Below, one piece after another: positions 1 through 64,000 of a stretch of 64,000 bases of DNA. The stretch comes from Pseudocercospora fijiensis CIRAD86 (Eukaryota > Ascomycota > Dothideomycetes > Mycosphaerellales > Mycosphaerellaceae). Under the pieces are notes generated by a model. That model did not search any database and was not told the DNA's origin. It saw only the letters and a program-made list of their open reading frames with translations. Positions within the stretch are counted from its first letter, which is position 1. Each line of letters opens with the position of its first letter. The position numbers and the translations under genes were made by a program. The stretch is from contig NW_006921535.1 of assembly GCF_000340215.1 (NCBI RefSeq), forward strand, positions 1,678,483-1,742,482, read 5' to 3'.

Positions 1-313
1 CGTGCTTAAGCCAGACCCCGTCCCGAATAGCATCTGGAGCCACAAGCACGGTGCAGTGCTGTTGTCGGAATCAGCAATTTGGACGCTGCAGACGTCGCCC
101 AGCTGATCAGGTCCAGTTCACCTGATCATTTCAACGATCCTGCACCACACTCGCAAGTCCACGAGCCATTCCGGATCGCACAGAACGATTAGGAATACTA
201 CGACCAACTCTGGAGACCAGGTTCTGCCGTAAGCTCGCCAAGAAACATTAGCGGCTGTTGTTGCCTACTCAAGCCAGGCAGAACTCTGGCCCAGCATTTG
301 GTAAGGTAGTCTC
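1..313. other. Intergenic, no feature seen
   Basis: Non-repetitive sequence upstream of the F-box gene. I see no convincing coding frame or RNA gene; it may be 5' flank or the end of a neighbour outside the window. Confidence 0.5.
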
Positions 314-1690
314 ATGCTTCATCTCCCTCATCCAAACCTCACCGCCACAATGATACACAATTTACCCGAAGAGATCATTGATCGCATCTTCAGCCATTTG
401 TGCGTCACGGCTGACCTGGCTCGGCGCAACGAGGACCAGCTCAGGCTTTCGACATTAGCTTCGATTGCACGTTCGAGCAAGACTCTCAATCGAATTGTCG
501 AGCATCACCTGTATCAGACGATCGATTGCCGGACCCACATTGATACCACGAGGCTACGCCAGTTCATAAGAGCGCTGCTGTACAATCCAGATGCAGCCAG
601 TCATGTCCAGCAGATTCGTCTGCAAGACTGGGATGTCGGGAGTCGTGGCCTCATCCTCATCCAGGAATCGGATGGCCCCGAGGAGCTTGCGCTTGGGGGA
701 GCTGCGCTTGTAACGCAAATTCGGAACGCTATGACTGCAAGCAGCCTGCCCATGGACTTGAAAGATGACCTCCAAAACATGCTTTCTAACGATCCAGCAT
801 GCCCGGACGCTGAGCTTGCATTGTTACTCGTGCTGTGCACGAATGCTCGACATCTTGACATTGTCTGCGATGTCGATATTCCATCAAGTTTTGTGCTGCG
901 AGTAGCAGAAGCAGTTCACATGCCCTCCAGCCATGCTGACAAGAAAAGACCACTGGAGCACTTGTCGGAGCTCCATGTGGCACATTCCGACACCGAAGGA
1001 CATACAAGCATAGCTGATGTCCATGATCTGTTGCAGCTACCCAGGCTCAGGACATTTCGAGGACATATGCTTGCTTGTGATCAACTTTGGCCACTACCGA
1101 GGACCGTGCGATCGCCGGTCAAGCGGATCTTCCTTCAATACTCGCTCCTAGATCATCTAGGTCTCGAAAGCATCCTGCAGGCATGTCCTTCCCTAACAAC
1201 GCTCTCCGTCGAGTGGGCTGGATCTACGGTTGGCGAGTGTTGCATCGATATGAACATGTTCGGCCAGACCCTTCGCACCTTTGGTGCAAACCTCGAAGTG
1301 ATCCGTTTGAAGCCCGAGATGGCTGCCTGCTTTGATGAATCTCACGATCATAGGACTTCAATTGGTTCAATGGCTTCACTTGCTTCTCTTAGGGAGCTCA
1401 CGGCTCCATATACGACATTCTTTGGCAGGGAACAGGACCGGCCTGAGCGCTACCCGCAACTGGCTGAGATCCTACCGGAGTCACTACGGCTCTTGAGAAT
1501 GGTGGACCACACGGCTGATGATCCTGACATTCTCGACGATCAGCTCTGGGCTCTCATGCAAGATGAGAGGCACAAACAGCTCAAGACGATCAGAATTAAT
1601 CGTGGAGCGCCCTTCTCGTACTACGCAGAGGATATAGGCTGGGACGAATCAGAAAGCAATCAGTTCTGGGTAGTCCTAAAGAGGATATAG
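314..1690 (+). CDS. F-box domain protein
   Basis: Single-exon protein of 458 residues. Near the N-terminus it has an F-box signature, LPEEIIDRIFSHL (residues about 17-29), the segment that binds Skp1 in SCF ubiquitin ligases. The rest is leucine-rich and alternates short hydrophobic stretches, like the variable substrate-binding part of fungal F-box proteins, but I see no regular WD40 or LRR array. A second in-frame ATG at position 350 lies just before the F-box and could be the true start. Such proteins usually recruit substrates for ubiquitination in nucleus or cytosol; the substrate cannot be told from sequence. No intron is needed. Confidence 0.75.
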   Translation: MLHLPHPNLTATMIHNLPEEIIDRIFSHLCVTADLARRNEDQLRLSTLASIARSSKTLNRIVEHHLYQTIDCRTHIDTTRLRQFIRALLYNPDAASHVQQIRLQDWDVGSRGLILIQESDGPEELALGGAALVTQIRNAMTASSLPMDLKDDLQNMLSNDPACPDAELALLLVLCTNARHLDIVCDVDIPSSFVLRVAEAVHMPSSHADKKRPLEHLSELHVAHSDTEGHTSIADVHDLLQLPRLRTFRGHMLACDQLWPLPRTVRSPVKRIFLQYSLLDHLGLESILQACPSLTTLSVEWAGSTVGECCIDMNMFGQTLRTFGANLEVIRLKPEMAACFDESHDHRTSIGSMASLASLRELTAPYTTFFGREQDRPERYPQLAEILPESLRLLRMVDHTADDPDILDDQLWALMQDERHKQLKTIRINRGAPFSYYAEDIGWDESESNQFWVVLKRI

Positions 1691-2281
1691 CGAAAGCTCG
1701 CTTAGAGGACGAGGAGGCGGCACAGAAGATGGGGGAGTATGGAGGTCGAGGTGCTAGAAAGCAGCGATGTATTGATCAGCATACGAGTTTCATGCAGGAC
1801 GAGATCTTGCTCAACTTGTCTATGCTGTGTTCAACGAAGGCTGGGCTGGAGATGGCTGGGACTACGCTCACAAAGGCTTCCGGCGACACACAAACTTGTA
1901 TCCTTTCCATGAAACGTTGAACTGCTGCCTCGCCCTTCTGTATCACACCAAGTCTAGTCGCCGAGCTCAACCATACTATGCTTGTGCTCGTCCAAGTGAC
2001 AAAGGTATTCCGTGAAGCTCACTGGCTCACACTAGCGCGTGCAATTTGCGAGGCCGACCCGGTTCGCCGATGAACAATCTCCATCACATGACAACAAAAA
2101 CACTACAGTAATGTCCCGGCACGACTTGTGGTGGCACCTTCCAATGCATGTCGTAATCAGCTCCCAAGATCTGCTTGCATCGTTATGACAGTGCCGCCCG
2201 CTGTTGAGCACGGTATTCCAAGCACTTGGTACCGCGTCTTTCATTCTTCATCTTTCTGCCTTCTCCCCCGCATCATCCAGA
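1691..2281. other. Intergenic region upstream of glucoamylase
   Basis: Unique sequence between the F-box gene and the glucoamylase. It should hold the glucoamylase promoter. No recognised regulatory motif or RNA gene is claimed; the short frames here look like chance. Confidence 0.45.
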
Positions 2282-4210
2282 ATGAGGTGGCCATCTTCCA
2301 TACTGACAGCCGGTATCAGCCTGCTGCGATGCACCTTCGCCTTCGCCCAGTCTTGCAACACCACAGTACTGCACGTCGATACACCAAGTCAAGGCAATGT
2401 GGTATTCAAAAGTTTCAGCTACTGCGGCGGCATCCTGAGCACTTCTGCATACATCAATAATCTTGCATACAACAAGCTGGTCAACCTCTATTTCACGAAT
2501 CGACAAGACCAAAGTACACCATTGACGTCGATCGGACTGCGCTACAACAGCAGTGTCGATGGCACGCCATACGAGCTTTGGGCATCAAGCACGCCTGTCT
2601 ACGTCGATGGCATCACGAAGCTTCTCAATATCACTTACGATGTAGTCGATACCGGAAGCGAATACAACCAGGTCCTCAATCTGGACGTTGTCGCGAGTGG
2701 TGCACCAGAGCCTACACTGCCTGGGCCACCACAACCTTACGCCACGCCGAAAGGCTTCAGTGACGACATCACCGATTTCCTCGAAGTGGCCAATGGCTCT
2801 CAACTTGTGGCCTCACTCAACAAGATGTTCGCGAACATCAATCCAGCTATCGAAGGAGCAGTCGATGGCGTGGTAGTCGCAGGACGAAGCGGACCATTCT
2901 TCGAATCGAAGCTGCCAGATTATGGATACGACTGGGTCCGAGATTCGTCCTTGACAATGGATGTCGTTCAGACTCTGTACGCAGCTGCTAACAACAGTAA
3001 CGCCAAGCAGCAATACGAAGCCATTCTCTTCCAGTACGCACTTGCTCGTGCCACAGAGCAGACCGCCCCAAACCTGCAGACTGGTTTAGGAGAGCCCAAG
3101 TTCTACCTGAATAATACGGTATACGAAAAGCCTTGGGGACGACCTCAGAATGACGGACCAGCTACAGCTGCAACCACGCTTATTGAATTTGCTGAGAGCT
3201 ATCTCGCAGCAGGTGGTAATCTTTCTACTGTGAAGGAGAAGCTCTACGATTCCGCTACTTATCCTGCAACCGCACCGATGCGGAAAGATCTGCTTTTCGT
3301 TGCCAGCAATTGGACTTCAGCCTCATTTGACTTATGGGAGGAAGAAAGTGCGGATCACTTCTACACGCGTATGGTGCAGCGTCGCGCTCTCGTCCTGGGC
3401 AGCAAATTCGCAGAGACTATGGATGACCATGAGACTGCGGCAACTCTGAAGTCTGCTCTTGATGCTCTGACTGCGACAATGAGCCAGTTCTGGGACGTCA
3501 ACCGAGGCATATTGCTGTACGAATACGGTCCAGTACTTCTCGGCAAGTCGAGCTATCTGGATGCTGCGGTCCCTCTTGGCCTCATTCATGGTTACGCGAA
3601 CGATACCGTTTTCAGCTACACCAACGACCAAGTTCTATCCACTGTCGTGCGCTTCGTCACCAGCTTCACCGAGACATACCCGCTCGCGAACAAAACGCAG
3701 ACAGATGGCTCCGGCCTGACTCTTGGTGTGCCCATTGGACGCTACCCCGAAGATGTGTACAATGGAACAGGGACCGAGGAGAACGGTGGAAATCCTTGGT
3801 ACCTCACTACTGCCGCGATCGCGCAGGTTATGTATGCCGCATCCGATGAGTACAACTCGGCCGAGAATCTCACCGTCACCAACACCTCGCTGAGCTTTTT
3901 CGAGTACTTCGTCCCAGATGCTGAGCTTGAAGTGGGCCAGACGTATGTCATCGACAGCCAGGAATTTTCAAAGGTCATCGGAAGCCTGAACGGTTGGGGC
4001 GATGCGTTCCTGCGAACTGTGAAGTACTATACGCCATCGGATGGATCTCTCGCGGAAGAGTACAATCGTGATGATGGCGTTCCGCAAGGCTGTGTCGACC
4101 TGACTTGGTCTTATGCGAGCATAATCACGGCTGCCATCCAGAGAGCTAAGACTAGGAACGAGGATGACTTTGTCCGAGACCTCGCCAATCTAGGCATCAC
4201 CCCCAATTAG
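2282..4210 (+). CDS. Secreted glucoamylase, CBM21-GH15
   Basis: Glucan 1,4-alpha-glucosidase of 642 residues that releases glucose from starch ends outside the cell. The ATG at 2282 starts a clear signal peptide (MRWPSSILTAGISLL, likely cut after FAFA); the longer upstream frame has no ATG and spoils the leader. Residues about 35-135 resemble the N-terminal starch-binding domain CBM21 of Rhizopus-type glucoamylases (YINNLAYNKLVNLYF motif). The GH15 catalytic domain follows: YGYDWVRDSSLTMDVV, the general-acid motif DLWEEE (E about 353), and the base region SLAEEYNRDDG (E about 592) before LTWSYA. Many N-glycosylation sequons fit secretion. CBM21 at the N-terminus, not the C-terminal CBM20 of Aspergillus enzymes, marks the Rhizopus/yeast-type lineage. 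No intron and no damage are seen. Confidence 0.9.
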   Translation: MRWPSSILTAGISLLRCTFAFAQSCNTTVLHVDTPSQGNVVFKSFSYCGGILSTSAYINNLAYNKLVNLYFTNRQDQSTPLTSIGLRYNSSVDGTPYELWASSTPVYVDGITKLLNITYDVVDTGSEYNQVLNLDVVASGAPEPTLPGPPQPYATPKGFSDDITDFLEVANGSQLVASLNKMFANINPAIEGAVDGVVVAGRSGPFFESKLPDYGYDWVRDSSLTMDVVQTLYAAANNSNAKQQYEAILFQYALARATEQTAPNLQTGLGEPKFYLNNTVYEKPWGRPQNDGPATAATTLIEFAESYLAAGGNLSTVKEKLYDSATYPATAPMRKDLLFVASNWTSASFDLWEEESADHFYTRMVQRRALVLGSKFAETMDDHETAATLKSALDALTATMSQFWDVNRGILLYEYGPVLLGKSSYLDAAVPLGLIHGYANDTVFSYTNDQVLSTVVRFVTSFTETYPLANKTQTDGSGLTLGVPIGRYPEDVYNGTGTEENGGNPWYLTTAAIAQVMYAASDEYNSAENLTVTNTSLSFFEYFVPDAELEVGQTYVIDSQEFSKVIGSLNGWGDAFLRTVKYYTPSDGSLAEEYNRDDGVPQGCVDLTWSYASIITAAIQRAKTRNEDDFVRDLANLGITPN

Positions 4211-4420
4211 TCGTCTTGGCGGGTCTTCTACAACAGCGTAGAATTCATTGGCGTGCAGCTCTCTTGCCCGTTGGCAATTGCTGTGATACTCGTCGGGCTG
4301 CTTGACGATGCGGATACCAGAGCATTTACAGGAGAGCATGGCCTTCCTAGAGAAGGGCCCAATAAGTCTGGTAAGCAGGCCAGATAGCACGCACAATCAT
4401 CGAAGTCACGACCAAGTTGT

Positions 4421-5533
4421 TTACATTTTGCTTTCTCTTGGCTGTGGTCTGTTGTCATCTGATAGCAGATCACAGATCCAGCGCTCAGCCTCCCTACGCA
4501 TCAGCGCAGAGAACTGATGGCCAGCATCAGGATCTTTGATATCTTCAAGTTCAATACCTTGATCCCCAGCCCAGCTATCTTTAGCGATGCCTCGCTTGAG
4601 CCAAGTGAGAAAAGGTTCGCCTTGAACGTACGGGACAAGTCTGTCCTTCCCGCCACTTAAACAGATAATCTTCTTGCCAGCAAGAGTTTGCTCAATAATA
4701 TCTCGCAGGCGTTTCACTTCGTCTCGCGATGGTTCATGCTTGATATCCTCTGGAGAATAGACATCCAGCTCGCTCAGTAGTATTCCGGCTGGATCGAGTT
4801 GCTCCACGGCAGCGACGAGCGATTGCGGAAAATCTGGCGATCCTAGAAACTCCTGTCCCGGCGGATCTGTAGTCATGCAAGACCGCAGCTTTGCTCTTAT
4901 CGCTCGATCCGTCATCAGACGTACATAGTCTGGACAGCCCACCACAATCATCCCGGCTGTGATCCGCGGCTCTTTCATCAGTGCTATCCAACTCGCATGT
5001 CCGCCCAGACTCACGCCGCCGGCAATATTATCATTAATTTTGAACTCCAAATGCGACTCGATCTGCGTGATCAAAAGACTCAGATCATGCGCCGTACCAG
5101 AATAGGTCGCAAACATATGTTGTGCATGTTGAGGATTTCCCTGCTTCCAAGACAAATTATGATCGTTTTCAATCATCCTCGAGCCATGGTTTCTTTGATC
5201 ATAACATATGCATATCAAGCCTTTTCTGCTTCCCACCTGGGCTCTTTTCTGGTTCCATGCTTCGAGCAATGCTGCCGCGGTGTATGCCATGGAGTCTTGA
5301 GTGTCGCCGCGGCCGTGGAGGAGCCAGAATGCCGTGATTGATTCCGGGTGTCGCGGTAGTTCGTTCTTTCCGTAGACTGTGGTTAGGATACCGCCTACGT
5401 TGAGTCGCTGCCATGATACTGGCTTCACATTAGCGAAGGCTTGGTGGGTTTGGGGAAGAGGTGATTCGAATGGTGATTTCTTGGAGTCTATGCGAAGAGC
5501 GTGGCTCCACGTGTATGTGCTGCCGCCTGCCAT
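4421..5533 (-). CDS. Alpha/beta-hydrolase fold protein
   Basis: Protein of 370 residues starting at the ATG at 5533; the frame continues upstream but without an ATG. It shows the alpha/beta-hydrolase pattern: an oxyanion-region LLHGRGDT, a nucleophile elbow GVSLGGH (catalytic Ser), an acid candidate in SGGKDRLVP, and the catalytic His in DAGHQFS near the C-terminus. All three triad members are present, so it is probably active. No signal peptide is visible, so it is likely cytosolic. Family members act as esterases, lipases or C-C hydrolases; the substrate is not predictable here. It is convergent with the glucoamylase, about 210 bp apart. Confidence 0.8.
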   Translation of the reverse strand: MAGGSTYTWSHALRIDSKKSPFESPLPQTHQAFANVKPVSWQRLNVGGILTTVYGKNELPRHPESITAFWLLHGRGDTQDSMAYTAAALLEAWNQKRAQVGSRKGLICICYDQRNHGSRMIENDHNLSWKQGNPQHAQHMFATYSGTAHDLSLLITQIESHLEFKINDNIAGGVSLGGHASWIALMKEPRITAGMIVVGCPDYVRLMTDRAIRAKLRSCMTTDPPGQEFLGSPDFPQSLVAAVEQLDPAGILLSELDVYSPEDIKHEPSRDEVKRLRDIIEQTLAGKKIICLSGGKDRLVPYVQGEPFLTWLKRGIAKDSWAGDQGIELEDIKDPDAGHQFSALMRREAERWICDLLSDDNRPQPRESKM

Positions 5534-6726
5534 GCTGGAAATTTGTACAAAAGAATTGAAACGGGAAATGCTGGTGTTCAAGATGTGTTGATGTTTTCGG
5601 TCAACGCTCTCCGATCTTCGGTGGAGGCGTGTTGTTGCCGAGGCTTTGCTCTCGGGACAGCAACATCATCATTCTCGACAGACACCATCAATCCGTTCCT
5701 TACACTTCACTCACAACGATTTCCACAGTATCGGTATCAAAGCATTTCCCGCCAGGTCTGATGAAGGCGATACGGGCAGTACATCACACGTATGCCCAAC
5801 TTTCCATCAGCGGCTTTGACATGTGCAGGACGCGGGCAGAACGAGCCACTGCGGCCGCCTTAGGGCATCAGAACATATCGTACGCGATGTGCGTACTTCA
5901 TGCTTATATCCGGAGCGACCTATAGCATCTCTCTTGCCGACCTCGTTTGAGCAGCGCCCGGCCTGTCGGCACTTCCTGAAGACGAGGTACCAAGCGCTCG
6001 CTGTATTGATCCCAAATTGGTATCGATGGCGTTCAGATGAGCGAAGAATCCTTCTCACTTGATTGAACTGGGCAGGGAGGGTGAGATGTAAGAAACCATG
6101 AACAACATCCTTCAGCCTTTCAGCTCCTGCTCCTAAAGCTGTTCCTGTGATATGATACAAATGAGAAACGCTGCCAGATTTCGATTGCTCTCTGGATCGA
6201 AAACAATAAATGTGCTTCAAAGAGACGTTTTGACATTCTGTAGACGTGAAAGGAGTGAGGTTGACATAGGCGAGGACTATCAGCCAAAAAATATCGAAAA
6301 GAGCGAAACAATTACCATCAGCTCAGCGCCAATCACGGATTCAATTGAATGAATTAGAACTGAACAGTTATATGCATTTCATGATCTGCAAATTTTCGAC
6401 AGCCATTCATGGTTCAGCGGTAGAGTTATCTGTCAGTCACTCCTAATGCGGTGCTGGGTAGCCTCGGGTTGACATGCATGGCCTTTCGAAAGAAGACACA
6501 TCCTAAGAAAACGACCCTGCTGAAGCGTGGGCGGCTGTCAATTCTTTTGATTCCTTTGTGGGTAATCGGATCCTTCTTTCGAGTGAAGGTTCATGCTATG
6601 TTGACGACGATCTTTGCAATCATGACAACATGTCTCTCATGAACTCAACTTCAACATGTGGAAGATTAAGATTGTGCTGTCTATCTGTGCCTGGATTCCC
6701 ATCGCGCTGAAAACAGACGATCACGA
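5534..6726. other. Intergenic region
   Basis: About 1.2 kb of unique sequence between the hydrolase 5' end and the small minus-strand gene. I see no supportable gene. A stretch near 6410 resembles the A box of a tRNA promoter but lacks a matching B box and cloverleaf. Confidence 0.4.
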
Positions 6727-7143
6727 CTATTCCCTCCCGAGCAAACCCATGCCCTCAACCTCACCAAAATCTTTCGCTTTCACAACCAACTCAACCATTG
6801 CCTGCACTTTCACCATCTTCTCTGGCGCTTCTTGAACTTCACTCGAACTGAAGCCGACCTTCGTATCCTCTTCTCCAGGTCCAATTGGCCTGGGCTGCAT
6901 TCTGAGCACATTGCTCTCAGGTTGTTGCAGTACTGTGCACTGAATTGCAGTCACAGTGTGCTTTCCTGCCGCGATGCTGTCGTTCAATAGATTCGATATG
7001 GTCTGATGTGTGGCAAGTGACATTGCGGTTGCGTAGCTTCGTCGTGCTGACATGAGTGATGTCCTCAGTAATCGTGGTCCACATACTTGGGGGTTCATGG
7101 CGGCAGTAGCTCTGGCAAGGCTCGTCTTGAGAGTAGCAGACAT
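6727..7143 (-). CDS. Small hypothetical protein, possible mitochondrial presequence
   Basis: Protein of 138 residues, not recognised. The first 45 residues are rich in Arg, Ser, Ala and Leu and almost free of acid (for example LLRTSLMSARRSYATAMS), typical of a mitochondrial targeting presequence. The middle (THQTISNLLNDSIAAGKHTV) and the acidic, charged C-terminal half look like real protein. It starts at an ATG and needs no intron. Function unknown; it could be a fungal-specific mitochondrial protein or a chance frame. Confidence 0.45.
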   Translation of the reverse strand: MSATLKTSLARATAAMNPQVCGPRLLRTSLMSARRSYATAMSLATHQTISNLLNDSIAAGKHTVTAIQCTVLQQPESNVLRMQPRPIGPGEEDTKVGFSSSEVQEAPEKMVKVQAMVELVVKAKDFGEVEGMGLLGRE

Positions 7144-7806
7144 GATTTCATGCCTTTATCGATAGCTTTGAACAAGGCGCCGTGCACGATGTCAGTGTCA
7201 GTGATCTTTCTGAGTTAAGCTGGGGTCAAGAATGAAACGACTGCGAGAGGTGGAGGTTGATAAATTGATACCGAGCCTCACTTCATGGCGTGAGCAAGCG
7301 AGAGACACGACAAGGGTTACCCGATTCTTCCGGCGTTGATATACGTCTCGCGTAATCTGGTGTGATGCCACTGAAAACATCAAGCATGATTGATCATGGT
7401 CCAGTCACGACCTCATTCCACGCGCAAGACGTGCCCCGAGTGGATAATAAAATGCTATTTGAGGCCGTTGTTGCAGATTTCTACGCTGAAGCTGTTTCTC
7501 CAGCATCCTGGGCCATGCTGCGGAACATCCGCCATCTTGGAAGCCAAGTGGGCGCTTCGGCAAATCAACGCGGTGACTAAGGACTTTCGTCGGACTAGCA
7601 AAGCGGTGTTTGCCAGCATCTCAATGGCTATGACAGGCCTGTGCATTATCTGAGCAGCCTCGCGATGTTGTGAGAACGCGACCTGCAATTGCTCGCTAGT
7701 TGAGGTCTCCCTCTGGCCTTGCGGGCCGCAGTTCCCACGGCCTTACGCCATTTTGGTGATGTGCAGTGAGATGGCATGATCTAAGAGATTTTCTGCGTGA
7801 TGCCGT
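7144..7806. other. Intergenic region
   Basis: Unique sequence between the small minus-strand gene and the 3' end of UTP15. Short frames on both strands overlap one another and show no family signature, so none is called. Confidence 0.4.
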
Positions 7807-9471
7807 TCATCCAGATTCGAGAAGTTCGATCATACCCAGAGTCCTGTGCGAAGCGCTTGCCCAGTCTGCGGCCTGCCTGACACGACCCTTGATCTGATGC
7901 ACGAGAGTCACCACGGCCTTCTCATCGTCATCATCGCTGCTCTGCCAATCACCGAATTTATGACTGTAGAGGTCTAGTAGCAATAAGAGCACGTCATAAA
8001 GGACGCTCACATGCGCCGGGTGCTGGATGTATTTGTGAATGAAGCCCAGCATGGGCAGAAGTCGGTCGGGTGTTCGTCCGGATAGCGCAGCGCGAGAAGC
8101 ACTGCGGTGGCGCAACGTGACCAGGAGGGTGATCAAATCATTACGATTGAACTGCTCCCAATTTCCAGGAGGCAGGACCTGGTCCACAGCCTCGGCGTAC
8201 TTCCCTTGTCGCAGGCTTCGTTGCCAGGGCACGAGCTTCTTATGCCGTGGTCTGTCGTTGCCAGTAATGACAATGTCAGCACCTTCACCTTTGTAGTCCT
8301 TGCCTCGATCGCGTGCCCGGATGCCTTGACGCATGTCCTTCTTTTTCTGCTTGCGCTCGTACTCGTCTGCTGTTCCAGCCACCAAGGCTTCCATTTTCTT
8401 TTCGCGTTCGCGAGCTTTTACCTTCTCGGTGCCAGCTAGGCGGGTTCGGAGCGAGAGCAGACCATTTTGAAGGCCAACGGCAAGGTGGCGATCGTCACGT
8501 GCAGCGTGGTTTGCTGAAGCGGCGGAAATGACAGCCAAGCTCAAAATAGGCGACGGATATTTGAAGGCGGCAACAACTTCCCAGCTGACCGTGTCATGAA
8601 TCTTGACATGTCCATCGAGGCCGGCAGTGAGGATGCGAGCGCCATTCTGAGCCGTCGACAAAGCAGTGACGGTCTTCTGGTGCGACCTGATGACATTTTC
8701 AGCCTTTCCAGCGACCAGGTTGACAATAGATACCTCATTGCCGGCAGCCGTGGCAATGCTCGAGCTACTCAATGGGAGCAAGTCTTCGATCGGCGCGGGC
8801 AATTTGAATGTCAGGCTGGCCATGTTTCCCGTGCGGCCCTGCCGAGTATCCCAAATGCGCACAGTCTGGTCGTAGCTGCCGCTGACTACCACATTACCAC
8901 CTTGACCAGGCAAGTACGCTCCGCAACGCACATAGTCTTCATGTCCAATGCCTGTCCACCTGGCAACATCTTCCGTCAAATCCCAGACGCGCACAGTGCG
9001 GTCGTCACTGCAGCTCATCAGGTCTGTAAGAACGCTCGGGCTCCATCTCACGACATGCACTGGCAGCTTGTGTGCATGCGCGCCATTCCACTGTTTCAAA
9101 ATAGCTCTTGAACCTGTATCAAATGCCTGAATCGTACCACTGTCTCCACCAGCAAGTAGAATGCGACCATCCCGCCGCAGGACACCTGATCGAGCGGTAT
9201 CATCGACACCGAATCGGCTGATGGTCTTGAGCAGTTTGCGTGTCTTGGTGCTGTATGTCTGCACGCGACTACCACTCGTGATGGCGAAAGCGTCGGCTTG
9301 TGGACCAGTAGGATTTGCATCTGGCAGCGTGATCGATGTAACGGCGGCATTGTGAGGTGAAGGAAGCAAAAGCTGATTCTTGAATGCCTTCCAGTAGGTG
9401 GTATCGGCCGTTTGCGGTGCCGGACCTGGCGCCGAGCGCACAATTGGCAGCGGCGCCACCTCTGCTGCCAT
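7807..9471 (-). CDS. UTP15: U3 snoRNP-associated WD40 protein UTP15
   Basis: Protein of 554 residues matching Utp15, a t-UTP component of the small-subunit processome needed in the nucleolus for early pre-rRNA transcription and processing. The N-terminal start TTYWKAFKNQLLLPSP is typical. WD40 repeats follow, with DDRTVRVWDL, SYDQTVRIWDTR and LDGHVKIHD as clear repeat ends. A basic linker rich in Lys and Glu (about residues 340-400) leads into the helical Utp15 C-terminal domain (KYAEAVDQVLPPGNWEQ, then LRHRSASRAALSGR and LLPMLGFIHKYIQHPAH), which contacts other t-UTP proteins. The length is near the usual 510-560. It is a single exon starting at an ATG. Confidence 0.9.
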   Translation of the reverse strand: MAAEVAPLPIVRSAPGPAPQTADTTYWKAFKNQLLLPSPHNAAVTSITLPDANPTGPQADAFAITSGSRVQTYSTKTRKLLKTISRFGVDDTARSGVLRRDGRILLAGGDSGTIQAFDTGSRAILKQWNGAHAHKLPVHVVRWSPSVLTDLMSCSDDRTVRVWDLTEDVARWTGIGHEDYVRCGAYLPGQGGNVVVSGSYDQTVRIWDTRQGRTGNMASLTFKLPAPIEDLLPLSSSSIATAAGNEVSIVNLVAGKAENVIRSHQKTVTALSTAQNGARILTAGLDGHVKIHDTVSWEVVAAFKYPSPILSLAVISAASANHAARDDRHLAVGLQNGLLSLRTRLAGTEKVKAREREKKMEALVAGTADEYERKQKKKDMRQGIRARDRGKDYKGEGADIVITGNDRPRHKKLVPWQRSLRQGKYAEAVDQVLPPGNWEQFNRNDLITLLVTLRHRSASRAALSGRTPDRLLPMLGFIHKYIQHPAHVSVLYDVLLLLLDLYSHKFGDWQSSDDDDEKAVVTLVHQIKGRVRQAADWASASHRTLGMIELLESG

Positions 9472-10557
9472 CGCGACTGCTGGCTATCTCGTAAATTGAA
9501 GACTCTGGAGCGATGGCATTTTTGCATGTCAGCAAAGATGCACATGAGAAATTCGAGCCAAATTTTGGGAAGCTGGATGCCGAGAAAATGCCGAAGCTCG
9601 GATGCATGCCCGTTCTCGCCGACAACACCTCACGACGCATTCATGATGTTCTGGATCGCCAGTGCAGACACTTGGAGGAGCTGTTGACGGCTTCATTGAT
9701 CCACTACACTCCATGAGTCTGGACAGAACGGCAGGCTCTCCCAGCGCCATCCCTTGATTCGTTCGTCGTTAGTAGCACGCGTTCCAGAAGCATACGGCAT
9801 CAGTACCATCCGTATGCGGACGGCATCGACACCTAGGATACGTGCTGAAGTTTCGTTTTCTACATTAAAACTTCTTGCCTCGGAATGGCATATCTGCTTA
9901 CGAGGCCGCGACCGTAGACGATACATATATCTTCACCGGCATTGCGTGTGCTCCGTTACCGAAGAATGCACGACGTCCGCTCGGAATGTTGGCTCTGACC
10001 ACAGCACCCCGTCTGGACGCTTCTCCTAACCCGTGAGCCGTCACTCAGAGTACGCTGATCCAACGGCCATCTTCAAGTGTTGAGTACTTCGCTGGAGACA
10101 ATGCTGCGGCATTCGATCCGCCGTCTCGTTGAGCATGCATCGCAAACTGACATCTCGCGCGAAATGAGACATCCCGTCTTTCCGCCCACAGCGATGCGGC
10201 ATACCCGCTCTCCACGCGCCTCGCCACATTCATGGAACCATTTCCTGTCCCTCATTCGCCGTCTCAGACCGTGGTCTACGTGGAGGCCCTCCTTTTGCCA
10301 AGCCAAGCCTTCACATCCCGCATTCCTTCACACGCCCATCTCACGTTCACCCTGGCAACGCGTTCTGCTTGCCTGGAGCCTACCAACATGCTCGCGATCC
10401 GCATTCGGTACATGTTCGCACGCAGCCCTGCCCTGCCCTGCCCTGCACCTTCTGCTTCTGCCCATGCTACCTTGGCCGTGTCGCCGTCTGTCACTCGTTT
10501 GTGCGCAGTGTGTTCTCTTCAGTGTCGTCGCCTTGACGAACACCACCGTCGTTCATC
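9472..10557. other. Intergenic region, divergent promoters of UTP15 and the collagen-like gene
   Basis: About 1.1 kb separating two divergently transcribed genes. A small CCCTG tandem tract (four units) lies near 10,427-10,446, about 110 bp upstream of the collagen-like start. Several short frames occur but none carries a recognisable domain. Confidence 0.45.
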
Positions 10558-13500
10558 ATGTTATCTCTTTCGGCATCTTTGCGAAGCCTTGTTTTCACCG
10601 TTTCCCTTGGATATGGTAGTTACGCCGTTCAAGCACAGAATTCCACCGACTCGCCAGCATGTCTCCTCGCAAACCGAATCGTGAGAACGATGACCGTCCG
10701 GGAGCAGGCTGCATACATCAACACAGATGTGCTCGAAAACACCACATTCTACGCCATACCAGAAATGGCCGTCACCGTCACCAATGCGCCAACGAGTTTC
10801 GACGAAGTGACGACTTTCAAATGGACTGAATATGATATGAGAGCGCGAGGCTCAGGACTCTCTTCAAACTTTATTCAGTCGCCGACCGCCGCAGCCATGC
10901 AGACCATGGCGAATCCGACGCTAGCCATGCCCACCGGAAGTCCCTTCGACTCATTCTTTGTCATGTTCCTAGACATGGGCCCTGCAAATATTCTTGGAGG
11001 CGTAAATGCCGTGGGAAGGAGACAGAACTCTGGAGGGGTATGTGTTCAATGATCACAAAACGGGCGCTGTAGGTACACTGACAGTTTCCAAGCAATATGT
11101 CTCCGGTAACGGTACCGTCACGAATGACTGCCTCACGGCACCTCTCTACACCATTACGGAAGGCGTCCTCATTGCGACGGTGAACAACGTGAATTACACA
11201 TATTCCACCAATCCTGGCCTGCCCTACTCACCATTCGTTCCAAGTCAGACGCCAGGCCCAATTACCACCCGATTCTCAATCGGCTCCAGCGGAGCTTTAG
11301 CGTGGTGGAACGACGCTTTCTGGAACGGCCAAGCGCAATTCTGCGCTGTAAGCAATGGCTCAGTCTATGCGGTCTTTCAGCAGGATGCGCAGCCAGCAGG
11401 CTGCAGCTTTGTGTCTTTGAGCTTGTTTAGTGCGAGTTCCTGTCAAGGGCTAAAATTGAGCACCATCACCGGTCCTACCGGGCCCACTGGACGTAAGATA
11501 CCGTGTTGTGGTTTATCCTGACGGGTCAAATGCTGACAACGAGATAGCTACGGGACCGACTGGACGTACGTCAGCTCCGAATGGCTGGGTCAGAACGATA
11601 CTGACATGATGCATAGCGACGGGTCCCACCGGACAATCGGGAGCTGTTGGTGGTAAGAATTGCAGTATTGTCAATGGGAATGGCTATCTTGCTGACGCAT
11701 CTCTAAGCAACCGGGTAATGCTCCGAGCCCAATCACACTGAAGAGCCAAATACTAACATGAGTGAAGTCCTTCTGGGGCAAGCGGGCAAGTGGGACAAAC
11801 GGGAGTAAGAGGCCACTACTTCAGGCGCCGCGCACTGCTTGCTGACATGTTCTTCAGCCAACTGGGCGTAAGAATTGCGGATTGCAGTCTTTGTCGAATC
11901 ATCTAACCCTCGTGAACAGCCACTGGAAGGACTGGTGCTACCGGAGTGAGTAGAGAGTGACCATGAAGTCGATAAGCTTTAACTGACTTCTCTCAAGCCG
12001 ACTGGACCGACAGGGCCGACGGGGCGTTAGTTGTCTTCCTTGGCAGTTATTTACTTCGTTCTATACTGATACTTAGTGCAGCTACCGGCGCAAGTGGACA
12101 AATTGGAGTAAGAAACCATTTTGGGTACTACCTCAAGCTTACTGACATAGTTTTCAGAGTACCGGACCGACAGGGCCAACAGGGCGTCAGTTGTCTTCCT
12201 TAGCAGTTATTTACTTCGTTCTATACTGATACTTAGTATAGCTACCGGCGCAAGTGGACAAATTGGAGTAAGAAACCATTTTAGGCACTATCTCAAGCTT
12301 ACTGACATAGTTTTCAGAGTACCGGACCGACAGGGCCAACAGGGCGTCAGTTGTCTTCCTTAGCAGTTATTTACTTCGTTCTATACTGATACTTAGTATA
12401 GCTACTGGCGCAAGTGGACAAATAGGCGCCACGGGCGTAGGTCTTCTATACACTGCACTACCACATTCGCTGATTTGAAGGACAGGCTTCTGGACAAGTA
12501 GGCGCAACAGGGTAAGCATCCACGATACTAATTTGCTACCAAAAGGGCTTTTTGCTGACGATCTGTGCAGAAGCGTCGGCCCTTCTGGACGTAAGTTGGC
12601 ATTTTGGCCAAAGATAGGTATCACATGCTGATGAACGTTAAAGCGAGCGGCGCAAGCGGCGCAAGCGGACAAGTAGGAGCCACGGGGTGAGGCATACATT
12701 GCTTGCGATGACAAGAGCTTGACTGACATGGCTTTGCAGTTCCGTTGGGCCCACTGGACGTGAGTAGTGCCTATGAGATCAATTCATCGATTGTGCTAAC
12801 GGAGTTGGCTGGCTGTAGGGACTGGATCGGTCGGCGTATGTCTCCAGCCCCAATATATCGATTTATCTCCGAGCTAACTATACTTCCAGCCTTCTGGTCC
12901 TTCAGGCGTAAGCAGACACACGAGCCGATACTTCAAGTTGGATATTGATGCTACCTTAGCCAACCGGAGCTTCTGGTTTAGTCGGCGCCACGGGAAGTGT
13001 TGGAGTGAGTCTTTGCCTATGTCAAAGATAACGGTAGCTCTGCTAACACTCCTTGCAGCCTTCTGGCCCCTCTGGAGTAAGACTGATAAATCGATTCAGA
13101 CATGACACTTCTAATATTTTTCACAGCCTCCTGGACCAAGTGCCAGCCCTTCGATTCAATATGGCTACCTTGGCTGCTACGTTCAAACTGGAACAAGATC
13201 AGACACTGGTGGCTTAGCGCTTCAAAATTGGCAGGCAACTTATGCCACAAATGCGAACTATCAATGTGCAACACGGTGCCTCACTAACAACTTCATCTAC
13301 TATGGTGTCGTCAATACTTCACCAGGCCCACCTGTACAAGTCGACTGCTGGTGCGGTAATTCGATTACATACGTTACCAGGTAAGTCCGGGACTACTTTA
13401 AAACTTGCCATTCACTAACACTCATCTTCTCACAGGTACGTCCACCCGCCCGTAGCTTTACAATATAGCTTCGTAGCTGCAGCGTTCCACACTTATAATC

Positions 13501-13872
13501 ATTGCCATCTATGCGAAAGGCTTTGAGTACAGAGGTCACCGCATGTCCGGACCTGCGCAATCTGTCGATGTTTGAAAGCGTTCACATACAGCGAGCGCAC
13601 TGCTTTTTGGCGACACCTCCGCGACAACCTAGATAGCGACACCCTTCTTCGGCGATTTGAGCGTTCGGGCTACCAAGCAACACAAGAGAAAAACAAAGAC
13701 TAATTTGAAATCTCACAACAGCAATGGCGGATCTTCTCAGAACATGGGCTCGGTGGCAGGAGCAGCAGGTGACAATAACTGCTACCAATGCTTGGGAGGC
13801 TCAGGTGCACAGGCAGGCTCGTGTGGCAATGCTACTTCGTCGACAATATCGATCTACGCGAAGGGATTCTAA
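10558..13872 (+). CDS. Secreted collagen-like protein with WSC domain, 24 exons
   Basis: Inferred from splice signals and frame. Exons: 10558-11037, 11093-11492, then 20 micro-exons 11548-11565, 11617-11652, 11708-11714, 11768-11804, 11858-11867, 11920-11945, 11998-12025, 12082-12107, 12158-12185, 12242-12267, 12318-12345, 12402-12436, 12486-12511, 12571-12590, 12644-12686, 12740-12759, 12819-12835, 12890-12907, 12960-13004, 13059-13076, then 13127-13380 and 13722-13872. The total is 1,797 nt, exactly 598 codons plus stop. Every intron is GT-AG and 47-60 nt, except the last (341 nt). Domains: signal peptide (residues 1 to about 26), an N-terminal secreted domain resembling fungal DUF7908 proteins (ends FCAVSNGSVYAVF, then C-rich), about 55 Gly-X-Y triplets (PTG, ASG, QVG, QIG), then a WSC carbohydrate-binding domain (YGYLGCYV, CATRC, VDCWCGN, CYQCLGG, CGN). 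Probably a cell-surface or extracellular stalk protein. The last splice is the least certain. Confidence 0.8.
11998..12477 (+). repeat. 160-bp tandem repeat of two micro-exons plus two introns
   Basis: Three consecutive copies with period 160 bp: 11998-12157, 12158-12317, and a third from 12318 that diverges after its second exon. Each unit holds a 28-nt exon, a 56-nt intron, a 26-nt exon and a 50-nt intron. Introns of the copies are nearly identical (differences such as GTTAGT against GTCAGT, and TAGTGCAG against TAGTATAG). Each copy adds 54 coding bases, that is six Gly-X-Y triplets, without disturbing frame. Confidence 0.9.
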
Positions 13873-14399
13873 AATCGTAATGAAGACTGGATACATTACG
13901 GCTGATTAATTTGTATTGACATTATACAGAGTACAATGCATGAGTGCGTTAACGATACAAGACTCTTTCGAGGCGACACACATGTCACTCTCGCTTCCAG
14001 CTTCATCTCACGTACTTAGTCGCGATCTGAGTATTCATGTGTGTGTGTGTCAGATATAGTGCCAATTGAAGTCAGGAGAGATGATCGCATGGCGCATCTG
14101 GAATAAGCTGCGACATGGCTACTCAGGTTGGGTCGATGGTGCTTGAAGAATCTTAGTAGTGTTGACGTTCAGGAATGAAAGGTCGTATAGAAGAGCTATC
14201 TCCGTTGCAGCCCCTTGCTGTTTGAGCGCAAGGAGGTTTTCAGTGTAGCAGGTGGTGGGCTCTTCCCAATCACCTCCCTCTACCTTCCACCTTCTACCTT
14301 CCACCTTCCAACCATTCTATATCGGACTAGTACGCGACTGGACCTACACACCCACATACCTAACTACACTAACCTCCTTACGCTAGCAAGGGTCTAAGG
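13873..14399. other. 3' flank of the collagen-like gene with simple repeats
   Basis: Unique sequence with a short TG tract near 14,038 and a CCTTCCACCTTCTA-type pyrimidine minisatellite at about 14,280-14,312. It ends abruptly where AT-rich RIP-type sequence begins near 14,400. No gene seen. Confidence 0.5.
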
Positions 14400-15862
14400 A
14401 CAAATATACTACTAAATCTGCAGTATTATCCTTATAGATTTATACTATAAACAACTAGCGTTATATAACCCTATAAACTCGAATATAAGACAATATAGTA
14501 TACTATAAAGTATATCTAGCTTCTAGAAAGAAATTTAAAAAGATAGAACTAAAATATTCGAGCGAGAATAGGTCGTTAGCAGATTACGCCTAGAGCTAGC
14601 TAGCTAGCCCTCCCCTTTAGGAAGAATACTATAATAATAATTATAATATTATATACTCGTATAAATACCTAGAGGTTAGAGAGCGGCCCGGGGTAATTCT
14701 AAGAGTCCGTATATATTTCCGCCTATAGTAAACAATAGTAGTAGTATCGCTATAGAGGCAATCCGGACGCTATTCGTATAGCGTCTATCCTAAAGTAGTA
14801 TTTTGCAATTTTTATTCCTATATTCTTAGAAATATATAGATTATTATATAGATATTAATTAAATTTAATTTTCGTCTACCTAATATCTATAATTAATTCT
14901 AATATAACTTTTACTTAAAATATATAGTTACGATACTATTCTACCTATTTTATATATGTAAGATTAATACTGTAGCTTCGCAATATTTGTCTCTAGGCTC
15001 TTCTACGAAGACTTCTTCTATATACTATAGTACTAGACTATATATAGAAGAGCCGAGAACCGATCGACGCTAGGGTATATATAGGGTAGGAATAGAAGTT
15101 ATAGTTAGAAGATAGAAGGTAGGATAGAGTCTATAAGAAGAGTCTAAGAAGGAGGTAGATAGAAGAGTAGCTTTACTAAGTTACGCTAGCCCGAGTCGGA
15201 AGTCTAATCTTTATATATAACCGATATAAATCTAAGCCTAAACAAGTATATAATTTCTAAAAAATAATACTATAAACTTAGTATAAAGAAAGATATTTCT
15301 ATATTAGATAGAAGTTTTAAATATAGGAAATAACTATTCTATTAATAATTTAATAATAAAACTAGCAAACTACTAGAGATATACGATTTTCCTATATACT
15401 ATATTAGCTCTTTAGTATAAAAAGTATTAGAAACTCTAAGATCTAATAGAAGCAATTCAGATACGATTAGTAGTAGCGATTTTGTATTATGTATCCTAGC
15501 TAAAACCTAAAGAAAATTTTACTTTGCTTTATAGAGATTTTATTTATATCTAGTACTATAGCTTAGTTTTAGTATATAGAGCCTAAGTAAACTTGAAGTT
15601 AGCGAACTATTTATTTAATATGTAACATATATAGGGGCTAAGCTATAGTAGATATATATAAAACCCTTATAAAGCAAAGCAAAATTTTCTATAAACTAAA
15701 ATATAAAATATAAAATCGCTACTACTAATCGTATCTAAATTATTTCTATTAGACTTTAGAGATCTTCTATCAAAGACTTAACATATATAGAAGAGAATCG
15801 TATGTCTCTAGTAGTTTGTTATAAATTTGTCTTCTGTATAGACTTCGTACAACTACCCTAGG
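14400..15862. repeat. AT-rich RIP-affected repeat block
   Basis: About 1.46 kb dominated by TpA steps (TATA, TAGA, CTAG) with CpA and TpG scarce, in sharp contrast to both flanks. This is the expected product of repeat-induced point mutation. Apart from the foldback element at 15,365-15,819, I cannot assign the source repeat; no transposase or reverse-transcriptase motif is readable. Confidence 0.7.
15365..15819. mobile_element. Foldback/MITE-like element with long inverted arms
   Basis: The left end (AAACTACTAGAGATATACG, from 15367) is repeated in inverse orientation at the right end (ends near 15817) with one C/T difference. Homology of the arms continues inward for about 180 bp: the ATACGATTAGTAGTAGCGAT segment and the GAAAATTTT...GCTTTATA segment each recur as reverse complements. 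A TA dinucleotide flanks both ends, as expected for a Tc1/mariner-type target duplication. No coding capacity. Confidence 0.65.
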
Positions 15863-15964
15863 GGGTATGAGCAACCTCAACTTCATCGTCTTCCTTGGCA
15901 TAACCAAAACAACAGCAATGTGGCAGTGACAGCACATCATAAAGCCATCGGCCTGGGATCCAAG

Positions 15965-16810
15965 ATGGCAAACTCAGAATTCCAATATGTCCGAAACTTC
16001 GAAACATACGATGCGCTCCCACCTTCAAACTGGATCGTCATCCGAATCGATGGTCGTGGCTTCAGCAAACTCTGCAAGAAATATGATTTCGCGAAACCCA
16101 ACGACCCCCGAGCCCTGCATCTGATGAATGCCGCGGCGACGGAAGTCGTGCGCTCTTTCCACGACATTGTATTGGCGTACGGACAAAGTGATGAATATTC
16201 CTTCATCTTCGGCGAGGACACATCACTATTTGAAAGGAGACGCGCCAAGCTTGAGACGAGTGTGGCGACACAGTTTACTGCGGAGTACTGTATGCTTTGG
16301 TCGGAGCATTTTGGGGATGTCAAGCTGGAAAGACCTTGGCCGACATTCGACGCGAGAGCTGTGGCGTACCCGAAACGAAAGATCCTGAGAGATTATCTCA
16401 AGTGGAGACAGGTCGATTGCCACATCAATAATCTTTACAATACCACGTTCTGGAATATGGTCATCAAGGGGGGTATGACTGGGACGGCGGCGGAAGAGGA
16501 GTTGAAGGGCACGTTGTCGAGTGATAAGAATGAGATTCTGTGGAGTCGGTTTGGGATCAATTATAATGCTGAGGAGGAGATTTTCAGGAAGGGCACGGTG
16601 GTTTATCGGAGTTACGACGAGGAGGTCAAGGCAAGCGGGAAATTCGTGGATGTTGGGAGTGAGATGAGTAAGACGCAACTTGAGAAGGAGAGAAAGAGGA
16701 AGATGAAGGCGAGGATTGTGGTTGAGCATGTTGATATTATTGGAGATGGGTTTTGGGAGGAGAGGCCTTGGATTTTGAGTGGGAGGAGAGGGAGAGACGG
16801 CGAGGAATAG
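15965..16810 (+). CDS. THG1: tRNA-His guanylyltransferase
   Basis: Protein of 281 residues that adds the G at position -1 of tRNA-His, needed for histidyl-tRNA synthetase recognition. It starts MANSEFQYVRNFE, the usual THG1 start; the longer frame from 15920 begins with GTG and is not used. Metal-binding residues are in place: D29 in IRIDGRGF and D76/E77 in YGQSDEYSF. The HINNLYNTTFW motif and the KGTLSSDKNEILWSRFGINY region are intact. The basic C-terminal tail (KERKRKMKARI) is normal for fungal THG1. The RIP repeat block ends only about 100 bp upstream of the ATG, so the promoter must be very short or lie in repeat-derived DNA. Confidence 0.93.
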   Translation: MANSEFQYVRNFETYDALPPSNWIVIRIDGRGFSKLCKKYDFAKPNDPRALHLMNAAATEVVRSFHDIVLAYGQSDEYSFIFGEDTSLFERRRAKLETSVATQFTAEYCMLWSEHFGDVKLERPWPTFDARAVAYPKRKILRDYLKWRQVDCHINNLYNTTFWNMVIKGGMTGTAAEEELKGTLSSDKNEILWSRFGINYNAEEEIFRKGTVVYRSYDEEVKASGKFVDVGSEMSKTQLEKERKRKMKARIVVEHVDIIGDGFWEERPWILSGRRGRDGEE

Positions 16811-18158
16811 AGTGGCAGGTGAGCTCCGATGGGCCATCCATAGTCTTACCGCAATGGCGCTCGCGATTCAAAAGATCTCAAGATTAGCTGCCATTCGATC
16901 GAAAGGCCTCGCTGAAGAGCCGTGCTGGAGCGCGAAAACACTTTTGATAGTTCTCCAGCACGATGATACTCGGGCCATCATCTATGCTGTCTAGTACCCC
17001 TGCTTTCTCGGCCTGTGGTTCTTCGACGGGCATGGTCGGGAAGTTGCACAAGAGAATGTTTTCGAGATGCAGGACATCGACTTCGCTCTGGGCATACAAC
17101 TGTCGCCGAAACGAGAGCTTCGTTACAATACAGTGCGGAATTTGACGATTTTCGCGTTTGATTTCGCTCTGGGCAACAAAGAACTCAGCATCGAGTCGGT
17201 AGCGGAGCCACACATCGACAACGACGGCCTGCCATCGACACGTCTAAGCAACGCACTCTTCCGGGCGTATCGACAAGCAGAAGCATGAGGATGATGGAGA
17301 TGGAGATGATGTGAAATTTGCATGCGAAATGGCTAGGAAAAGTCGAGCGAGAGGTCGAGAGTGCGAACGGGCGGCGAGTAAGCGAGCGAGCGAGGACGAA
17401 GGCGACAAATAAAAAGGGGCAAAAGAGAAGTTCTGAGTTGTATGCGCATCATGACCACAAACGAGTGACAGAGCACAGGCGAACATGCGAGACAAAAAGA
17501 CTGTCAATTGCTTCGTGTTAAGTTGAATAAGCTTGGCGCATTAATTACACTGGAATCATGAAGTTCTCAGCCGAAGACATTGTGAAAAGGAAAGAGAAAG
17601 AGAAAGAAAGAGAAATCGGGTCTGCTTCCTTCAATCAACCCTCGCCATATCTGGCATCCCACCGCCATGCCTAGCCCCGCCTTACCACGCCTGGCCTCAC
17701 CTTGTGGAAACCATGAAGTCTTTCCTTAGCCGAATGTGAAAGCAACCATGGCGCGTGCCTCTTCGACTTCAAGGACCGTCTGCGTTGGGCCTGACCGCCG
17801 GAAGAAGCTCCGAAGGTCGGCGGTGCTGTGAACGACGACTGGACGGAAACCGTCGTCGCGGGAGCAAAATTTGACTGGACGCATGCTGAAGGTGTGACGC
17901 GCGGTATGGGAATGAGAAAAATCTTGAAAGGCACTGGAGTTCGCATTGATAGTGCCTGGGATGATGACTGGCTGAGGGCCGATAACATCGACACCACGTG
18001 CGAGAAGTATCTTGAGTCTGACGAGACTGAGATTCCCACCATCATCGCTGAACTGTTGGAGAGGCATGGAGCAGTCGATGGTAGGGTGTTGTATGAAAGG
18101 AAGTCTGACGGCGGAGGCTGATTGTCGAGGAGCAGGAACGAAAAGGCGGCGTCGAGGA
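16811..18158. other. Intergenic region downstream of THG1
   Basis: About 1.3 kb. It contains a purine tract of GAAAGA units at about 17,588-17,617. A 97-codon open stretch at 17,828-18,121 on the + strand (contains ERHGAVDGRVLYERK) has no ATG at its start and could be an exon of an unrecognised gene, but I cannot place a partner exon. Confidence 0.35.
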
Positions 18159-18413
18159 TCAGTAGCGGAGAGCTGGTCTGGTCATAGACTCTGCGATCTG
18201 GTTTTGAATCTCAACAAGGTCAAGATTTGCGGATTCATAGTTTTGCAAATAGACCGGTGTGCCCCCTGACGATGTCGTCGATGTCAGCTGCGCATTCATC
18301 GGGATATTTACGAGTCTTACCTCTCTCAACAACGAGTCCGCATAAAGCTTGGTATTTTCCATGCCCTCTTGATCGAGCCCCGTAGCTGCTCGGAGAATGT
18401 CTTCTGTCGACAT
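18159..18413 (-). CDS. Small hypothetical protein (84 aa)
   Basis: ATG-started frame of 84 residues, amphipathic in the first half (MSTEDILRAATGLDQEGM) and polar after. No signal peptide, membrane segment or known family. It lies between THG1 and the secreted cysteine-rich gene in unique DNA. It may be a real small gene, an exon, or chance; support is composition only. Confidence 0.3.
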   Translation of the reverse strand: MSTEDILRAATGLDQEGMENTKLYADSLLREVRLVNIPMNAQLTSTTSSGGTPVYLQNYESANLDLVEIQNQIAESMTRPALRY

Positions 18414-18796
18414 AGTGACTAGTGTGCCTAATCTGATCTGATTTGGTCAGTGTTGTGGTGTGCTGGTCATGGCTGCTGCTGCTTGCGATCTTGCTAGCAG
18501 GCACAGTAGTTTCGAACAGAGCGTATAATGCCTCCAGCGGATGAGGTCTCACTCGCGCTCACACAGCAAGTTTCACGAATATATGTTGACCGAGCTCTGG
18601 GGGTAGGCTCTGCTGAAATTGGCGCATATATGAAATTGCAAAATTCTGAGAGTGCAGCAATGTGCCTAAGTCAGGCTGCTAAAGAAATCACAAGAATACG
18701 TAGTAGCGAGCGTAAATGCAATCTCAGCCTTGCTCTTGCATACCCAATACACCTGATCTACCCATCAACCATCTGTCACGTTCGATTCTTGAAGAT

Positions 18797-19236
18797 TTAC
18801 GGGCACTTTCCCGCATTTGGATCAGCCTTGTAATGAAAACGACCATGGTCCTGTTCACTTCCATGCTCGCAAGCATTGATCTCGATTGTCAGTGCAGCAA
18901 CACAATCGCTGCTCAAGAGAGTCGTGCCAACGCCGTTGATATGAACCGACCTGAGAAAGTAGCTCAGCATTTCGGCCTATGAGCAAAAGGCTCCGAGACT
19001 TGCCAGTTGATGCTGTTTCCGCTATCGAAGTTGGCGCAGGAAGACTTGGTCTGATCCGCAGCAAAATCGCCAGCATTGTTGTTGCAGAAAGTCTCGCGGG
19101 CAGCGGCGATTGTGCCGGCGTCAGCGACTTGACCCCATGTTTCGCCTCCAGAGTAGCAGCCATTTGCTGCAACGAGAGCCGGATGACTGGCAAGTGCAGC
19201 AAGGATGGCCGAAAGCGTAGTGATCGAGAGCTGCAT
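18797..19236 (-). CDS. Small secreted cysteine-rich protein, effector-like, splice unresolved
   Basis: Exon 1 (from the ATG at 19236 down to about 19000) encodes a signal peptide (MQLSITTLSAILAALASHPA) and a mature start NGCYSGGETWG, then FCNNNAGDF and SSCANFDSGNSINWQ. A second coding block, about 18940-18797, encodes CVAALTIEINACEHGS and ends KADPNAGKCP followed by TAA. The order of Cys, the EIN-C pair and the DPN-GKC tail match a widespread fungal family of small secreted proteins found in many plant-associated species. A GT-AG intron at 18951-18999 (49 nt) is the obvious junction, but it leaves the second block out of frame. Either splicing is unusual, or the gene has a small indel and is decaying. 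Confidence 0.55.
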
Positions 19237-19652
19237 GTTTGGGAGATGAAGGGAGACGATGGTCGTGTGCAGATGTTGAGTGAGGTTGTTGATGGACCAC
19301 GAACGTGACGAAGAGCTGTGAATTTATCTTGCATCGTGAAGGTGCCACAGCGCGTGCCAACAGTGCTTGTCTTTGCTTCGCAAGAGCTTGCGCTGCATCG
19401 TCGTACCAACCCGAGGCTGAAGAGGCCCTGTACTTCCCACCTGAATGAGCTTCGATGCGTACACAGACGCTCAGCGTCTTTGAGTGCCTGGTAGCATTAT
19501 TTTCGTGAAACGAAACCAGGTAATTGGTTCCGGTGACGCTTTGCAGCTCAAAGATCCACCTCCGGGGGAATCACGAGTATCCGGTCCAGGTGAGGCGGCA
19601 GGATGCACCGTGTACTAAGCGTGTGCAGCTCTCCGGTGACGAGGCATGTGCC

Positions 19653-20108
19653 TCACTTTGCAATCCTCTGCATGTCTGTCTGGTCCAGCTTCAGAACGTC
19701 AGCGATGAAGCAGATACTGAGCAGTCTGAGAAAGACCCTCAAGGCAGATTCGGTCTCGTCGATCTCTCCAGCAAGATATGTCAGGGAGGTGGCGAAGAAT
19801 GCCATGAAAGTGATCGCAGCAACATCACAATTGTTTGACAAGTTGACCAATCCGAAGGCAACCAAGAACAGAGCACAATCGATCATGAGCCATGCCGTGC
19901 TCAGTTGCTTTGGAGGATCTTGTTCCCTTCGTGGCGATGCATTGCTTTGGCTGCTTCCGTGGAGCTGAGCAGGATGGGTGAAGCTGGAATTTGTATCACC
20001 TCCACACCTGTTCTCAGCCCCAGCCAGCAGTTGGTATGCTGCGATATGAGCCAGTCGATTTCTGGAATGAGCTCTCGATCGTGGTGGTGTTATGGTGGTC
20101 GTCGACAT
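19653..20108 (-). CDS. Hypothetical membrane protein (151 aa)
   Basis: ATG-started frame. Residues 1-70 are polar and Arg/Ser/Gln-rich. The C-terminal half has two or three hydrophobic segments (AWLMIDCALFLVAFGLVNL, VAAITFMAFFATSLTYLAG, ALRVFLRLLSICFIADVL) that could span a membrane. No family is recognised. Neighbours give no clue; the CoA-transferase 3' end is about 570 bp away. It could be the terminal exon of a longer gene. Confidence 0.4.
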   Translation of the reverse strand: MSTTTITPPRSRAHSRNRLAHIAAYQLLAGAENRCGGDTNSSFTHPAQLHGSSQSNASPRREQDPPKQLSTAWLMIDCALFLVAFGLVNLSNNCDVAAITFMAFFATSLTYLAGEIDETESALRVFLRLLSICFIADVLKLDQTDMQRIAK

Positions 20109-20672
20109 CTTCTGACCGGATCAATATCTGAGAGTACAGCCGTAGTTCTCGCGATCGGAGACTGAAATTCTTGCTCGAGGATTCAGCAGGTGGGCTGTCG
20201 CTGGAGCCTCCCGCGGGTGAATGACACAGAACTAGGGATGTTCTGAGGCGGCTCAACCAGTCATGTGGCTCCCAGATGTAAGTCTCTCCCAAGTATGTTC
20301 TGGTCTTACCTATAGCCAGGCAGCTGAGAGAGGTTGAGGTCATGCAGCATGGAGGGGGCGCGCTGGCTGAGCTGCTCAACGAGCTGTGGCATGATCGAAG
20401 AACATTGGAGAAGTTCTTCATGTGAAAGTGGGGATGCTGCAGGACGCATGTTCGGCGTTCGCTACGAGGAGCGTCCCAGGGCTTTTGACGGCGAGACAAA
20501 AGAAGTGACTGCGAAAATACAAAACACCTGGTGACGACGAACATGACTAGCATCAACTTTCATTTCTTCGCACAATGCACCCTTTCTGCTAACGCTACCC
20601 GATCGTCATGGCCAAGCAGAGCTGAGAAAGGCTCAGATTACTACGCCGATCCCATTCATTCAAGACGCAGCT
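20109..20672. other. Intergenic region
   Basis: Unique sequence between the hypothetical membrane protein and the CoA-transferase 3' end. Overlapping short frames only; no feature called. Confidence 0.35.
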
Positions 20673-22403
20673 CTACGCCAGCACCTCTGTCAGCAGATTT
20701 TCTGGCCAATATGCTTGGTCGTACCCATTGCCTCGCGTTCCAACGTTGTACTTCAGCTCAACCTCTCCATGGTAATCCGCAATAGGCTTCACCACGATAA
20801 AGTCGTGCCCCACGGCCTTGGAAGTCCTCTGCTCGAAGAATGCCGGATTGAACAACGTCTTGGAATCGTGCTGCTTCAAGAGGCCGATCATGGAAGGGAG
20901 TGTATACAGCATGCTGTGGTAGTTGCGGAACACGGGCGAGCCATGTCGAGACCAGACCTCGTTCCACACGTCCGTGGGATATTCGCCAACGGAGCGCACT
21001 AACCATTGCGAGTAGTAATTCAGTGAGACGTCAACCCCATAGGAGCCGCCTTCTTCGCCTCGCTTCATCACAGCATGCAGAATTGCGCATGCGCCTGCGA
21101 TTCCTGTGCAGTAGTCCGAGTTCGGGAAGATTGGAGTGACTGCCTCATCATGGCCCATGGCCCGGCCATAAGCCAGAGAAGTGCCGCAACAGGCGTCACT
21201 GATTTGCTGCCAGCCGCTGCGATGCTGCCATGGTCCATGCCAGCCATAGCAATTCTCCTTGACGTGGATGATTCCGCGCTCCCGATCCTTGACGAGCTCG
21301 AAAATATCTTTCCGACTCAGGCCATACTTCTCCATGACTGATGGACGATACCCTTCGACAACGATGTCGGCTTCTTTGATGAGCTCAACGAGCTTCAAAC
21401 GGTCCTCTTCGTTCTTCAAATGCAAGAACGTCGTCCACTTTCCCCAGTTCAGATCCTGGTGTACGCCTGAGAGATCTGTGACGTGAGGAGAGGTGACGCG
21501 AATCACACTAGCCCCGAGTTCAGCAAGACCACGAGTGACTGCAGGTGCAGCAATCACTCTGGTGAGGTCGACGACCTTTAATCCAGCGAGCGGCCGCTGA
21601 GCTGACGATGGATTTGACCCGTTTTCTGGCCACCAAGATGCGGCCTGCTTGGACTCGGGAGCCTTTTGGATCTCGTACAAGCCGACATGGGCGTTGGCTT
21701 TGCCGTGCTCGGTTTGGAAGAATTCGTCCTTGGACCAGCAAATTGTGCCTGCCTGTCGATACTTCTCATTCATGAGTATATCCAGGTCCTTGGAATTCCA
21801 ATGACCAACAACATCCTGGAATCTCTTCACGGCAGAGTCGTACTCCTCCTTCGGATCGCCATCCAAAGGCTGGCCGAGAGCAGTGAGAGTTGGATCCGGG
21901 TTCATGCTTCCATGCACGTGGTAGTATCGGCCATCCTTCGTCCTGTAGATGTTTGTGATGAGCGATCTCTGCGGAGATGCACCGGCTCTATGCAGATCAC
22001 AGTTCTGAATGCCGACCTTGGCCAGCGCGTCCGTGCTGAAAACATTCTGTCCTCCGCTCGAGCTTTCTTGGCCGACTATCTGAGCAAGCATCGGCGACAT
22101 GACGAATAGCGAAGCGTGATCCGTGTTGATGTCCACCTTGGAAAACGGAGCTCCATATTTCCTCGCCCGCAGCAAATTCAGCATGCTTGCTTCGAATGCC
22201 TTCAGTGCCGCAGCACTTTCCGCGAAGCGCCAATTGATCGGGATGCTTGGCAAGTCATTACCAGAGAAGTGAACCAGTTTTGCCGCATCCTTGATGTCGC
22301 CCGGTAATTCTGGAACAAGAGGATTGTTCAAGATCTCTTGCTCGAAGATCCTTTGCGCCTCTTTAGGTACCGAATATGGAATGCTTTCCCCTGCTGAACC
22401 CAT
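20673..22403 (-). CDS. Class III (CaiB/BaiF) CoA-transferase family protein
   Basis: Protein of 576 residues from the ATG at 22403. Family III CoA-transferases move CoA between carboxylic acids; relatives include alpha-methylacyl-CoA racemase. Core signatures: RPLAGLKVVDLTRVIAAPAV, LGASVIRVTSPHV, ADIVVEGYRPSVMEKYGL, and FPNSDYCTGIAGACAILHAV, whose Asp is the expected acyl-carrier residue. The family core is about 400 residues; here an N-terminal extension of about 250 residues carries a partial, weaker copy of the fold, as in other fungal members. No signal peptide or peroxisomal SKL end is seen. It is divergent from the AtuA-type gene, 613 bp away. Confidence 0.85.
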   Translation of the reverse strand: MGSAGESIPYSVPKEAQRIFEQEILNNPLVPELPGDIKDAAKLVHFSGNDLPSIPINWRFAESAAALKAFEASMLNLLRARKYGAPFSKVDINTDHASLFVMSPMLAQIVGQESSSGGQNVFSTDALAKVGIQNCDLHRAGASPQRSLITNIYRTKDGRYYHVHGSMNPDPTLTALGQPLDGDPKEEYDSAVKRFQDVVGHWNSKDLDILMNEKYRQAGTICWSKDEFFQTEHGKANAHVGLYEIQKAPESKQAASWWPENGSNPSSAQRPLAGLKVVDLTRVIAAPAVTRGLAELGASVIRVTSPHVTDLSGVHQDLNWGKWTTFLHLKNEEDRLKLVELIKEADIVVEGYRPSVMEKYGLSRKDIFELVKDRERGIIHVKENCYGWHGPWQHRSGWQQISDACCGTSLAYGRAMGHDEAVTPIFPNSDYCTGIAGACAILHAVMKRGEEGGSYGVDVSLNYYSQWLVRSVGEYPTDVWNEVWSRHGSPVFRNYHSMLYTLPSMIGLLKQHDSKTLFNPAFFEQRTSKAVGHDFIVVKPIADYHGEVELKYNVGTRGNGYDQAYWPENLLTEVLA

Positions 22404-23016
22404 GGTGGCAGCTCAAGACGCCTGCATTCGCTCGCAGATGTGGTAAATATTGTGAAAGCAGGACTGTAATCTAGCTCTGAGTCGTCAAGAACTTGCAAGG
22501 ACGATGTGCCAGAAGGTCAATACTTATGTCGGTAGTGAGTGAGGGTTGAGATCGGCGGACTGCAGGAGTTTATTGATAAGCATAGGGCAAGGATTGAAGG
22601 ATTCTGACTTCATCCAGTTCTCCACGAGATTGTTTCTCAATATGAGTTGAAAAGGTACAGAAAGCAAGGTTCACAAAAACTTCCGAGTCGTCAATATCGA
22701 CATGTATATAGGTCGTTCGGTTCGAAGCTCCGTCATGTGGATTGGAGGAGGGGTCGGACACAGATGCCGACCAGGGTCTGAGTCGTACTTTCGAACGACA
22801 ACAACGAATGAAGTGCCATTGCCATACGGCTACTGCATCGGGCTATAGCCGGTAGCCGAGAGGGGTCGCGAGGCTTTAGAATGCAAGAGAGATCTGCTGT
22901 ACCTTGATGACTTCACTAATAACCACAAAAGGTCAGTGATGGTCATTGCTCAACGATCGTCTCCTAAGTATCAGCATCGATCCATAGACTTTTCCAAAAA
23001 TCCTCAAGGTGTCAGC
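22404..23016. promoter_or_regulatory. Shared divergent promoter region
   Basis: The 613 bp between start codons at 22403 (minus) and 23017 (plus) must hold the promoters of both genes. No specific transcription-factor site is claimed. A 63-codon frame at 22,570-22,761 on the minus strand lies inside and is taken as chance. Confidence 0.5.
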
Positions 23017-24957
23017 ATGGGCTCAATACAACGCCCCGTTCGCATTGCGAACTGCAGCGGAGCTGTTCCAGATCCAGGAACACATATGCAAGTCATCAAA
23101 CATACATACCTAACGACCCTTCAATCTAATCCCAAAAATCCCAGGTACAACCAAGCCAAATACGGGCCTGTTGACGTAATAACAGGCGACTACCTCGCAG
23201 AAATCAATCTCGGAAACGACGCAGAAGCCTATCAAAAAGGCGAACATCCAGGCTGGTGTCAAACCGCCTGGGACGGAATCGAATTAACAGCCGACCTCAT
23301 CGCAGAAAAACGTATCAAAGTCGTGATCAACGGAGGGTCCTTGAACCCCAAAGGTCTCGCTTTGAAAGTGAATGATTTGGTAAGATCGAAGAATTTGGAT
23401 TTGACGGTAGCTTACGTTGAAGGCGATGATTTGTTGCCGAGGATCGAGGAAATTTTGAAGAGAGATGAGGAGAAAGGTGGGTTGGCGCATCTTGATACGA
23501 ATCATCCGAAGGTGGAGTTGGCGAAAGATACGAGTGTGTTCTTGGATCCAGAGAATCGGGAACGGAATCGGATAGTTTCTGCGAATGCGTATCTTGGTGG
23601 GAGAGCGATTCGGAAAGGGTTGGAAGAGGGCGCTGATATTATCATTTGTGGGAGAGTTGCGGATGCGAGTCCGGTAATTGGTGCAGCGGCTTGGTGGCAT
23701 CAATGGCGCGATGACGACTTCGACGCTCTAGCCGGAGCGCTCATCGCAGGACATTTGATCGAGTGTTCGACTTACATCACAGGAGCGAATTTTGCCGGAT
23801 TCTACGAATATGAGATTCCGGAACTTTTGAATTTGATCCCGGCGATTGTGGAAGTTGAGGCGAATGGTGATTGTATTGTGACGAAACACGAAGGGCCGAA
23901 TGGATTTGTGACGGCTGATACTGTCAAGTGTCAGTTCTTGTATGAATTGCAAGGGAATATTTACCTGAACTCGGATGTCAAAGCGGATACAACGCATATC
24001 AAGATCGAAGATGTGGGGAAGGATCGTGTGAGGGTGTCTGGCACGAAAGGGCACCCGCCTCCTTCTACGACGAAGTTGGCTGTGTTCTATAAGGGCGGGT
24101 ATCAGTGTGAGTTGCTACTCAATGCTTCAGGGTATGCTACCGCGAAGAAGTTTGCTCTGCTAGAAGCGCAGATCACAGCCAAGCTCAAGGAATGGGGTGT
24201 GCTTCACAAGTTTGACATCTTGGACTTCCAATGGGTCGGTCGGCCAGAAGAAAATCCGTCTTGTCAGCTTGCGTCCACGACATATCTCCGAGTCTTCGCA
24301 CAAGCACATGATCGAGGCATTGTGGCGATGGTATTAGGTGCGTACGCCACGAATGCCATGCAGCATTTCGCCGGCTTCCACAGTTCTTTGGACATGCGCA
24401 CCGGTATCCCGAAACCTTTCATCGCCTTCTATCCCGGCATCATAGAGCAAGCTGAGCTGAAGGAAGGTGTGGCCATCATCAACCCAACAACAGCAGAAGC
24501 GACTTGGCATGGAATCCATCCGCCAAAGGAGACCGAGATCTTGGCGCCTCGGGAAGACTACGAGCCAACAAATCCAGTAAGCTTAGAGGCATTCGGCGAA
24601 ACCGTGATGGCTCCCATCGGTGATGTCGTGTTGGGACGTAGTGGTGATAAGGGCGCCAACGTGAACATTGGTCTCTTCGTGCACACTGGTGAAGAGTGGG
24701 ATTGGCTTCGAACGCTCATGACCAAGGACCAGCTCAAGAAGATGATGGGCACCGACTGGAAAGACTGGTATCATCTCGAAAGAGTCGAGATGCCAGACAT
24801 CAAAGCCGTGCACTTTGTTGTGTATGGACCGCTTGGGAGAGGCGTGACCAGTAGCAAGATTCTTGATGCCCTCGGGAAAGGCTTTGCAGAATTTATTCGT
24901 GCGGTCCACGTGCCGATTCCCAAGAAGTTCCTTGAGAGTGGCAGGCCGAGGCTGTGA
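23017..24957 (+). CDS. AtuA-type acyclic terpene utilisation family protein (DUF1446)
   Basis: Protein of 646 residues. I chose the ATG at 23017 (AGCATGG context, MGSIQRPVRIANCSGA) because the homologous region begins at once; 27 upstream codons are open but look non-homologous. The N-terminal 460 residues match the AtuA/DUF1446 family (VDVITGDYLAEINL, KVVINGGSLNPKGLA, IICGRVADASPVIGAAAWW). The C-terminal 110 residues (VVLGRSGDKGANVNIGLFV ... VVYGPLGRGVTSS) match the AtuA-like ferredoxin-fold domain often fused to it. In Pseudomonas, AtuA belongs to citronellol/geranyl-CoA breakdown; its exact reaction in fungi is unclear. Pairing with a CoA-transferase suggests acyl-CoA catabolism. Confidence 0.85.
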   Translation: MGSIQRPVRIANCSGAVPDPGTHMQVIKHTYLTTLQSNPKNPRYNQAKYGPVDVITGDYLAEINLGNDAEAYQKGEHPGWCQTAWDGIELTADLIAEKRIKVVINGGSLNPKGLALKVNDLVRSKNLDLTVAYVEGDDLLPRIEEILKRDEEKGGLAHLDTNHPKVELAKDTSVFLDPENRERNRIVSANAYLGGRAIRKGLEEGADIIICGRVADASPVIGAAAWWHQWRDDDFDALAGALIAGHLIECSTYITGANFAGFYEYEIPELLNLIPAIVEVEANGDCIVTKHEGPNGFVTADTVKCQFLYELQGNIYLNSDVKADTTHIKIEDVGKDRVRVSGTKGHPPPSTTKLAVFYKGGYQCELLLNASGYATAKKFALLEAQITAKLKEWGVLHKFDILDFQWVGRPEENPSCQLASTTYLRVFAQAHDRGIVAMVLGAYATNAMQHFAGFHSSLDMRTGIPKPFIAFYPGIIEQAELKEGVAIINPTTAEATWHGIHPPKETEILAPREDYEPTNPVSLEAFGETVMAPIGDVVLGRSGDKGANVNIGLFVHTGEEWDWLRTLMTKDQLKKMMGTDWKDWYHLERVEMPDIKAVHFVVYGPLGRGVTSSKILDALGKGFAEFIRAVHVPIPKKFLESGRPRL

Positions 24958-25688
24958 GAACGATCTGTAGCATTCCATTATGCGCGACAGCTTATTGCAA
25001 GCTTGAGAGGCACTTGTCGTGATGGAGGTACGTGAGCGTTGTACGTCTCGGGCTTAGACTGGACGCCGTGTTGCGATTCTTGGCGGAGCTGAATGTTTAG
25101 CCTCACAGTAGTGAGGGCCAGCAGTAGCACTTCACAGCCAAGCATTTCTCGGCTGAGCAGCGAGGTGCACATGAAGGAGCACCAAAATCGCACTGCAACG
25201 CGAGGCGTGGACAAAGATAGCATGTCTTACTGTGAGGACGTAGCCTTCTCACTCATAGACGTTCGCCGCTTCTGTAGTCTATCAAGCTCACCGAGGTCAA
25301 CCTCTCTTTAACACGCAGATATGTACGGCTCATACCCACGAGGTCTGTATTCTGCGTGCTGCTTATGGAGCTTCTGGACTCTGCACGTTATTCTCTTAAT
25401 TCTTGAGCTCGTCGTACTCACGTACCTGGTGCTATTATCTTCGGGGAGACCGGTCATGCGACCAGGTGAATATGTCAAGGCCGAGGAATACAACATTTGG
25501 ACTGACCGACGACTAGTGGTTGTGGTCTTGCACTAGCATTGGCATTGATCAACTTCGTGACGAGGTACCACAACGATGCGTAAGCTGCTCGCAGTCTCTG
25601 TGCACACAGGCAGAATGCGATGCACGTTGAGCCTGTGCACCAGAGAGCACATGAGGATGCTGCTGGCGATTCAACGAAACATTGAAGC
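24958..25688. other. Intergenic region with one possible small membrane ORF
   Basis: Between the AtuA-type gene and the OTU gene. A + strand frame at 25,321-25,536 (71 codons, ATG start) has one strong hydrophobic segment (TLHVILLILELVVLTYLVLL) and may encode a tiny single-pass protein, but nothing else supports it. Confidence 0.35.
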
Positions 25689-26582
25689 TCAAGGTGCCTT
25701 TCTTAGGCTGTTGTAGTGCTCGCCGAGACCAAAGCCATGCTTGTAGTAGCCAAGCCACGCAGTTTTGACGTCTTTGCCGGTGCTGCCTTCGATCTTCTCA
25801 AGCCGCCCGAAGTCTTGCAACACATTGATGTTTGTGCCATACGTCTTTGCGAGCGCAAGCAGCTCTAGCTGACCACCCCATTCGCCAGTGTTGCGTACTT
25901 TGTGAATGTAGTCGGGCAGTGGTTCTTCGAGAAAAGGCACAAAGTCATCCTGGTGCTGCTCAATATAATCGGCAGCTTTCGCACGGACCGCCTTGTATGG
26001 GAGTGAAGGCTTTTCATGCGAAGATGTGCCCAGCGGCAGACCCAATTGCTCCAGCTGGTCGGCGAAGGCGGAATACAGGCAATGTCCATCGGCGCGGATC
26101 TCTTTCTCGCTGAGCTTATGCTCTTTCATGGCCTCGAGCATGCGCTGTCGCTCCTGTTCCTTCATGTCCGGCATATTGTCCGCCTCTCGTGCGGCCTGGC
26201 GGGCGAGTTCTTCCTGCTCAGCAGCGCGTCTCGCCAGCCTGTCCTTCTGACGGTTGCGCTTCTTTCCTAGCCCAGCAGAGGTGGCGGCCGCCTCATCTTG
26301 CTCTTCCTGTGCCGCTGTATCGTCATTACTCTTCCTAGGCTCATCCGCATCTACACCCAGCGTGAGCTCTTCCAGCTGTTCCGCAGTGAGTTCCTCTGCC
26401 ACCGCTTCGCCATTGAGCTCTGCGACTTCTCTGGTCTGCTTCTCTTTCAGATCCCTCTCAAGGCCGTCACACTCATCATTGACAGCTTTCCTCGTCTTCT
26501 TGCTCGCCTGCTTCTTCTTCTGCGTGACACGACTCTGCAGATCCCGCTGCTCCTTGCGATGCCGTGCCTGCAGGTCGTCCAT
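25689..26582 (-). CDS. OTU2: OTU-domain deubiquitinase, OTU2/OTUD6 type
   Basis: Protein of 297 residues. The N-terminal 150 residues are a charged coiled-coil region starting MDDLQARHRKEQRDLQSR, the usual start of this family, with stretches of Lys, Glu and Ala. The OTU cysteine-protease domain begins at EIRADGHCLYSAFADQL; the triad is D165, C168 and H289 (GLGEHYNSLR). Conserved GGQLELLALAKTY and NINVLQ are present. Family members remove ubiquitin, in yeast from 40S ribosomal proteins. It is a single exon. The 5' end lies less than 200 bp from the start of the transposon block at about 26,760. Confidence 0.9.
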   Translation of the reverse strand: MDDLQARHRKEQRDLQSRVTQKKKQASKKTRKAVNDECDGLERDLKEKQTREVAELNGEAVAEELTAEQLEELTLGVDADEPRKSNDDTAAQEEQDEAAATSAGLGKKRNRQKDRLARRAAEQEELARQAAREADNMPDMKEQERQRMLEAMKEHKLSEKEIRADGHCLYSAFADQLEQLGLPLGTSSHEKPSLPYKAVRAKAADYIEQHQDDFVPFLEEPLPDYIHKVRNTGEWGGQLELLALAKTYGTNINVLQDFGRLEKIEGSTGKDVKTAWLGYYKHGFGLGEHYNSLRKAP

Positions 26583-26855
26583 AGCTGGCTGCGTTCAGAG
26601 AACAAGTTTACGCGGTCGGGCGTGACGTGACATGCGAGATCGTACAAGCGTGTTCTCGAAGCAACTCACCTTCCAAACAGCGTTGGAAATCTCTCAGTGC
26701 CGCATGCTTACTGTGTTTTGCGTTTGGGTTGAGAATGCCAAGACTGGAGGAGCCCTACCAAGATTTTACTAGTAAATTAGCTAAATCGTCCTCTGTCTAC
26801 GTATTCTCGTCTTAATATTGAATTGCTAAGCATATCGATAGTATAGCCGTTAAAT

Positions 26856-27971
26856 ATGCAATCTAAGGTATTATTATAGTTGTTCTACGCCTTCCTTAGC
26901 TACTACGCTACTATACTAGGTCGCCTACCCTCTAAGACCGCTAGACTCGTAGTAATATATTTCAACGACAATCTCAACGTTCCAACTATTGTCTCGAAGA
27001 TAGGAGTAAGTACGTCGACGATATATCGATAGCGGAAGTGTTACTAGCTATTTAGGGAGGTATATATACTAGATCCGGATCCGCCGGAGGTACCTAAACT
27101 AGGTAAGAAGAAGAAGGTTAAGAAACGCCGTATAAGGAAGATAACGAAGGAAATAGACGAGTAGTTACTAGAATACCTTAACGATCGACTAGATACTTAT
27201 CTTAAAGAGATATATATAGAATTATATAATAACTTCGGCGTAGAACTTTGCCCTTCGAGCGTATAGCGTACGCTTACTAATCGGCTCGAGTAGACTCGTA
27301 TAGTCGCTCGTTAAGTCGCGAAGGAGCGTAATCCGATAGTAAGAGCGATATAGTATATAAAGAGCTAGAATTAGCCGGTAGATAAGTTAATATTCCTTAA
27401 TAAGACAGCTTCTAATAAGAAGACTGCTTATAGGAAGTATAGATAGTCTCCGAAGGGCGTAGATTGTTACGACTTCTAGTGCGCTTAACACTAACGACGC
27501 CTATCTATATTACCGGCTCTAACTATTAATAGCTATCTTAAGTGTACTCTATATATAGAAGGCGCCGTAGATTAAGTTACATTCGATAACTAGCTCGAGA
27601 ATAAAGTAATGCCGCTAATTAAAGGCTAAGAGATAATATTTATTATAGATAATACGTCGATCTACTATAGTAATAGAGTTAAAGAGATAATAACGTTAGC
27701 CGGTTACAGATTAGAATACTTGCCGCTATACTCGCTAGATTTGAACCTAATAGAACAGACCTTTAATATACTTAAGAGGTAGATTAAAAAGCATAAGCGT
27801 ATATAGGAAGACTTTGAATGCTTTGCTAACTTTCTAACTTAGGCTCTTAAGTATATAGCTAGTATAGATATGCGTAGATTGTTCAAACATAGCGGTTATA
27901 ATATTAATAGAGTTGGCTTTAACGACGAAGCGACTAAGCTTAGCTTCGAGTTCGACAACCTATACCTCTAA
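26856..27971 (+). pseudogene. Tc1/mariner transposase, RIP-inactivated (Tc1-1)
   Basis: One continuous frame of 372 codons from ATG to TAA, broken only by TAG stops where Gln or Trp codons would stand. A helix-turn-helix N-terminus (VPTIVSKIGVSTSTIYR) is followed by the DDE core: FLNKTASNKKTAYRK (first catalytic Asp now Asn, a TpG-to-TpA change), IIDNTSIYYSNRVKEI (second Asp), and LPLYSLDLNLIEQTFNILKR (the PYSPDLNPIE-type motif with the third acid). Fungal Tc1-type element. I could not fix its terminal inverted repeats. Confidence 0.85.
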
Positions 27972-28029
27972 GTATACAATACTACTACTATATATACAAA
28001 TAATATTGTTTAAGATATGTAATATTAAG

Positions 28030-28308
28030 ACAACATTAAGACGAAGCTCTGCTATTAATTTTACTATAATCCGACTATTATAGCGGATGTTTTCGAATTT
28101 TGAAGGCATAGTATAGAATACTAAGCCCCGCTTCGAGCGCTCCGCTTATAAATCTTACTCTCTCCGCGGAGGACTCGAAGGGCGACAACGATAATTAAGA
28201 CATATATAACGGAGCAGATAATAAGCCGCTTTGTTCGCTATTACTATATAAACCCCTTACTAATCTAAACTAACGAGAACGCCCGTCGCTCTATTATAAA
28301 TGTCGTTA
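28030..28308. mobile_element. Left arm of element X, cut by the LINE
   Basis: Sequence left of the LINE. When read across the LINE target duplication, the minus-strand frame of the right arm continues here (ITTFIIERRAFSLV), which supports one element split in two. The outer boundary is not determined. Confidence 0.5.
28295..28308. repeat. LINE target-site duplication, left copy (14 bp)
   Basis: TATAAATGTCGTTA, repeated exactly at 42702-42715 on the other side of the LINE. Confidence 0.85.
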
Positions 28309-28464
28309 AGGGAAGACAGTTAAGAAGGAAGGGAGGACGAATAGAAAGCACTATATACTAGGGCAATAAACCTCTAAAAAAAATGGCAGCGAACAATTAG
28401 AGACGAAGGGAAGACAGTTAAGAAGGAAGGGAGGACGAATAGAAAGCACTATATACTAGGGCAG
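28308..28464 (+). repeat. 98-bp tandem duplication in the LINE 5' region
   Basis: The segment AAGGGAAGACAGTTAAGAAG and its next 38 bases at 28308 recurs at 28406, offset 98 bp, nearly identical. Looks like a partial promoter monomer array at the 5' end of the LINE. Confidence 0.8.
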
Positions 28465-28469
28465 AGGAG

Positions 28470-29480
28470 GTACTAAAGGCGGAGGATAGAAGAACCCCTA
28501 AGAGGGCATATAGGATAATAATCTTAGAACTCCTTAGAGGACTAAAAGCAATCTATAGCTAGGCAAGCTACGTAATTACAAAGGTAGCTAATACAGTCGT
28601 AGCAAAGATTACGAAGAAACAATAGGAGACAAGCCTAAACCACCGTACCTAGGTAGCAATAGCTAGTTAGGAGGCGCTAAAACCCCCGAGGACAGTAGTT
28701 AGAGTCTACATTACGGACCTATAGGAGCAAAAGGAAATCTAAGGACTTATAGGGAAAGAGATTGTAGAAAGAATTGCAGTTAAAGAAGTAATTAGGGCTA
28801 GGAACGAAGGTAAAGGGGTAATCAAGCTATTTATAGCACAAGAGTAGGATAAAAAGAAGCTAGAAACACAAAAAGAATAGACAACTAAGATAGGGAAAAT
28901 AGCAAAGGTCTCCTAATAGCAATTTATAATTATAGCCTATAGCATAATAAGAAGCTTTAAGGAAGAACAGGATATTAAGAGCCTATAGAGATAAAACCAA
29001 GCTATATACCTAGGCCTAAAGATTACAAAAGTAGTATAGATTAAAAGGAAAATTAAAGAGAGTAAGAAGCAGTCTTCCCTAATTATCTAGGTAGAGAGTG
29101 TAGAGCAAGCTAATATAGTACTAGACTAGGGGTTATTCTAGGACTTTAAAAGATTAGAAACAGAGATATACAGAAGCAACTATAGGATAATACAGTGCTT
29201 CAAATGTTAATACTATAGACACTTAGCAGCTAAATGCATAAAGACAACTAATACCTGCTCCTATTACGTAGGGGATTACTAGGTTAAAGAATGTAAAGCA
29301 TATAAGGGAGAGGCAAGATATATATACTACACTAAAAGACACCCCTCTTAGGCGAAGGAATGCCTAGTAAGAATATAGGCAGCTAGGAAGGCAAAGGAAG
29401 CCAGAATTAATACACCAAAAAGATATATAATAAGCTAGGGCAGCTAGGTATAGAAGCAACCTAGCTAAGTGCTATAAAAG
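28470..29480 (+). pseudogene. LINE ORF1 (zinc-knuckle protein), RIP-inactivated
   Basis: Charged, Lys/Glu-rich coding remnant ending in a set of CCHC-type knuckles at about 29,190-29,350: CFKC followed by RHLAAKC, then CSYYVGDY and KECKAY, then a third partial knuckle with KECLVR. Some Cys and His are changed to Tyr by RIP. ORF1 of Tad1/I-type elements binds element RNA. Coordinates are approximate because stops interrupt the frame. Confidence 0.7.
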
Positions 29481-29639
29481 AGGTCTAGACAAGATAATAG
29501 GTTCATATTTAGGGCCTTACTAGTATAAGAGAGTCACTAGCAACTAGGGAGACTAAGATACCTTAATATTGTAGGAAAGGAAGCAGGGCAGACAAAGCTT
29601 AGTCAAATATTAGTCTAAAGTAAGGGAAGACTAAAGGAA

Positions 29640-29895
29640 AACTTATAGGGAAATAATATAGATGAAACCTAATAAACATTGCAATATTACTAAACATTAT
29701 ACAGTACAATATTAATAAGAGCAAAGACAAGGTATAGAGGAGCTTCCTTTAAGAACTAAACCTAAAAGAACATTACATTATTGCAATCTAAGAGCCCTAG
29801 CTTAACCTATATATAAAGAGACTAGCAATAGTTAAAGACCTAAGATACTACCTAATTATCTACAACTAGGGAGCCCTAAGGATATATATCTATAT
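29640..29895 (+). pseudogene. LINE ORF2, 5' part (endonuclease start)
   Basis: Start of the apurinic-type endonuclease: an IIQYNINKSKDKV segment, then HYIIAIQEP, the expected N and QEP motifs. The frame is cut at 29,895 by Gypsy-1 and continues at 39,353. Confidence 0.75.
29890..29895. repeat. Gypsy-1 target-site duplication, left copy
   Basis: CTATAT directly before the TG of the 5' LTR; the same six bases follow the CA of the 3' LTR at 39347-39352. Confidence 0.75.
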
Positions 29896-30022
29896 TGGTT
29901 AGAGAGTTAGAGCCTAAGGCATCGACAAAGCGGACTTAGCATGCTACGAGAGCCCCCTTCCGTACTTAGAACTTCTACCTCTCTACGTACCTATCGAATA
30001 TACAGTTGCTATCACACTTCTA
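29896..30022 (+). repeat. Gypsy-1 5' LTR (127 bp)
   Basis: Begins TGGTTAGAGAG and ends CACTTCTA; the terminal CA has become TA by RIP. Same length as the 3' LTR. Confidence 0.85.
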
Positions 30023-30499
30023 CTAGCGAGCAGCAAGGGGCACAAAAGTGCAATAGTTACCGGCATAGAATAGCAGGTGCAGCGGCAGCGACATATTTAG
30101 GCAGTTTTAAGGCATAGCGACAGGCGTTTAGTGCATACAGTTTAAGCGAGAAAACGAGATGATACAGCATCAGAATACGGCGTTAGAATACAGCATTTAT
30201 AGCATTAGTAATAGTATTAACAGTAACAGCATATTGAACATTATTTAGCATTAGCATCTTATAGCAACAGTATCGACCGGGCGTACGCATCGCCCTGTAG
30301 TATTATTTACAGAAGACACGAGTACAGCTTCAATAGTATACGTATATGTTAGAATTTCCCCTACCGAAGGCACGAGATATATAGGAAGCCCTATATTAGC
30401 GTAGACAGCGGCTTTACGTAAGCGGAAATCACCTACCGAGCCTACCCGTATTCGGTAGTAGTATACCGAGGAGCCCGATACGTCGAGAACGACCCGCTC

Positions 30500-33400
30500 C
30501 GACAGGAGGCTTAAGCAGGTTATATATGCCCGAGGAAGGCAGAAATAGGTAGAACTACATTAAAGGCACGCAGAAGGTCGTATAGAAGAAGCGTGCTAGT
30601 TAGGATCTTAAGAGCCCGGAATTAGCTAAGAAGATTGCCAACTTCAAAGGATTTTATAGTTAGGGTAATCCTACGGAAATACCTTATCGAACGAGCAGTA
30701 AGAGAGATTAGAACGAAGAGGACATTGAGCGGACTATCTATCGACAAAGCCTAATATTAAAAGCATCAAAGGTCTCGTCTAGAACCTTAGCAAACTCTCT
30801 ATTACTATAGAAACAGGCCGGCGGAAAGGAGTAGATTTATAGCGACAAGGAGGTTAATAGAATTCTCCTAAGGCTTAATCTACATCGCTAATCTCGCAGT
30901 ATAGGGCACATCAAGTTTCGACAGGTCTATAGAACAGCACGAAATTACTATAAGTACCTACGCAGTTGCGATAAGAAGAAGTGGGAGTGGGAATTTCAGA
31001 GGCGTTAGCGATTAGCACGGTAGAGATTACTCTCGGAGGGTTACATAGGACAACTAAAGGAAGCACTCGGGGACCTCGTAGGTACTAGAAAGTTCCTATT
31101 ACACTAGTATAAAGAGCTAAGTGAAAGGGGGCGTCCGCAATTACTACGGTCTTATCCCTTATCTAGAAGTGGCTCTCGGCGTTCTTCTAGGTCTTACGCT
31201 AATACTAAGATATATACACCGCCGTATTCGCTACCTAACTCTCCCTAGAGACAAGGCAGCAGACCTCCTTCTTTATCCGGATTATTAACATTATCGTTAC
31301 GCTTATTAATACTATTACTACTAGGAAGTCTACTAGTTCCTCCGCTACTAGCACTAAATATAGCGACCGGCGTAGCTAGCTTAGAGCTAGTTAGTATGTT
31401 TGTCGGCGAAGAAGTTAAGGGTGACGCAGAGCGTTAGTAGGATCGATTTAAGCGGCAATAGGATTAGGTTAATAGCAGAGCTAACCCAGTCCGGTAGTGC
31501 AAAGACTTTAATATATAGATAAAGGGCGAGGCAGTACGATAGGTTAATATAGAACTAAAGGACCTAGTATAGAGACCTCACGTTAATAACGCTACGGCGG
31601 TTACTATATAGACTATTAAGGATAGGTTCTTTGCGAAATAGTCAAACGCAGCATCGTTAGCTAATAACTCCGTCGAGACTATCGAAGCACTTACGGAAGT
31701 AGCATAGAAGAAAGATAAAGACCTAAGGGAATATTATTATCGTTGTACGGTCCTACTCCGCTAGGCAAACGGCAAAGATAATAACACCGCTACTAGTACT
31801 AAGCGTACTGTTCTTACTATCGCTATTAAGGGTTTCGTTAATAGCCTCGTAGACAAAAAGCTCCGTACCGAGATATAGCGCAAGAAGCAGTCTACCCTAA
31901 AGGCGATATTAGCGGAGGCGGAGGCGGCTTAGCGCCTTATTAAGGATAAGGAGAAGGCTAAGAAGGAACAGAGGGAGTATAAACACATAGAAGTGCTAAA
32001 GGAGGCAGCTATATATTAGTCGGTTAGTAAGCAGTTACTATATAACCTTAATCAACGCTTAAAGAAGTACTAAGATACTATAGAGCCTTATAATGCCGAT
32101 ACTAATATAGTATAGTCGACTCCGCCGGAAGCTAAGGATTAGTAGGGCTACCTATATCAATACAGCAATAGCTACTATTACTACGCCTTACCTTTACCGA
32201 CACCTTCTTAATAGCGCTCCCTATATATACTACCGAGGAATTAGGCCCCGCCGCTACTATAATAGCAAGCTTAGCAACTAGGGTATTAATAAGGACCTCC
32301 GTAGCAGTAGCGCTAGGGTTTCTAGTTACGCGCTCTACGCAACAATATAGGACTAGGTTATAGCGAGAACAACCTAATACTAGAATACTATTATGCGGCT
32401 GTGCGCCGTAGCCGTAAGCGTAATAGAGACGTCGACCTAACCTAGTCCTAGAATAGCTATATTAATAGTATAATCTAGTACCGATATAAGTTCAACAATC
32501 TACTATACTACGGGTATAGCTAGCGTAGACACCTTAAGCGTAACAATGTCTATACGGAAGATTAGCGACTAATGCTATAGGAGAGCAGGTTCCTTATATA
32601 TCTTATATAAGAACAACGAGAGGACTTCTTTGCTAAGAATCTAGGTACTAACCGAGGCGAGGGCAATCGAGGTAGATATAGTAGCGGTTATAGTAATAAT
32701 CGTAGGGGTTATAGCTTATATAGAGGCGGCCGTAGAGGTTATAGTAGCGATCGAGATTATAGCAGAACACCTCCTCCTAGGCCTCCGCTACTAAGCGATC
32801 GACTATTAAACGACGCGCGGAATAGTAACGCGCTATCGGCGGATGCTTATTACATCGAAGTGTTACTAAACTAGGATAGTACGAAGACACTAGAAGAGCT
32901 ACTTACCGCTATTACTATTATTAAGAAGAGTTAGAGCTAAGACGTCGATACGAATAAAGCCGAAGGATATAGCAATAGGGAGCCTACCGAGCCTACTAGT
33001 AATACGAATAAGAGGGTTCACTATAATAAGGAGGGCAACGGAGACACCGATATACTAAACATCCTAACTACACGAGTTATTAAGCCTATAAAGGCACGTA
33101 CCTCGAAGGTCGACAAAGGCGCTAAGCCTATAAAGCCTATTAACGGCCTCTTTAACGAACTACCGATTAAGGTAAAGAAGGTCCTTAGCAACCTAGAGAT
33201 CCGCTTACTAATCCTATAGCTTATATAGTAGTTACCGTTCTTCCGCAACCGGTATAAGTACCTCTTCTCGCAACTACGCTTCCGCGAAGCAGGTAAGCGT
33301 AAGGCTAAGAAGGCCGAAGAGGAAGATATAGCGGAGATAATAGAATTAGCCGAGAATAACAGCATTACGGTTACGGAGTTGTGCGAGATAGTACTACCCG
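30500..33400 (+). pseudogene. Gypsy-1 gag-like region, RIP-inactivated
   Basis: Coding remnant, mainly in the frame of position 31741. It holds a helical charged stretch (LRTEIQRKKQSTLKAILAEA from about 31,860, then Lys/Glu-rich) and an RG/RGY-rich basic stretch near 32,650-32,770 (NRRGYSLYRGGRRGYSSDRD) that probably binds RNA. A zinc knuckle may lie near 32,500, but its Cys residues are not all readable. Boundaries approximate. Confidence 0.6.
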
Positions 33401-33599
33401 AGACCGTTATAATAGAGGTAATAAAGGCTGTCTAGTTGTTAACTATAGCCGCTACCGGCCTCGGTAAAGGAATACCTATAGTTACCGCGGAAGATATAAT
33501 AAAGGAGTACTAGGTTAGCCTAAGTGCTACGATTAACGGCAATAGCAATAGCATTACCGTATAGGTATAGGCAAGTATTAGTAGCTAGCGCTAGCGGGA

Positions 33600-34320
33600 C
33601 TTAAAGACTAAGGCCTACTTATTGCCTATTAAGATCTATAACGCCGCGAGAGGAAGGGAGGTATAAGTACCTCGTACCTAGTATATTGCGGACTAAGGAT
33701 CAGATTTAAACGTTATCTACCTACACCTCCGCAAGGGTATAAAGCTACAGCTCTATTCGGTTAAGCTCCTTAGCTTTCCGTTACTTAATATAAAGGTCGC
33801 CGACGGAGGCTTAGTTAGTATTATACACTTCTCGACCTTCTACGTCGATATTAGAGGCGTTCGGAGGGACATATAGGCGATCTGCTACCCTAAGGGACGT
33901 AGCAACCTCTTACTTATTCTCGGTTTAGCGTTCCTAGACTAAGTTAACGCTGTTCTACGCGTTAAAGATAGAGCTATAGAAGTTAGAGATACTAGCATTA
34001 GGGAGTAGGTCGTCCGTATTAAGATAATACTAAAGTATAGCGACCTACCGAAGTTTATAATAGACATTTAGGACTTAATAAGTCTAGGAGAAGTAAAGGA
34101 AATAGAAGAGCGTAGTAGCGATAAGGAGGAAGAGGATAATATAGATATAGAAGAGCTAAACCGTAATTTAGAAGAGATAGACCTTAGTAATATAAAGGTA
34201 ACTAGTAGGAAGGGCTAGGCTTTTTACTAAGTCCTTAGTATAACAAGAAAAGGCTTACTACTAATATAAATACTAACTATAGCGTCGACGTTAATAGCGC
34301 CGAGCTACGACAGAAGGAGA
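33600..34320 (+). pseudogene. Gypsy-1 aspartic protease
   Basis: Asp-protease remnant: the active-site motif reads D-stop-GSDLNVIYLHL at 33,691 (an original DQGSD-type motif with Gln turned to TAA), followed by LLLILGLAFLDQVNAVL at about 33,910-33,955, the second conserved hydrophobic-Gly motif. The frame is the same as gag and -1 to the polymerase. Confidence 0.7.
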
Positions 34321-34346
34321 GCTTTAGAGAAACACTAGGGCTAGAG

Positions 34347-34379
34347 TTAGGGTTAGGGTTAGGGTTAGGGTTAGGGTTA
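34347..34379 (+). repeat. TTAGGG tract inside Gypsy-1
   Basis: About five and a half uninterrupted TTAGGG units, the canonical fungal telomere repeat, preceded by degenerate units. In the pol frame they read as Leu-Gly repeats. They lie where the gag-protease frame gives way to the RT frame. Confidence 0.9.
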
Positions 34380-36494
34380 TACCCTAAGGTGGATAATGGC
34401 ATTTCTCGAAGAATTAGGCCATTTAGAGCATATAAGGTCTCGGAGGCAAAAGGCGATTACGTAAGCGATAACTCCAACCCTAACCCTTACCCTAAGCGAT
34501 ACTACGACGTTTCCGAAGGAACCTGCCGCTATAGTACCGAGTACTTCTGCTTCCGATATTAGCTAGTAGAAACGATCGACAATTATATAGTCTAAAGTAA
34601 CAGCATCGGTACCGAGACTTCTACCTATAAGTACCCCGTTACTCGCCGAGTCGAACGCCGAGAAATCGATACAAGTAAGAATCTCGTAGGACTAGAGGAA
34701 TAGATTAGTACGAAGGAGATTAAGCTTAGCTCTTTAATACCTAAATCGGATATACTAGAAGTCCTTTAAGTCTTATAGACCTATCGCGACCTAGAGGCAC
34801 TTAGATAAGGAGATCTCGGACCTACTATAGACCTAATATAGTACCGCACGATCTTAAAGGAAGGTACGTAGGTCTTCCGCGCTAAGCTAAAGCGAATAAG
34901 CGCGGACAAGGAATAGTAGCTAATTAAGTATACTACGGAAGGTCTCGAGAACGGCCTCTTTAAGAGTATAGTAACGGCTAACGGAGAGATTAGTAAGTAG
35001 AATACTAACTGCGTTATCGTTGCTAAACTAGGCAAACTACGCCTATGCCTTACATTTAATTATTATTATATATAGGAGTAAGAGAGCGGCGAACAGATGC
35101 AGCTAATAAAAAAGAGCTAAGAGTTCCTTAGCAACCCGACCTATAGATGCTTCTCGAAGTTTAACATTAAAGACGCATACTAGACAATATCGATTTACCC
35201 TACTAATAGGCATCTCCTAGCATTCTATATACCTACAATCGGACAACTGCAACCTATATGTATACTAATAGGCGCAAGGTCTTCGAGCTTTACTATAAAC
35301 GAATACGGCAACGTAGCATTCGGAATAATACCTCTACTAGACCCGGAGCCCTCGCTTATCGCTGTCGACATAATAGTCGGCTTAGACTAGGAACAGCAGC
35401 TGCCTTATATAACCGTTTATATCGACGATATCTTACTAGCGCACCGAGACTAGAGCACCTAGTAGCCCTTCATTCGAGATTACCTCTTCCCTCGCTTAGC
35501 ATTCGTAAAGATAAAGCTATCCTTCCGGAAAGTGTATATTAGCTTTAACGAGTTAGAGATGCTTAGAGATATATACAAATCGGGTAGACGTAAGGCATTG
35601 AAACTAGTAAGAGTATAGAAGATCCTCGACTAGCTAGTACCGTAGAACGCCTATAACGCACGAAGGTTTAACGGCATTGTTAACACTGCGCGCGAATACG
35701 TTAAGAATATAGGAGAGGTTATAATACCTATTCGGCGGCTAATAAGCGACAACCTAGAAGATTAGTAATAGAACGAGGCTGCTTAGCTAAGCTTTAACCT
35801 AGTAAAGAAACAGGTGGCATCCGTAGTAGAACAGTATAGACATAACCTAACACTACCGTATAAGATGTACTTAGATGCTTCTACTAAGGGTATAGGCTGC
35901 TTTATCCGACAGAGGCAGGAGGTTACTTACAATAGTAAGACAACTAGCAAATAGGTACCTATCCTATACGATACCTATCTCTTTAGCAAGACCGAACGCA
36001 ACTACGGCACCTACAAGCGAGAACTAAAGTCAATCGTTTATTTTATCGGCAAATACACCTATATATTCTAAGGACCTATTACTTCTGTTATCTATACGGA
36101 CTATAAGCCTATTACTAGCTTTATTAACGCTTAAGCAGATAGGATCTACGCACGCTAGCAAGACGCCCTTCGATAGCACAATATCTGTATCGAGTATATC
36201 GAAGGCCCTTGTAACGTAGTAGCAGATGCGCTGTCTCGTACGATCTTCGAAGACGACAATAAACAGGACCTTAACACTAAGACTATCGAACTAAGGAAGG
36301 AGTTAGACGCACATAACAATAATGACTTATAGATATAGAAAGATAGCAAAGGAGGCTTTAACGAGACGTTAAATAAACTTTTCGGCAGGGGGGAGAGATA
36401 CGAGAAATATATACTTAGCAGCATCGAATCAGCAAGCAAGAACAATACTGCGTACGAGGAGGTTAATACTAACAATACACGAGTTGTCGTAACC

Positions 36495-36542
36495 TGTAGG
36501 ACCTGCAACACTCGTATTAAAGGCGACAAATGCGACACCTGC
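36495..36542 (+). pseudogene. Zinc ribbon in Gypsy-1 pol
   Basis: In-frame CRTCNTRIKGDKCDTC: two CxxC pairs eight residues apart, all four Cys preserved despite heavy RIP. It lies directly before the NADAR domain and probably binds zinc, perhaps for nucleic acid or protein contact. Confidence 0.75.
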
Positions 36543-36593
36543 GGCAACGCTATTAATCGACAACTAGGGCCTATATATTTCTAGCAACTATAG

Positions 36594-37041
36594 CCTTATA
36601 GCTTCCTTTCTTAATAGTATATCCTTAGCAACAATATCGAATACGAGGGCCTCACATTCAATACTGCTAAACAGTTTATAATAATGCGGAAAGCAGAGAT
36701 TTATCGTAACTTCGAGACCGCCGCTAAGATTATAAACGCTAACAACCCTGCTAAACAGAAGCTACTTGGCCGCACGGTGCGCGGGTTACGATAGCAACCG
36801 GCGATCTAGAATAAACACCGAGAGGCTATTGCGGAACAAGGCAACTACCTAAAGTTTAAAGCAAACCCTAGGCTACTAGAATCTCTTCTAGGCACTAGTG
36901 ATCGTAAACTTGTAGAGGCATTACTAACTGATCGAATATAGGGCATTAGGTTTGAAGGATATAAGGCCGATAGGATAAGGGAATATTAGGGTTTGAATCT
37001 GCTTAGTAAGGCACTTATGCGCGTAAGAAGTCGGCTAAGGA
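36594..37041 (+). pseudogene. NADAR domain (YbiA/DUF1768-like) within Gypsy-1 pol
   Basis: About 149 codons in the pol frame. Readable family signatures: PYSFLS followed by two stops at a QW position, then Y (the FLSQWY-type start); TFNTAKQFIIMRKAEIY, where the usual Glu (TAEQYMM-K) is Lys through a TpG-to-TpA change at 36,669; KIINANNPAKQKLLGRTVRG; NYLKFKANPRLLESLLGTSD; KLVEALLTDRI-stop-GI, matching LVEAS-x-DRIWGI with TGG turned to TAG; and GLNLLSKALMRVRSRLR, matching the N-LGKALM-VR end. NADAR proteins cleave N-glycosidic bonds of ADP-ribose-like compounds. No part is missing, so the ancestor was probably functional. Confidence 0.82.
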
Positions 37042-39219
37042 AGGAACAAGAGGAGGAAATGGTAATAGGGCCAACTAACAATATTAGTGTCGAAGAACTA
37101 CTACTATAGATACCCTTTAGTGAACCTAAACGATTAACCGAGGGAACAACAATAAAGGTGCCTATCCTAGACTGCCTAGAGATCGGGCACGAGATTCTTT
37201 GCGTCTATAAGAACGGCGATCCGAGTTAGATATGCTATAATCCCTACTATAACTACCCTTGTTGCAAGGCGCCGAATCTTATACCGGGGAGGCTATTAGA
37301 TAAGGACTTGGCGCTTACTAAGCAATAGTACGGCGACATTGTAAGATATTACAAATATTAGCAGATCCCTCAAATCTAGACTAAGGCCGTCTATAGGAGC
37401 TTTAAGACTATTACCGCTAGCTATCGATACAATATAGCAATAGGCATCCTATAGAGATACATCGTTACGGATCGGATTAACAAGCGACGAATCCTAGTAC
37501 TATGCTTGTTACTATACGAGATTGTGCTATTGCTACAAAAGCTACACGATGAAGTAGGATACTTTAATAAGCGCATCGTTTACTAGAAGCTTATTAACCG
37601 AGTGTTCTAGCTAGGCATATATAGCGACATTATTAAATACGTTAAAGGCTGCTTCTATTGCGCTCTTTAGAGACTAGCTAACCTAACACACCTATACAAG
37701 GTCTTCTATACTCTGCACCCTAGTGAAGTCGTCGAGATTGATCTAATAGGACCGTTTCCGCCTAAGCGCATTAGAGTTAGTAGGAGACCGTATCGATATT
37801 TGCTTATAGTCGCTAATGTCTTCTTACGCTTTAGCGAAGTAAAGCTATTAGAAGATAAGGAGACCGAGACTGTATACATAGCACTAGATAAGGTCTTTAA
37901 CGCTTCTACGGACCCTATAGTAGCATTCTATAACCCCGGCACTGAGTTTGCAATAGTAGCGGAGCACCTTCGACAGGATAGGGGCATCTACGCAATGCTA
38001 GGGCCTGCAGGAAGTAAGCGACTTACTAGCTCCGTAGGGGTATTAAACCGAGTCATTCGTCGATTACTTAAGCGCAACAACAATAGTTACCTAATAGACC
38101 TAAATAGACACCCGATTAAGCAACTTAGCGGCTGGGTTACTAATGCTATTAAGGCAATAAGGTATGCTAATTACAGGCACATTGAGGGCATCGGATATTT
38201 ACCTGCGGAGATTAAGTTAGGCCTCCGACCGGAAGAGCTTAGTAACAAGGCCGATCTCTATCCTTCCGTACGACGATAGGAATTAATCAACGTATTAGAA
38301 GGCGTTAAAGAAGCTAATATAGCAATAGTTGATTTAATTAATAATAAGCCCGAAATCGACGTTAACGCTACTACTACGAGTTAGTAGCTAAAGGTGCTAT
38401 GCACTAGCCTCTTTAATATACTAGAACACCTTACAACCCGGCATCGCGTACACTCGGAAGTGCGCCGCCGCAGCAAGGCAGCATCAGCTAAGCGCATTAG
38501 ACGTCTTCATCGGTCTATAAACACACATCCTATAATTGGGCCTAGTAATCTTGTCCTTCTTAAGAATTAGTCAATCCGTTAAAAGAGTTAGCAACCATCC
38601 TAGACTAGCCTCTTCCGCGTTAAACAATTAAGCGATAATATAGACAATGCTTTCGAGCTGCAGACTGTTAATAGAACCAAGTCACTATAGGGCCTATATT
38701 ATCGTAAGCATTTGCAGAAGTTTACGCCTAGAAGTAGATATCTAGCAAGACAGCAGATCGACACACTAGAAGGGCTTCCGTAGCCGCGCATACTGCACCT
38801 AAAGAAGGCTACGAAGAAGGCAGAAGCACATTACCGATTCAACCTACGCAATAACACTTAGTAACTAACGATCGAGCGACACCTCCGAGACCTCTACAAT
38901 AGTTACCTATTACCTATATCGACCGACCTTCCTAGCGTACGACTTTACGCGCTCCGCAACTCATTACCTACACTCGCTTACTAAGCATCAATACAAGAGC
39001 ATAGACATATAGATTGACTTAGAGTTATAGTTAGAGATACAGATTAGACATAGTAACTAGCATATTACTAGCGTAAGAGACTGATTTGTATAATACCCTA
39101 GGGACTGATTAGCATATAAATAATCTTCTTTTATGTGATCTACCGTTGTAACGGGTAGGATATTAGACAAGGCAATAGCGACACTGTATCGCAGGCTCTG
39201 CGACTTATAGTTAGGGGAG

Positions 39220-39346
39220 TGGTTAGAGAGTTAGAGCCTAAGGCATCGACAAAGCGGACTTGGCATGCCACGAGAGCCCCCTTCCGTACTTAGAACTTCT
39301 ACCTCTCTACGTACCTATCGAATACACAGTTGCCATTACACTTCCA
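39220..39346 (+). repeat. Gypsy-1 3' LTR (127 bp)
   Basis: Begins TGGTTAGAGAG after a purine tract and ends CACTTCCA. Differs from the 5' LTR at six sites, five mutated in the 5' copy and one in the 3' copy, all in RIP context. Confidence 0.87.
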
Positions 39347-39352
39347 CTATAT
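39347..39352. repeat. Gypsy-1 target-site duplication, right copy
   Basis: CTATAT, after which the LINE endonuclease frame resumes. Confidence 0.75.
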
Positions 39353-42300
39353 TAGTAAGGAGATAGATATAGAAACCTAGCAGGCTATACTATAGGAGGA
39401 TAGGGACCTAATATTAGTTTAAGTAGAGATATCCTAAGGTATACTCTAAGTCTACTATATATACAACCCACTACTAGACTTAAGAAGTAGTACCTAACTG
39501 AAAACCCTAGAAAGACTACCTAGAGTTATCTAGGGGAACACCTACTAAATCCTACTTAGGGATTTCAACCTCTACTACCCCCTCTAGGGCTTAGACTTTA
39601 CCCTAGCTTACTACTTCCTAGCAGGAAGACTAATTAATATATTAGAGAGGGAAGGAATAGAAATTGTTACCCTAAAGGGACTAATTACTTAGGAAGCAAG
39701 AGGAAGCAGTAGCATACTAGATCTATACTTTGCATTATATTAGATTAGGAACAGGATTATAAGATACAGGGTTAACTAGGAGCTAGAAGAATCATTAGAC
39801 TACTTCCCGGTACAGATTAAGCTAAATGTCTAAGCTAATTAGGAAAGGGAACTAGAGGAGAAGCTTAACTAGAAAGGTACCTAATAGGACAGGATTAGGG
39901 AGGAACTAGAAAGGGACCTAAAACTAGAGGAACTCTTAACAAAGTACCTCCTAAGGCTAGAGGACATTGATAAGGCAGTAGAAGAACTAATAGGAATCCT
40001 AAAACAGGTAGCTAGAAAGCATACCCTAGCAAAGAAATATTTACTGTACTAGCAACTATACTAGACTAGTAAGTGTATAGAGAAGGTTAAAGCAGCAAGG
40101 AAGGCTAGGAGGTAGTAGATACAAACCTATATCTAGGAAGTATAGGACAACTATAACAAAGCCTACTAGGAAAAGAAGATCTAGATTAAGAAGGATAAGA
40201 TACAAGAATAGAGATCTATAATAGGAATAATTACAAAGAAACTAGAGGAGATATAGAGGATAGCTAAATAGGCAAGGAGACCTAAATAGGATAAAGATAT
40301 ACTACTACAATTCCCGGATATTATAGACTAATAAGGACAAATGCAGACTACAATAGAAGGGAAAGCAAGAGCCCTAGGCTAACACTTCTTCTATAGAAAA
40401 GTATAAGCAGACCTATTAGACATAAAGGAGAAAGAACAAGAGACTCTACTACTAGGCATACTAAGAGACACCTAGGTCAAACCCGAAACTATTAAAAGGA
40501 TCCTAAAGAAAATTCTAGGCAATAAGGCACTAGGAGAAGATAAGATCTATAATAAACTTCTAAAAGTATATAGGAAGGGGCTAGCCCTAGTACTAGCCAA
40601 TATCTTTTTATAAAGCCTAGCACTAGGACACTACCTAAGACTATTTAGGAAGTCCCTAACAGTAGTACTAAGGAAGCCCTAGAAGGAAGACTATACGTAG
40701 CTTAAGGCCTATAGACTAATAGCCCTACTTAATACAATAGGTAAGGTGCTAGAAAAAATTGTCGCTAAAAGGCTAACAACCTTTACCGAGGAAAGGAACA
40801 TCCTTCCTAAAGGCTAGATAGGAGGAAGAAAGAAGAGGTCAATACTAATAGCTATAGAACTAATTATAGAACAGATCAAGCATATCTAGTACTATAGTTA
40901 AAACTAGGTAGCAACCCTCCTCTCCCTTAATATCTTAGGAGCCTTTAACAATGTCTCCTATAAAAGGCTCCTATATATACTTAAATAGAAGGCTACACTA
41001 AACTGGATAGTCTAATTTATCTAGTCCTTCCTATAGGAAAGGTTAATATAGCTTATTCTAGGCAAATTCAAATCCGACCTAATACTAACTAAAAAGGGAA
41101 TCCCCTAAGGATTAACACTCTCCCTAATCCTCTTCCTTATCTTTATAGCAGACCTACTCCTACTCCTAGAATTAAGAAACATATTAGCATTAGGGTTTGT
41201 AGATAACACAAACATCCTAGCCTAGTCTAAGACAACAGAAACTAACTATAAGATCCTAGAAGAGAAGCACTAGGAGTATAAAAAATAGGCAAAGAGATAT
41301 AGAGCAAAATTCGCCCTAGAAAAATACTAGCTTATCTACTTTAGTAAGGCTAAATCAACCTACAATATAAAGCAATTAATCACTATCTAAGGCTTTAAAA
41401 CCCAACTATTAGCAGAGCTTAGGGTACTAGGGATCTAGCTAGACCTAAAACTGAATTAGGGACTACAAGTAAAGAAGGCAAAGCAGAGGGCAGATGCTAA
41501 TATACAATCCATTAATAGGCTTATAGCCTCTATATAGGGGGCTATATTCGAGAAAGCCAAAGTTATATACAAAGCAATTGTTAAGCTAGCAATGCTATAT
41601 AGAGCATAGATATAGACAGCCTAGGAGAAAACACTAAAGAGGATCGAGTAACTAGTTAGTAGGTCCTAAACCTAAGGCCTAAAGAAAATCCTAGGAGCAT
41701 ATAAAACTATACCTATAAGGGTAGTGGAAATAGAATTAGGGATCCTACTAGTTAAACAATACTTTAAGGGACTAAGACACTAATATATAGCAAAGACAAT
41801 AGAATACCTAGCCTAACAGACTATCTAAAAGGCACTAGACAAGATAAAAGCCTAGTGCATTAGGACTAGGAGGCGAGATAGACTATAAATAACTCCCTAG
41901 AAAGTTAAAGACCTAGAGTACTATAGAGTCTTAATAAGAGAAATGCTAGAGAAAGAGCTTTAGGGACTAAATATAAGGCTAAAGGAAGACAAACTAAAGA
42001 GAGAGAAACAAAGCCTAGCAGAATCAATAGCTAGATATCTATAGGAGCAGGAATAGAACAAAACATAAGCTAGACTAGGAACCCTAAAGGCACTAATCAA
42101 ATTTGGTTAATATAACTACTAGCTCTACAAGGACCTAAATAGGGCCGAAGCAAGCCTAGCTATCTAAATTAGATCTAAACACATTGGATTTAGATCTTAC
42201 CTATTTAGAAGAAACGTCCTAGGAATTAAAAGCAGGGCTTGCTAATATAGCTACTAATCTTAGAACCCTAAGCATATACTACTAGTCTGCCCTTAATAGT

Positions 42301-42600
42301 TAGAAGGCAGAAGTAATTAGAGACTAAAAGCAATAGAAAGGGAATACGATAAGCTAATCCAGAGCAAAGAAGACCTAAAGAGGATAGTAAAGTGGATTAT
42401 TAAATAGGGATTTATACAACAATTCGCACTAGTAAGGGAAACTAAGGAGTAGATAAGAAGGAGGGAAGAAGAGGGGGAAAGAAGGGCAGGGCAGTAGGCA
42501 AGGTAGTTAGAGGGTAACAACTATAACACTAGTATACCCTAGAGGAAGGAAAACAAGGAAACGAGGAAGATTAACAATTATAAATAGGATAGGAGGGAGG
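39353..42600 (+). pseudogene. LINE ORF2, 3' part (endonuclease, reverse transcriptase, finger)
   Basis: Continues the endonuclease (RDFNLYYPL, from a GDFNLHHP-type motif, and SSSILDLYFA). Reverse transcriptase follows at about 40,650-41,400: AYRLIALLNTIGKVLEKI, GIPQGLTLSLILFLIFIADL, and GFVDNTNIL near 41,200, where the second catalytic Asp of the FVDD box is now Asn. A C-terminal finger of C-x-C-x-H-x4-C type sits at 42,240-42,300 (NPKHILLVCP). Stops are TAG/TAA at former Gln/Trp codons. Confidence 0.82.
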
Positions 42601-42701
42601 TTTTTACTAACTAAGTTGGTTTCCTACCTAAAACAATACATAGAAACAGACCTACATAGGCCGAAAGGCACTACAACAGGCAAATAAAACATCTATCTAT
42701 C

Positions 42702-42715
42702 TATAAATGTCGTTA
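42702..42715. repeat. LINE target-site duplication, right copy (14 bp)
   Basis: TATAAATGTCGTTA directly after the ATCT tail, identical to 28295-28308. Confidence 0.85.
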
Positions 42716-44482
42716 TTATCACTCGTATCTATTACTTCTCTGCCCTCTTAGACAACTTTATCTTCTAAAAGCGCTTTAACGTATTAATCAACCGGCGTCT
42801 ATATCCTTTAAAGAAGCTAAGTTCTTCCTTCTAGTACTTCTTAGAGACACGCATTATCTAATTATAGTCCTATTTCTTAGTAAGGAAGTATAACTCTATC
42901 TTCTTAAAGTCTCTAAGCTCTTCTAGATTAGACTATTCGTGTTGCTTAATAGCATACTTAAAGAACTGCCGAGTAAGGCTTAAGATTAGCGTTCTAAGTG
43001 TTGCTATAATATATAAAGGAATAGGAGACTCTTCTACTATAGCTAGAGGTTGAGGTTAAGGTTAAGCGATAGTAGGCTTAGCTAAGCCGCTACGAAGAAC
43101 TAGAAGCAGACTCGATATAGTGTCTCGGACAATAGCTCTAGAATCAATAGCACTGCGGCCTCGTTAAGCAGGCGTTTGCGGAAGCTTAAGCATTGTCTTT
43201 AAATTAGCAAGCATACTAGCAGAGCCTTTAAGCCTACCGCTTAGCATCTTGTCTTTATAATCCTTTATTTTAATAAAGGCTAACTCTAGCGGCTTCTTAA
43301 GAGTAACACCTTCTTATTTTATAGCAAGAGCGTAAGACTAGATCTTCGTAGCGTCTTCGTAGAACTAGTAATAATAGGTGTCCGTATTCGGAGTATTCTT
43401 AGGATAATAGCAGAAGCCGCTATAGTTCTTATAACTAGAGAGAGTATATATATAGTTAGCTTAGAGCTTAGTCTTATAATTGCTAGATCTACGCTCCTTA
43501 GCAATAAAGGCAAGGCCGTTAGTAGCCTACTATTCGTTTAGCTTTAGTTTTAAGACCTTAAGAACAGCGCTAGCAAGAGCGTCCTTTAGAGCCGTCTTAA
43601 ATTCAATATCAATCCGGATCTTATCGCGAGCCTCGTATACAAACTCGATAGTAGTATTAAGAGCCTTGCTATAGTCCTTAGCTACGAGAGATATTAGTAT
43701 ATAACTAATCTTAGAAGGAACAACGATTAGCCGTTAAGCTTACTATTCTGTTTCTAACTTTAATAGAACTACTCTAACTTCTTTATACTCGTAGCGGATA
43801 CGACTAGTATATAGCTTCCTATAAAGAGACCTTATTTCTTAGCTTTATCGACTGCCTAGTAGAAGGCATCCTTAGTAGGTTAAGTAGCGGCGCTAGACTA
43901 CTCCTTATTCTTAGTTCTAAGTACTTAATTGCTATTAAGAAGGCGCTAGCACTACTTATAGCGTAGGTCGTCTCGACTATCGTACGAGGCCGTCTCGATA
44001 TCTTCCTTATCTACTAATTACTATTTTATAAGGCGTTATACTAACTTCGAGGCAGGCGCGGCCTTACCTATAGCCGTTAACTCGCTAGGCTTAACTTATC
44101 CTTCTATACTAACATTCTCGTTACTAACCGCTATCGAGGCGCCGTCGTCTACCTACTTCGAGAACTCCTTCTACGTGTCTATATCGAATGCGCGCGCCTT
44201 ACTAAACTTCTTTAGTGCCGCCGCTATCGCCGTCGCCGCCGCCGACTTCTTTACCTTCGTCTTCTTCTTCTTTAGCAACTCGCGCCTTATAATAGCGTCC
44301 TTATACGCTAGTAGCTCCTTCTCGACTAGTTTACGCGATCGACTCGTACGAGCTATAGTAGGCGGATTCTTCGGCAGTTTTAGCGCTATTAAGAGATAAT
44401 AGACTAGTAGGAGATTACTAGCAACGTAGACCGTAGCGACGATATATGCTATCTCTAGAGGTATACTGCCTATTAAGGACAT
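42716..44482 (-). pseudogene. Element X, minus-strand coding unit (no family recognised)
   Basis: Long frame-preserved coding relic running leftward from an ATG at 44482. The first 103 codons are still open: a hydrophobic start (EIAYIVATVYVASNLLLVYY), then a basic Lys-rich stretch (RRELLKKKKTKVKKSAAA). Farther on, coherent stretches include EFVYEARDKIRIDIEFKTAL, LAFIAKERRSSNYKTKLQ and LTRQFFKYAIKQHE, with TAG/TAA only at former Gln/Trp codons; the readable frame changes at least once. It continues across the LINE into 28,294 and below. I see no transposase, RT or recombinase motif. It could be part of a DNA transposon, a captured host gene, or a duplicated gene family hit by RIP. Confidence 0.45.
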
Positions 44483-44829
44483 CTTAAAAGCGGTATAAGG
44501 ATATGTCTATACTCTATCGACCTAATCGCTAAGAAACAGTATAGACAGGCATCGAGATTACGAGGTTCTTAGCATTCTCAACCTTAACGCAAAACACAGT
44601 AGTTAGGTGCAGCCGAAGCGCCGTCCCGATAACAATATTCTATATACAAATTGAACTCTGCTATCGACCGCTGTTAACTAGGGTACTATAGTATGTAGAA
44701 TGTCGCGCTAACCCGTAGAACAGCCGCTATATACCACACCTAGGCTCTACTGCAAATTTGTTAGTAAATAGTAGGTTAGCGGTAAGCAGACTGCTCCTTC
44801 TAGCCTAGTGTTGTTTATAGTGTCGATTA

Positions 44830-46460
44830 GGTTTAAGAAGGAGGCTAATCTCGAGCCTGTCGTTTAATCTACGCCGCCTTTAATAAAGCCTCCGGACCGC
44901 GACCGACAGCTACCTATATATAATATCGTCAAGCTAAGTTAGATAAAGGAAGCACGTCGCCCTCGCCGCCGTAAGGAGCTAGTAGCATCTATAGAAGACG
45001 ATATTCTGCTCGATGCCGCTACTAGAAGCGATAGTAAGGAAGGCTCTATAGCGGTAAATAAGGAAGGCTCTACAGCGGTAAACGAGGAAGGCTCTACAGC
45101 GGTAAACGAGGAAGGCTCTATAGCGACTAACGAGGAAGGCACTGTTGCCGCTAATGAAGAAGACTATATAGAAGGCGCTAAAGAAGATAAGGATATAGAA
45201 CAATAGTAAGAGGTAGTCGATTAGACGCTGTCGCTTCTATAGACTATCTCGTATAGCCGCGATACGCTCGCTAGTAAGCCGCAGAAGATCTCTTCGGATA
45301 ACGATAGTGCTAAGCATAGAGACCTTTAGTCCGAGTAGAAGCGTAGTTAGTAGACAACGCTTAATATAACGAGTGAGACCTTCGAGAAGAATGTACGCTT
45401 TAAGACTATTGCGAAGGCTAGTCGTTGTCCGACTTACCTCGAGACTACTATAACTAGGGGGTCTATTCGAAGGGCTCTTAAACAACTGGAAGAATAGCAC
45501 TAGGCAGGCAAGAAGGGCCTTCTTCTTCAGTTAAAGGTTATATTAACTAAGAAGCTACTACTACTAAAGACTCTAGCAACGGCGGCAGCGACAACTAATA
45601 CTCCGCGTTAGAATATAGCTATATAACAAGCTCTGCGTAAATTGAGGGCCTCTTAGGCGGCTGCTAGCAGCGAGAACGACCTAGACCTAAATAATGAGAT
45701 AGACAACGACGACACGCCTATACCGAGCGGTAACTATCGCAGTGCCTTACATAATCGATAGGCCTATATAGACTAACTTTGTAAGAATTATAGCGGCCAC
45801 TATTAGATTAATGGCAAGAAGCGGTACGAGAACTACGTCAAAATAGGCCCTAATGCTATAATTAGATAGGCTAAGCTTATTCGAATAGGCCAATTCCGAG
45901 CGGACGTGCTAGTAGTCACTATAAGCCGTCTAGGTAAAGAGATAGTTAGCAGGTTAATAAGACAGAAGGCCCGTAAGGACAGCAATAGCAATCCATTTGC
46001 AACTAAGGCCCGCGCTATAGATAGCGCTATAGGGGTTGTAATATACAACCATCTCGGCGGTTACAGTAAGGGCGGCCCTATAAAGAAACGACGTACTTCC
46101 GAGTCTAGTCTAGTTAGGTCAAGCACTATAGCTCCTTCTAGTCCGATTATAGGTAAACCTAGACATATAGTAACGCCGCCGGACGTCTAATTGCTAGTGT
46201 TCTTTAACTAGTTAAAGCGATAAGACCGTAACGGCTAGCGAAGCCGCAAAACTGATATTCGTATAATCTACGACGCTCTAAGTATAAGAGACTATAGCCT
46301 AGACTAATTGGCAACTATGCCGCACTCTAGGTAGATAGAATAGGGTTTAAAGGATAGCTAATACGGTCGGCTAATGTATGTGTTGCGTAAGTACGATAAG
46401 AACGAGCGATCGCTATAGGAAGAGTTATTTTAGAACGGTGGCGCGTAGACTGCTATAAGT
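44830..46460 (+). pseudogene. Element X, plus-strand coding unit (no family recognised)
   Basis: Frame-preserved relic of roughly 530 codons, head-to-head with the minus-strand unit. An acidic N-terminal part holds the EGSTAVNE repeats (45,040-45,155). Basic stretches follow (KKGLLLQLKVILTKKLLLLK), then KNYSGHYQINGKKRYENYVK and RLGKEIVSRLIRQKARKD near 45,780-45,985; codons 45,906-46,190 are open. The end has DIRIIYDALSIRDYSL and YGRLMYVLRKYDKNERSL. I recognise no domain. Stops are nearly all TAG/TAA at Gln/Trp positions, as in the transposons, so the source was multicopy. Confidence 0.45.
45040..45155 (+). repeat. 24-bp coding minisatellite in element X
   Basis: About five tandem copies of a 24-bp unit (GAAGGCTCTACAGCGGTAAA plus four bases) encoding EGSTAVNE and variants; in-frame, acidic, probably a disordered linker. 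Confidence 0.85.
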
Positions 46461-46639
46461 CGAGGGTCGGCTTCGCAAAGGCGAGATTTAGTACTTTCTT
46501 TAACGTCGTATATCTTAGCGAGCATTAGGTATTTTTGTACGGCGTAAACGGGAGGTTCTTCGTCGCTATTAAGCGCGTCGGATCACAGTTAGAAATATAT
46601 TAATTACCTTGCGTAGTGGTGTTGTTATATACGACCGTT

Positions 46640-47430
46640 GTCGCTAGTTAATCGCGGCTTCGCGTACTAACCCCGGCTTTCCGCGGAAGCCGAGCTTTCG
46701 GCGGTCTTAACGGAAATTGCCGGTAGAGAAGTTATCGGAAAGTCGCGAACTTCCGAGATCTTAAAAGCGCTGTTTCTTTACTATAAGTGCATATTTTTTT
46801 AAACAGACAACGGGAGGTTGCTTAGCGGCATCGATAGTAGTACTTCCTACCGAAGAGATAATATAGATATGTTATAGTAGTGTTATAGTAATGCCCTATT
46901 AGTCGTTGTGGATTCGCGCTTACTAAGCGGCTTCTCTCCGGACAAACGCGACTCGAGGCCGCGAACAAAGCGATATACTAACGGCGCTAGCTCAAATAGC
47001 CTCGAAGTAATACTAGCGATAAGAAACAGTACTAAACCCACTAAATTCTAGGCTCTTTCATCGCAATAAACACTAGGGGTACATTAGAGGTATAGTAATT
47101 AGGTATGCTAATAGATTTAGCTAACTTCTCGACTAGATTGCCGACAGTTAGGGTAATAAGGATATTGTCGACTCGTCTACCGTTGTGCCCTCGTTACTAC
47201 TAACGAGGAGCTCGTTACTATAGCTAGTATTGCCAGATCTATAGTATATAGAAGCGATTATAAAGGAGCAAGCTACTAAGGTTGCGCGTGCTATTATAGA
47301 AGAGATAAGACGAGAGATAGAAGACTTAAAGGCTCGTATTACTAAGCTAGAGACTATCGTAGGAATAAGCGAGTCTATAACTGAATAAGTAACTGTAGTT
47401 AGTTATATACAATAGCGGTTATCGTCTTTA
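46640..47430. repeat. Unassigned RIP sequence
   Basis: Non-coding-looking RIP sequence between element X and Tc1-2. Near 47,260-47,385 a short + strand stretch reads as a coiled coil (ARAIIEEIRREIEDLKARI). An inverted repeat with arms GCGGTTATCGT and ACGATAACCGC lies at about 47,415-47,452 at the edge of Tc1-2. Confidence 0.4.
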
Positions 47431-47439
47431 ACTAATTAA

Positions 47440-48400
47440 CTACGATAACCGCACCTCTAGAACTACCCTGCTACGTGCTTAGTAATACTGTTGCTGCTGA
47501 CCTCTATAATAGCATACTTAACGAAGTAGCCGAAGTTCTCGAAGACAGCGTATTCCTCGAAATGGTGTTTGATCCAGCTCTTTAGGCTTGCGAATAAGAT
47601 CTTAATTAGGTTGTAATCTAGCGAGTATAGCGGCAAGTACTTAAGGTTAATACCCGCTGCGGCGTAGAGGTCTTTAACGCGTTAAGAACGATAGATAGGC
47701 GCGTTGTCTATTACAATCCACTAACCTAGACCGCTGAGCTGAGGAATAACGGTAAACTCGAGCTAGTATTCGAATATAGCGGCAGTAATAGATCCTTAGA
47801 TATAGAGGGTGCCTTCGAGATAACTACGCGAGGTTATTGCTAGTAGGACACTCTACCTCTTTAAGCGCTTAGTTGAGCCGTTATACTCGTATAGTTTATT
47901 AACCTACGAGTATCTAGTCTTCCGCTATCTAGTGCGCTTATTCGTACTACTCTTATCGACACAATATATCTTATCCGGGTCCTTGCCTTATTGCTACTCT
48001 TCGAAGTCCTCACGTAACTCCTTATTGCGCTCGAGAGCCCTGCGCTAATACACCTTCTTCGTCTATTTGTTGCGCTTTAGCGTACGAGAGACCGTCGACT
48101 AACTAACAACTACATCGAATATATTATACAGATACTAGATAATCTCGTCTTAGTAGGCGCAAGGATAGCTATCGAGGAAGTCGAGAATACGCTAACACTA
48201 CTATTATTAGCTACGGTCGCGATTTTCTACCAAATATACATACCTGCTTATATAATAGTCGCAATACGCGCTTCCGACCGAGTCGACTCAAATCGCGTAG
48301 GTACGGCACACTAAACAGCTCGTACGTATTATGGATCTTGTCGACAGTGCGCCTAGACAGGTTCAGCCATAAGGAGATCTCATTGTTCGAGAGATTGGTA
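47440..48400 (-). pseudogene. Tc1/mariner transposase, RIP-inactivated (Tc1-2)
   Basis: Minus-strand relic of a different Tc1-type family from Tc1-1. HTH region LSNNEISLWLNLSRRTVDKI; DDE core with VDKSSTNKRT (first Asp kept), WIVIDNAPIYRS (second Asp) and LPLYSLDYNLIKILFASL (PYSPDYNPIE-type motif, third acid lost), then WIKHHFEEYAVFENFGYF. Interrupted by RIP stops. Ends not determined; the right side meets unique sequence near 48,560. Confidence 0.8.
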
Positions 48401-48560
48401 GTGTCAAAGAGCCGGAGAAGTTCCTAGACCTAGTGGAGTAGTAGCCGTACTATAGCAACCACGGTTGCTAAGCAAACAACTACTAGGACCAGCTATACTA
48501 CTGAAATGGCGACAACATATATAGAAAGAGATGGAAAACGTTCTTAATACCTAAGCTGGC

Positions 48561-49019
48561 TTTTATGCTCCTATTTGCCTAGGTTTGACACCAAAATTCA
48601 GTGGCAGGCGTGGGTTACACAGAGCACTGAATTAGGAGTGCGTACACCGGCTATTCTACGGGTTGGCGCGACATTCTGCATACGACAATACCTTACTTTT
48701 GCTACCACTCCTAATCCTAACAAATACTTTGCACCACCACCCGCGAGTCTTTGGCTCCTGGAATTTGAGATCAGTCGGGCTACAATGGCTACAGCACGTC
48801 TGCCAATTCGGGTCAGTGATTGTCTTCAGTGACATGCCTCGGGAAGATGTGGTGGTGATCTGTACAAGTGTGGATTTGAACAGTAGCAGTCTATCATGAT
48901 GTAAAGTCATGTCGTATGTCAACGACTTGGTGGTAGCCATCGTATCCTCGTATCGCCAGCCTCTATGATCCCATGCAACGCTTGCCAAAATCGCAAAAGC
49001 AAAAAGTGTGACACGCCCA
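48561..49019. other. 3' flank of GT2, transition from RIP block to unique DNA
   Basis: Composition returns to normal here. No gene is called; short frames on both strands show no family features. Confidence 0.4.
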
Positions 49020-51742
49020 TTACCAGGTAAATCTCATCAAACCTGGGTTGAGAGCCACTGGTAGTAGGAAGTGTCCAACGATGACGGTTCCCAGTGGATA
49101 AATCGCAATGAAGGTGTCGATCTTCCAGAAGTAGGGTGTGAAGCAAGCCAGTACAACAATCATTGCTGTCGCGCCAAACACGAAAACAAATGTCCCCTTA
49201 AACTTCTTGATGACCTTGGGAATTTCCTTGAAGAAGGTTGTGTTTTCGGCTTCCTTGCTCGTCGCTCCCCAGTTCATGTCTACGCTGAACAAGTGCGACA
49301 AGATGGCTTGCGATACGTGGAGCGAGACACCCCCGAGGAAGATCATCAAAAGTGGGACCCAGCTGAAGTTCTCGAAAATGTTGCGCACGATGCTGCCTTC
49401 GCCGAGACGGTAGCGGAGAACAGCAAGAGACACGTTACCAAGTCCGGAGAAGATGATGATGATGGCGAAGTAAATCTTGAAGGAGTCGATGTAGTAGTGG
49501 TCGAGGGCTCCATTGAACCAGCCAGTCAAGAAGTAATTGGCAACTGTAAGAATCCAAGCTGAGCCAAGGGCGTAGTAGGTACCAATGTATGCCATGATGG
49601 TGAACTTCGATGGCAAAGGCATGGATGAGCAGATGAAGTTGCGGAAGAGCTTGGTGAATGGTCCTCGAGTAAACCAGTAGCGGAAAGGGTGGAAGATGAG
49701 TTCCGAGCAGCCGTATGCATACTTCTCCCAACGTGCAAGCTCGTCGTAGACAGTGAGCGAGACACCCTCCTTGAAACCGGTTCCTTGGTATGCAGCGAGA
49801 CGGACGACGTAGCCAGCGGTTTGCAGACGGAGAGCCATGTCGAAATCTTCCGATACAGTGTCTTCGGACCAGAACTTCTCGCGACTGTCATTCTTACATT
49901 CGTAGCCGATAGCTTGGAGAGCAGACCAGCGGAGGACAGCGTTGTGGCCAACGAAAGGAGCAACATCACCGTTTGCGACAGCGAATTTGATGGCAGTGTA
50001 GATCAGGTTGGTGAAGAAGGTAATTCCCTTCTCGAAGTAGGAGTCCGTAACGTTCATGACACCGGAAGTGTACTGGATGATAGCGACTTGTTGACTGTGC
50101 TCCATTTCAGAGACAGCGTCCAGGAAACAGTCCGTAGGCACACGAGTATCGGAGTCGATGATAAGAATGTAGTCACCCATTCTGATGTTGCCATCTGCCC
50201 AAGTCCTGCCTTCGTCCTCTTCGACAATCGTCGCAAGTGCGTCTCGGTATGCGCCAGCTTCGTCTTCCTGGTTCCAGTTCTGGTGACGTTCGAGGCCGTT
50301 CAGCTTCTCTTCAACACGGTTGCTGACCCAAAGAGCGTAGTTCATGTTAGAAGCTTTCTTGAACTTTCCACGACGCACAAATGCTTCCTCACCCTCAGCA
50401 GGTTTTGGATTGTGCTTTGGCCGAGCGACCCAACCAATGTTGTTCTCGTCGTAAAAGTCTTGTCGAGCCCGGGCATCATCGTCATTGATCAATTGCATAC
50501 CGTCGTCATTGACGAAGATGTTAGCAGTACCGCCTTGCATTTCGTACGTGGAGATAGCAGCTTTGATAGATCGGATCGTAGGTTCAATGACAGCAGTGAG
50601 GCCCTCCTTATACACCGGCATCTGGATAGTAAGATGTGGCAAACCAGCTACTTCGCGACGAAGTCGCTTTGGTCGGAGTCCAGAGTAGAACTTGGTGTTG
50701 GTATTGATCTGCGAGATGGGTCCAATGAGCTGGGCAACGTTGTTCACAACAGACTGGAAGAAGAACAATCCCAGCCACATCTGAAGCGGCACGACCAGGA
50801 CGAATGCCAAGCGGATGTAGCTGTGGTCGATGAATGTCTCGACGGCAATATGGACGAAACCAGATCCAATGGCCAGGAAAGTGAGCAATAGCGTAGCGGC
50901 GCAGAGCACTGATTCGTAGAGGACAATGTTGCGCTTTGGCTCCTGGTATCCTTCCTCAGCCAGGCCGGAGTCGGTATCAGACATTCCAACTTCATGGACA
51001 GCAACACTGCCTTCTTTCTTGTCGTCAGGGTCGAACTCATCTTCCCAAATCATTTCCATGAGAGACTTTTCGATCTTATGGGCACGGTCTAAGAGATGGC
51101 GAGGCTCGTCGTCCCATACGACAAGGAGGCCGCGGTCGGCGATGAAAGCGGCGAATTGATGCTTCTGGCAACGAGGAAGATATGACATGTCTGGGAGAAC
51201 CTGCAGGCGAAGGCCGTTCTTCAGTGGCACATATGGTCGCTGATTGTTGTGGAGGAAGAGCTTGATGACTCTGGTGTTCACAGTCATTGCAACCTAGGAG
51301 GATATTAGAATCTGTCGCAGCACGCCAGCTATACTTCAAAACTTACTCGGACGTTGAGAGTCTCGATTGACTTGAAGAAGCCATATGGCTCGTCAGCAAT
51401 ATCTGCTGGGCAACAAGTGTATTGTCCTCTAGACTTCTTGAGGATGACACCCTCGTCAGTGCCACCAGCGGTCCAAAGGCGCTCCATCTGCTGTTGGTAC
51501 AGCCAGTTGACCATCACATCGCACTTAATCTCGTTGATGTCTGCCTGAGAGTTTCGAAAGTCTCCTGAAGGATAGAGCGATGCAGGGCGAGACCAAGTGT
51601 CTGGAGTTCCTGCTTCTGGTGTAGGAGCAGGAGCCACGCTGGGTTCGACGCCATTCTTCTCAGTCATCTCTGTCTTTCCATGTTCAGGTGCGGCGGCCTC
51701 CTGGTTGCCCTTCTTGGGCTTGAGATAGGATAGAACACCCAT
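49020..51742 (-). CDS. GT2: Membrane glycosyltransferase family 2, ZtGT2-type
   Basis: Two exons: 51742-51347 and 51293-49020, with a 53-nt GT-AG intron (GTAAGT ... CCTAG) in phase 0; 889 residues. The N-terminus is cytosolic and Pro/Ala-rich. Two membrane segments (VLCAATLLLTFLAIGSGFVH and LAFVLVVPLQMWLGLFFF) precede the GT-A catalytic domain: HLTIQMPVYKEGL, FVNDDGMQLI, the DxD motif in LIIDSDTRVP, and WSEDTVSEDFDM carrying the catalytic Asp. The usual QxxRW site appears as ARWEKYAYG. At least four or five membrane segments follow to the C-terminus. This matches the fungal GT2 described in Zymoseptoria tritici, needed for hyphal growth on solid surfaces; its product is not known with certainty. 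It sits alone between two transposon blocks. Confidence 0.88.
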
Positions 51743-53870
51743 CTTCGAGGTGTGGCCTCAGGTGCCGACGAATGACCTGTAGGCGAATGTGTTGATGTTT
51801 CGTTTGCAAGTTGGTATCAACTGAGTTGAGTCGGTAGTGCTGGTCCGGATTGTTCGGGTGGTTGCTGCGGGTCGTGGTACCAAGCTTCAAATTGAACGGA
51901 GGGAGGTGGTAATCAGCAATTGGTTGCCGACTACAAGCACCAGAAACGAAAGAACACGTAGACGTACGAACGTCTCGCGTCAAGATGAATGCGAGGTACA
52001 AGCAAGCAACTGAAGAGGAAAAAAAGAGTGATGAGACCAGGAGCACATACCTCACCATATTGTTGACAGGTCGGCGTGGTGATCGTCGACCGACGCCTCT
52101 GGTGAGCGGCCTATCATCGACGGGCTCGAGCATATCCTGCGACACTGAAGCGTCTCGAACGCCATAGCTTCGTAGCGGCGGCGTAGGTTTGAGTCGCATG
52201 AAGAAGTGTAGGAGCATATCCAACGCTGAGGCGTCTTCACCAAGAACGGCGCGACACGACTATCGCGGCATATCCGCCACGCCGCATCGAGCGAGCTGGT
52301 CGGCACAGACCGAGAATAAGGTTACATACATCTTCTGAAAACGGTACCGCTTGACTCGATCGTGCCAGTGATCTAGCCGAAAGTAGCCCAGAACCTACAA
52401 CGCAGGCAAACCCTATTTTAAGCTTGGTCTCGGATGGCCGTAGTCTATGATCAAATCGTCCCCAAGACGACTTCTAGTTGCCGCGGAAGGGCCAAACAGA
52501 GTTGTTGGGTAATAAGAGAAGGGCCGGATGGTGGTCTTGGCAGGAACCACAATTGGGTCCACCTCGAGCAGTTCTTCACTCGAGCGAAAGCGCCGTTCAC
52601 GTCAAAGGCTGGACAGGAGGCGAGACATCGGTGCCTGAAATTGTGTGTTCCTGGGCCCAGCAATTTGATGGTAGTACAGTGATAGGTACGGTCAGGGCGA
52701 TTGCATCGCCACGAGGTTGTCCAGAACAACGCCCGTCAGCTCGGTCTACCAGATCGTGCCCTGGACCAATAACAGGGTTTACATGTGGCAGATCTCTCCT
52801 CTGTTCAAGCATCATGCTGGATCGGACGACAAAATCTGTGACCACAATGCAGCCTGCGCCTCTTGCATAAGTTGCCAACTAGATGTGAAGCTTTTGCCGC
52901 CATGTACAGTGCATCACATACTATCGTGGTCGGCAAGCTCCGTCCAGTAATTATCTCACAGATTCTGGCCTCAGACCTGCTGCTTTCGGCCGGCTGATAG
53001 CTATTGTAAGATGGCTCCTTCGGCCTAAATGGGAATCGTGCAGCAGCGTGGTTCTGGGATAGACGGTTCACATCTTGCTCAGACCGAGACCTGAGCAATG
53101 AGCATATTCCAAAGCCATGGTCCAAAGCTTGTCCCACCACGCCGAAGCCGAGTGCGAAGCAAACGCGTTGATGAGCACCTCGGCGACAGCACCGAATTGC
53201 TAGCTCAAGGCTACCAGCAGAACATAGGGCAGCTTTGGCCTGATCTCACGGATGTATGCAAGTCGCCGCTATGGTATCCACATTTTTGTCGGCGATTGCC
53301 CTATTCTTGGGCGAGAGACGGACGGAAAGCTGCATACATGTCTTCGATTCATGAGGCAAAAGCGGGTTCTCGGCTTCTAGGCCATATTCCGTCCAAATTG
53401 ATGGTGCCTGGATCCGAAACGTGTCGCCAGAGACACGAGAGCGGAATGTTTTGCGAAGAGATCTGCTTCGCAGCGGAGAAAGTGAGGTCTGAGTTGCCCC
53501 TGTCTGAGTGCCGAGCAATGCCGGATACCACACACTATAGAATAGGCGTGTATAGGCCGTGTCTTGCCAGATCCAAGGAACCTTTTGCGGTACCGCCATT
53601 ACGCTGGCAGTTCGAAGATTGGTGCCGATTTTCGTGGCGATTGTTCTGGAACGGAAAGAATTTGTTTGCCGGCGAGAGGGAGTTCGCGGTTGGTACTGTC
53701 TATGTACTACTGTCGTCGCGAGATCTCGCGTCATGCGCTTGTTCGTCATTCTCAGCCACCCACGAAATGGCGATCCGGATACCTCAACCGGGCGCGCCCT
53801 ACGAATTGCATACGGAAACCCAGCAGTAGGCACCTTGCGCAGTAGGTTTCTAGCCGTTTAGCATATGTAA
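51743..53870. other. Unique region upstream of GT2, no firm gene
   Basis: About 2.1 kb of normal-composition DNA holding the GT2 5' region. A + strand frame at 53,098-53,829 (243 codons, ATG start) is the longest, but it overlaps a 195-codon frame on the other strand and neither has a recognisable domain or typical fungal protein composition, so both may be chance. The region ends at the RIP block near 53,870. Confidence 0.35.
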
Positions 53871-54099
53871 GAAGCCGCGAATAGCGCCGTTTCAGCGGCG
53901 GAAAGTGAATAACCAGACCAACGGTTAATAAGAGGTTGCGTAGGCAATTTAGTAGCGTTGCTCGATCGACTGCTTAGTAAGCAACAGAGGTGCTAAGACG
54001 CGCCCGGGGTCTTAGACCTTACTATAATTAGTAGGCAGATAGGATTGCTATTACTATAGTATACTATAGCGGAATACGACTCGGACGGCTTCTTAACTA

Positions 54100-55313
54100 A
54101 TAGTAAACTTAATAAAGATATAATCGCCGTTTATAGTAGAATAATAGTAACAACTATAGCTATCTTAGCTTCTAACGTCGACAATCTACTAGATCTAGCT
54201 ATTCGCCGAGAGGGTAAGACTAAGCGTAAATACTAGTATAGATAGGCTCGTAGTAATAGGCTATATAAAGAGCTACGCGAGTATCTAAGAGATAAGTAAT
54301 AGTTACTAGAAACGTACCCTAATACTAACTTTAAGAGCGACTTCCGCTTTAGTAAGTAATAAGTAATAGAATTAGCTAAGTTACTAGATATTAAGTCGAT
54401 TAAGTTACTATACCGCATACGTTATAATCTAGTAATAGTATTATATATTATATATAGAAGGCTTAGTAATCTAGGTTATTAACGTAACTTAAGCTAGATC
54501 TTTAGTCGTAGTAATAGCTAGATTAGTCCGAAGTCGTATATTTAATGCTAGCTATACTTAAATAGTAAGGCGTTAGAAGGATAGGTTAGTATAGGACTTT
54601 AATAGGTTAAGTAAAGCCTACTTATAGCGAATAGCCGTTACTATTACTAGATTAATCGATATAAAGTACGTCTTCGGTTATATCGATAGTATACTATAGA
54701 AGTGCTATAGACCGACCTATAACTAGTAGCTGTTCTATAATAGCTATAAGCACTTCTATAGACTTAAATATTAAGGCATTGTCCTACTAGATAGTATAAT
54801 ATTAATCTACGGTCTAGCGCCTAGATCTTATAGCGATATAGCTTTAGTACTAGAGTCTAGCTTTAACGATATCTAGAAGTCCTATTTCGAGCCGCTAGGG
54901 TAGCTATAACGACCCTTCGAAGAGCAGGTATTCTTATATAGTAATTAGGCCTATAATATCCTTAATAGTATTATAGGAAGCTAGAAGACGACGAATAGCG
55001 AGTTTCGTAATACTAGTAAGGCTACGGCGGTAAAGGAGATAAGTACTATACGCTAGTCGGTCGAATAGGGCTTTACTAAGGTTATTAATAACTTCGAGTT
55101 AATAAAGTACTTCTATAGGCTCTAAGTCGAGTTAATACCGGTCGGAGCGATATATCTTATTACTATACTACTTACTAATTGCCTTACTTATTATCGTAGC
55201 AATAAGATTAGTCGGTTATATAAGGTAAATCTACCGAGTATATACGAATATCTCGCTAACCTACTATCTCTACCTATAATACCTATAGCTTAAACTAACG
55301 ATAGCGACCTTCT
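54100..55313 (+). pseudogene. PIF/Harbinger-type transposase (DDE_Tnp_4), RIP-inactivated
   Basis: Coding relic with fungal Harbinger signatures: a helical N-part (FRFSKQQVIELAKLL style near 54,345), then YVFGYIDSIL (first Asp; normally F-x-DGT), CYRPTYNQ, LFYNSYKHFYRLKYQGIV (YSGHKRFHGLK-type), GPAPRSYSDIALVLES (second Asp, HD changed to SD) and FLYSNQAYNI (the GD-AY site now Asn). Read in one frame apart from TAG/TAA. Gypsy-2 inserted at its 3' side. Confidence 0.72.
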
Positions 55314-55318
55314 ACGCT
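55314..55318. repeat. Gypsy-2 target-site duplication, left copy
   Basis: ACGCT, repeated at 62488-62492. Confidence 0.85.
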
Positions 55319-55524
55319 TATTAGGGCTAAAGAGGCTATATGTAATTAGTATGTAATTAGGCCGAGTAAAGCTAGGGTCTTAGTGCCTTAGGCAGGGCTT
55401 AGCGCTTAGCGTTAGGCAGCTTAGGCTAACTAGCCTACCTTCCTCCTTCTTCTCCTAGTTCTCGATCGAATACTACTTATACCTACTACTACCCTATCTA
55501 CCTGCTAATATAACCCTTCTTATA
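55319..55524 (+). repeat. Gypsy-2 5' LTR (206 bp)
   Basis: Starts TATTAGGGCTAAAG (terminal TG mutated to TA) and ends CCCTTCTTATA (CA mutated to TA). Carries a 9-bp segment absent from the 3' LTR. Confidence 0.87.
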
Positions 55525-55999
55525 TAGTATTCGATCTACCCTTTAAGGGCAGTAGCTAGATAGTCCTTATTTTAAGCTTTTAGCGGTATAGCTACGAAAA
55601 CTATCGATTTAACTATATTACGCCCGAAGAACGGGACCTATACGTACTATTCTATTAAAACAACCGTACTAATTATTAAGCAAGGCCTTCTATATAGCCT
55701 ATTATACTAAGTTAATCGCACTAAGCCGATACCTACTAATCCCGCTATATCCGTATCTTAGGGGCCTATAATATATTATTAGTATTACCCCTTATAATAG
55801 CCGGCTTATTACGAAGCAACAACAACCGCAGCGCCGCTAGCAGCGCTAGCAATAACAACGCTAGTAGTATAGTTCCCGCTAAAGTGCCTACTAAAGTGCC
55901 TGCTAAAGAGCCTACTAGAGGGCCTATTAAAGAAGAACCTATAATTCCTAGTAATAACCTAGAATTGCCTATTAACGACATTCTTAACAACATTGTTAA

Positions 56000-57100
56000 T
56001 CGACGATATAGCTAACTAGCCTTTAGGCCCTAGCCGATAGCGAGGCTTTAAGAAGCCACTCAGAACAGGCTTACTGCCTTGCGTTAAGAACAATAGCTAA
56101 AGGATAATCTCCTCGAAATTCGCCGCCTATAGAAGTCTCTAATAACTAATACTAAACTAGCAGTAGGGCCTTCCTCGCTAACTATTTAAAAGAAGGATGC
56201 TAAACTTAAGGACTATACTGTGTTTAACAGCTCTAGTTGAAAGCAATATAACGACTATATTCGTAACTATAAGCTTAACTAGCGAAACGTACCGAGGGCC
56301 CTTCTAGACGACTATTCGTTAGTCGTCTATGCTATATAGTATATTAATAGCGACCTAAAACGCACCTAGGATAACTATTTTAATTCCCTTAACAACCAGA
56401 CCGTTGTTTAGTAGCAAGACTATAAGACTATTATGCTAAACACCCTTAGTAACCCTATATTGCGCTAGTAGCACGCCTAAGACTAATACCTACGTACTAA
56501 ACAAAAGGCCGACTAAACCTCTCGATCCTTCGAGGCCTATCTAAAGACCCTTAAGGACGATTTGCTACCTAAAACCGACTCTATCTAGATATCTAAGATA
56601 CGACCTAAACTAAGATAGGAACTAGTCCTTAAATTAGACCGCCGCCGTGTATTTAAACAGGCTAATCTAATACGCATTTAATTTATAGTCGAAGTGGAAA
56701 CAGCTAAACGAGCTATTTAGCTCTAGTAACGACTAGAATCGAGGATCCGACTAGCTAGTACTAACTATAGCAACCGTAGCCGAGGAGGAAACTAAGGTTC
56801 TACCTAAAACAATAGTGCTAATAATAGGAACAGTAACGACCATAGAAGAGGCCGTAGCCGACAGCTATATAAAGGAGGCCGTAATAGGGGCCGTAGAAGG
56901 GGCTCGTATCCCTATAATACTAATCGCCTAACTAATAATAGTAGCAATAGTAGCTATAGCAATGTTCTAACCGGACTAAAGTGCTTTAATTGTAATAGCA
57001 CTAGCTATCTACTAGGCTAATATAACAAACCTAAGAACTAGGCCCGAATCGACCGTGCTACTACTAAGTACCGAAAGCACCTTTTAGCCGCTAATGCTAC
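56000..57100 (+). pseudogene. Gypsy-2 gag, RIP-inactivated
   Basis: Retrotransposon gag remnant: DYSLVVYAIQYINSDLKRT-type helical capsid region and RSFEAYLKTLKDDLLP near 56,520, an RG-rich stretch near 56,830-56,900, and one zinc knuckle near 56,975 (LKCFNCNSTSYLLG, with His and the last Cys changed to Tyr). Frame interrupted by TAG/TAA. Confidence 0.72.
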
Positions 57101-57149
57101 CCCTATCGGCCCTTCCTATTAGTCGAAAAAGGAATAAGCGCCGTACTAA

Positions 57150-60100
57150 CTATTAGCCTTATGCGGCGTAAAACTATCGACATAGTACTAGCTATTATAC
57201 GCACCTATCTTATATAAGATATATATAGAGACAACTATAAGACTAAGGTTATGCTAGATCTAGGAAATTCGGTTAGCGCCCTTATTAATTACCGCCTAGC
57301 TAAGTAATTAGACCTCCGACAATTGCCTAGAACTAATATACTAACCCTCGCTTAGTTTAATAACGCTCGGCACTTAACCTATAGGGCCTACTATATTCCT
57401 ATAGTTCTAAAAGACGACCTCGGCAATAAACGCTTACTAGATTTCACTGCCTACGTAGTAGACATAGACAACCTTCTATTCGATATTATTATTAGCAACC
57501 CTATTCTTAAGCACTATACTATAGTTATAGACTTAGGCAGTTAATAGTAGCGATTTAGAATCGCTAGGAGAGAGGACATTAAATACATTAATATTAGCGA
57601 GTATCCCGACGATATCTAGGTCCTATTTATTAGCAACCTAACGCCTACCTTAGCTAATCCGACGGCTAACCTTCTCGGTAGAGATAACGATAAACCTGTA
57701 CCCTCTAATAGTATAGATCCTAATTAGCTTGCTCGTATACTACTACCTATTCGAGAGACCTATATTAATGTATTTAAACACTACCTAGCATCGACATTGC
57801 CTATGTTTAAAGAGACTAATTATAAGATTAATATTATAGAGGGCAAAGAGGTCCCCTTTAGGCCCCTTTATAACCTTAGTAAACGAGAACTTACTATATT
57901 GCGTAAGTACCTAGATAAGAACCTAGCTAATAGTCGAATTTAGTATAGCAACAGCCCTGCTAGTATACCTATCCTATTCGTACTAAAGAAGGATAGTAGC
58001 CTACGTTTATATGTTAATTATAGAGGGCTTAATACTGTTACTATTAAAGACCGTTATCTACTTCCGCTTATTAATAAGACCCTCGATCGTCTTTCTAGCG
58101 CCTACTTCTATACTATATTAGATATTAAGGACGCCTATTACCGCATTTGTATTCGTAAGGGCGATAAATAGAAAACAGCCTTCTATATCCGTTATAGCTA
58201 TTTCGAGTACTTAGTTATGCTATTCGGGCTAGCTAATGCCCCTATAATATTCTAGTCCTATATTAATCGGGCCCTTTTAGGCCTATTAGACTACCTCTAT
58301 GTAGTTTACCTAGATAATATCCTAGTTTATATCTATTTACCTAATATTGTAGAATACTAGGCTAGAGTACGTAAGGTGCTCGACCGCCTATAGGCCTATA
58401 GCTTATACTATAAGCCCTCTAAATGCACCTTCGCTGCTAAAGAGGTGCCCTTCCTTAGCTTCCTCGTATTGGCTGGTGGTGTGGGGGCTAACCCTAATCG
58501 GATTAAAACAATTATTAAATAGCCTATTCCTACGTCTATTAAAAAGCTTCAATTATTCCTCGGTTTTGCTAACTTCTACCGCCGGTTTATTAAGGGCTAT
58601 TCGAGGCATATAATGCTATTAACTAAGCTTACTAAAACTAAGGCCAATCTAACTAGAGAGTTTAAATGGACTAATAGAGCACAAGCCGCTTTTAACGGTC
58701 TAAAACAACGCTTTACTAAAGTCCCCTTATTATACTATTTCGTACTAAGCAAGCAGATCCGAATTAAGACTAACGCTTTATAGTTCGCTGTATTAGCTAT
58801 TATATTACAATAGGCTAGTAACAATTACTAGCACCTAATCGCCTTCTTTTTACGGAAGATAATCGATATAGAACGTCGGTACGAAACCTACGAGCAAGAG
58901 CTCTTAGTAATCGTAGAAGCCTTTAAGTACTAGCGCTATTATCTCGATAGTGCTTAGCACCCTATTTAGGTCTATACGGACTATAACAACCTCCGTAGAA
59001 TTACGAAGGTTACTAGGGTTATAGGTCGATAGGCTAGATAGGCCGTCTACCTCGCTAGGTTTGATTTTAATATATTATATCGGCTAGGCGTAAGTAACCC
59101 TACTAATAGCCTATTAAGGCGACCTAATTATAATAGCGAGACCTAGCATATTAATTCTTTGTTTCTAACCCTATAGTATAAGATTGCTATAGCCCGTATT
59201 ATTAATAAGTAAGCGTAGGATAAGCGGCTTACCGGACTCTGCGACGGCTTAAAGTATATTAATGCTCTTGCTATATTAATAGTACGTATTAAGGCAAGGG
59301 CTAAGGACATAGATAGGAGAAGTTATAATAACTCCCTAGTCGATATTGCAATATATAGTAATAGCGATAGTACTACTATAGTTAATCCGGCTACTAGTGC
59401 TATTAGATGCATATAATACGTACCTCGTTTAATAGCGAGGGTACTGTTAAATAACTTTGCAAACAGGGATAGTTAATCGTTTATAGACGAGCTATTACGT
59501 ACTTAGTAGAGGGACGCCTTTGCTACTAAATGTATCGATAAGCTTATAAGTAGGCGAACGACTCGATCTAGTAAGAGTAATAATTAGTCGATCGACGACA
59601 AAGGTTACTTGAAGTTTAAAGGCAGATACTATGTCCCCGCTAAACAATCGATTAGACAAGAGCTTTTAAAAAGGCACTATAATAGTAAACTCGCTAGTTA
59701 CTATAGTATAGAGAGGTCGTACGAGCTACTATCGCGCATATACTACTAGCTAAATAGTAAGCGGCATATAAAGGAATATATACAGACCTATGTAGTATAC
59801 TAGCGAGTTAAAGCACCCAAGCACTTACTATTCGGGGAATTGTCTTTACTTACTGTTCTAAAGAAACCATTTGTAGAGCTTATAATAGACTTTATTATAG
59901 GCCTTCCTCCTACTAAGCGTAGGGGCAGTAAGGACGTGTATAATGCTATCCTTATTATAGTAGATCGATTTACTAAAGGCGCTCGTTATATCCCTACTCG
60001 GAAGGATTAGACTTCTATTAATATAGTAGAAGCGCTATAGAATAATATTTTCTATAGCTATTAGAGAACCCCTAAGGGGATAGTTTCCGACCGAGGCTCG

Positions 60101-61018
60101 ACATTTATATCTTACTATTAGAGTAAGATATGCCTATAGCTAAGACTTAAGCATCGGCTATCTATAGCCTTCTATCTATAGATAGATAGCTATACCGAGA
60201 GGCAGAATACTACCCTATAGCAGTACCTGCGCAGTTACATTAACGAGAACCCTAACGACTAGGTCAACCTCCTATAGCTAGCTAAATTCGTGTATAATAA
60301 TAGTGTCTACTTATCAACTAAGGTATTACTATATATAGCTATAATAGGCTAGAACGCTGCTATGCTATAAGACCCCCTATCGCTCGAGGCCGAGCGTAAG
60401 GAAAGGGAAGCGGGTTAACCTAAGATACTAGCGGCTATTAAGAGGGTTTAAAAGATGCGAGAAATCTATGCTAAGATAGCTAAGAAGCTAACAAAGGCTT
60501 AAGAGTACTAAAAGACCTATTACGATAAGCGTTATATACCGATAACCTTTAAGTAAGGCGATATAGTTATACTTAGTATAAAGAACCTCCGCATCCGTAA
60601 ACACCTATTACCCGATAGCAAAATACGCCCTAAACTAGCACTACGGTTTATTAGCCTATTCCGAATCCGAGAACCGAAGGGCAATAGCTAGGCCTATTAG
60701 TTACAGCTCCTACTATACTATAATATCTATAATACCTTCTATATCTCCCTCCTTAAACTATACTACTACCGCGGAGGCCCTAAAGAAGCCCCTACTAAAC
60801 ATAAAGAGATACTAGCCGACGGTAAAGAGCTATAGTCTATAGAACGTATCCTAAAGCATCGGACTAGATAAGGCAAGAAGGAGTACCTCCTAAGATAGTA
60901 AGGCTATTTACCTAAATAGGACTCGTAGGAGGCTAAAGATTCCTTTAAGGATATAGCTAAGTTGTTAGATAAGTATTAGACTAGTATAAAGAATAAGAAG
61001 AAGGCTAAGGGCCTATAA
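57150..61018 (+). pseudogene. Gypsy-2 pol: protease, RT, RNase H, integrase, chromodomain
   Basis: Protease: VMLDLGNSVSALI near 57,250. RT: LRLYVNYRGLNTVTIKDRY near 58,005, FGLANAPIIFQSYINRAL, and VYLDNILVYI near 58,310 (the second Asp of YLDD now Asn), then FLGFANFYRRFIKGYS. RNase H: the usual Asp site reads IRIKTNAL, followed by RYETYEQELLVIVEAFKYQR. Integrase: FVELIIDFIIGLPPTKRR near 59,870 (Asp kept) and GIVSDRGSTFIS near 60,080 (Asp kept). A chromodomain-like end occurs near 60,830-60,960 (IERILKHRTR, then EYLLR and GYLPKQDS). Typical chromovirus order. Confidence 0.82.
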
Positions 61019-62290
61019 TGTCGCCTAGGAATAATACTACCCCTAGAGTGCTATTAGCTAACTAATTAGAGGTAAGCAATTGTTAGCAATAAAGGACAAT
61101 AAGACTATACTAGGCGCGCTATAACGCGTTAACTAATCGCCTGCTCTTTTAAGGATTCTACCTCTTTACTAACGCGCCCTATAGGTCCCCCTCTTATTCC
61201 CTCCTTCTATCGAGGCCTCGAGGCCTAGGCGATTAGTAAGGACGGCGCGCGCGCGCGTAAATAGTAATAATAATAATAATAACGGCGTCGCGCCTATACT
61301 AAAAGGCGGCATAGCCGGCGCGGCTATATCGGTAATAGTATTACGGAGTGTGTTACTAATCGAAGGAAGACGACGCGACTATATTAGTAACGGTATTACT
61401 AATATTGTTATTAGTTAAAGAAGGAAATTAGAAGCAAGGTAAAGTTAGCGCTAAGACGACTAGCGCCGCTGTTATTAATATTACCTGCTCGCTACTATTG
61501 TTAACCTTACCTATACTACGAGCCTAAAGTACTATACTAACTAAGTTAAAAGATTAAATCTATTAAAGGTTTAATTAAAACTTTAAGGCTAAGTTAAAAT
61601 ATTAAGGTTTAAAAGATTAAGTAGCTTAATAGACTAACTAACTAAGGGCAAAAACTATAGAGCTAAGCTAGCTAGGGTCGATCTTGCGGATAATAGGTTA
61701 CTCCTTAATCTTTCTAACTCTTTAAGCGAGGCGAACCTTAACTATTGCACTTATAATAGCCTTTACCTATAGAAACTAGAAGAACTGAGTTTTTTAAAAA
61801 GATATAATTAGTTAACACTTAAAGGCTGCTAAACCTAACTAATTAGGGCTAGTAAAACTACGATAGTAAATAATAGTCCTTGTAATAATAAGAACAACCC
61901 TCGGAACGGACAAACCCTCGGAGCGGACATTTCTAGGTCTTTTAAGAGTAGACGCAAAGAACTCGGTACGATATTACTTAGAGCGGAGGCAGGGCTATAA
62001 TACCTCGTACGTCTACCTATTATAGTAGGGAAGACGCGCTCGTATTATAATTAGTCGAAGGCCCTTAATTCTTGTAAATATATATTACTTTATTATATAT
62101 AAGAATAGCGCAGTTAGAGTTGCATATTATATTATATTAGAGGTAAGGTTTGATATAGTTATATAATTAGGTAGTTAAGTGTTTAATTTAGTATAAGCTA
62201 GGTAGCTTATTAGACTTGCTAAGTTAGCGGCAATAGAGGTCGTAGAATATAGACAGGCTACGAGGGCGCGGCCTTTAGAAGGGAAGCGTA
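61019..62290. repeat. Gypsy-2 non-coding 3' region
   Basis: About 1.27 kb between the pol stop and the 3' LTR. It has a GC dinucleotide run near 61,245-61,257 followed by TAA repeats, and a direct repeat of AACCCTCGGA-CGGACA at about 61,907-61,941. No further coding domain is readable. Confidence 0.5.
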
Positions 62291-62487
62291 TATTAGGGCT
62301 AAAGAGGCTATATGTAATTAGTATGTAATTAGGCCGAGTAAAGCTAGGGTCTTAGTGCCTTAGGCAGGGCTTAGCGCTTAGCGTTAGGCTAACTAGCCTG
62401 CCTTCCTCCTTCTCCTCCTAGTTCTCGATCGAATACTACTTATACCTACTACTACCCTATCTACCTACTAATATAACCCTTCTTACA
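62291..62487 (+). repeat. Gypsy-2 3' LTR (197 bp)
   Basis: Starts TATTAGGGCTAAAG and ends CCCTTCTTACA. Four substitutions from the 5' LTR, three of them RIP-type, plus the 9-bp length difference. Confidence 0.87.
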
Positions 62488-62492
62488 ACGCT
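62488..62492. repeat. Gypsy-2 target-site duplication, right copy
   Basis: ACGCT, directly after the CA end of the 3' LTR. Confidence 0.85.
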
Positions 62493-64000
62493 ATAGTAGG
62501 GACTTCGGATTAGGCTATTAAGCTAGCGACGAGGTATTCGATAGTAGCGCTTCGTTTAGGTATAGTCGTACGGTTATACTATTCTATAAGACGGACGAGA
62601 TTAAAGTTATTAATATAATAGAAGAAGATTAAATTAGGAAATAGAGGTAGAAGATATAGGAAAGTAGTAGATACGGGTATACCCGTACTAGCGTATAGTA
62701 TATTATACGAGATGCTTTGCGACTTTAAATATAATAACAATATTACTAATTCTATATACTCTTACGTACGCTATATTCTTTAGTATACGGCGCGTTTTAT
62801 CGTTTAAAAACGAGCGAAAACGAGTAGTACGTTATTACGTAGCGAGTCGTAGAAGGTCGAAGCCTGCTTACTAAGTAATAAAATCTCGGCTTTCTATATT
62901 ACTTCAAGCTATATACTATAATACCTATCCTATTTTACGAGTCCTTTAGAGCCGTCGGTACGGGTTCGCTATTCGAGCTCTAACCCCGCGATTTTATTAG
63001 ATATAGAGGGTCTTAGTACTCTCGTACCGAACGAAGCTACAATTTCGAATAGGCACTCGTAAAAGAAGATATTAACTAAGTAATTACAATATTCTCGATA
63101 ACAAGAATATAACAATTGTAATACCCTAAGCTTAACCCTTACCCTAACCCTAACCCTAACCCTAAGAGATTAAATTATCTACGAGAATACCTCTTCCTTA
63201 ATAGTATTAAGGTCTACGAAATAGTCGCTATCGTTATCGTAGTCTAGCGACTCTATTTAACTTCCTATAGTACTATTAGAAGCTACTATTTAAGACAATA
63301 GTAAGGGCCGGAATAGCAATAAAAAAGTAATTATTACGGACAAGGCCTAAATACTAGACTAGACTATATCTAATTAATATACTCTCTTCGCCTTAACCTC
63401 TCGAATAGCCGTATTAACTCTTATCTCGAGTCTGTCGTTAATACTGCCGACGGTGCTTATAAATCTAGTAGGACTTAGTATATAGAGTCCCTCGCTATCG
63501 ACGCTACTAATAGAGGTACCTATAGACGATAATCTTTGTCTTATACTACGTCCTTTAGCTAGTATTCTTAGCGTCTTAAATATAGGTAATAGTACCTCCT
63601 TAAGTATAGCTCCTTATACTTACGAGCTATACTAAAGCCGTTTAGACTCGAAGTCTAGTCGACGACGCTTAGTAAGCTATATAGTATTGCTATTATTGCT
63701 AGTACTTAGCGTATTTAAGTCGATAACCTCTATACGCCGAGCTAGAGTTAACGGTAGATTTAGATCTAGAGATAGCTTAGTTAGAGCGCTCGGTATTAGT
63801 ATAGGTACTTTTACTTTATTATTAGACTGCTAAGAGAGTATCGATAGTGTATTATCTCGTATATTCTATGCCGGAGCGTTAAAGACCCTTAGTTCTTAAG
63901 ACTATAATATCCTCTCTCGCTATACCTTATCGAGCTAGAATATAGTATCGATTGCCTTATCTAGTAATTAATCCTATAGTATATCTATAATAACCGCTCT
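62493..64000. repeat. Unassigned RIP sequence to window end
   Basis: May begin with the 3' remainder of the Harbinger-type element. Between 63,400 and 64,000 the minus strand reads for some distance with RIP stops only (for example LRVFNAPAYRIYDNTLSILS), suggesting another degraded coding unit of unknown family. Nothing firmer is visible. Confidence 0.4.
63124..63165 (-). repeat. CCCTAA telomere-like tract
   Basis: Four perfect CCCTAA units (63,142-63,165) preceded by degenerate units (CCCTAAGCTTAACCCTTA). Orientation is opposite to the TTAGGG tract in Gypsy-1. Confidence 0.88.

What the first reader, a model, noticed from the sequence alone, without database searches (positions are those of the whole stretch)
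36483..37041. Ty3/Gypsy retrotransposon carrying an in-frame NADAR domain and zinc ribbon
Seen: in the Gypsy-1 pol frame, between RNase H and the integrase finger, there is a CxxC-x8-CxxC ribbon followed by a full-length NADAR-like domain (TFNTAKQFIIMRKAE, LKFKANPRLLESLLGTSD, GLNLLSKALMRVR). The frame is continuous from RT through integrase apart from TAG/TAA at Gln/Trp positions, so the domain belonged to the polyprotein and is not a later insertion. Known: NADAR proteins (YbiA family) hydrolyse N-glycosidic bonds and some reverse ADP-ribosylation of guanine in nucleic acids. Inference: the element may have carried an eraser of host or rival ADP-ribosylation of its RNA/cDNA, a counter-defence not usually listed for LTR retrotransposons.
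Basis: partly seen in the sequence, partly recalled or inferred. Interest (0 to 1): 0.9.

Follow-up and report, generated by a model that had tools for sequence, protein, structure and literature searches.

The report
Fungal Gypsy retrotransposons carrying NADAR enzyme
A stop-riddled retrotransposon in a fungal genome carries, inside its replication polyprotein, a NADAR domain that two related element families also hold and that appears to have been kept by selection; it likely let the live element strip ADP-ribose tags from its own RNA or DNA copy.

Summary
Window 36591-37040 matches Pfam NADAR (PF08719, E 3e-28, over the cut-off), preceded by a CxxC-x8-CxxC ribbon, in one frame with RT, RNase H and integrase of a 9.45-kb Ty3/Gypsy element (127-bp LTRs, CTATAT target duplication). 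It is no stray insertion: 9 of 9 family A copies found carry it between RNase H and integrase, and the 3 copies of diverged family B carry it before integrase (one has no RNase H hit). In the single family C copy found, ribbon-NADAR lies between protease and RT. Transversions, which RIP does not make, fall mostly on third codon positions within NADAR, as in a selected protein. A, B and C form one clade in the RT-RNase H tree (100/99) and the NADAR tree (99/97). The nearest public relatives lack NADAR. This fits one capture, then a move of the module. NADAR in a Gypsy Pol is already published for Ectocarpus (PMC12477816), so this is a new variant of a known kind. Removal of ADP-ribose from guanine is inferred: four ligand-site residues are kept in 13 of 13 copies, but one catalytic Glu reads Lys in all nine A copies, and all 13 NADAR copies hold in-frame stops.

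The parts
29896..39346 (+). whole Ty3/Gypsy element, family A copy, flanked by CTATAT on both sides
   Evidence: LTR pair and flanks; domain order
29896..30022 (+). 5' LTR, 127 bp, TG start; 121 of 127 bases as in the 3' LTR, the 6 differences all transitions
   Evidence: the LTR sequence also found in 8 of 8 other family A copies
31801..33300 (+). gag by position (frame start mod 3 = 1)
   Evidence: alignable in 8 of 8 other A copies; no Pfam match
33601..34230 (+). protease by motif D-x-GSDLN (motif recalled), same frame as gag
   Evidence: no Pfam match
34347..34376 (+). (TTAGGG)5 run at the protease-RT junction, family A only
35103..35540 (+). reverse transcriptase (part matched by RVT_1)
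   Evidence: PF00078 E 1.4e-4, below cut-off
35850..36146 (+). RNase H
   Evidence: PF17917 E 1.6e-13, over cut-off
36495..36542 (+). zinc-ribbon-like CxxC-x8-CxxC
   Evidence: sequence; aligned in A, B and C, with Tyr at many Cys places
36591..37040 (+). NADAR domain, in the pol frame
   Evidence: PF08719 E 3.0e-28, 2.1e-29; 8bau E 6e-10
37527..37667 (+). integrase H2C2 zinc finger
   Evidence: PF17921 E 1.9e-6, over cut-off
37671..38276 (+). integrase core, no stop inside
   Evidence: position and alignment with other copies; no Pfam match in the window
39220..39346 (+). 3' LTR, 127 bp, TG...CA, preceded by a purine-rich tract

Best explanation
The window holds a stop-riddled Ty3/Gypsy element whose pol frame carries a CxxC ribbon and a NADAR domain between RNase H and integrase, and in the live element this domain would likely have removed ADP-ribose from guanines of the element's own RNA or cDNA. 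Shown: the domain, its frame, its recurrence in families A, B and C at two places in Pol, and a codon pattern expected of a selected protein. Inferred: an ancestor captured a fungal-type NADAR gene once; the ribbon helps hold the enzyme on nucleic acid; protease frees it so that it is packaged with RT and integrase; there it undoes ADP-ribosylation laid on the template by a host or rival enzyme, so that reverse transcription and integration can go on. The stops now seen fit RIP.
For: NADAR over Pfam's cut-off in A, B (L009 E 1.9e-29) and C (L018 E 3.5e-24). In 11 of 12 A/B copies RH, NADAR and IN are in one frame in this order; the 12th (L014) keeps NADAR-IN. Transversions in NADAR favour codon position 3 over 2 in 9 of 9 pairs tested, p < 0.05 in 8 of 9. 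The A-B rates .186/.134/.334 are like those of the integrase core .199/.185/.335 and unlike the linker .235/.201/.283. One clade in the RT-RH tree (100/99) and the NADAR tree (99/97). Equivalents of K50, K75, R79 and R93 of the solved NADAR are kept in 13 of 13 copies, E43 in 4 of 4 B and C copies (roles from PMC11543638 section 12). NADARs of several classes, including one eukaryote, remove ADP-ribose from guanine (same paper, passages).
Against: E43 reads Lys in 9 of 9 A copies, E125 reads Lys in 8 of 13 copies, and two Trp positions are stops in 13 of 13; RIP could have made these, but activity of the live enzyme is then a guess. Within family A the constraint on NADAR looks weaker than on RT or integrase (88 of 532 transversions at position 2, against 0 of 358 and 0 of 266). 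No writer is known: no DarT, one PARP-type hit only. NADARs can act on other substrates; YbiA works in riboflavin metabolism (PMC11543638 passage).
Confidence: 0.42

Rival explanations
1. The domain acted as a reader, not an eraser: NADAR would bind ADP-ribose on host chromatin or proteins and tether the integration complex there, as chromodomains do in other Gypsy elements.
For: It lies beside integrase in A and B. Ligand-contact residues are kept in 13 of 13 copies, while E43 reads Lys in 9 of 9 A copies.
Against: In C the module is far from integrase, before RT. The E43 and E125 losses are of kinds RIP can make, and B and C keep Glu at E43.
Confidence: 0.2
2. The domain worked as an N-glycosidase on small molecules or as an ADP-ribose or NAD sensor with no direct role on nucleic acid.
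For: YbiA of E. coli cleaves N-glycosidic bonds of riboflavin intermediates (PMC11543638 passage); profile match to YbiA 2b3w (E 4e-7).
Against: Little reason for a retroelement to keep a metabolic enzyme in Pol; the ribbon next to it suggests a nucleic-acid partner (inference).
Confidence: 0.15
3. A passenger: host sequence captured by the polyprotein and carried along without use.
For: No copy found here is open; constraint looks weaker than in RT within family A.
Against: Position-3 bias of transversions, presence in two families whose NADARs are about 50% identical, and relocation as a unit with the ribbon.
Confidence: 0.06
4. A later insertion of a NADAR gene into this one element, or an assembly artefact.
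For: The region is nested and repeat-rich; more distant relatives lack NADAR.
Against: Same place and frame in copies on contigs C2, C3, C4, C7, C11 and C23 (and before integrase on C16). The two host genes are 40-47% identical over the part matched and branch elsewhere.
Confidence: 0.02

Closest known systems
Ectocarpus Gypsy lineage with YbiA-family NADAR in Pol, e.g. Gypsy-12_Ec32 (PMC12477816, passages read)
   Same: Ty3/Gypsy; NADAR inside Pol and conserved in a lineage. Family C here has NADAR at the start of the pol frame, as described there.
   Different: Fungal host; A and B have NADAR between RNase H and integrase; CxxC ribbon in front of it (the passages read mention none). There blastp of the domain found almost only bacteria; here the nearest proteins found are mostly fungal. 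Sequences were not compared.
Crassostrea gigas Tx1 LINEs with NADAR in ORF1 (PMC12477816, passages read)
   Same: A retroelement with NADAR.
   Different: Non-LTR element, in ORF1, not in Pol.
Fungal Gypsy proteins P0001-P0007 (four named: Annulohypoxylon, Cordyceps sp. RAO-2017, Podosphaera aphanis twice)
   Same: Nearest proteins in the search; same RT-RH group and same W-x-WKDG motif after RNase H.
   Different: No NADAR at E up to 1. From that motif to H2C2 they have 115-173 aa (six of seven; P0007 ends before), the window 395.
NADAR hydrolases: P. nicotianae NADAR 8bau, E. coli YbiA, DarT1-linked NADAR
   Same: Same family by profile; four ligand-site residues kept in 13 of 13 copies.
   Different: Those are free-standing proteins or toxin partners; DarT1-linked ones use Asp where 5 of 13 copies here have Glu and 8 have Lys.

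Membership tests
Ty3/Gypsy LTR retrotransposon | Paired LTRs with target-site duplication | tested here: met
   127-bp LTRs, CTATAT on both sides
Ty3/Gypsy LTR retrotransposon | Pol order PR-RT-RH-IN | tested here: met
   RH and H2C2 over cut-off, RT below it; PR by motif only, integrase core by alignment only
NADAR superfamily (PF08719) | Profile match over the gathering score | tested here: met
   104.5 bits against 35.1
NADAR superfamily (PF08719) | Catalytic and ligand residues E43, K50, E125 (P. nicotianae numbering) | tested here: inconclusive
   K50 in 13 of 13; E43 in 4 of 13 (Lys in 9 of 9 A); E125 in 5 of 13; all copies altered in the manner of RIP
NADAR superfamily (PF08719) | Hydrolysis of ADP-ribosyl-guanine | not testable with these tools
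   needs an enzyme assay
[quoted passage not shown]
   A and B have it between RH and IN; the one C copy does have it before RT
Ectocarpus-type NADAR Gypsy | Common descent of element and domain | not tested
   no Ectocarpus sequence was compared
DarTG1 antitoxin NADAR | Catalytic Asp at the E125 position and a DarT partner | tested here: not met
   Glu or Lys in 13 of 13 copies; no DarT match in the genome

The most novel reading that the evidence does not exclude
A clade of fungal LTR retrotransposons turned a captured ribbon-NADAR enzyme into a movable Pol module that erased guanine ADP-ribosylation from its RNA and cDNA; fungi or their parasites would then mark retroelement nucleic acids with ADP-ribose as a defence, and the elements carried the counter-defence.
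Probability: 0.27. Interest if true: 0.87.

Novelty: new variant of a known kind. Interest (0 to 1): 0.63.

Why it matters
Roles of eukaryotic NADARs are unclear (PMC11125620, passage). A retroelement clade that appears to have kept one under selection, at two places in Pol, points to a substrate in the retrotransposition cycle, and makes it testable whether eukaryotic cells ADP-ribosylate retroelement RNA or cDNA. With the brown-algal and oyster cases in print, repeated recruitment becomes the thing to explain.

Tried and rejected
Stray insertion or artefact: rejected by recurrence in frame. Recent capture from this fungus's own NADAR genes: not supported; L001 groups with P0036 (Pseudocercospora fuligena) and L004 with P0101 (P. 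musae), not with the element clade. Gag in the pol frame (my note): wrong, corrected; one search had scanned gag in the wrong frame, and in the right one found nothing for gag or protease. A protein search with the window piece alone found nothing at E 0.001 among 1322 candidates; with ten copies aligned it found 35 at E 1e-5 among 7996 scored candidates, none with PF08719 in the precomputed list; I scanned 8 of the 35 myself. Viral contigs: no relative of the RH-IN piece; 4 NADAR matches, not followed up. Three rows of the alignment were out of frame; replaced. Family C's integrase: not found in the 6 kb fetched downstream; a 279-base assembly gap follows RNase H. Tree results against the reading: (134 rows, quick) gave only SH-aLRT 89 for the element branch; (59 rows: 8 of 13 element copies, 51 others, every third listed protein plus chosen ones, P0097 and P0063 left out as long branches) gave 99/97. 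One search (with P0010, end branch 7.7, and a joined row) gave 91/75; without both gave 100/99. Many element rows fail the composition check, so RIP may add to the grouping. Literature: searches (20 of 104 papers listed; 20 of 22,058 listed) showed no report of NADAR in a fungal Gypsy. PMC13041039, PMC4981473 and PMC10799480 were searched for the word NADAR, without a hit; PMC3562529 was searched for other terms only. The species (probably Pseudocercospora fijiensis: 73.9 Mb here, 74.1 Mb in PMC4981473; nearest host proteins from Pseudocercospora) is inference.

Full report
What was checked. The window is G000:C4:1678483-1742482 of a 73.9-Mb genome in 30 contigs. The NADAR claim is right: PF08719 matches 36591-37040 at E 3.0e-28 in the genome search and at E 2.1e-29 in the Pfam scan with X at each stop. 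The solved NADAR 8bau matches at E 6e-10; a profile of eleven NADAR rows (ten element copies and one host gene) matches 8bau at 2e-24 and E. coli YbiA 2b3w at 4e-7. The ribbon (CxxC-x8-CxxC, 36495-36542) is plain in the window but is only a weak Pfam match, and no other of the 13 copies keeps all four Cys.

The element. LTRs of 127 bp lie at 29896-30022 and 39220-39346; 121 of 127 bases agree, the six differences are transitions, and CTATAT stands on both sides. RNase H (PF17917, E 1.6e-13) and the H2C2 finger (PF17921, E 1.9e-6) are over cut-off; RT is below it (RVT_1, E 1.4e-4) and the integrase core gave no Pfam match. Gag and protease, named by position and motif only (one search found no Pfam match), are in one frame and RT-RH-ribbon-NADAR-IN in another. 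[quoted passage not shown]

It is not a solo insertion. One search lists 18 NADAR matches in the genome (counts are lower bounds). Three rows are two host genes (L001; L004 in two exons), nine are family A, three family B, one family C, and two (L021, L022) are weak remnants. In 11 of 12 A/B copies RH, NADAR and IN are in one frame in this order; the 12th, L014, keeps NADAR-IN but has no RT or RH hit. A search of the same genome with the integrase core gave 18 matches (a lower bound): the best 12 are these 12 copies. The other six are fragments or distant relatives without a NADAR match better than E 0.3 in the 1.5 kb fetched on each side. One of them, L039, has RH and H2C2 in one frame 144 aa apart and no NADAR between.

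The module also sits elsewhere. In L018 (family C) the order is protease (3552-4103), degenerate ribbon (about 4568-4615, one of four Cys left), NADAR (4676-5131), RT (from 5372) and RH (6371-6823). NADAR, RT and RH are in one frame, protease in another. The stretch after RH shows no ribbon before an assembly gap. So ribbon-NADAR opens the pol frame in C and stands between RH and IN in A and B. This is one copy only.

Descent. The nearest public proteins P0001-P0007 (four named, all fungal) belong to the same RT-RH group but show no NADAR at E up to 1. In the RT-RH tree the seven NADAR-bearing rows (4 of 9 A, 2 of 3 B, C) are one side of a branch at 100/99, in 100% of 200 bootstrap trees, apart from P0001-P0007, L039 and five outgroup rows. 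An earlier version, with the long row P0010 and a joined row, gave 91/75. In the NADAR tree the eight element rows are one side of a branch at 99/97 among 59 rows, and lie in a supported set with 20 standalone proteins when 8bau is included; a larger, quicker tree gave 89. The standalone proteins came from a search whose query held a host gene, so that they are mostly fungal is partly built in. None of the 120 listed has a CxxC...CxxC ribbon. The simplest reading is one capture of a fungal-type NADAR, gain of the ribbon, and a later move within Pol. Two captures are not excluded, and RIP-altered composition may add to the grouping.

Selection. RIP makes transitions, so transversions were counted alone. 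In NADAR they fall on codon positions 1/2/3 as follows (all nine pairs run): window-L009 27/19/51, L011-L017 29/22/43, L018-window 39/23/60, L018-L009 38/32/55, window-L011 8/5/15, window-L013 2/3/12, L010-L011 7/5/14, L009-L017 1/0/13, L009-L014 1/0/11. Position 2 against 3 has p < 0.05 in eight of nine (L010-L011: 0.064). Pooled A-B rates are .186/.134/.334 for NADAR.199/.185/.335 for integrase core.134/.095/.270 for RT.120/.109/.279 for RH and .235/.201/.283 for the linker; pooled pairs are not independent. So NADAR was constrained while the families lived. Within A the constraint looks weaker in NADAR (88 of 532 transversions at position 2) than in RT (0 of 358) or integrase core (0 of 266).

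Active site. Against 8bau (residue roles from PMC11543638, section 12), the equivalents of K50, K75, R79 and R93 are kept in 13 of 13 element copies. E43 is Glu in 4 of 13 (three B, one C) and Lys in 9 of 9 A copies. E125 is Glu in 5 of 13 and Lys in 8. D130 is Asp in 2 and Asn in 11. W89 and W133 are stops in 13 of 13. The losses are of kinds that RIP can make, so what the live proteins had is not known; B and C give the better case for an enzyme.

What is known. [quoted passage not shown] gigas, and suggests a role in processing RNA intermediates. The searches showed no report of it in fungi. The kind is known; the host group, the ribbon, the place between RH and IN, the two places within one clade and the selection test are what this adds.

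How it most likely works. As a predicted NADAR hydrolase tied to a ribbon and made in step with RT and integrase, it would ride in the particle and remove ADP-ribose from guanines of the template (inference). The writer is unknown: no DarT match was found and one PARP-type match was. I put 0.42 on this and 0.2 on a reader role.

Noticed in passing
window 34347-34376; same place in L010, L011, L012, L013, L015, L016, L019, L020: All nine family A copies carry a telomere-type (TTAGGG) run of 3 to 6 units at the protease-RT junction, the number varying between copies; B (L009, L014, L017) and C (L018) have none.
   Followed up: partly
L001, C7:3765378-3765836: The host NADAR gene in a GC-rich stretch, 80% identical to the Pseudocercospora fuligena protein P0036, has two in-frame TAG codons: a host pseudogene or assembly error.
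   Followed up: no
L021 (C11:1403139-1403411) and L022 (C17:595382-595843): Two weak NADAR remnants without a clear element of their own; L022 has another Gypsy RNase H about 2 kb upstream in another frame, L021 lies near a Helitron-like domain.
   Followed up: partly
window 40683-41357: A stop-riddled non-Gypsy-like reverse transcriptase (RVT_1 E 1.1e-18) begins about 1.3 kb after the 3' LTR; the class was not tested, it looks LINE-like.
   Followed up: no
window 27530-27849 and 47507-47826: Inverted pair of about 320 bp, 61% identical, on either side of the element.
   Followed up: no
window 45013-45171: Tandem array with a 24-bp period, five overlapping copies.
   Followed up: no
L009 2067-3386 and L014 2788-4306: Two of the three family B copies hold internal tandem duplications, in L009 across RT-RH and in L014 where RT-RH should be.
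   Followed up: no
L042-L045 (IMG/VR contigs): Four viral contigs encode NADAR proteins 34-40% identical to the profile's first sequence; context not examined.
   Followed up: no
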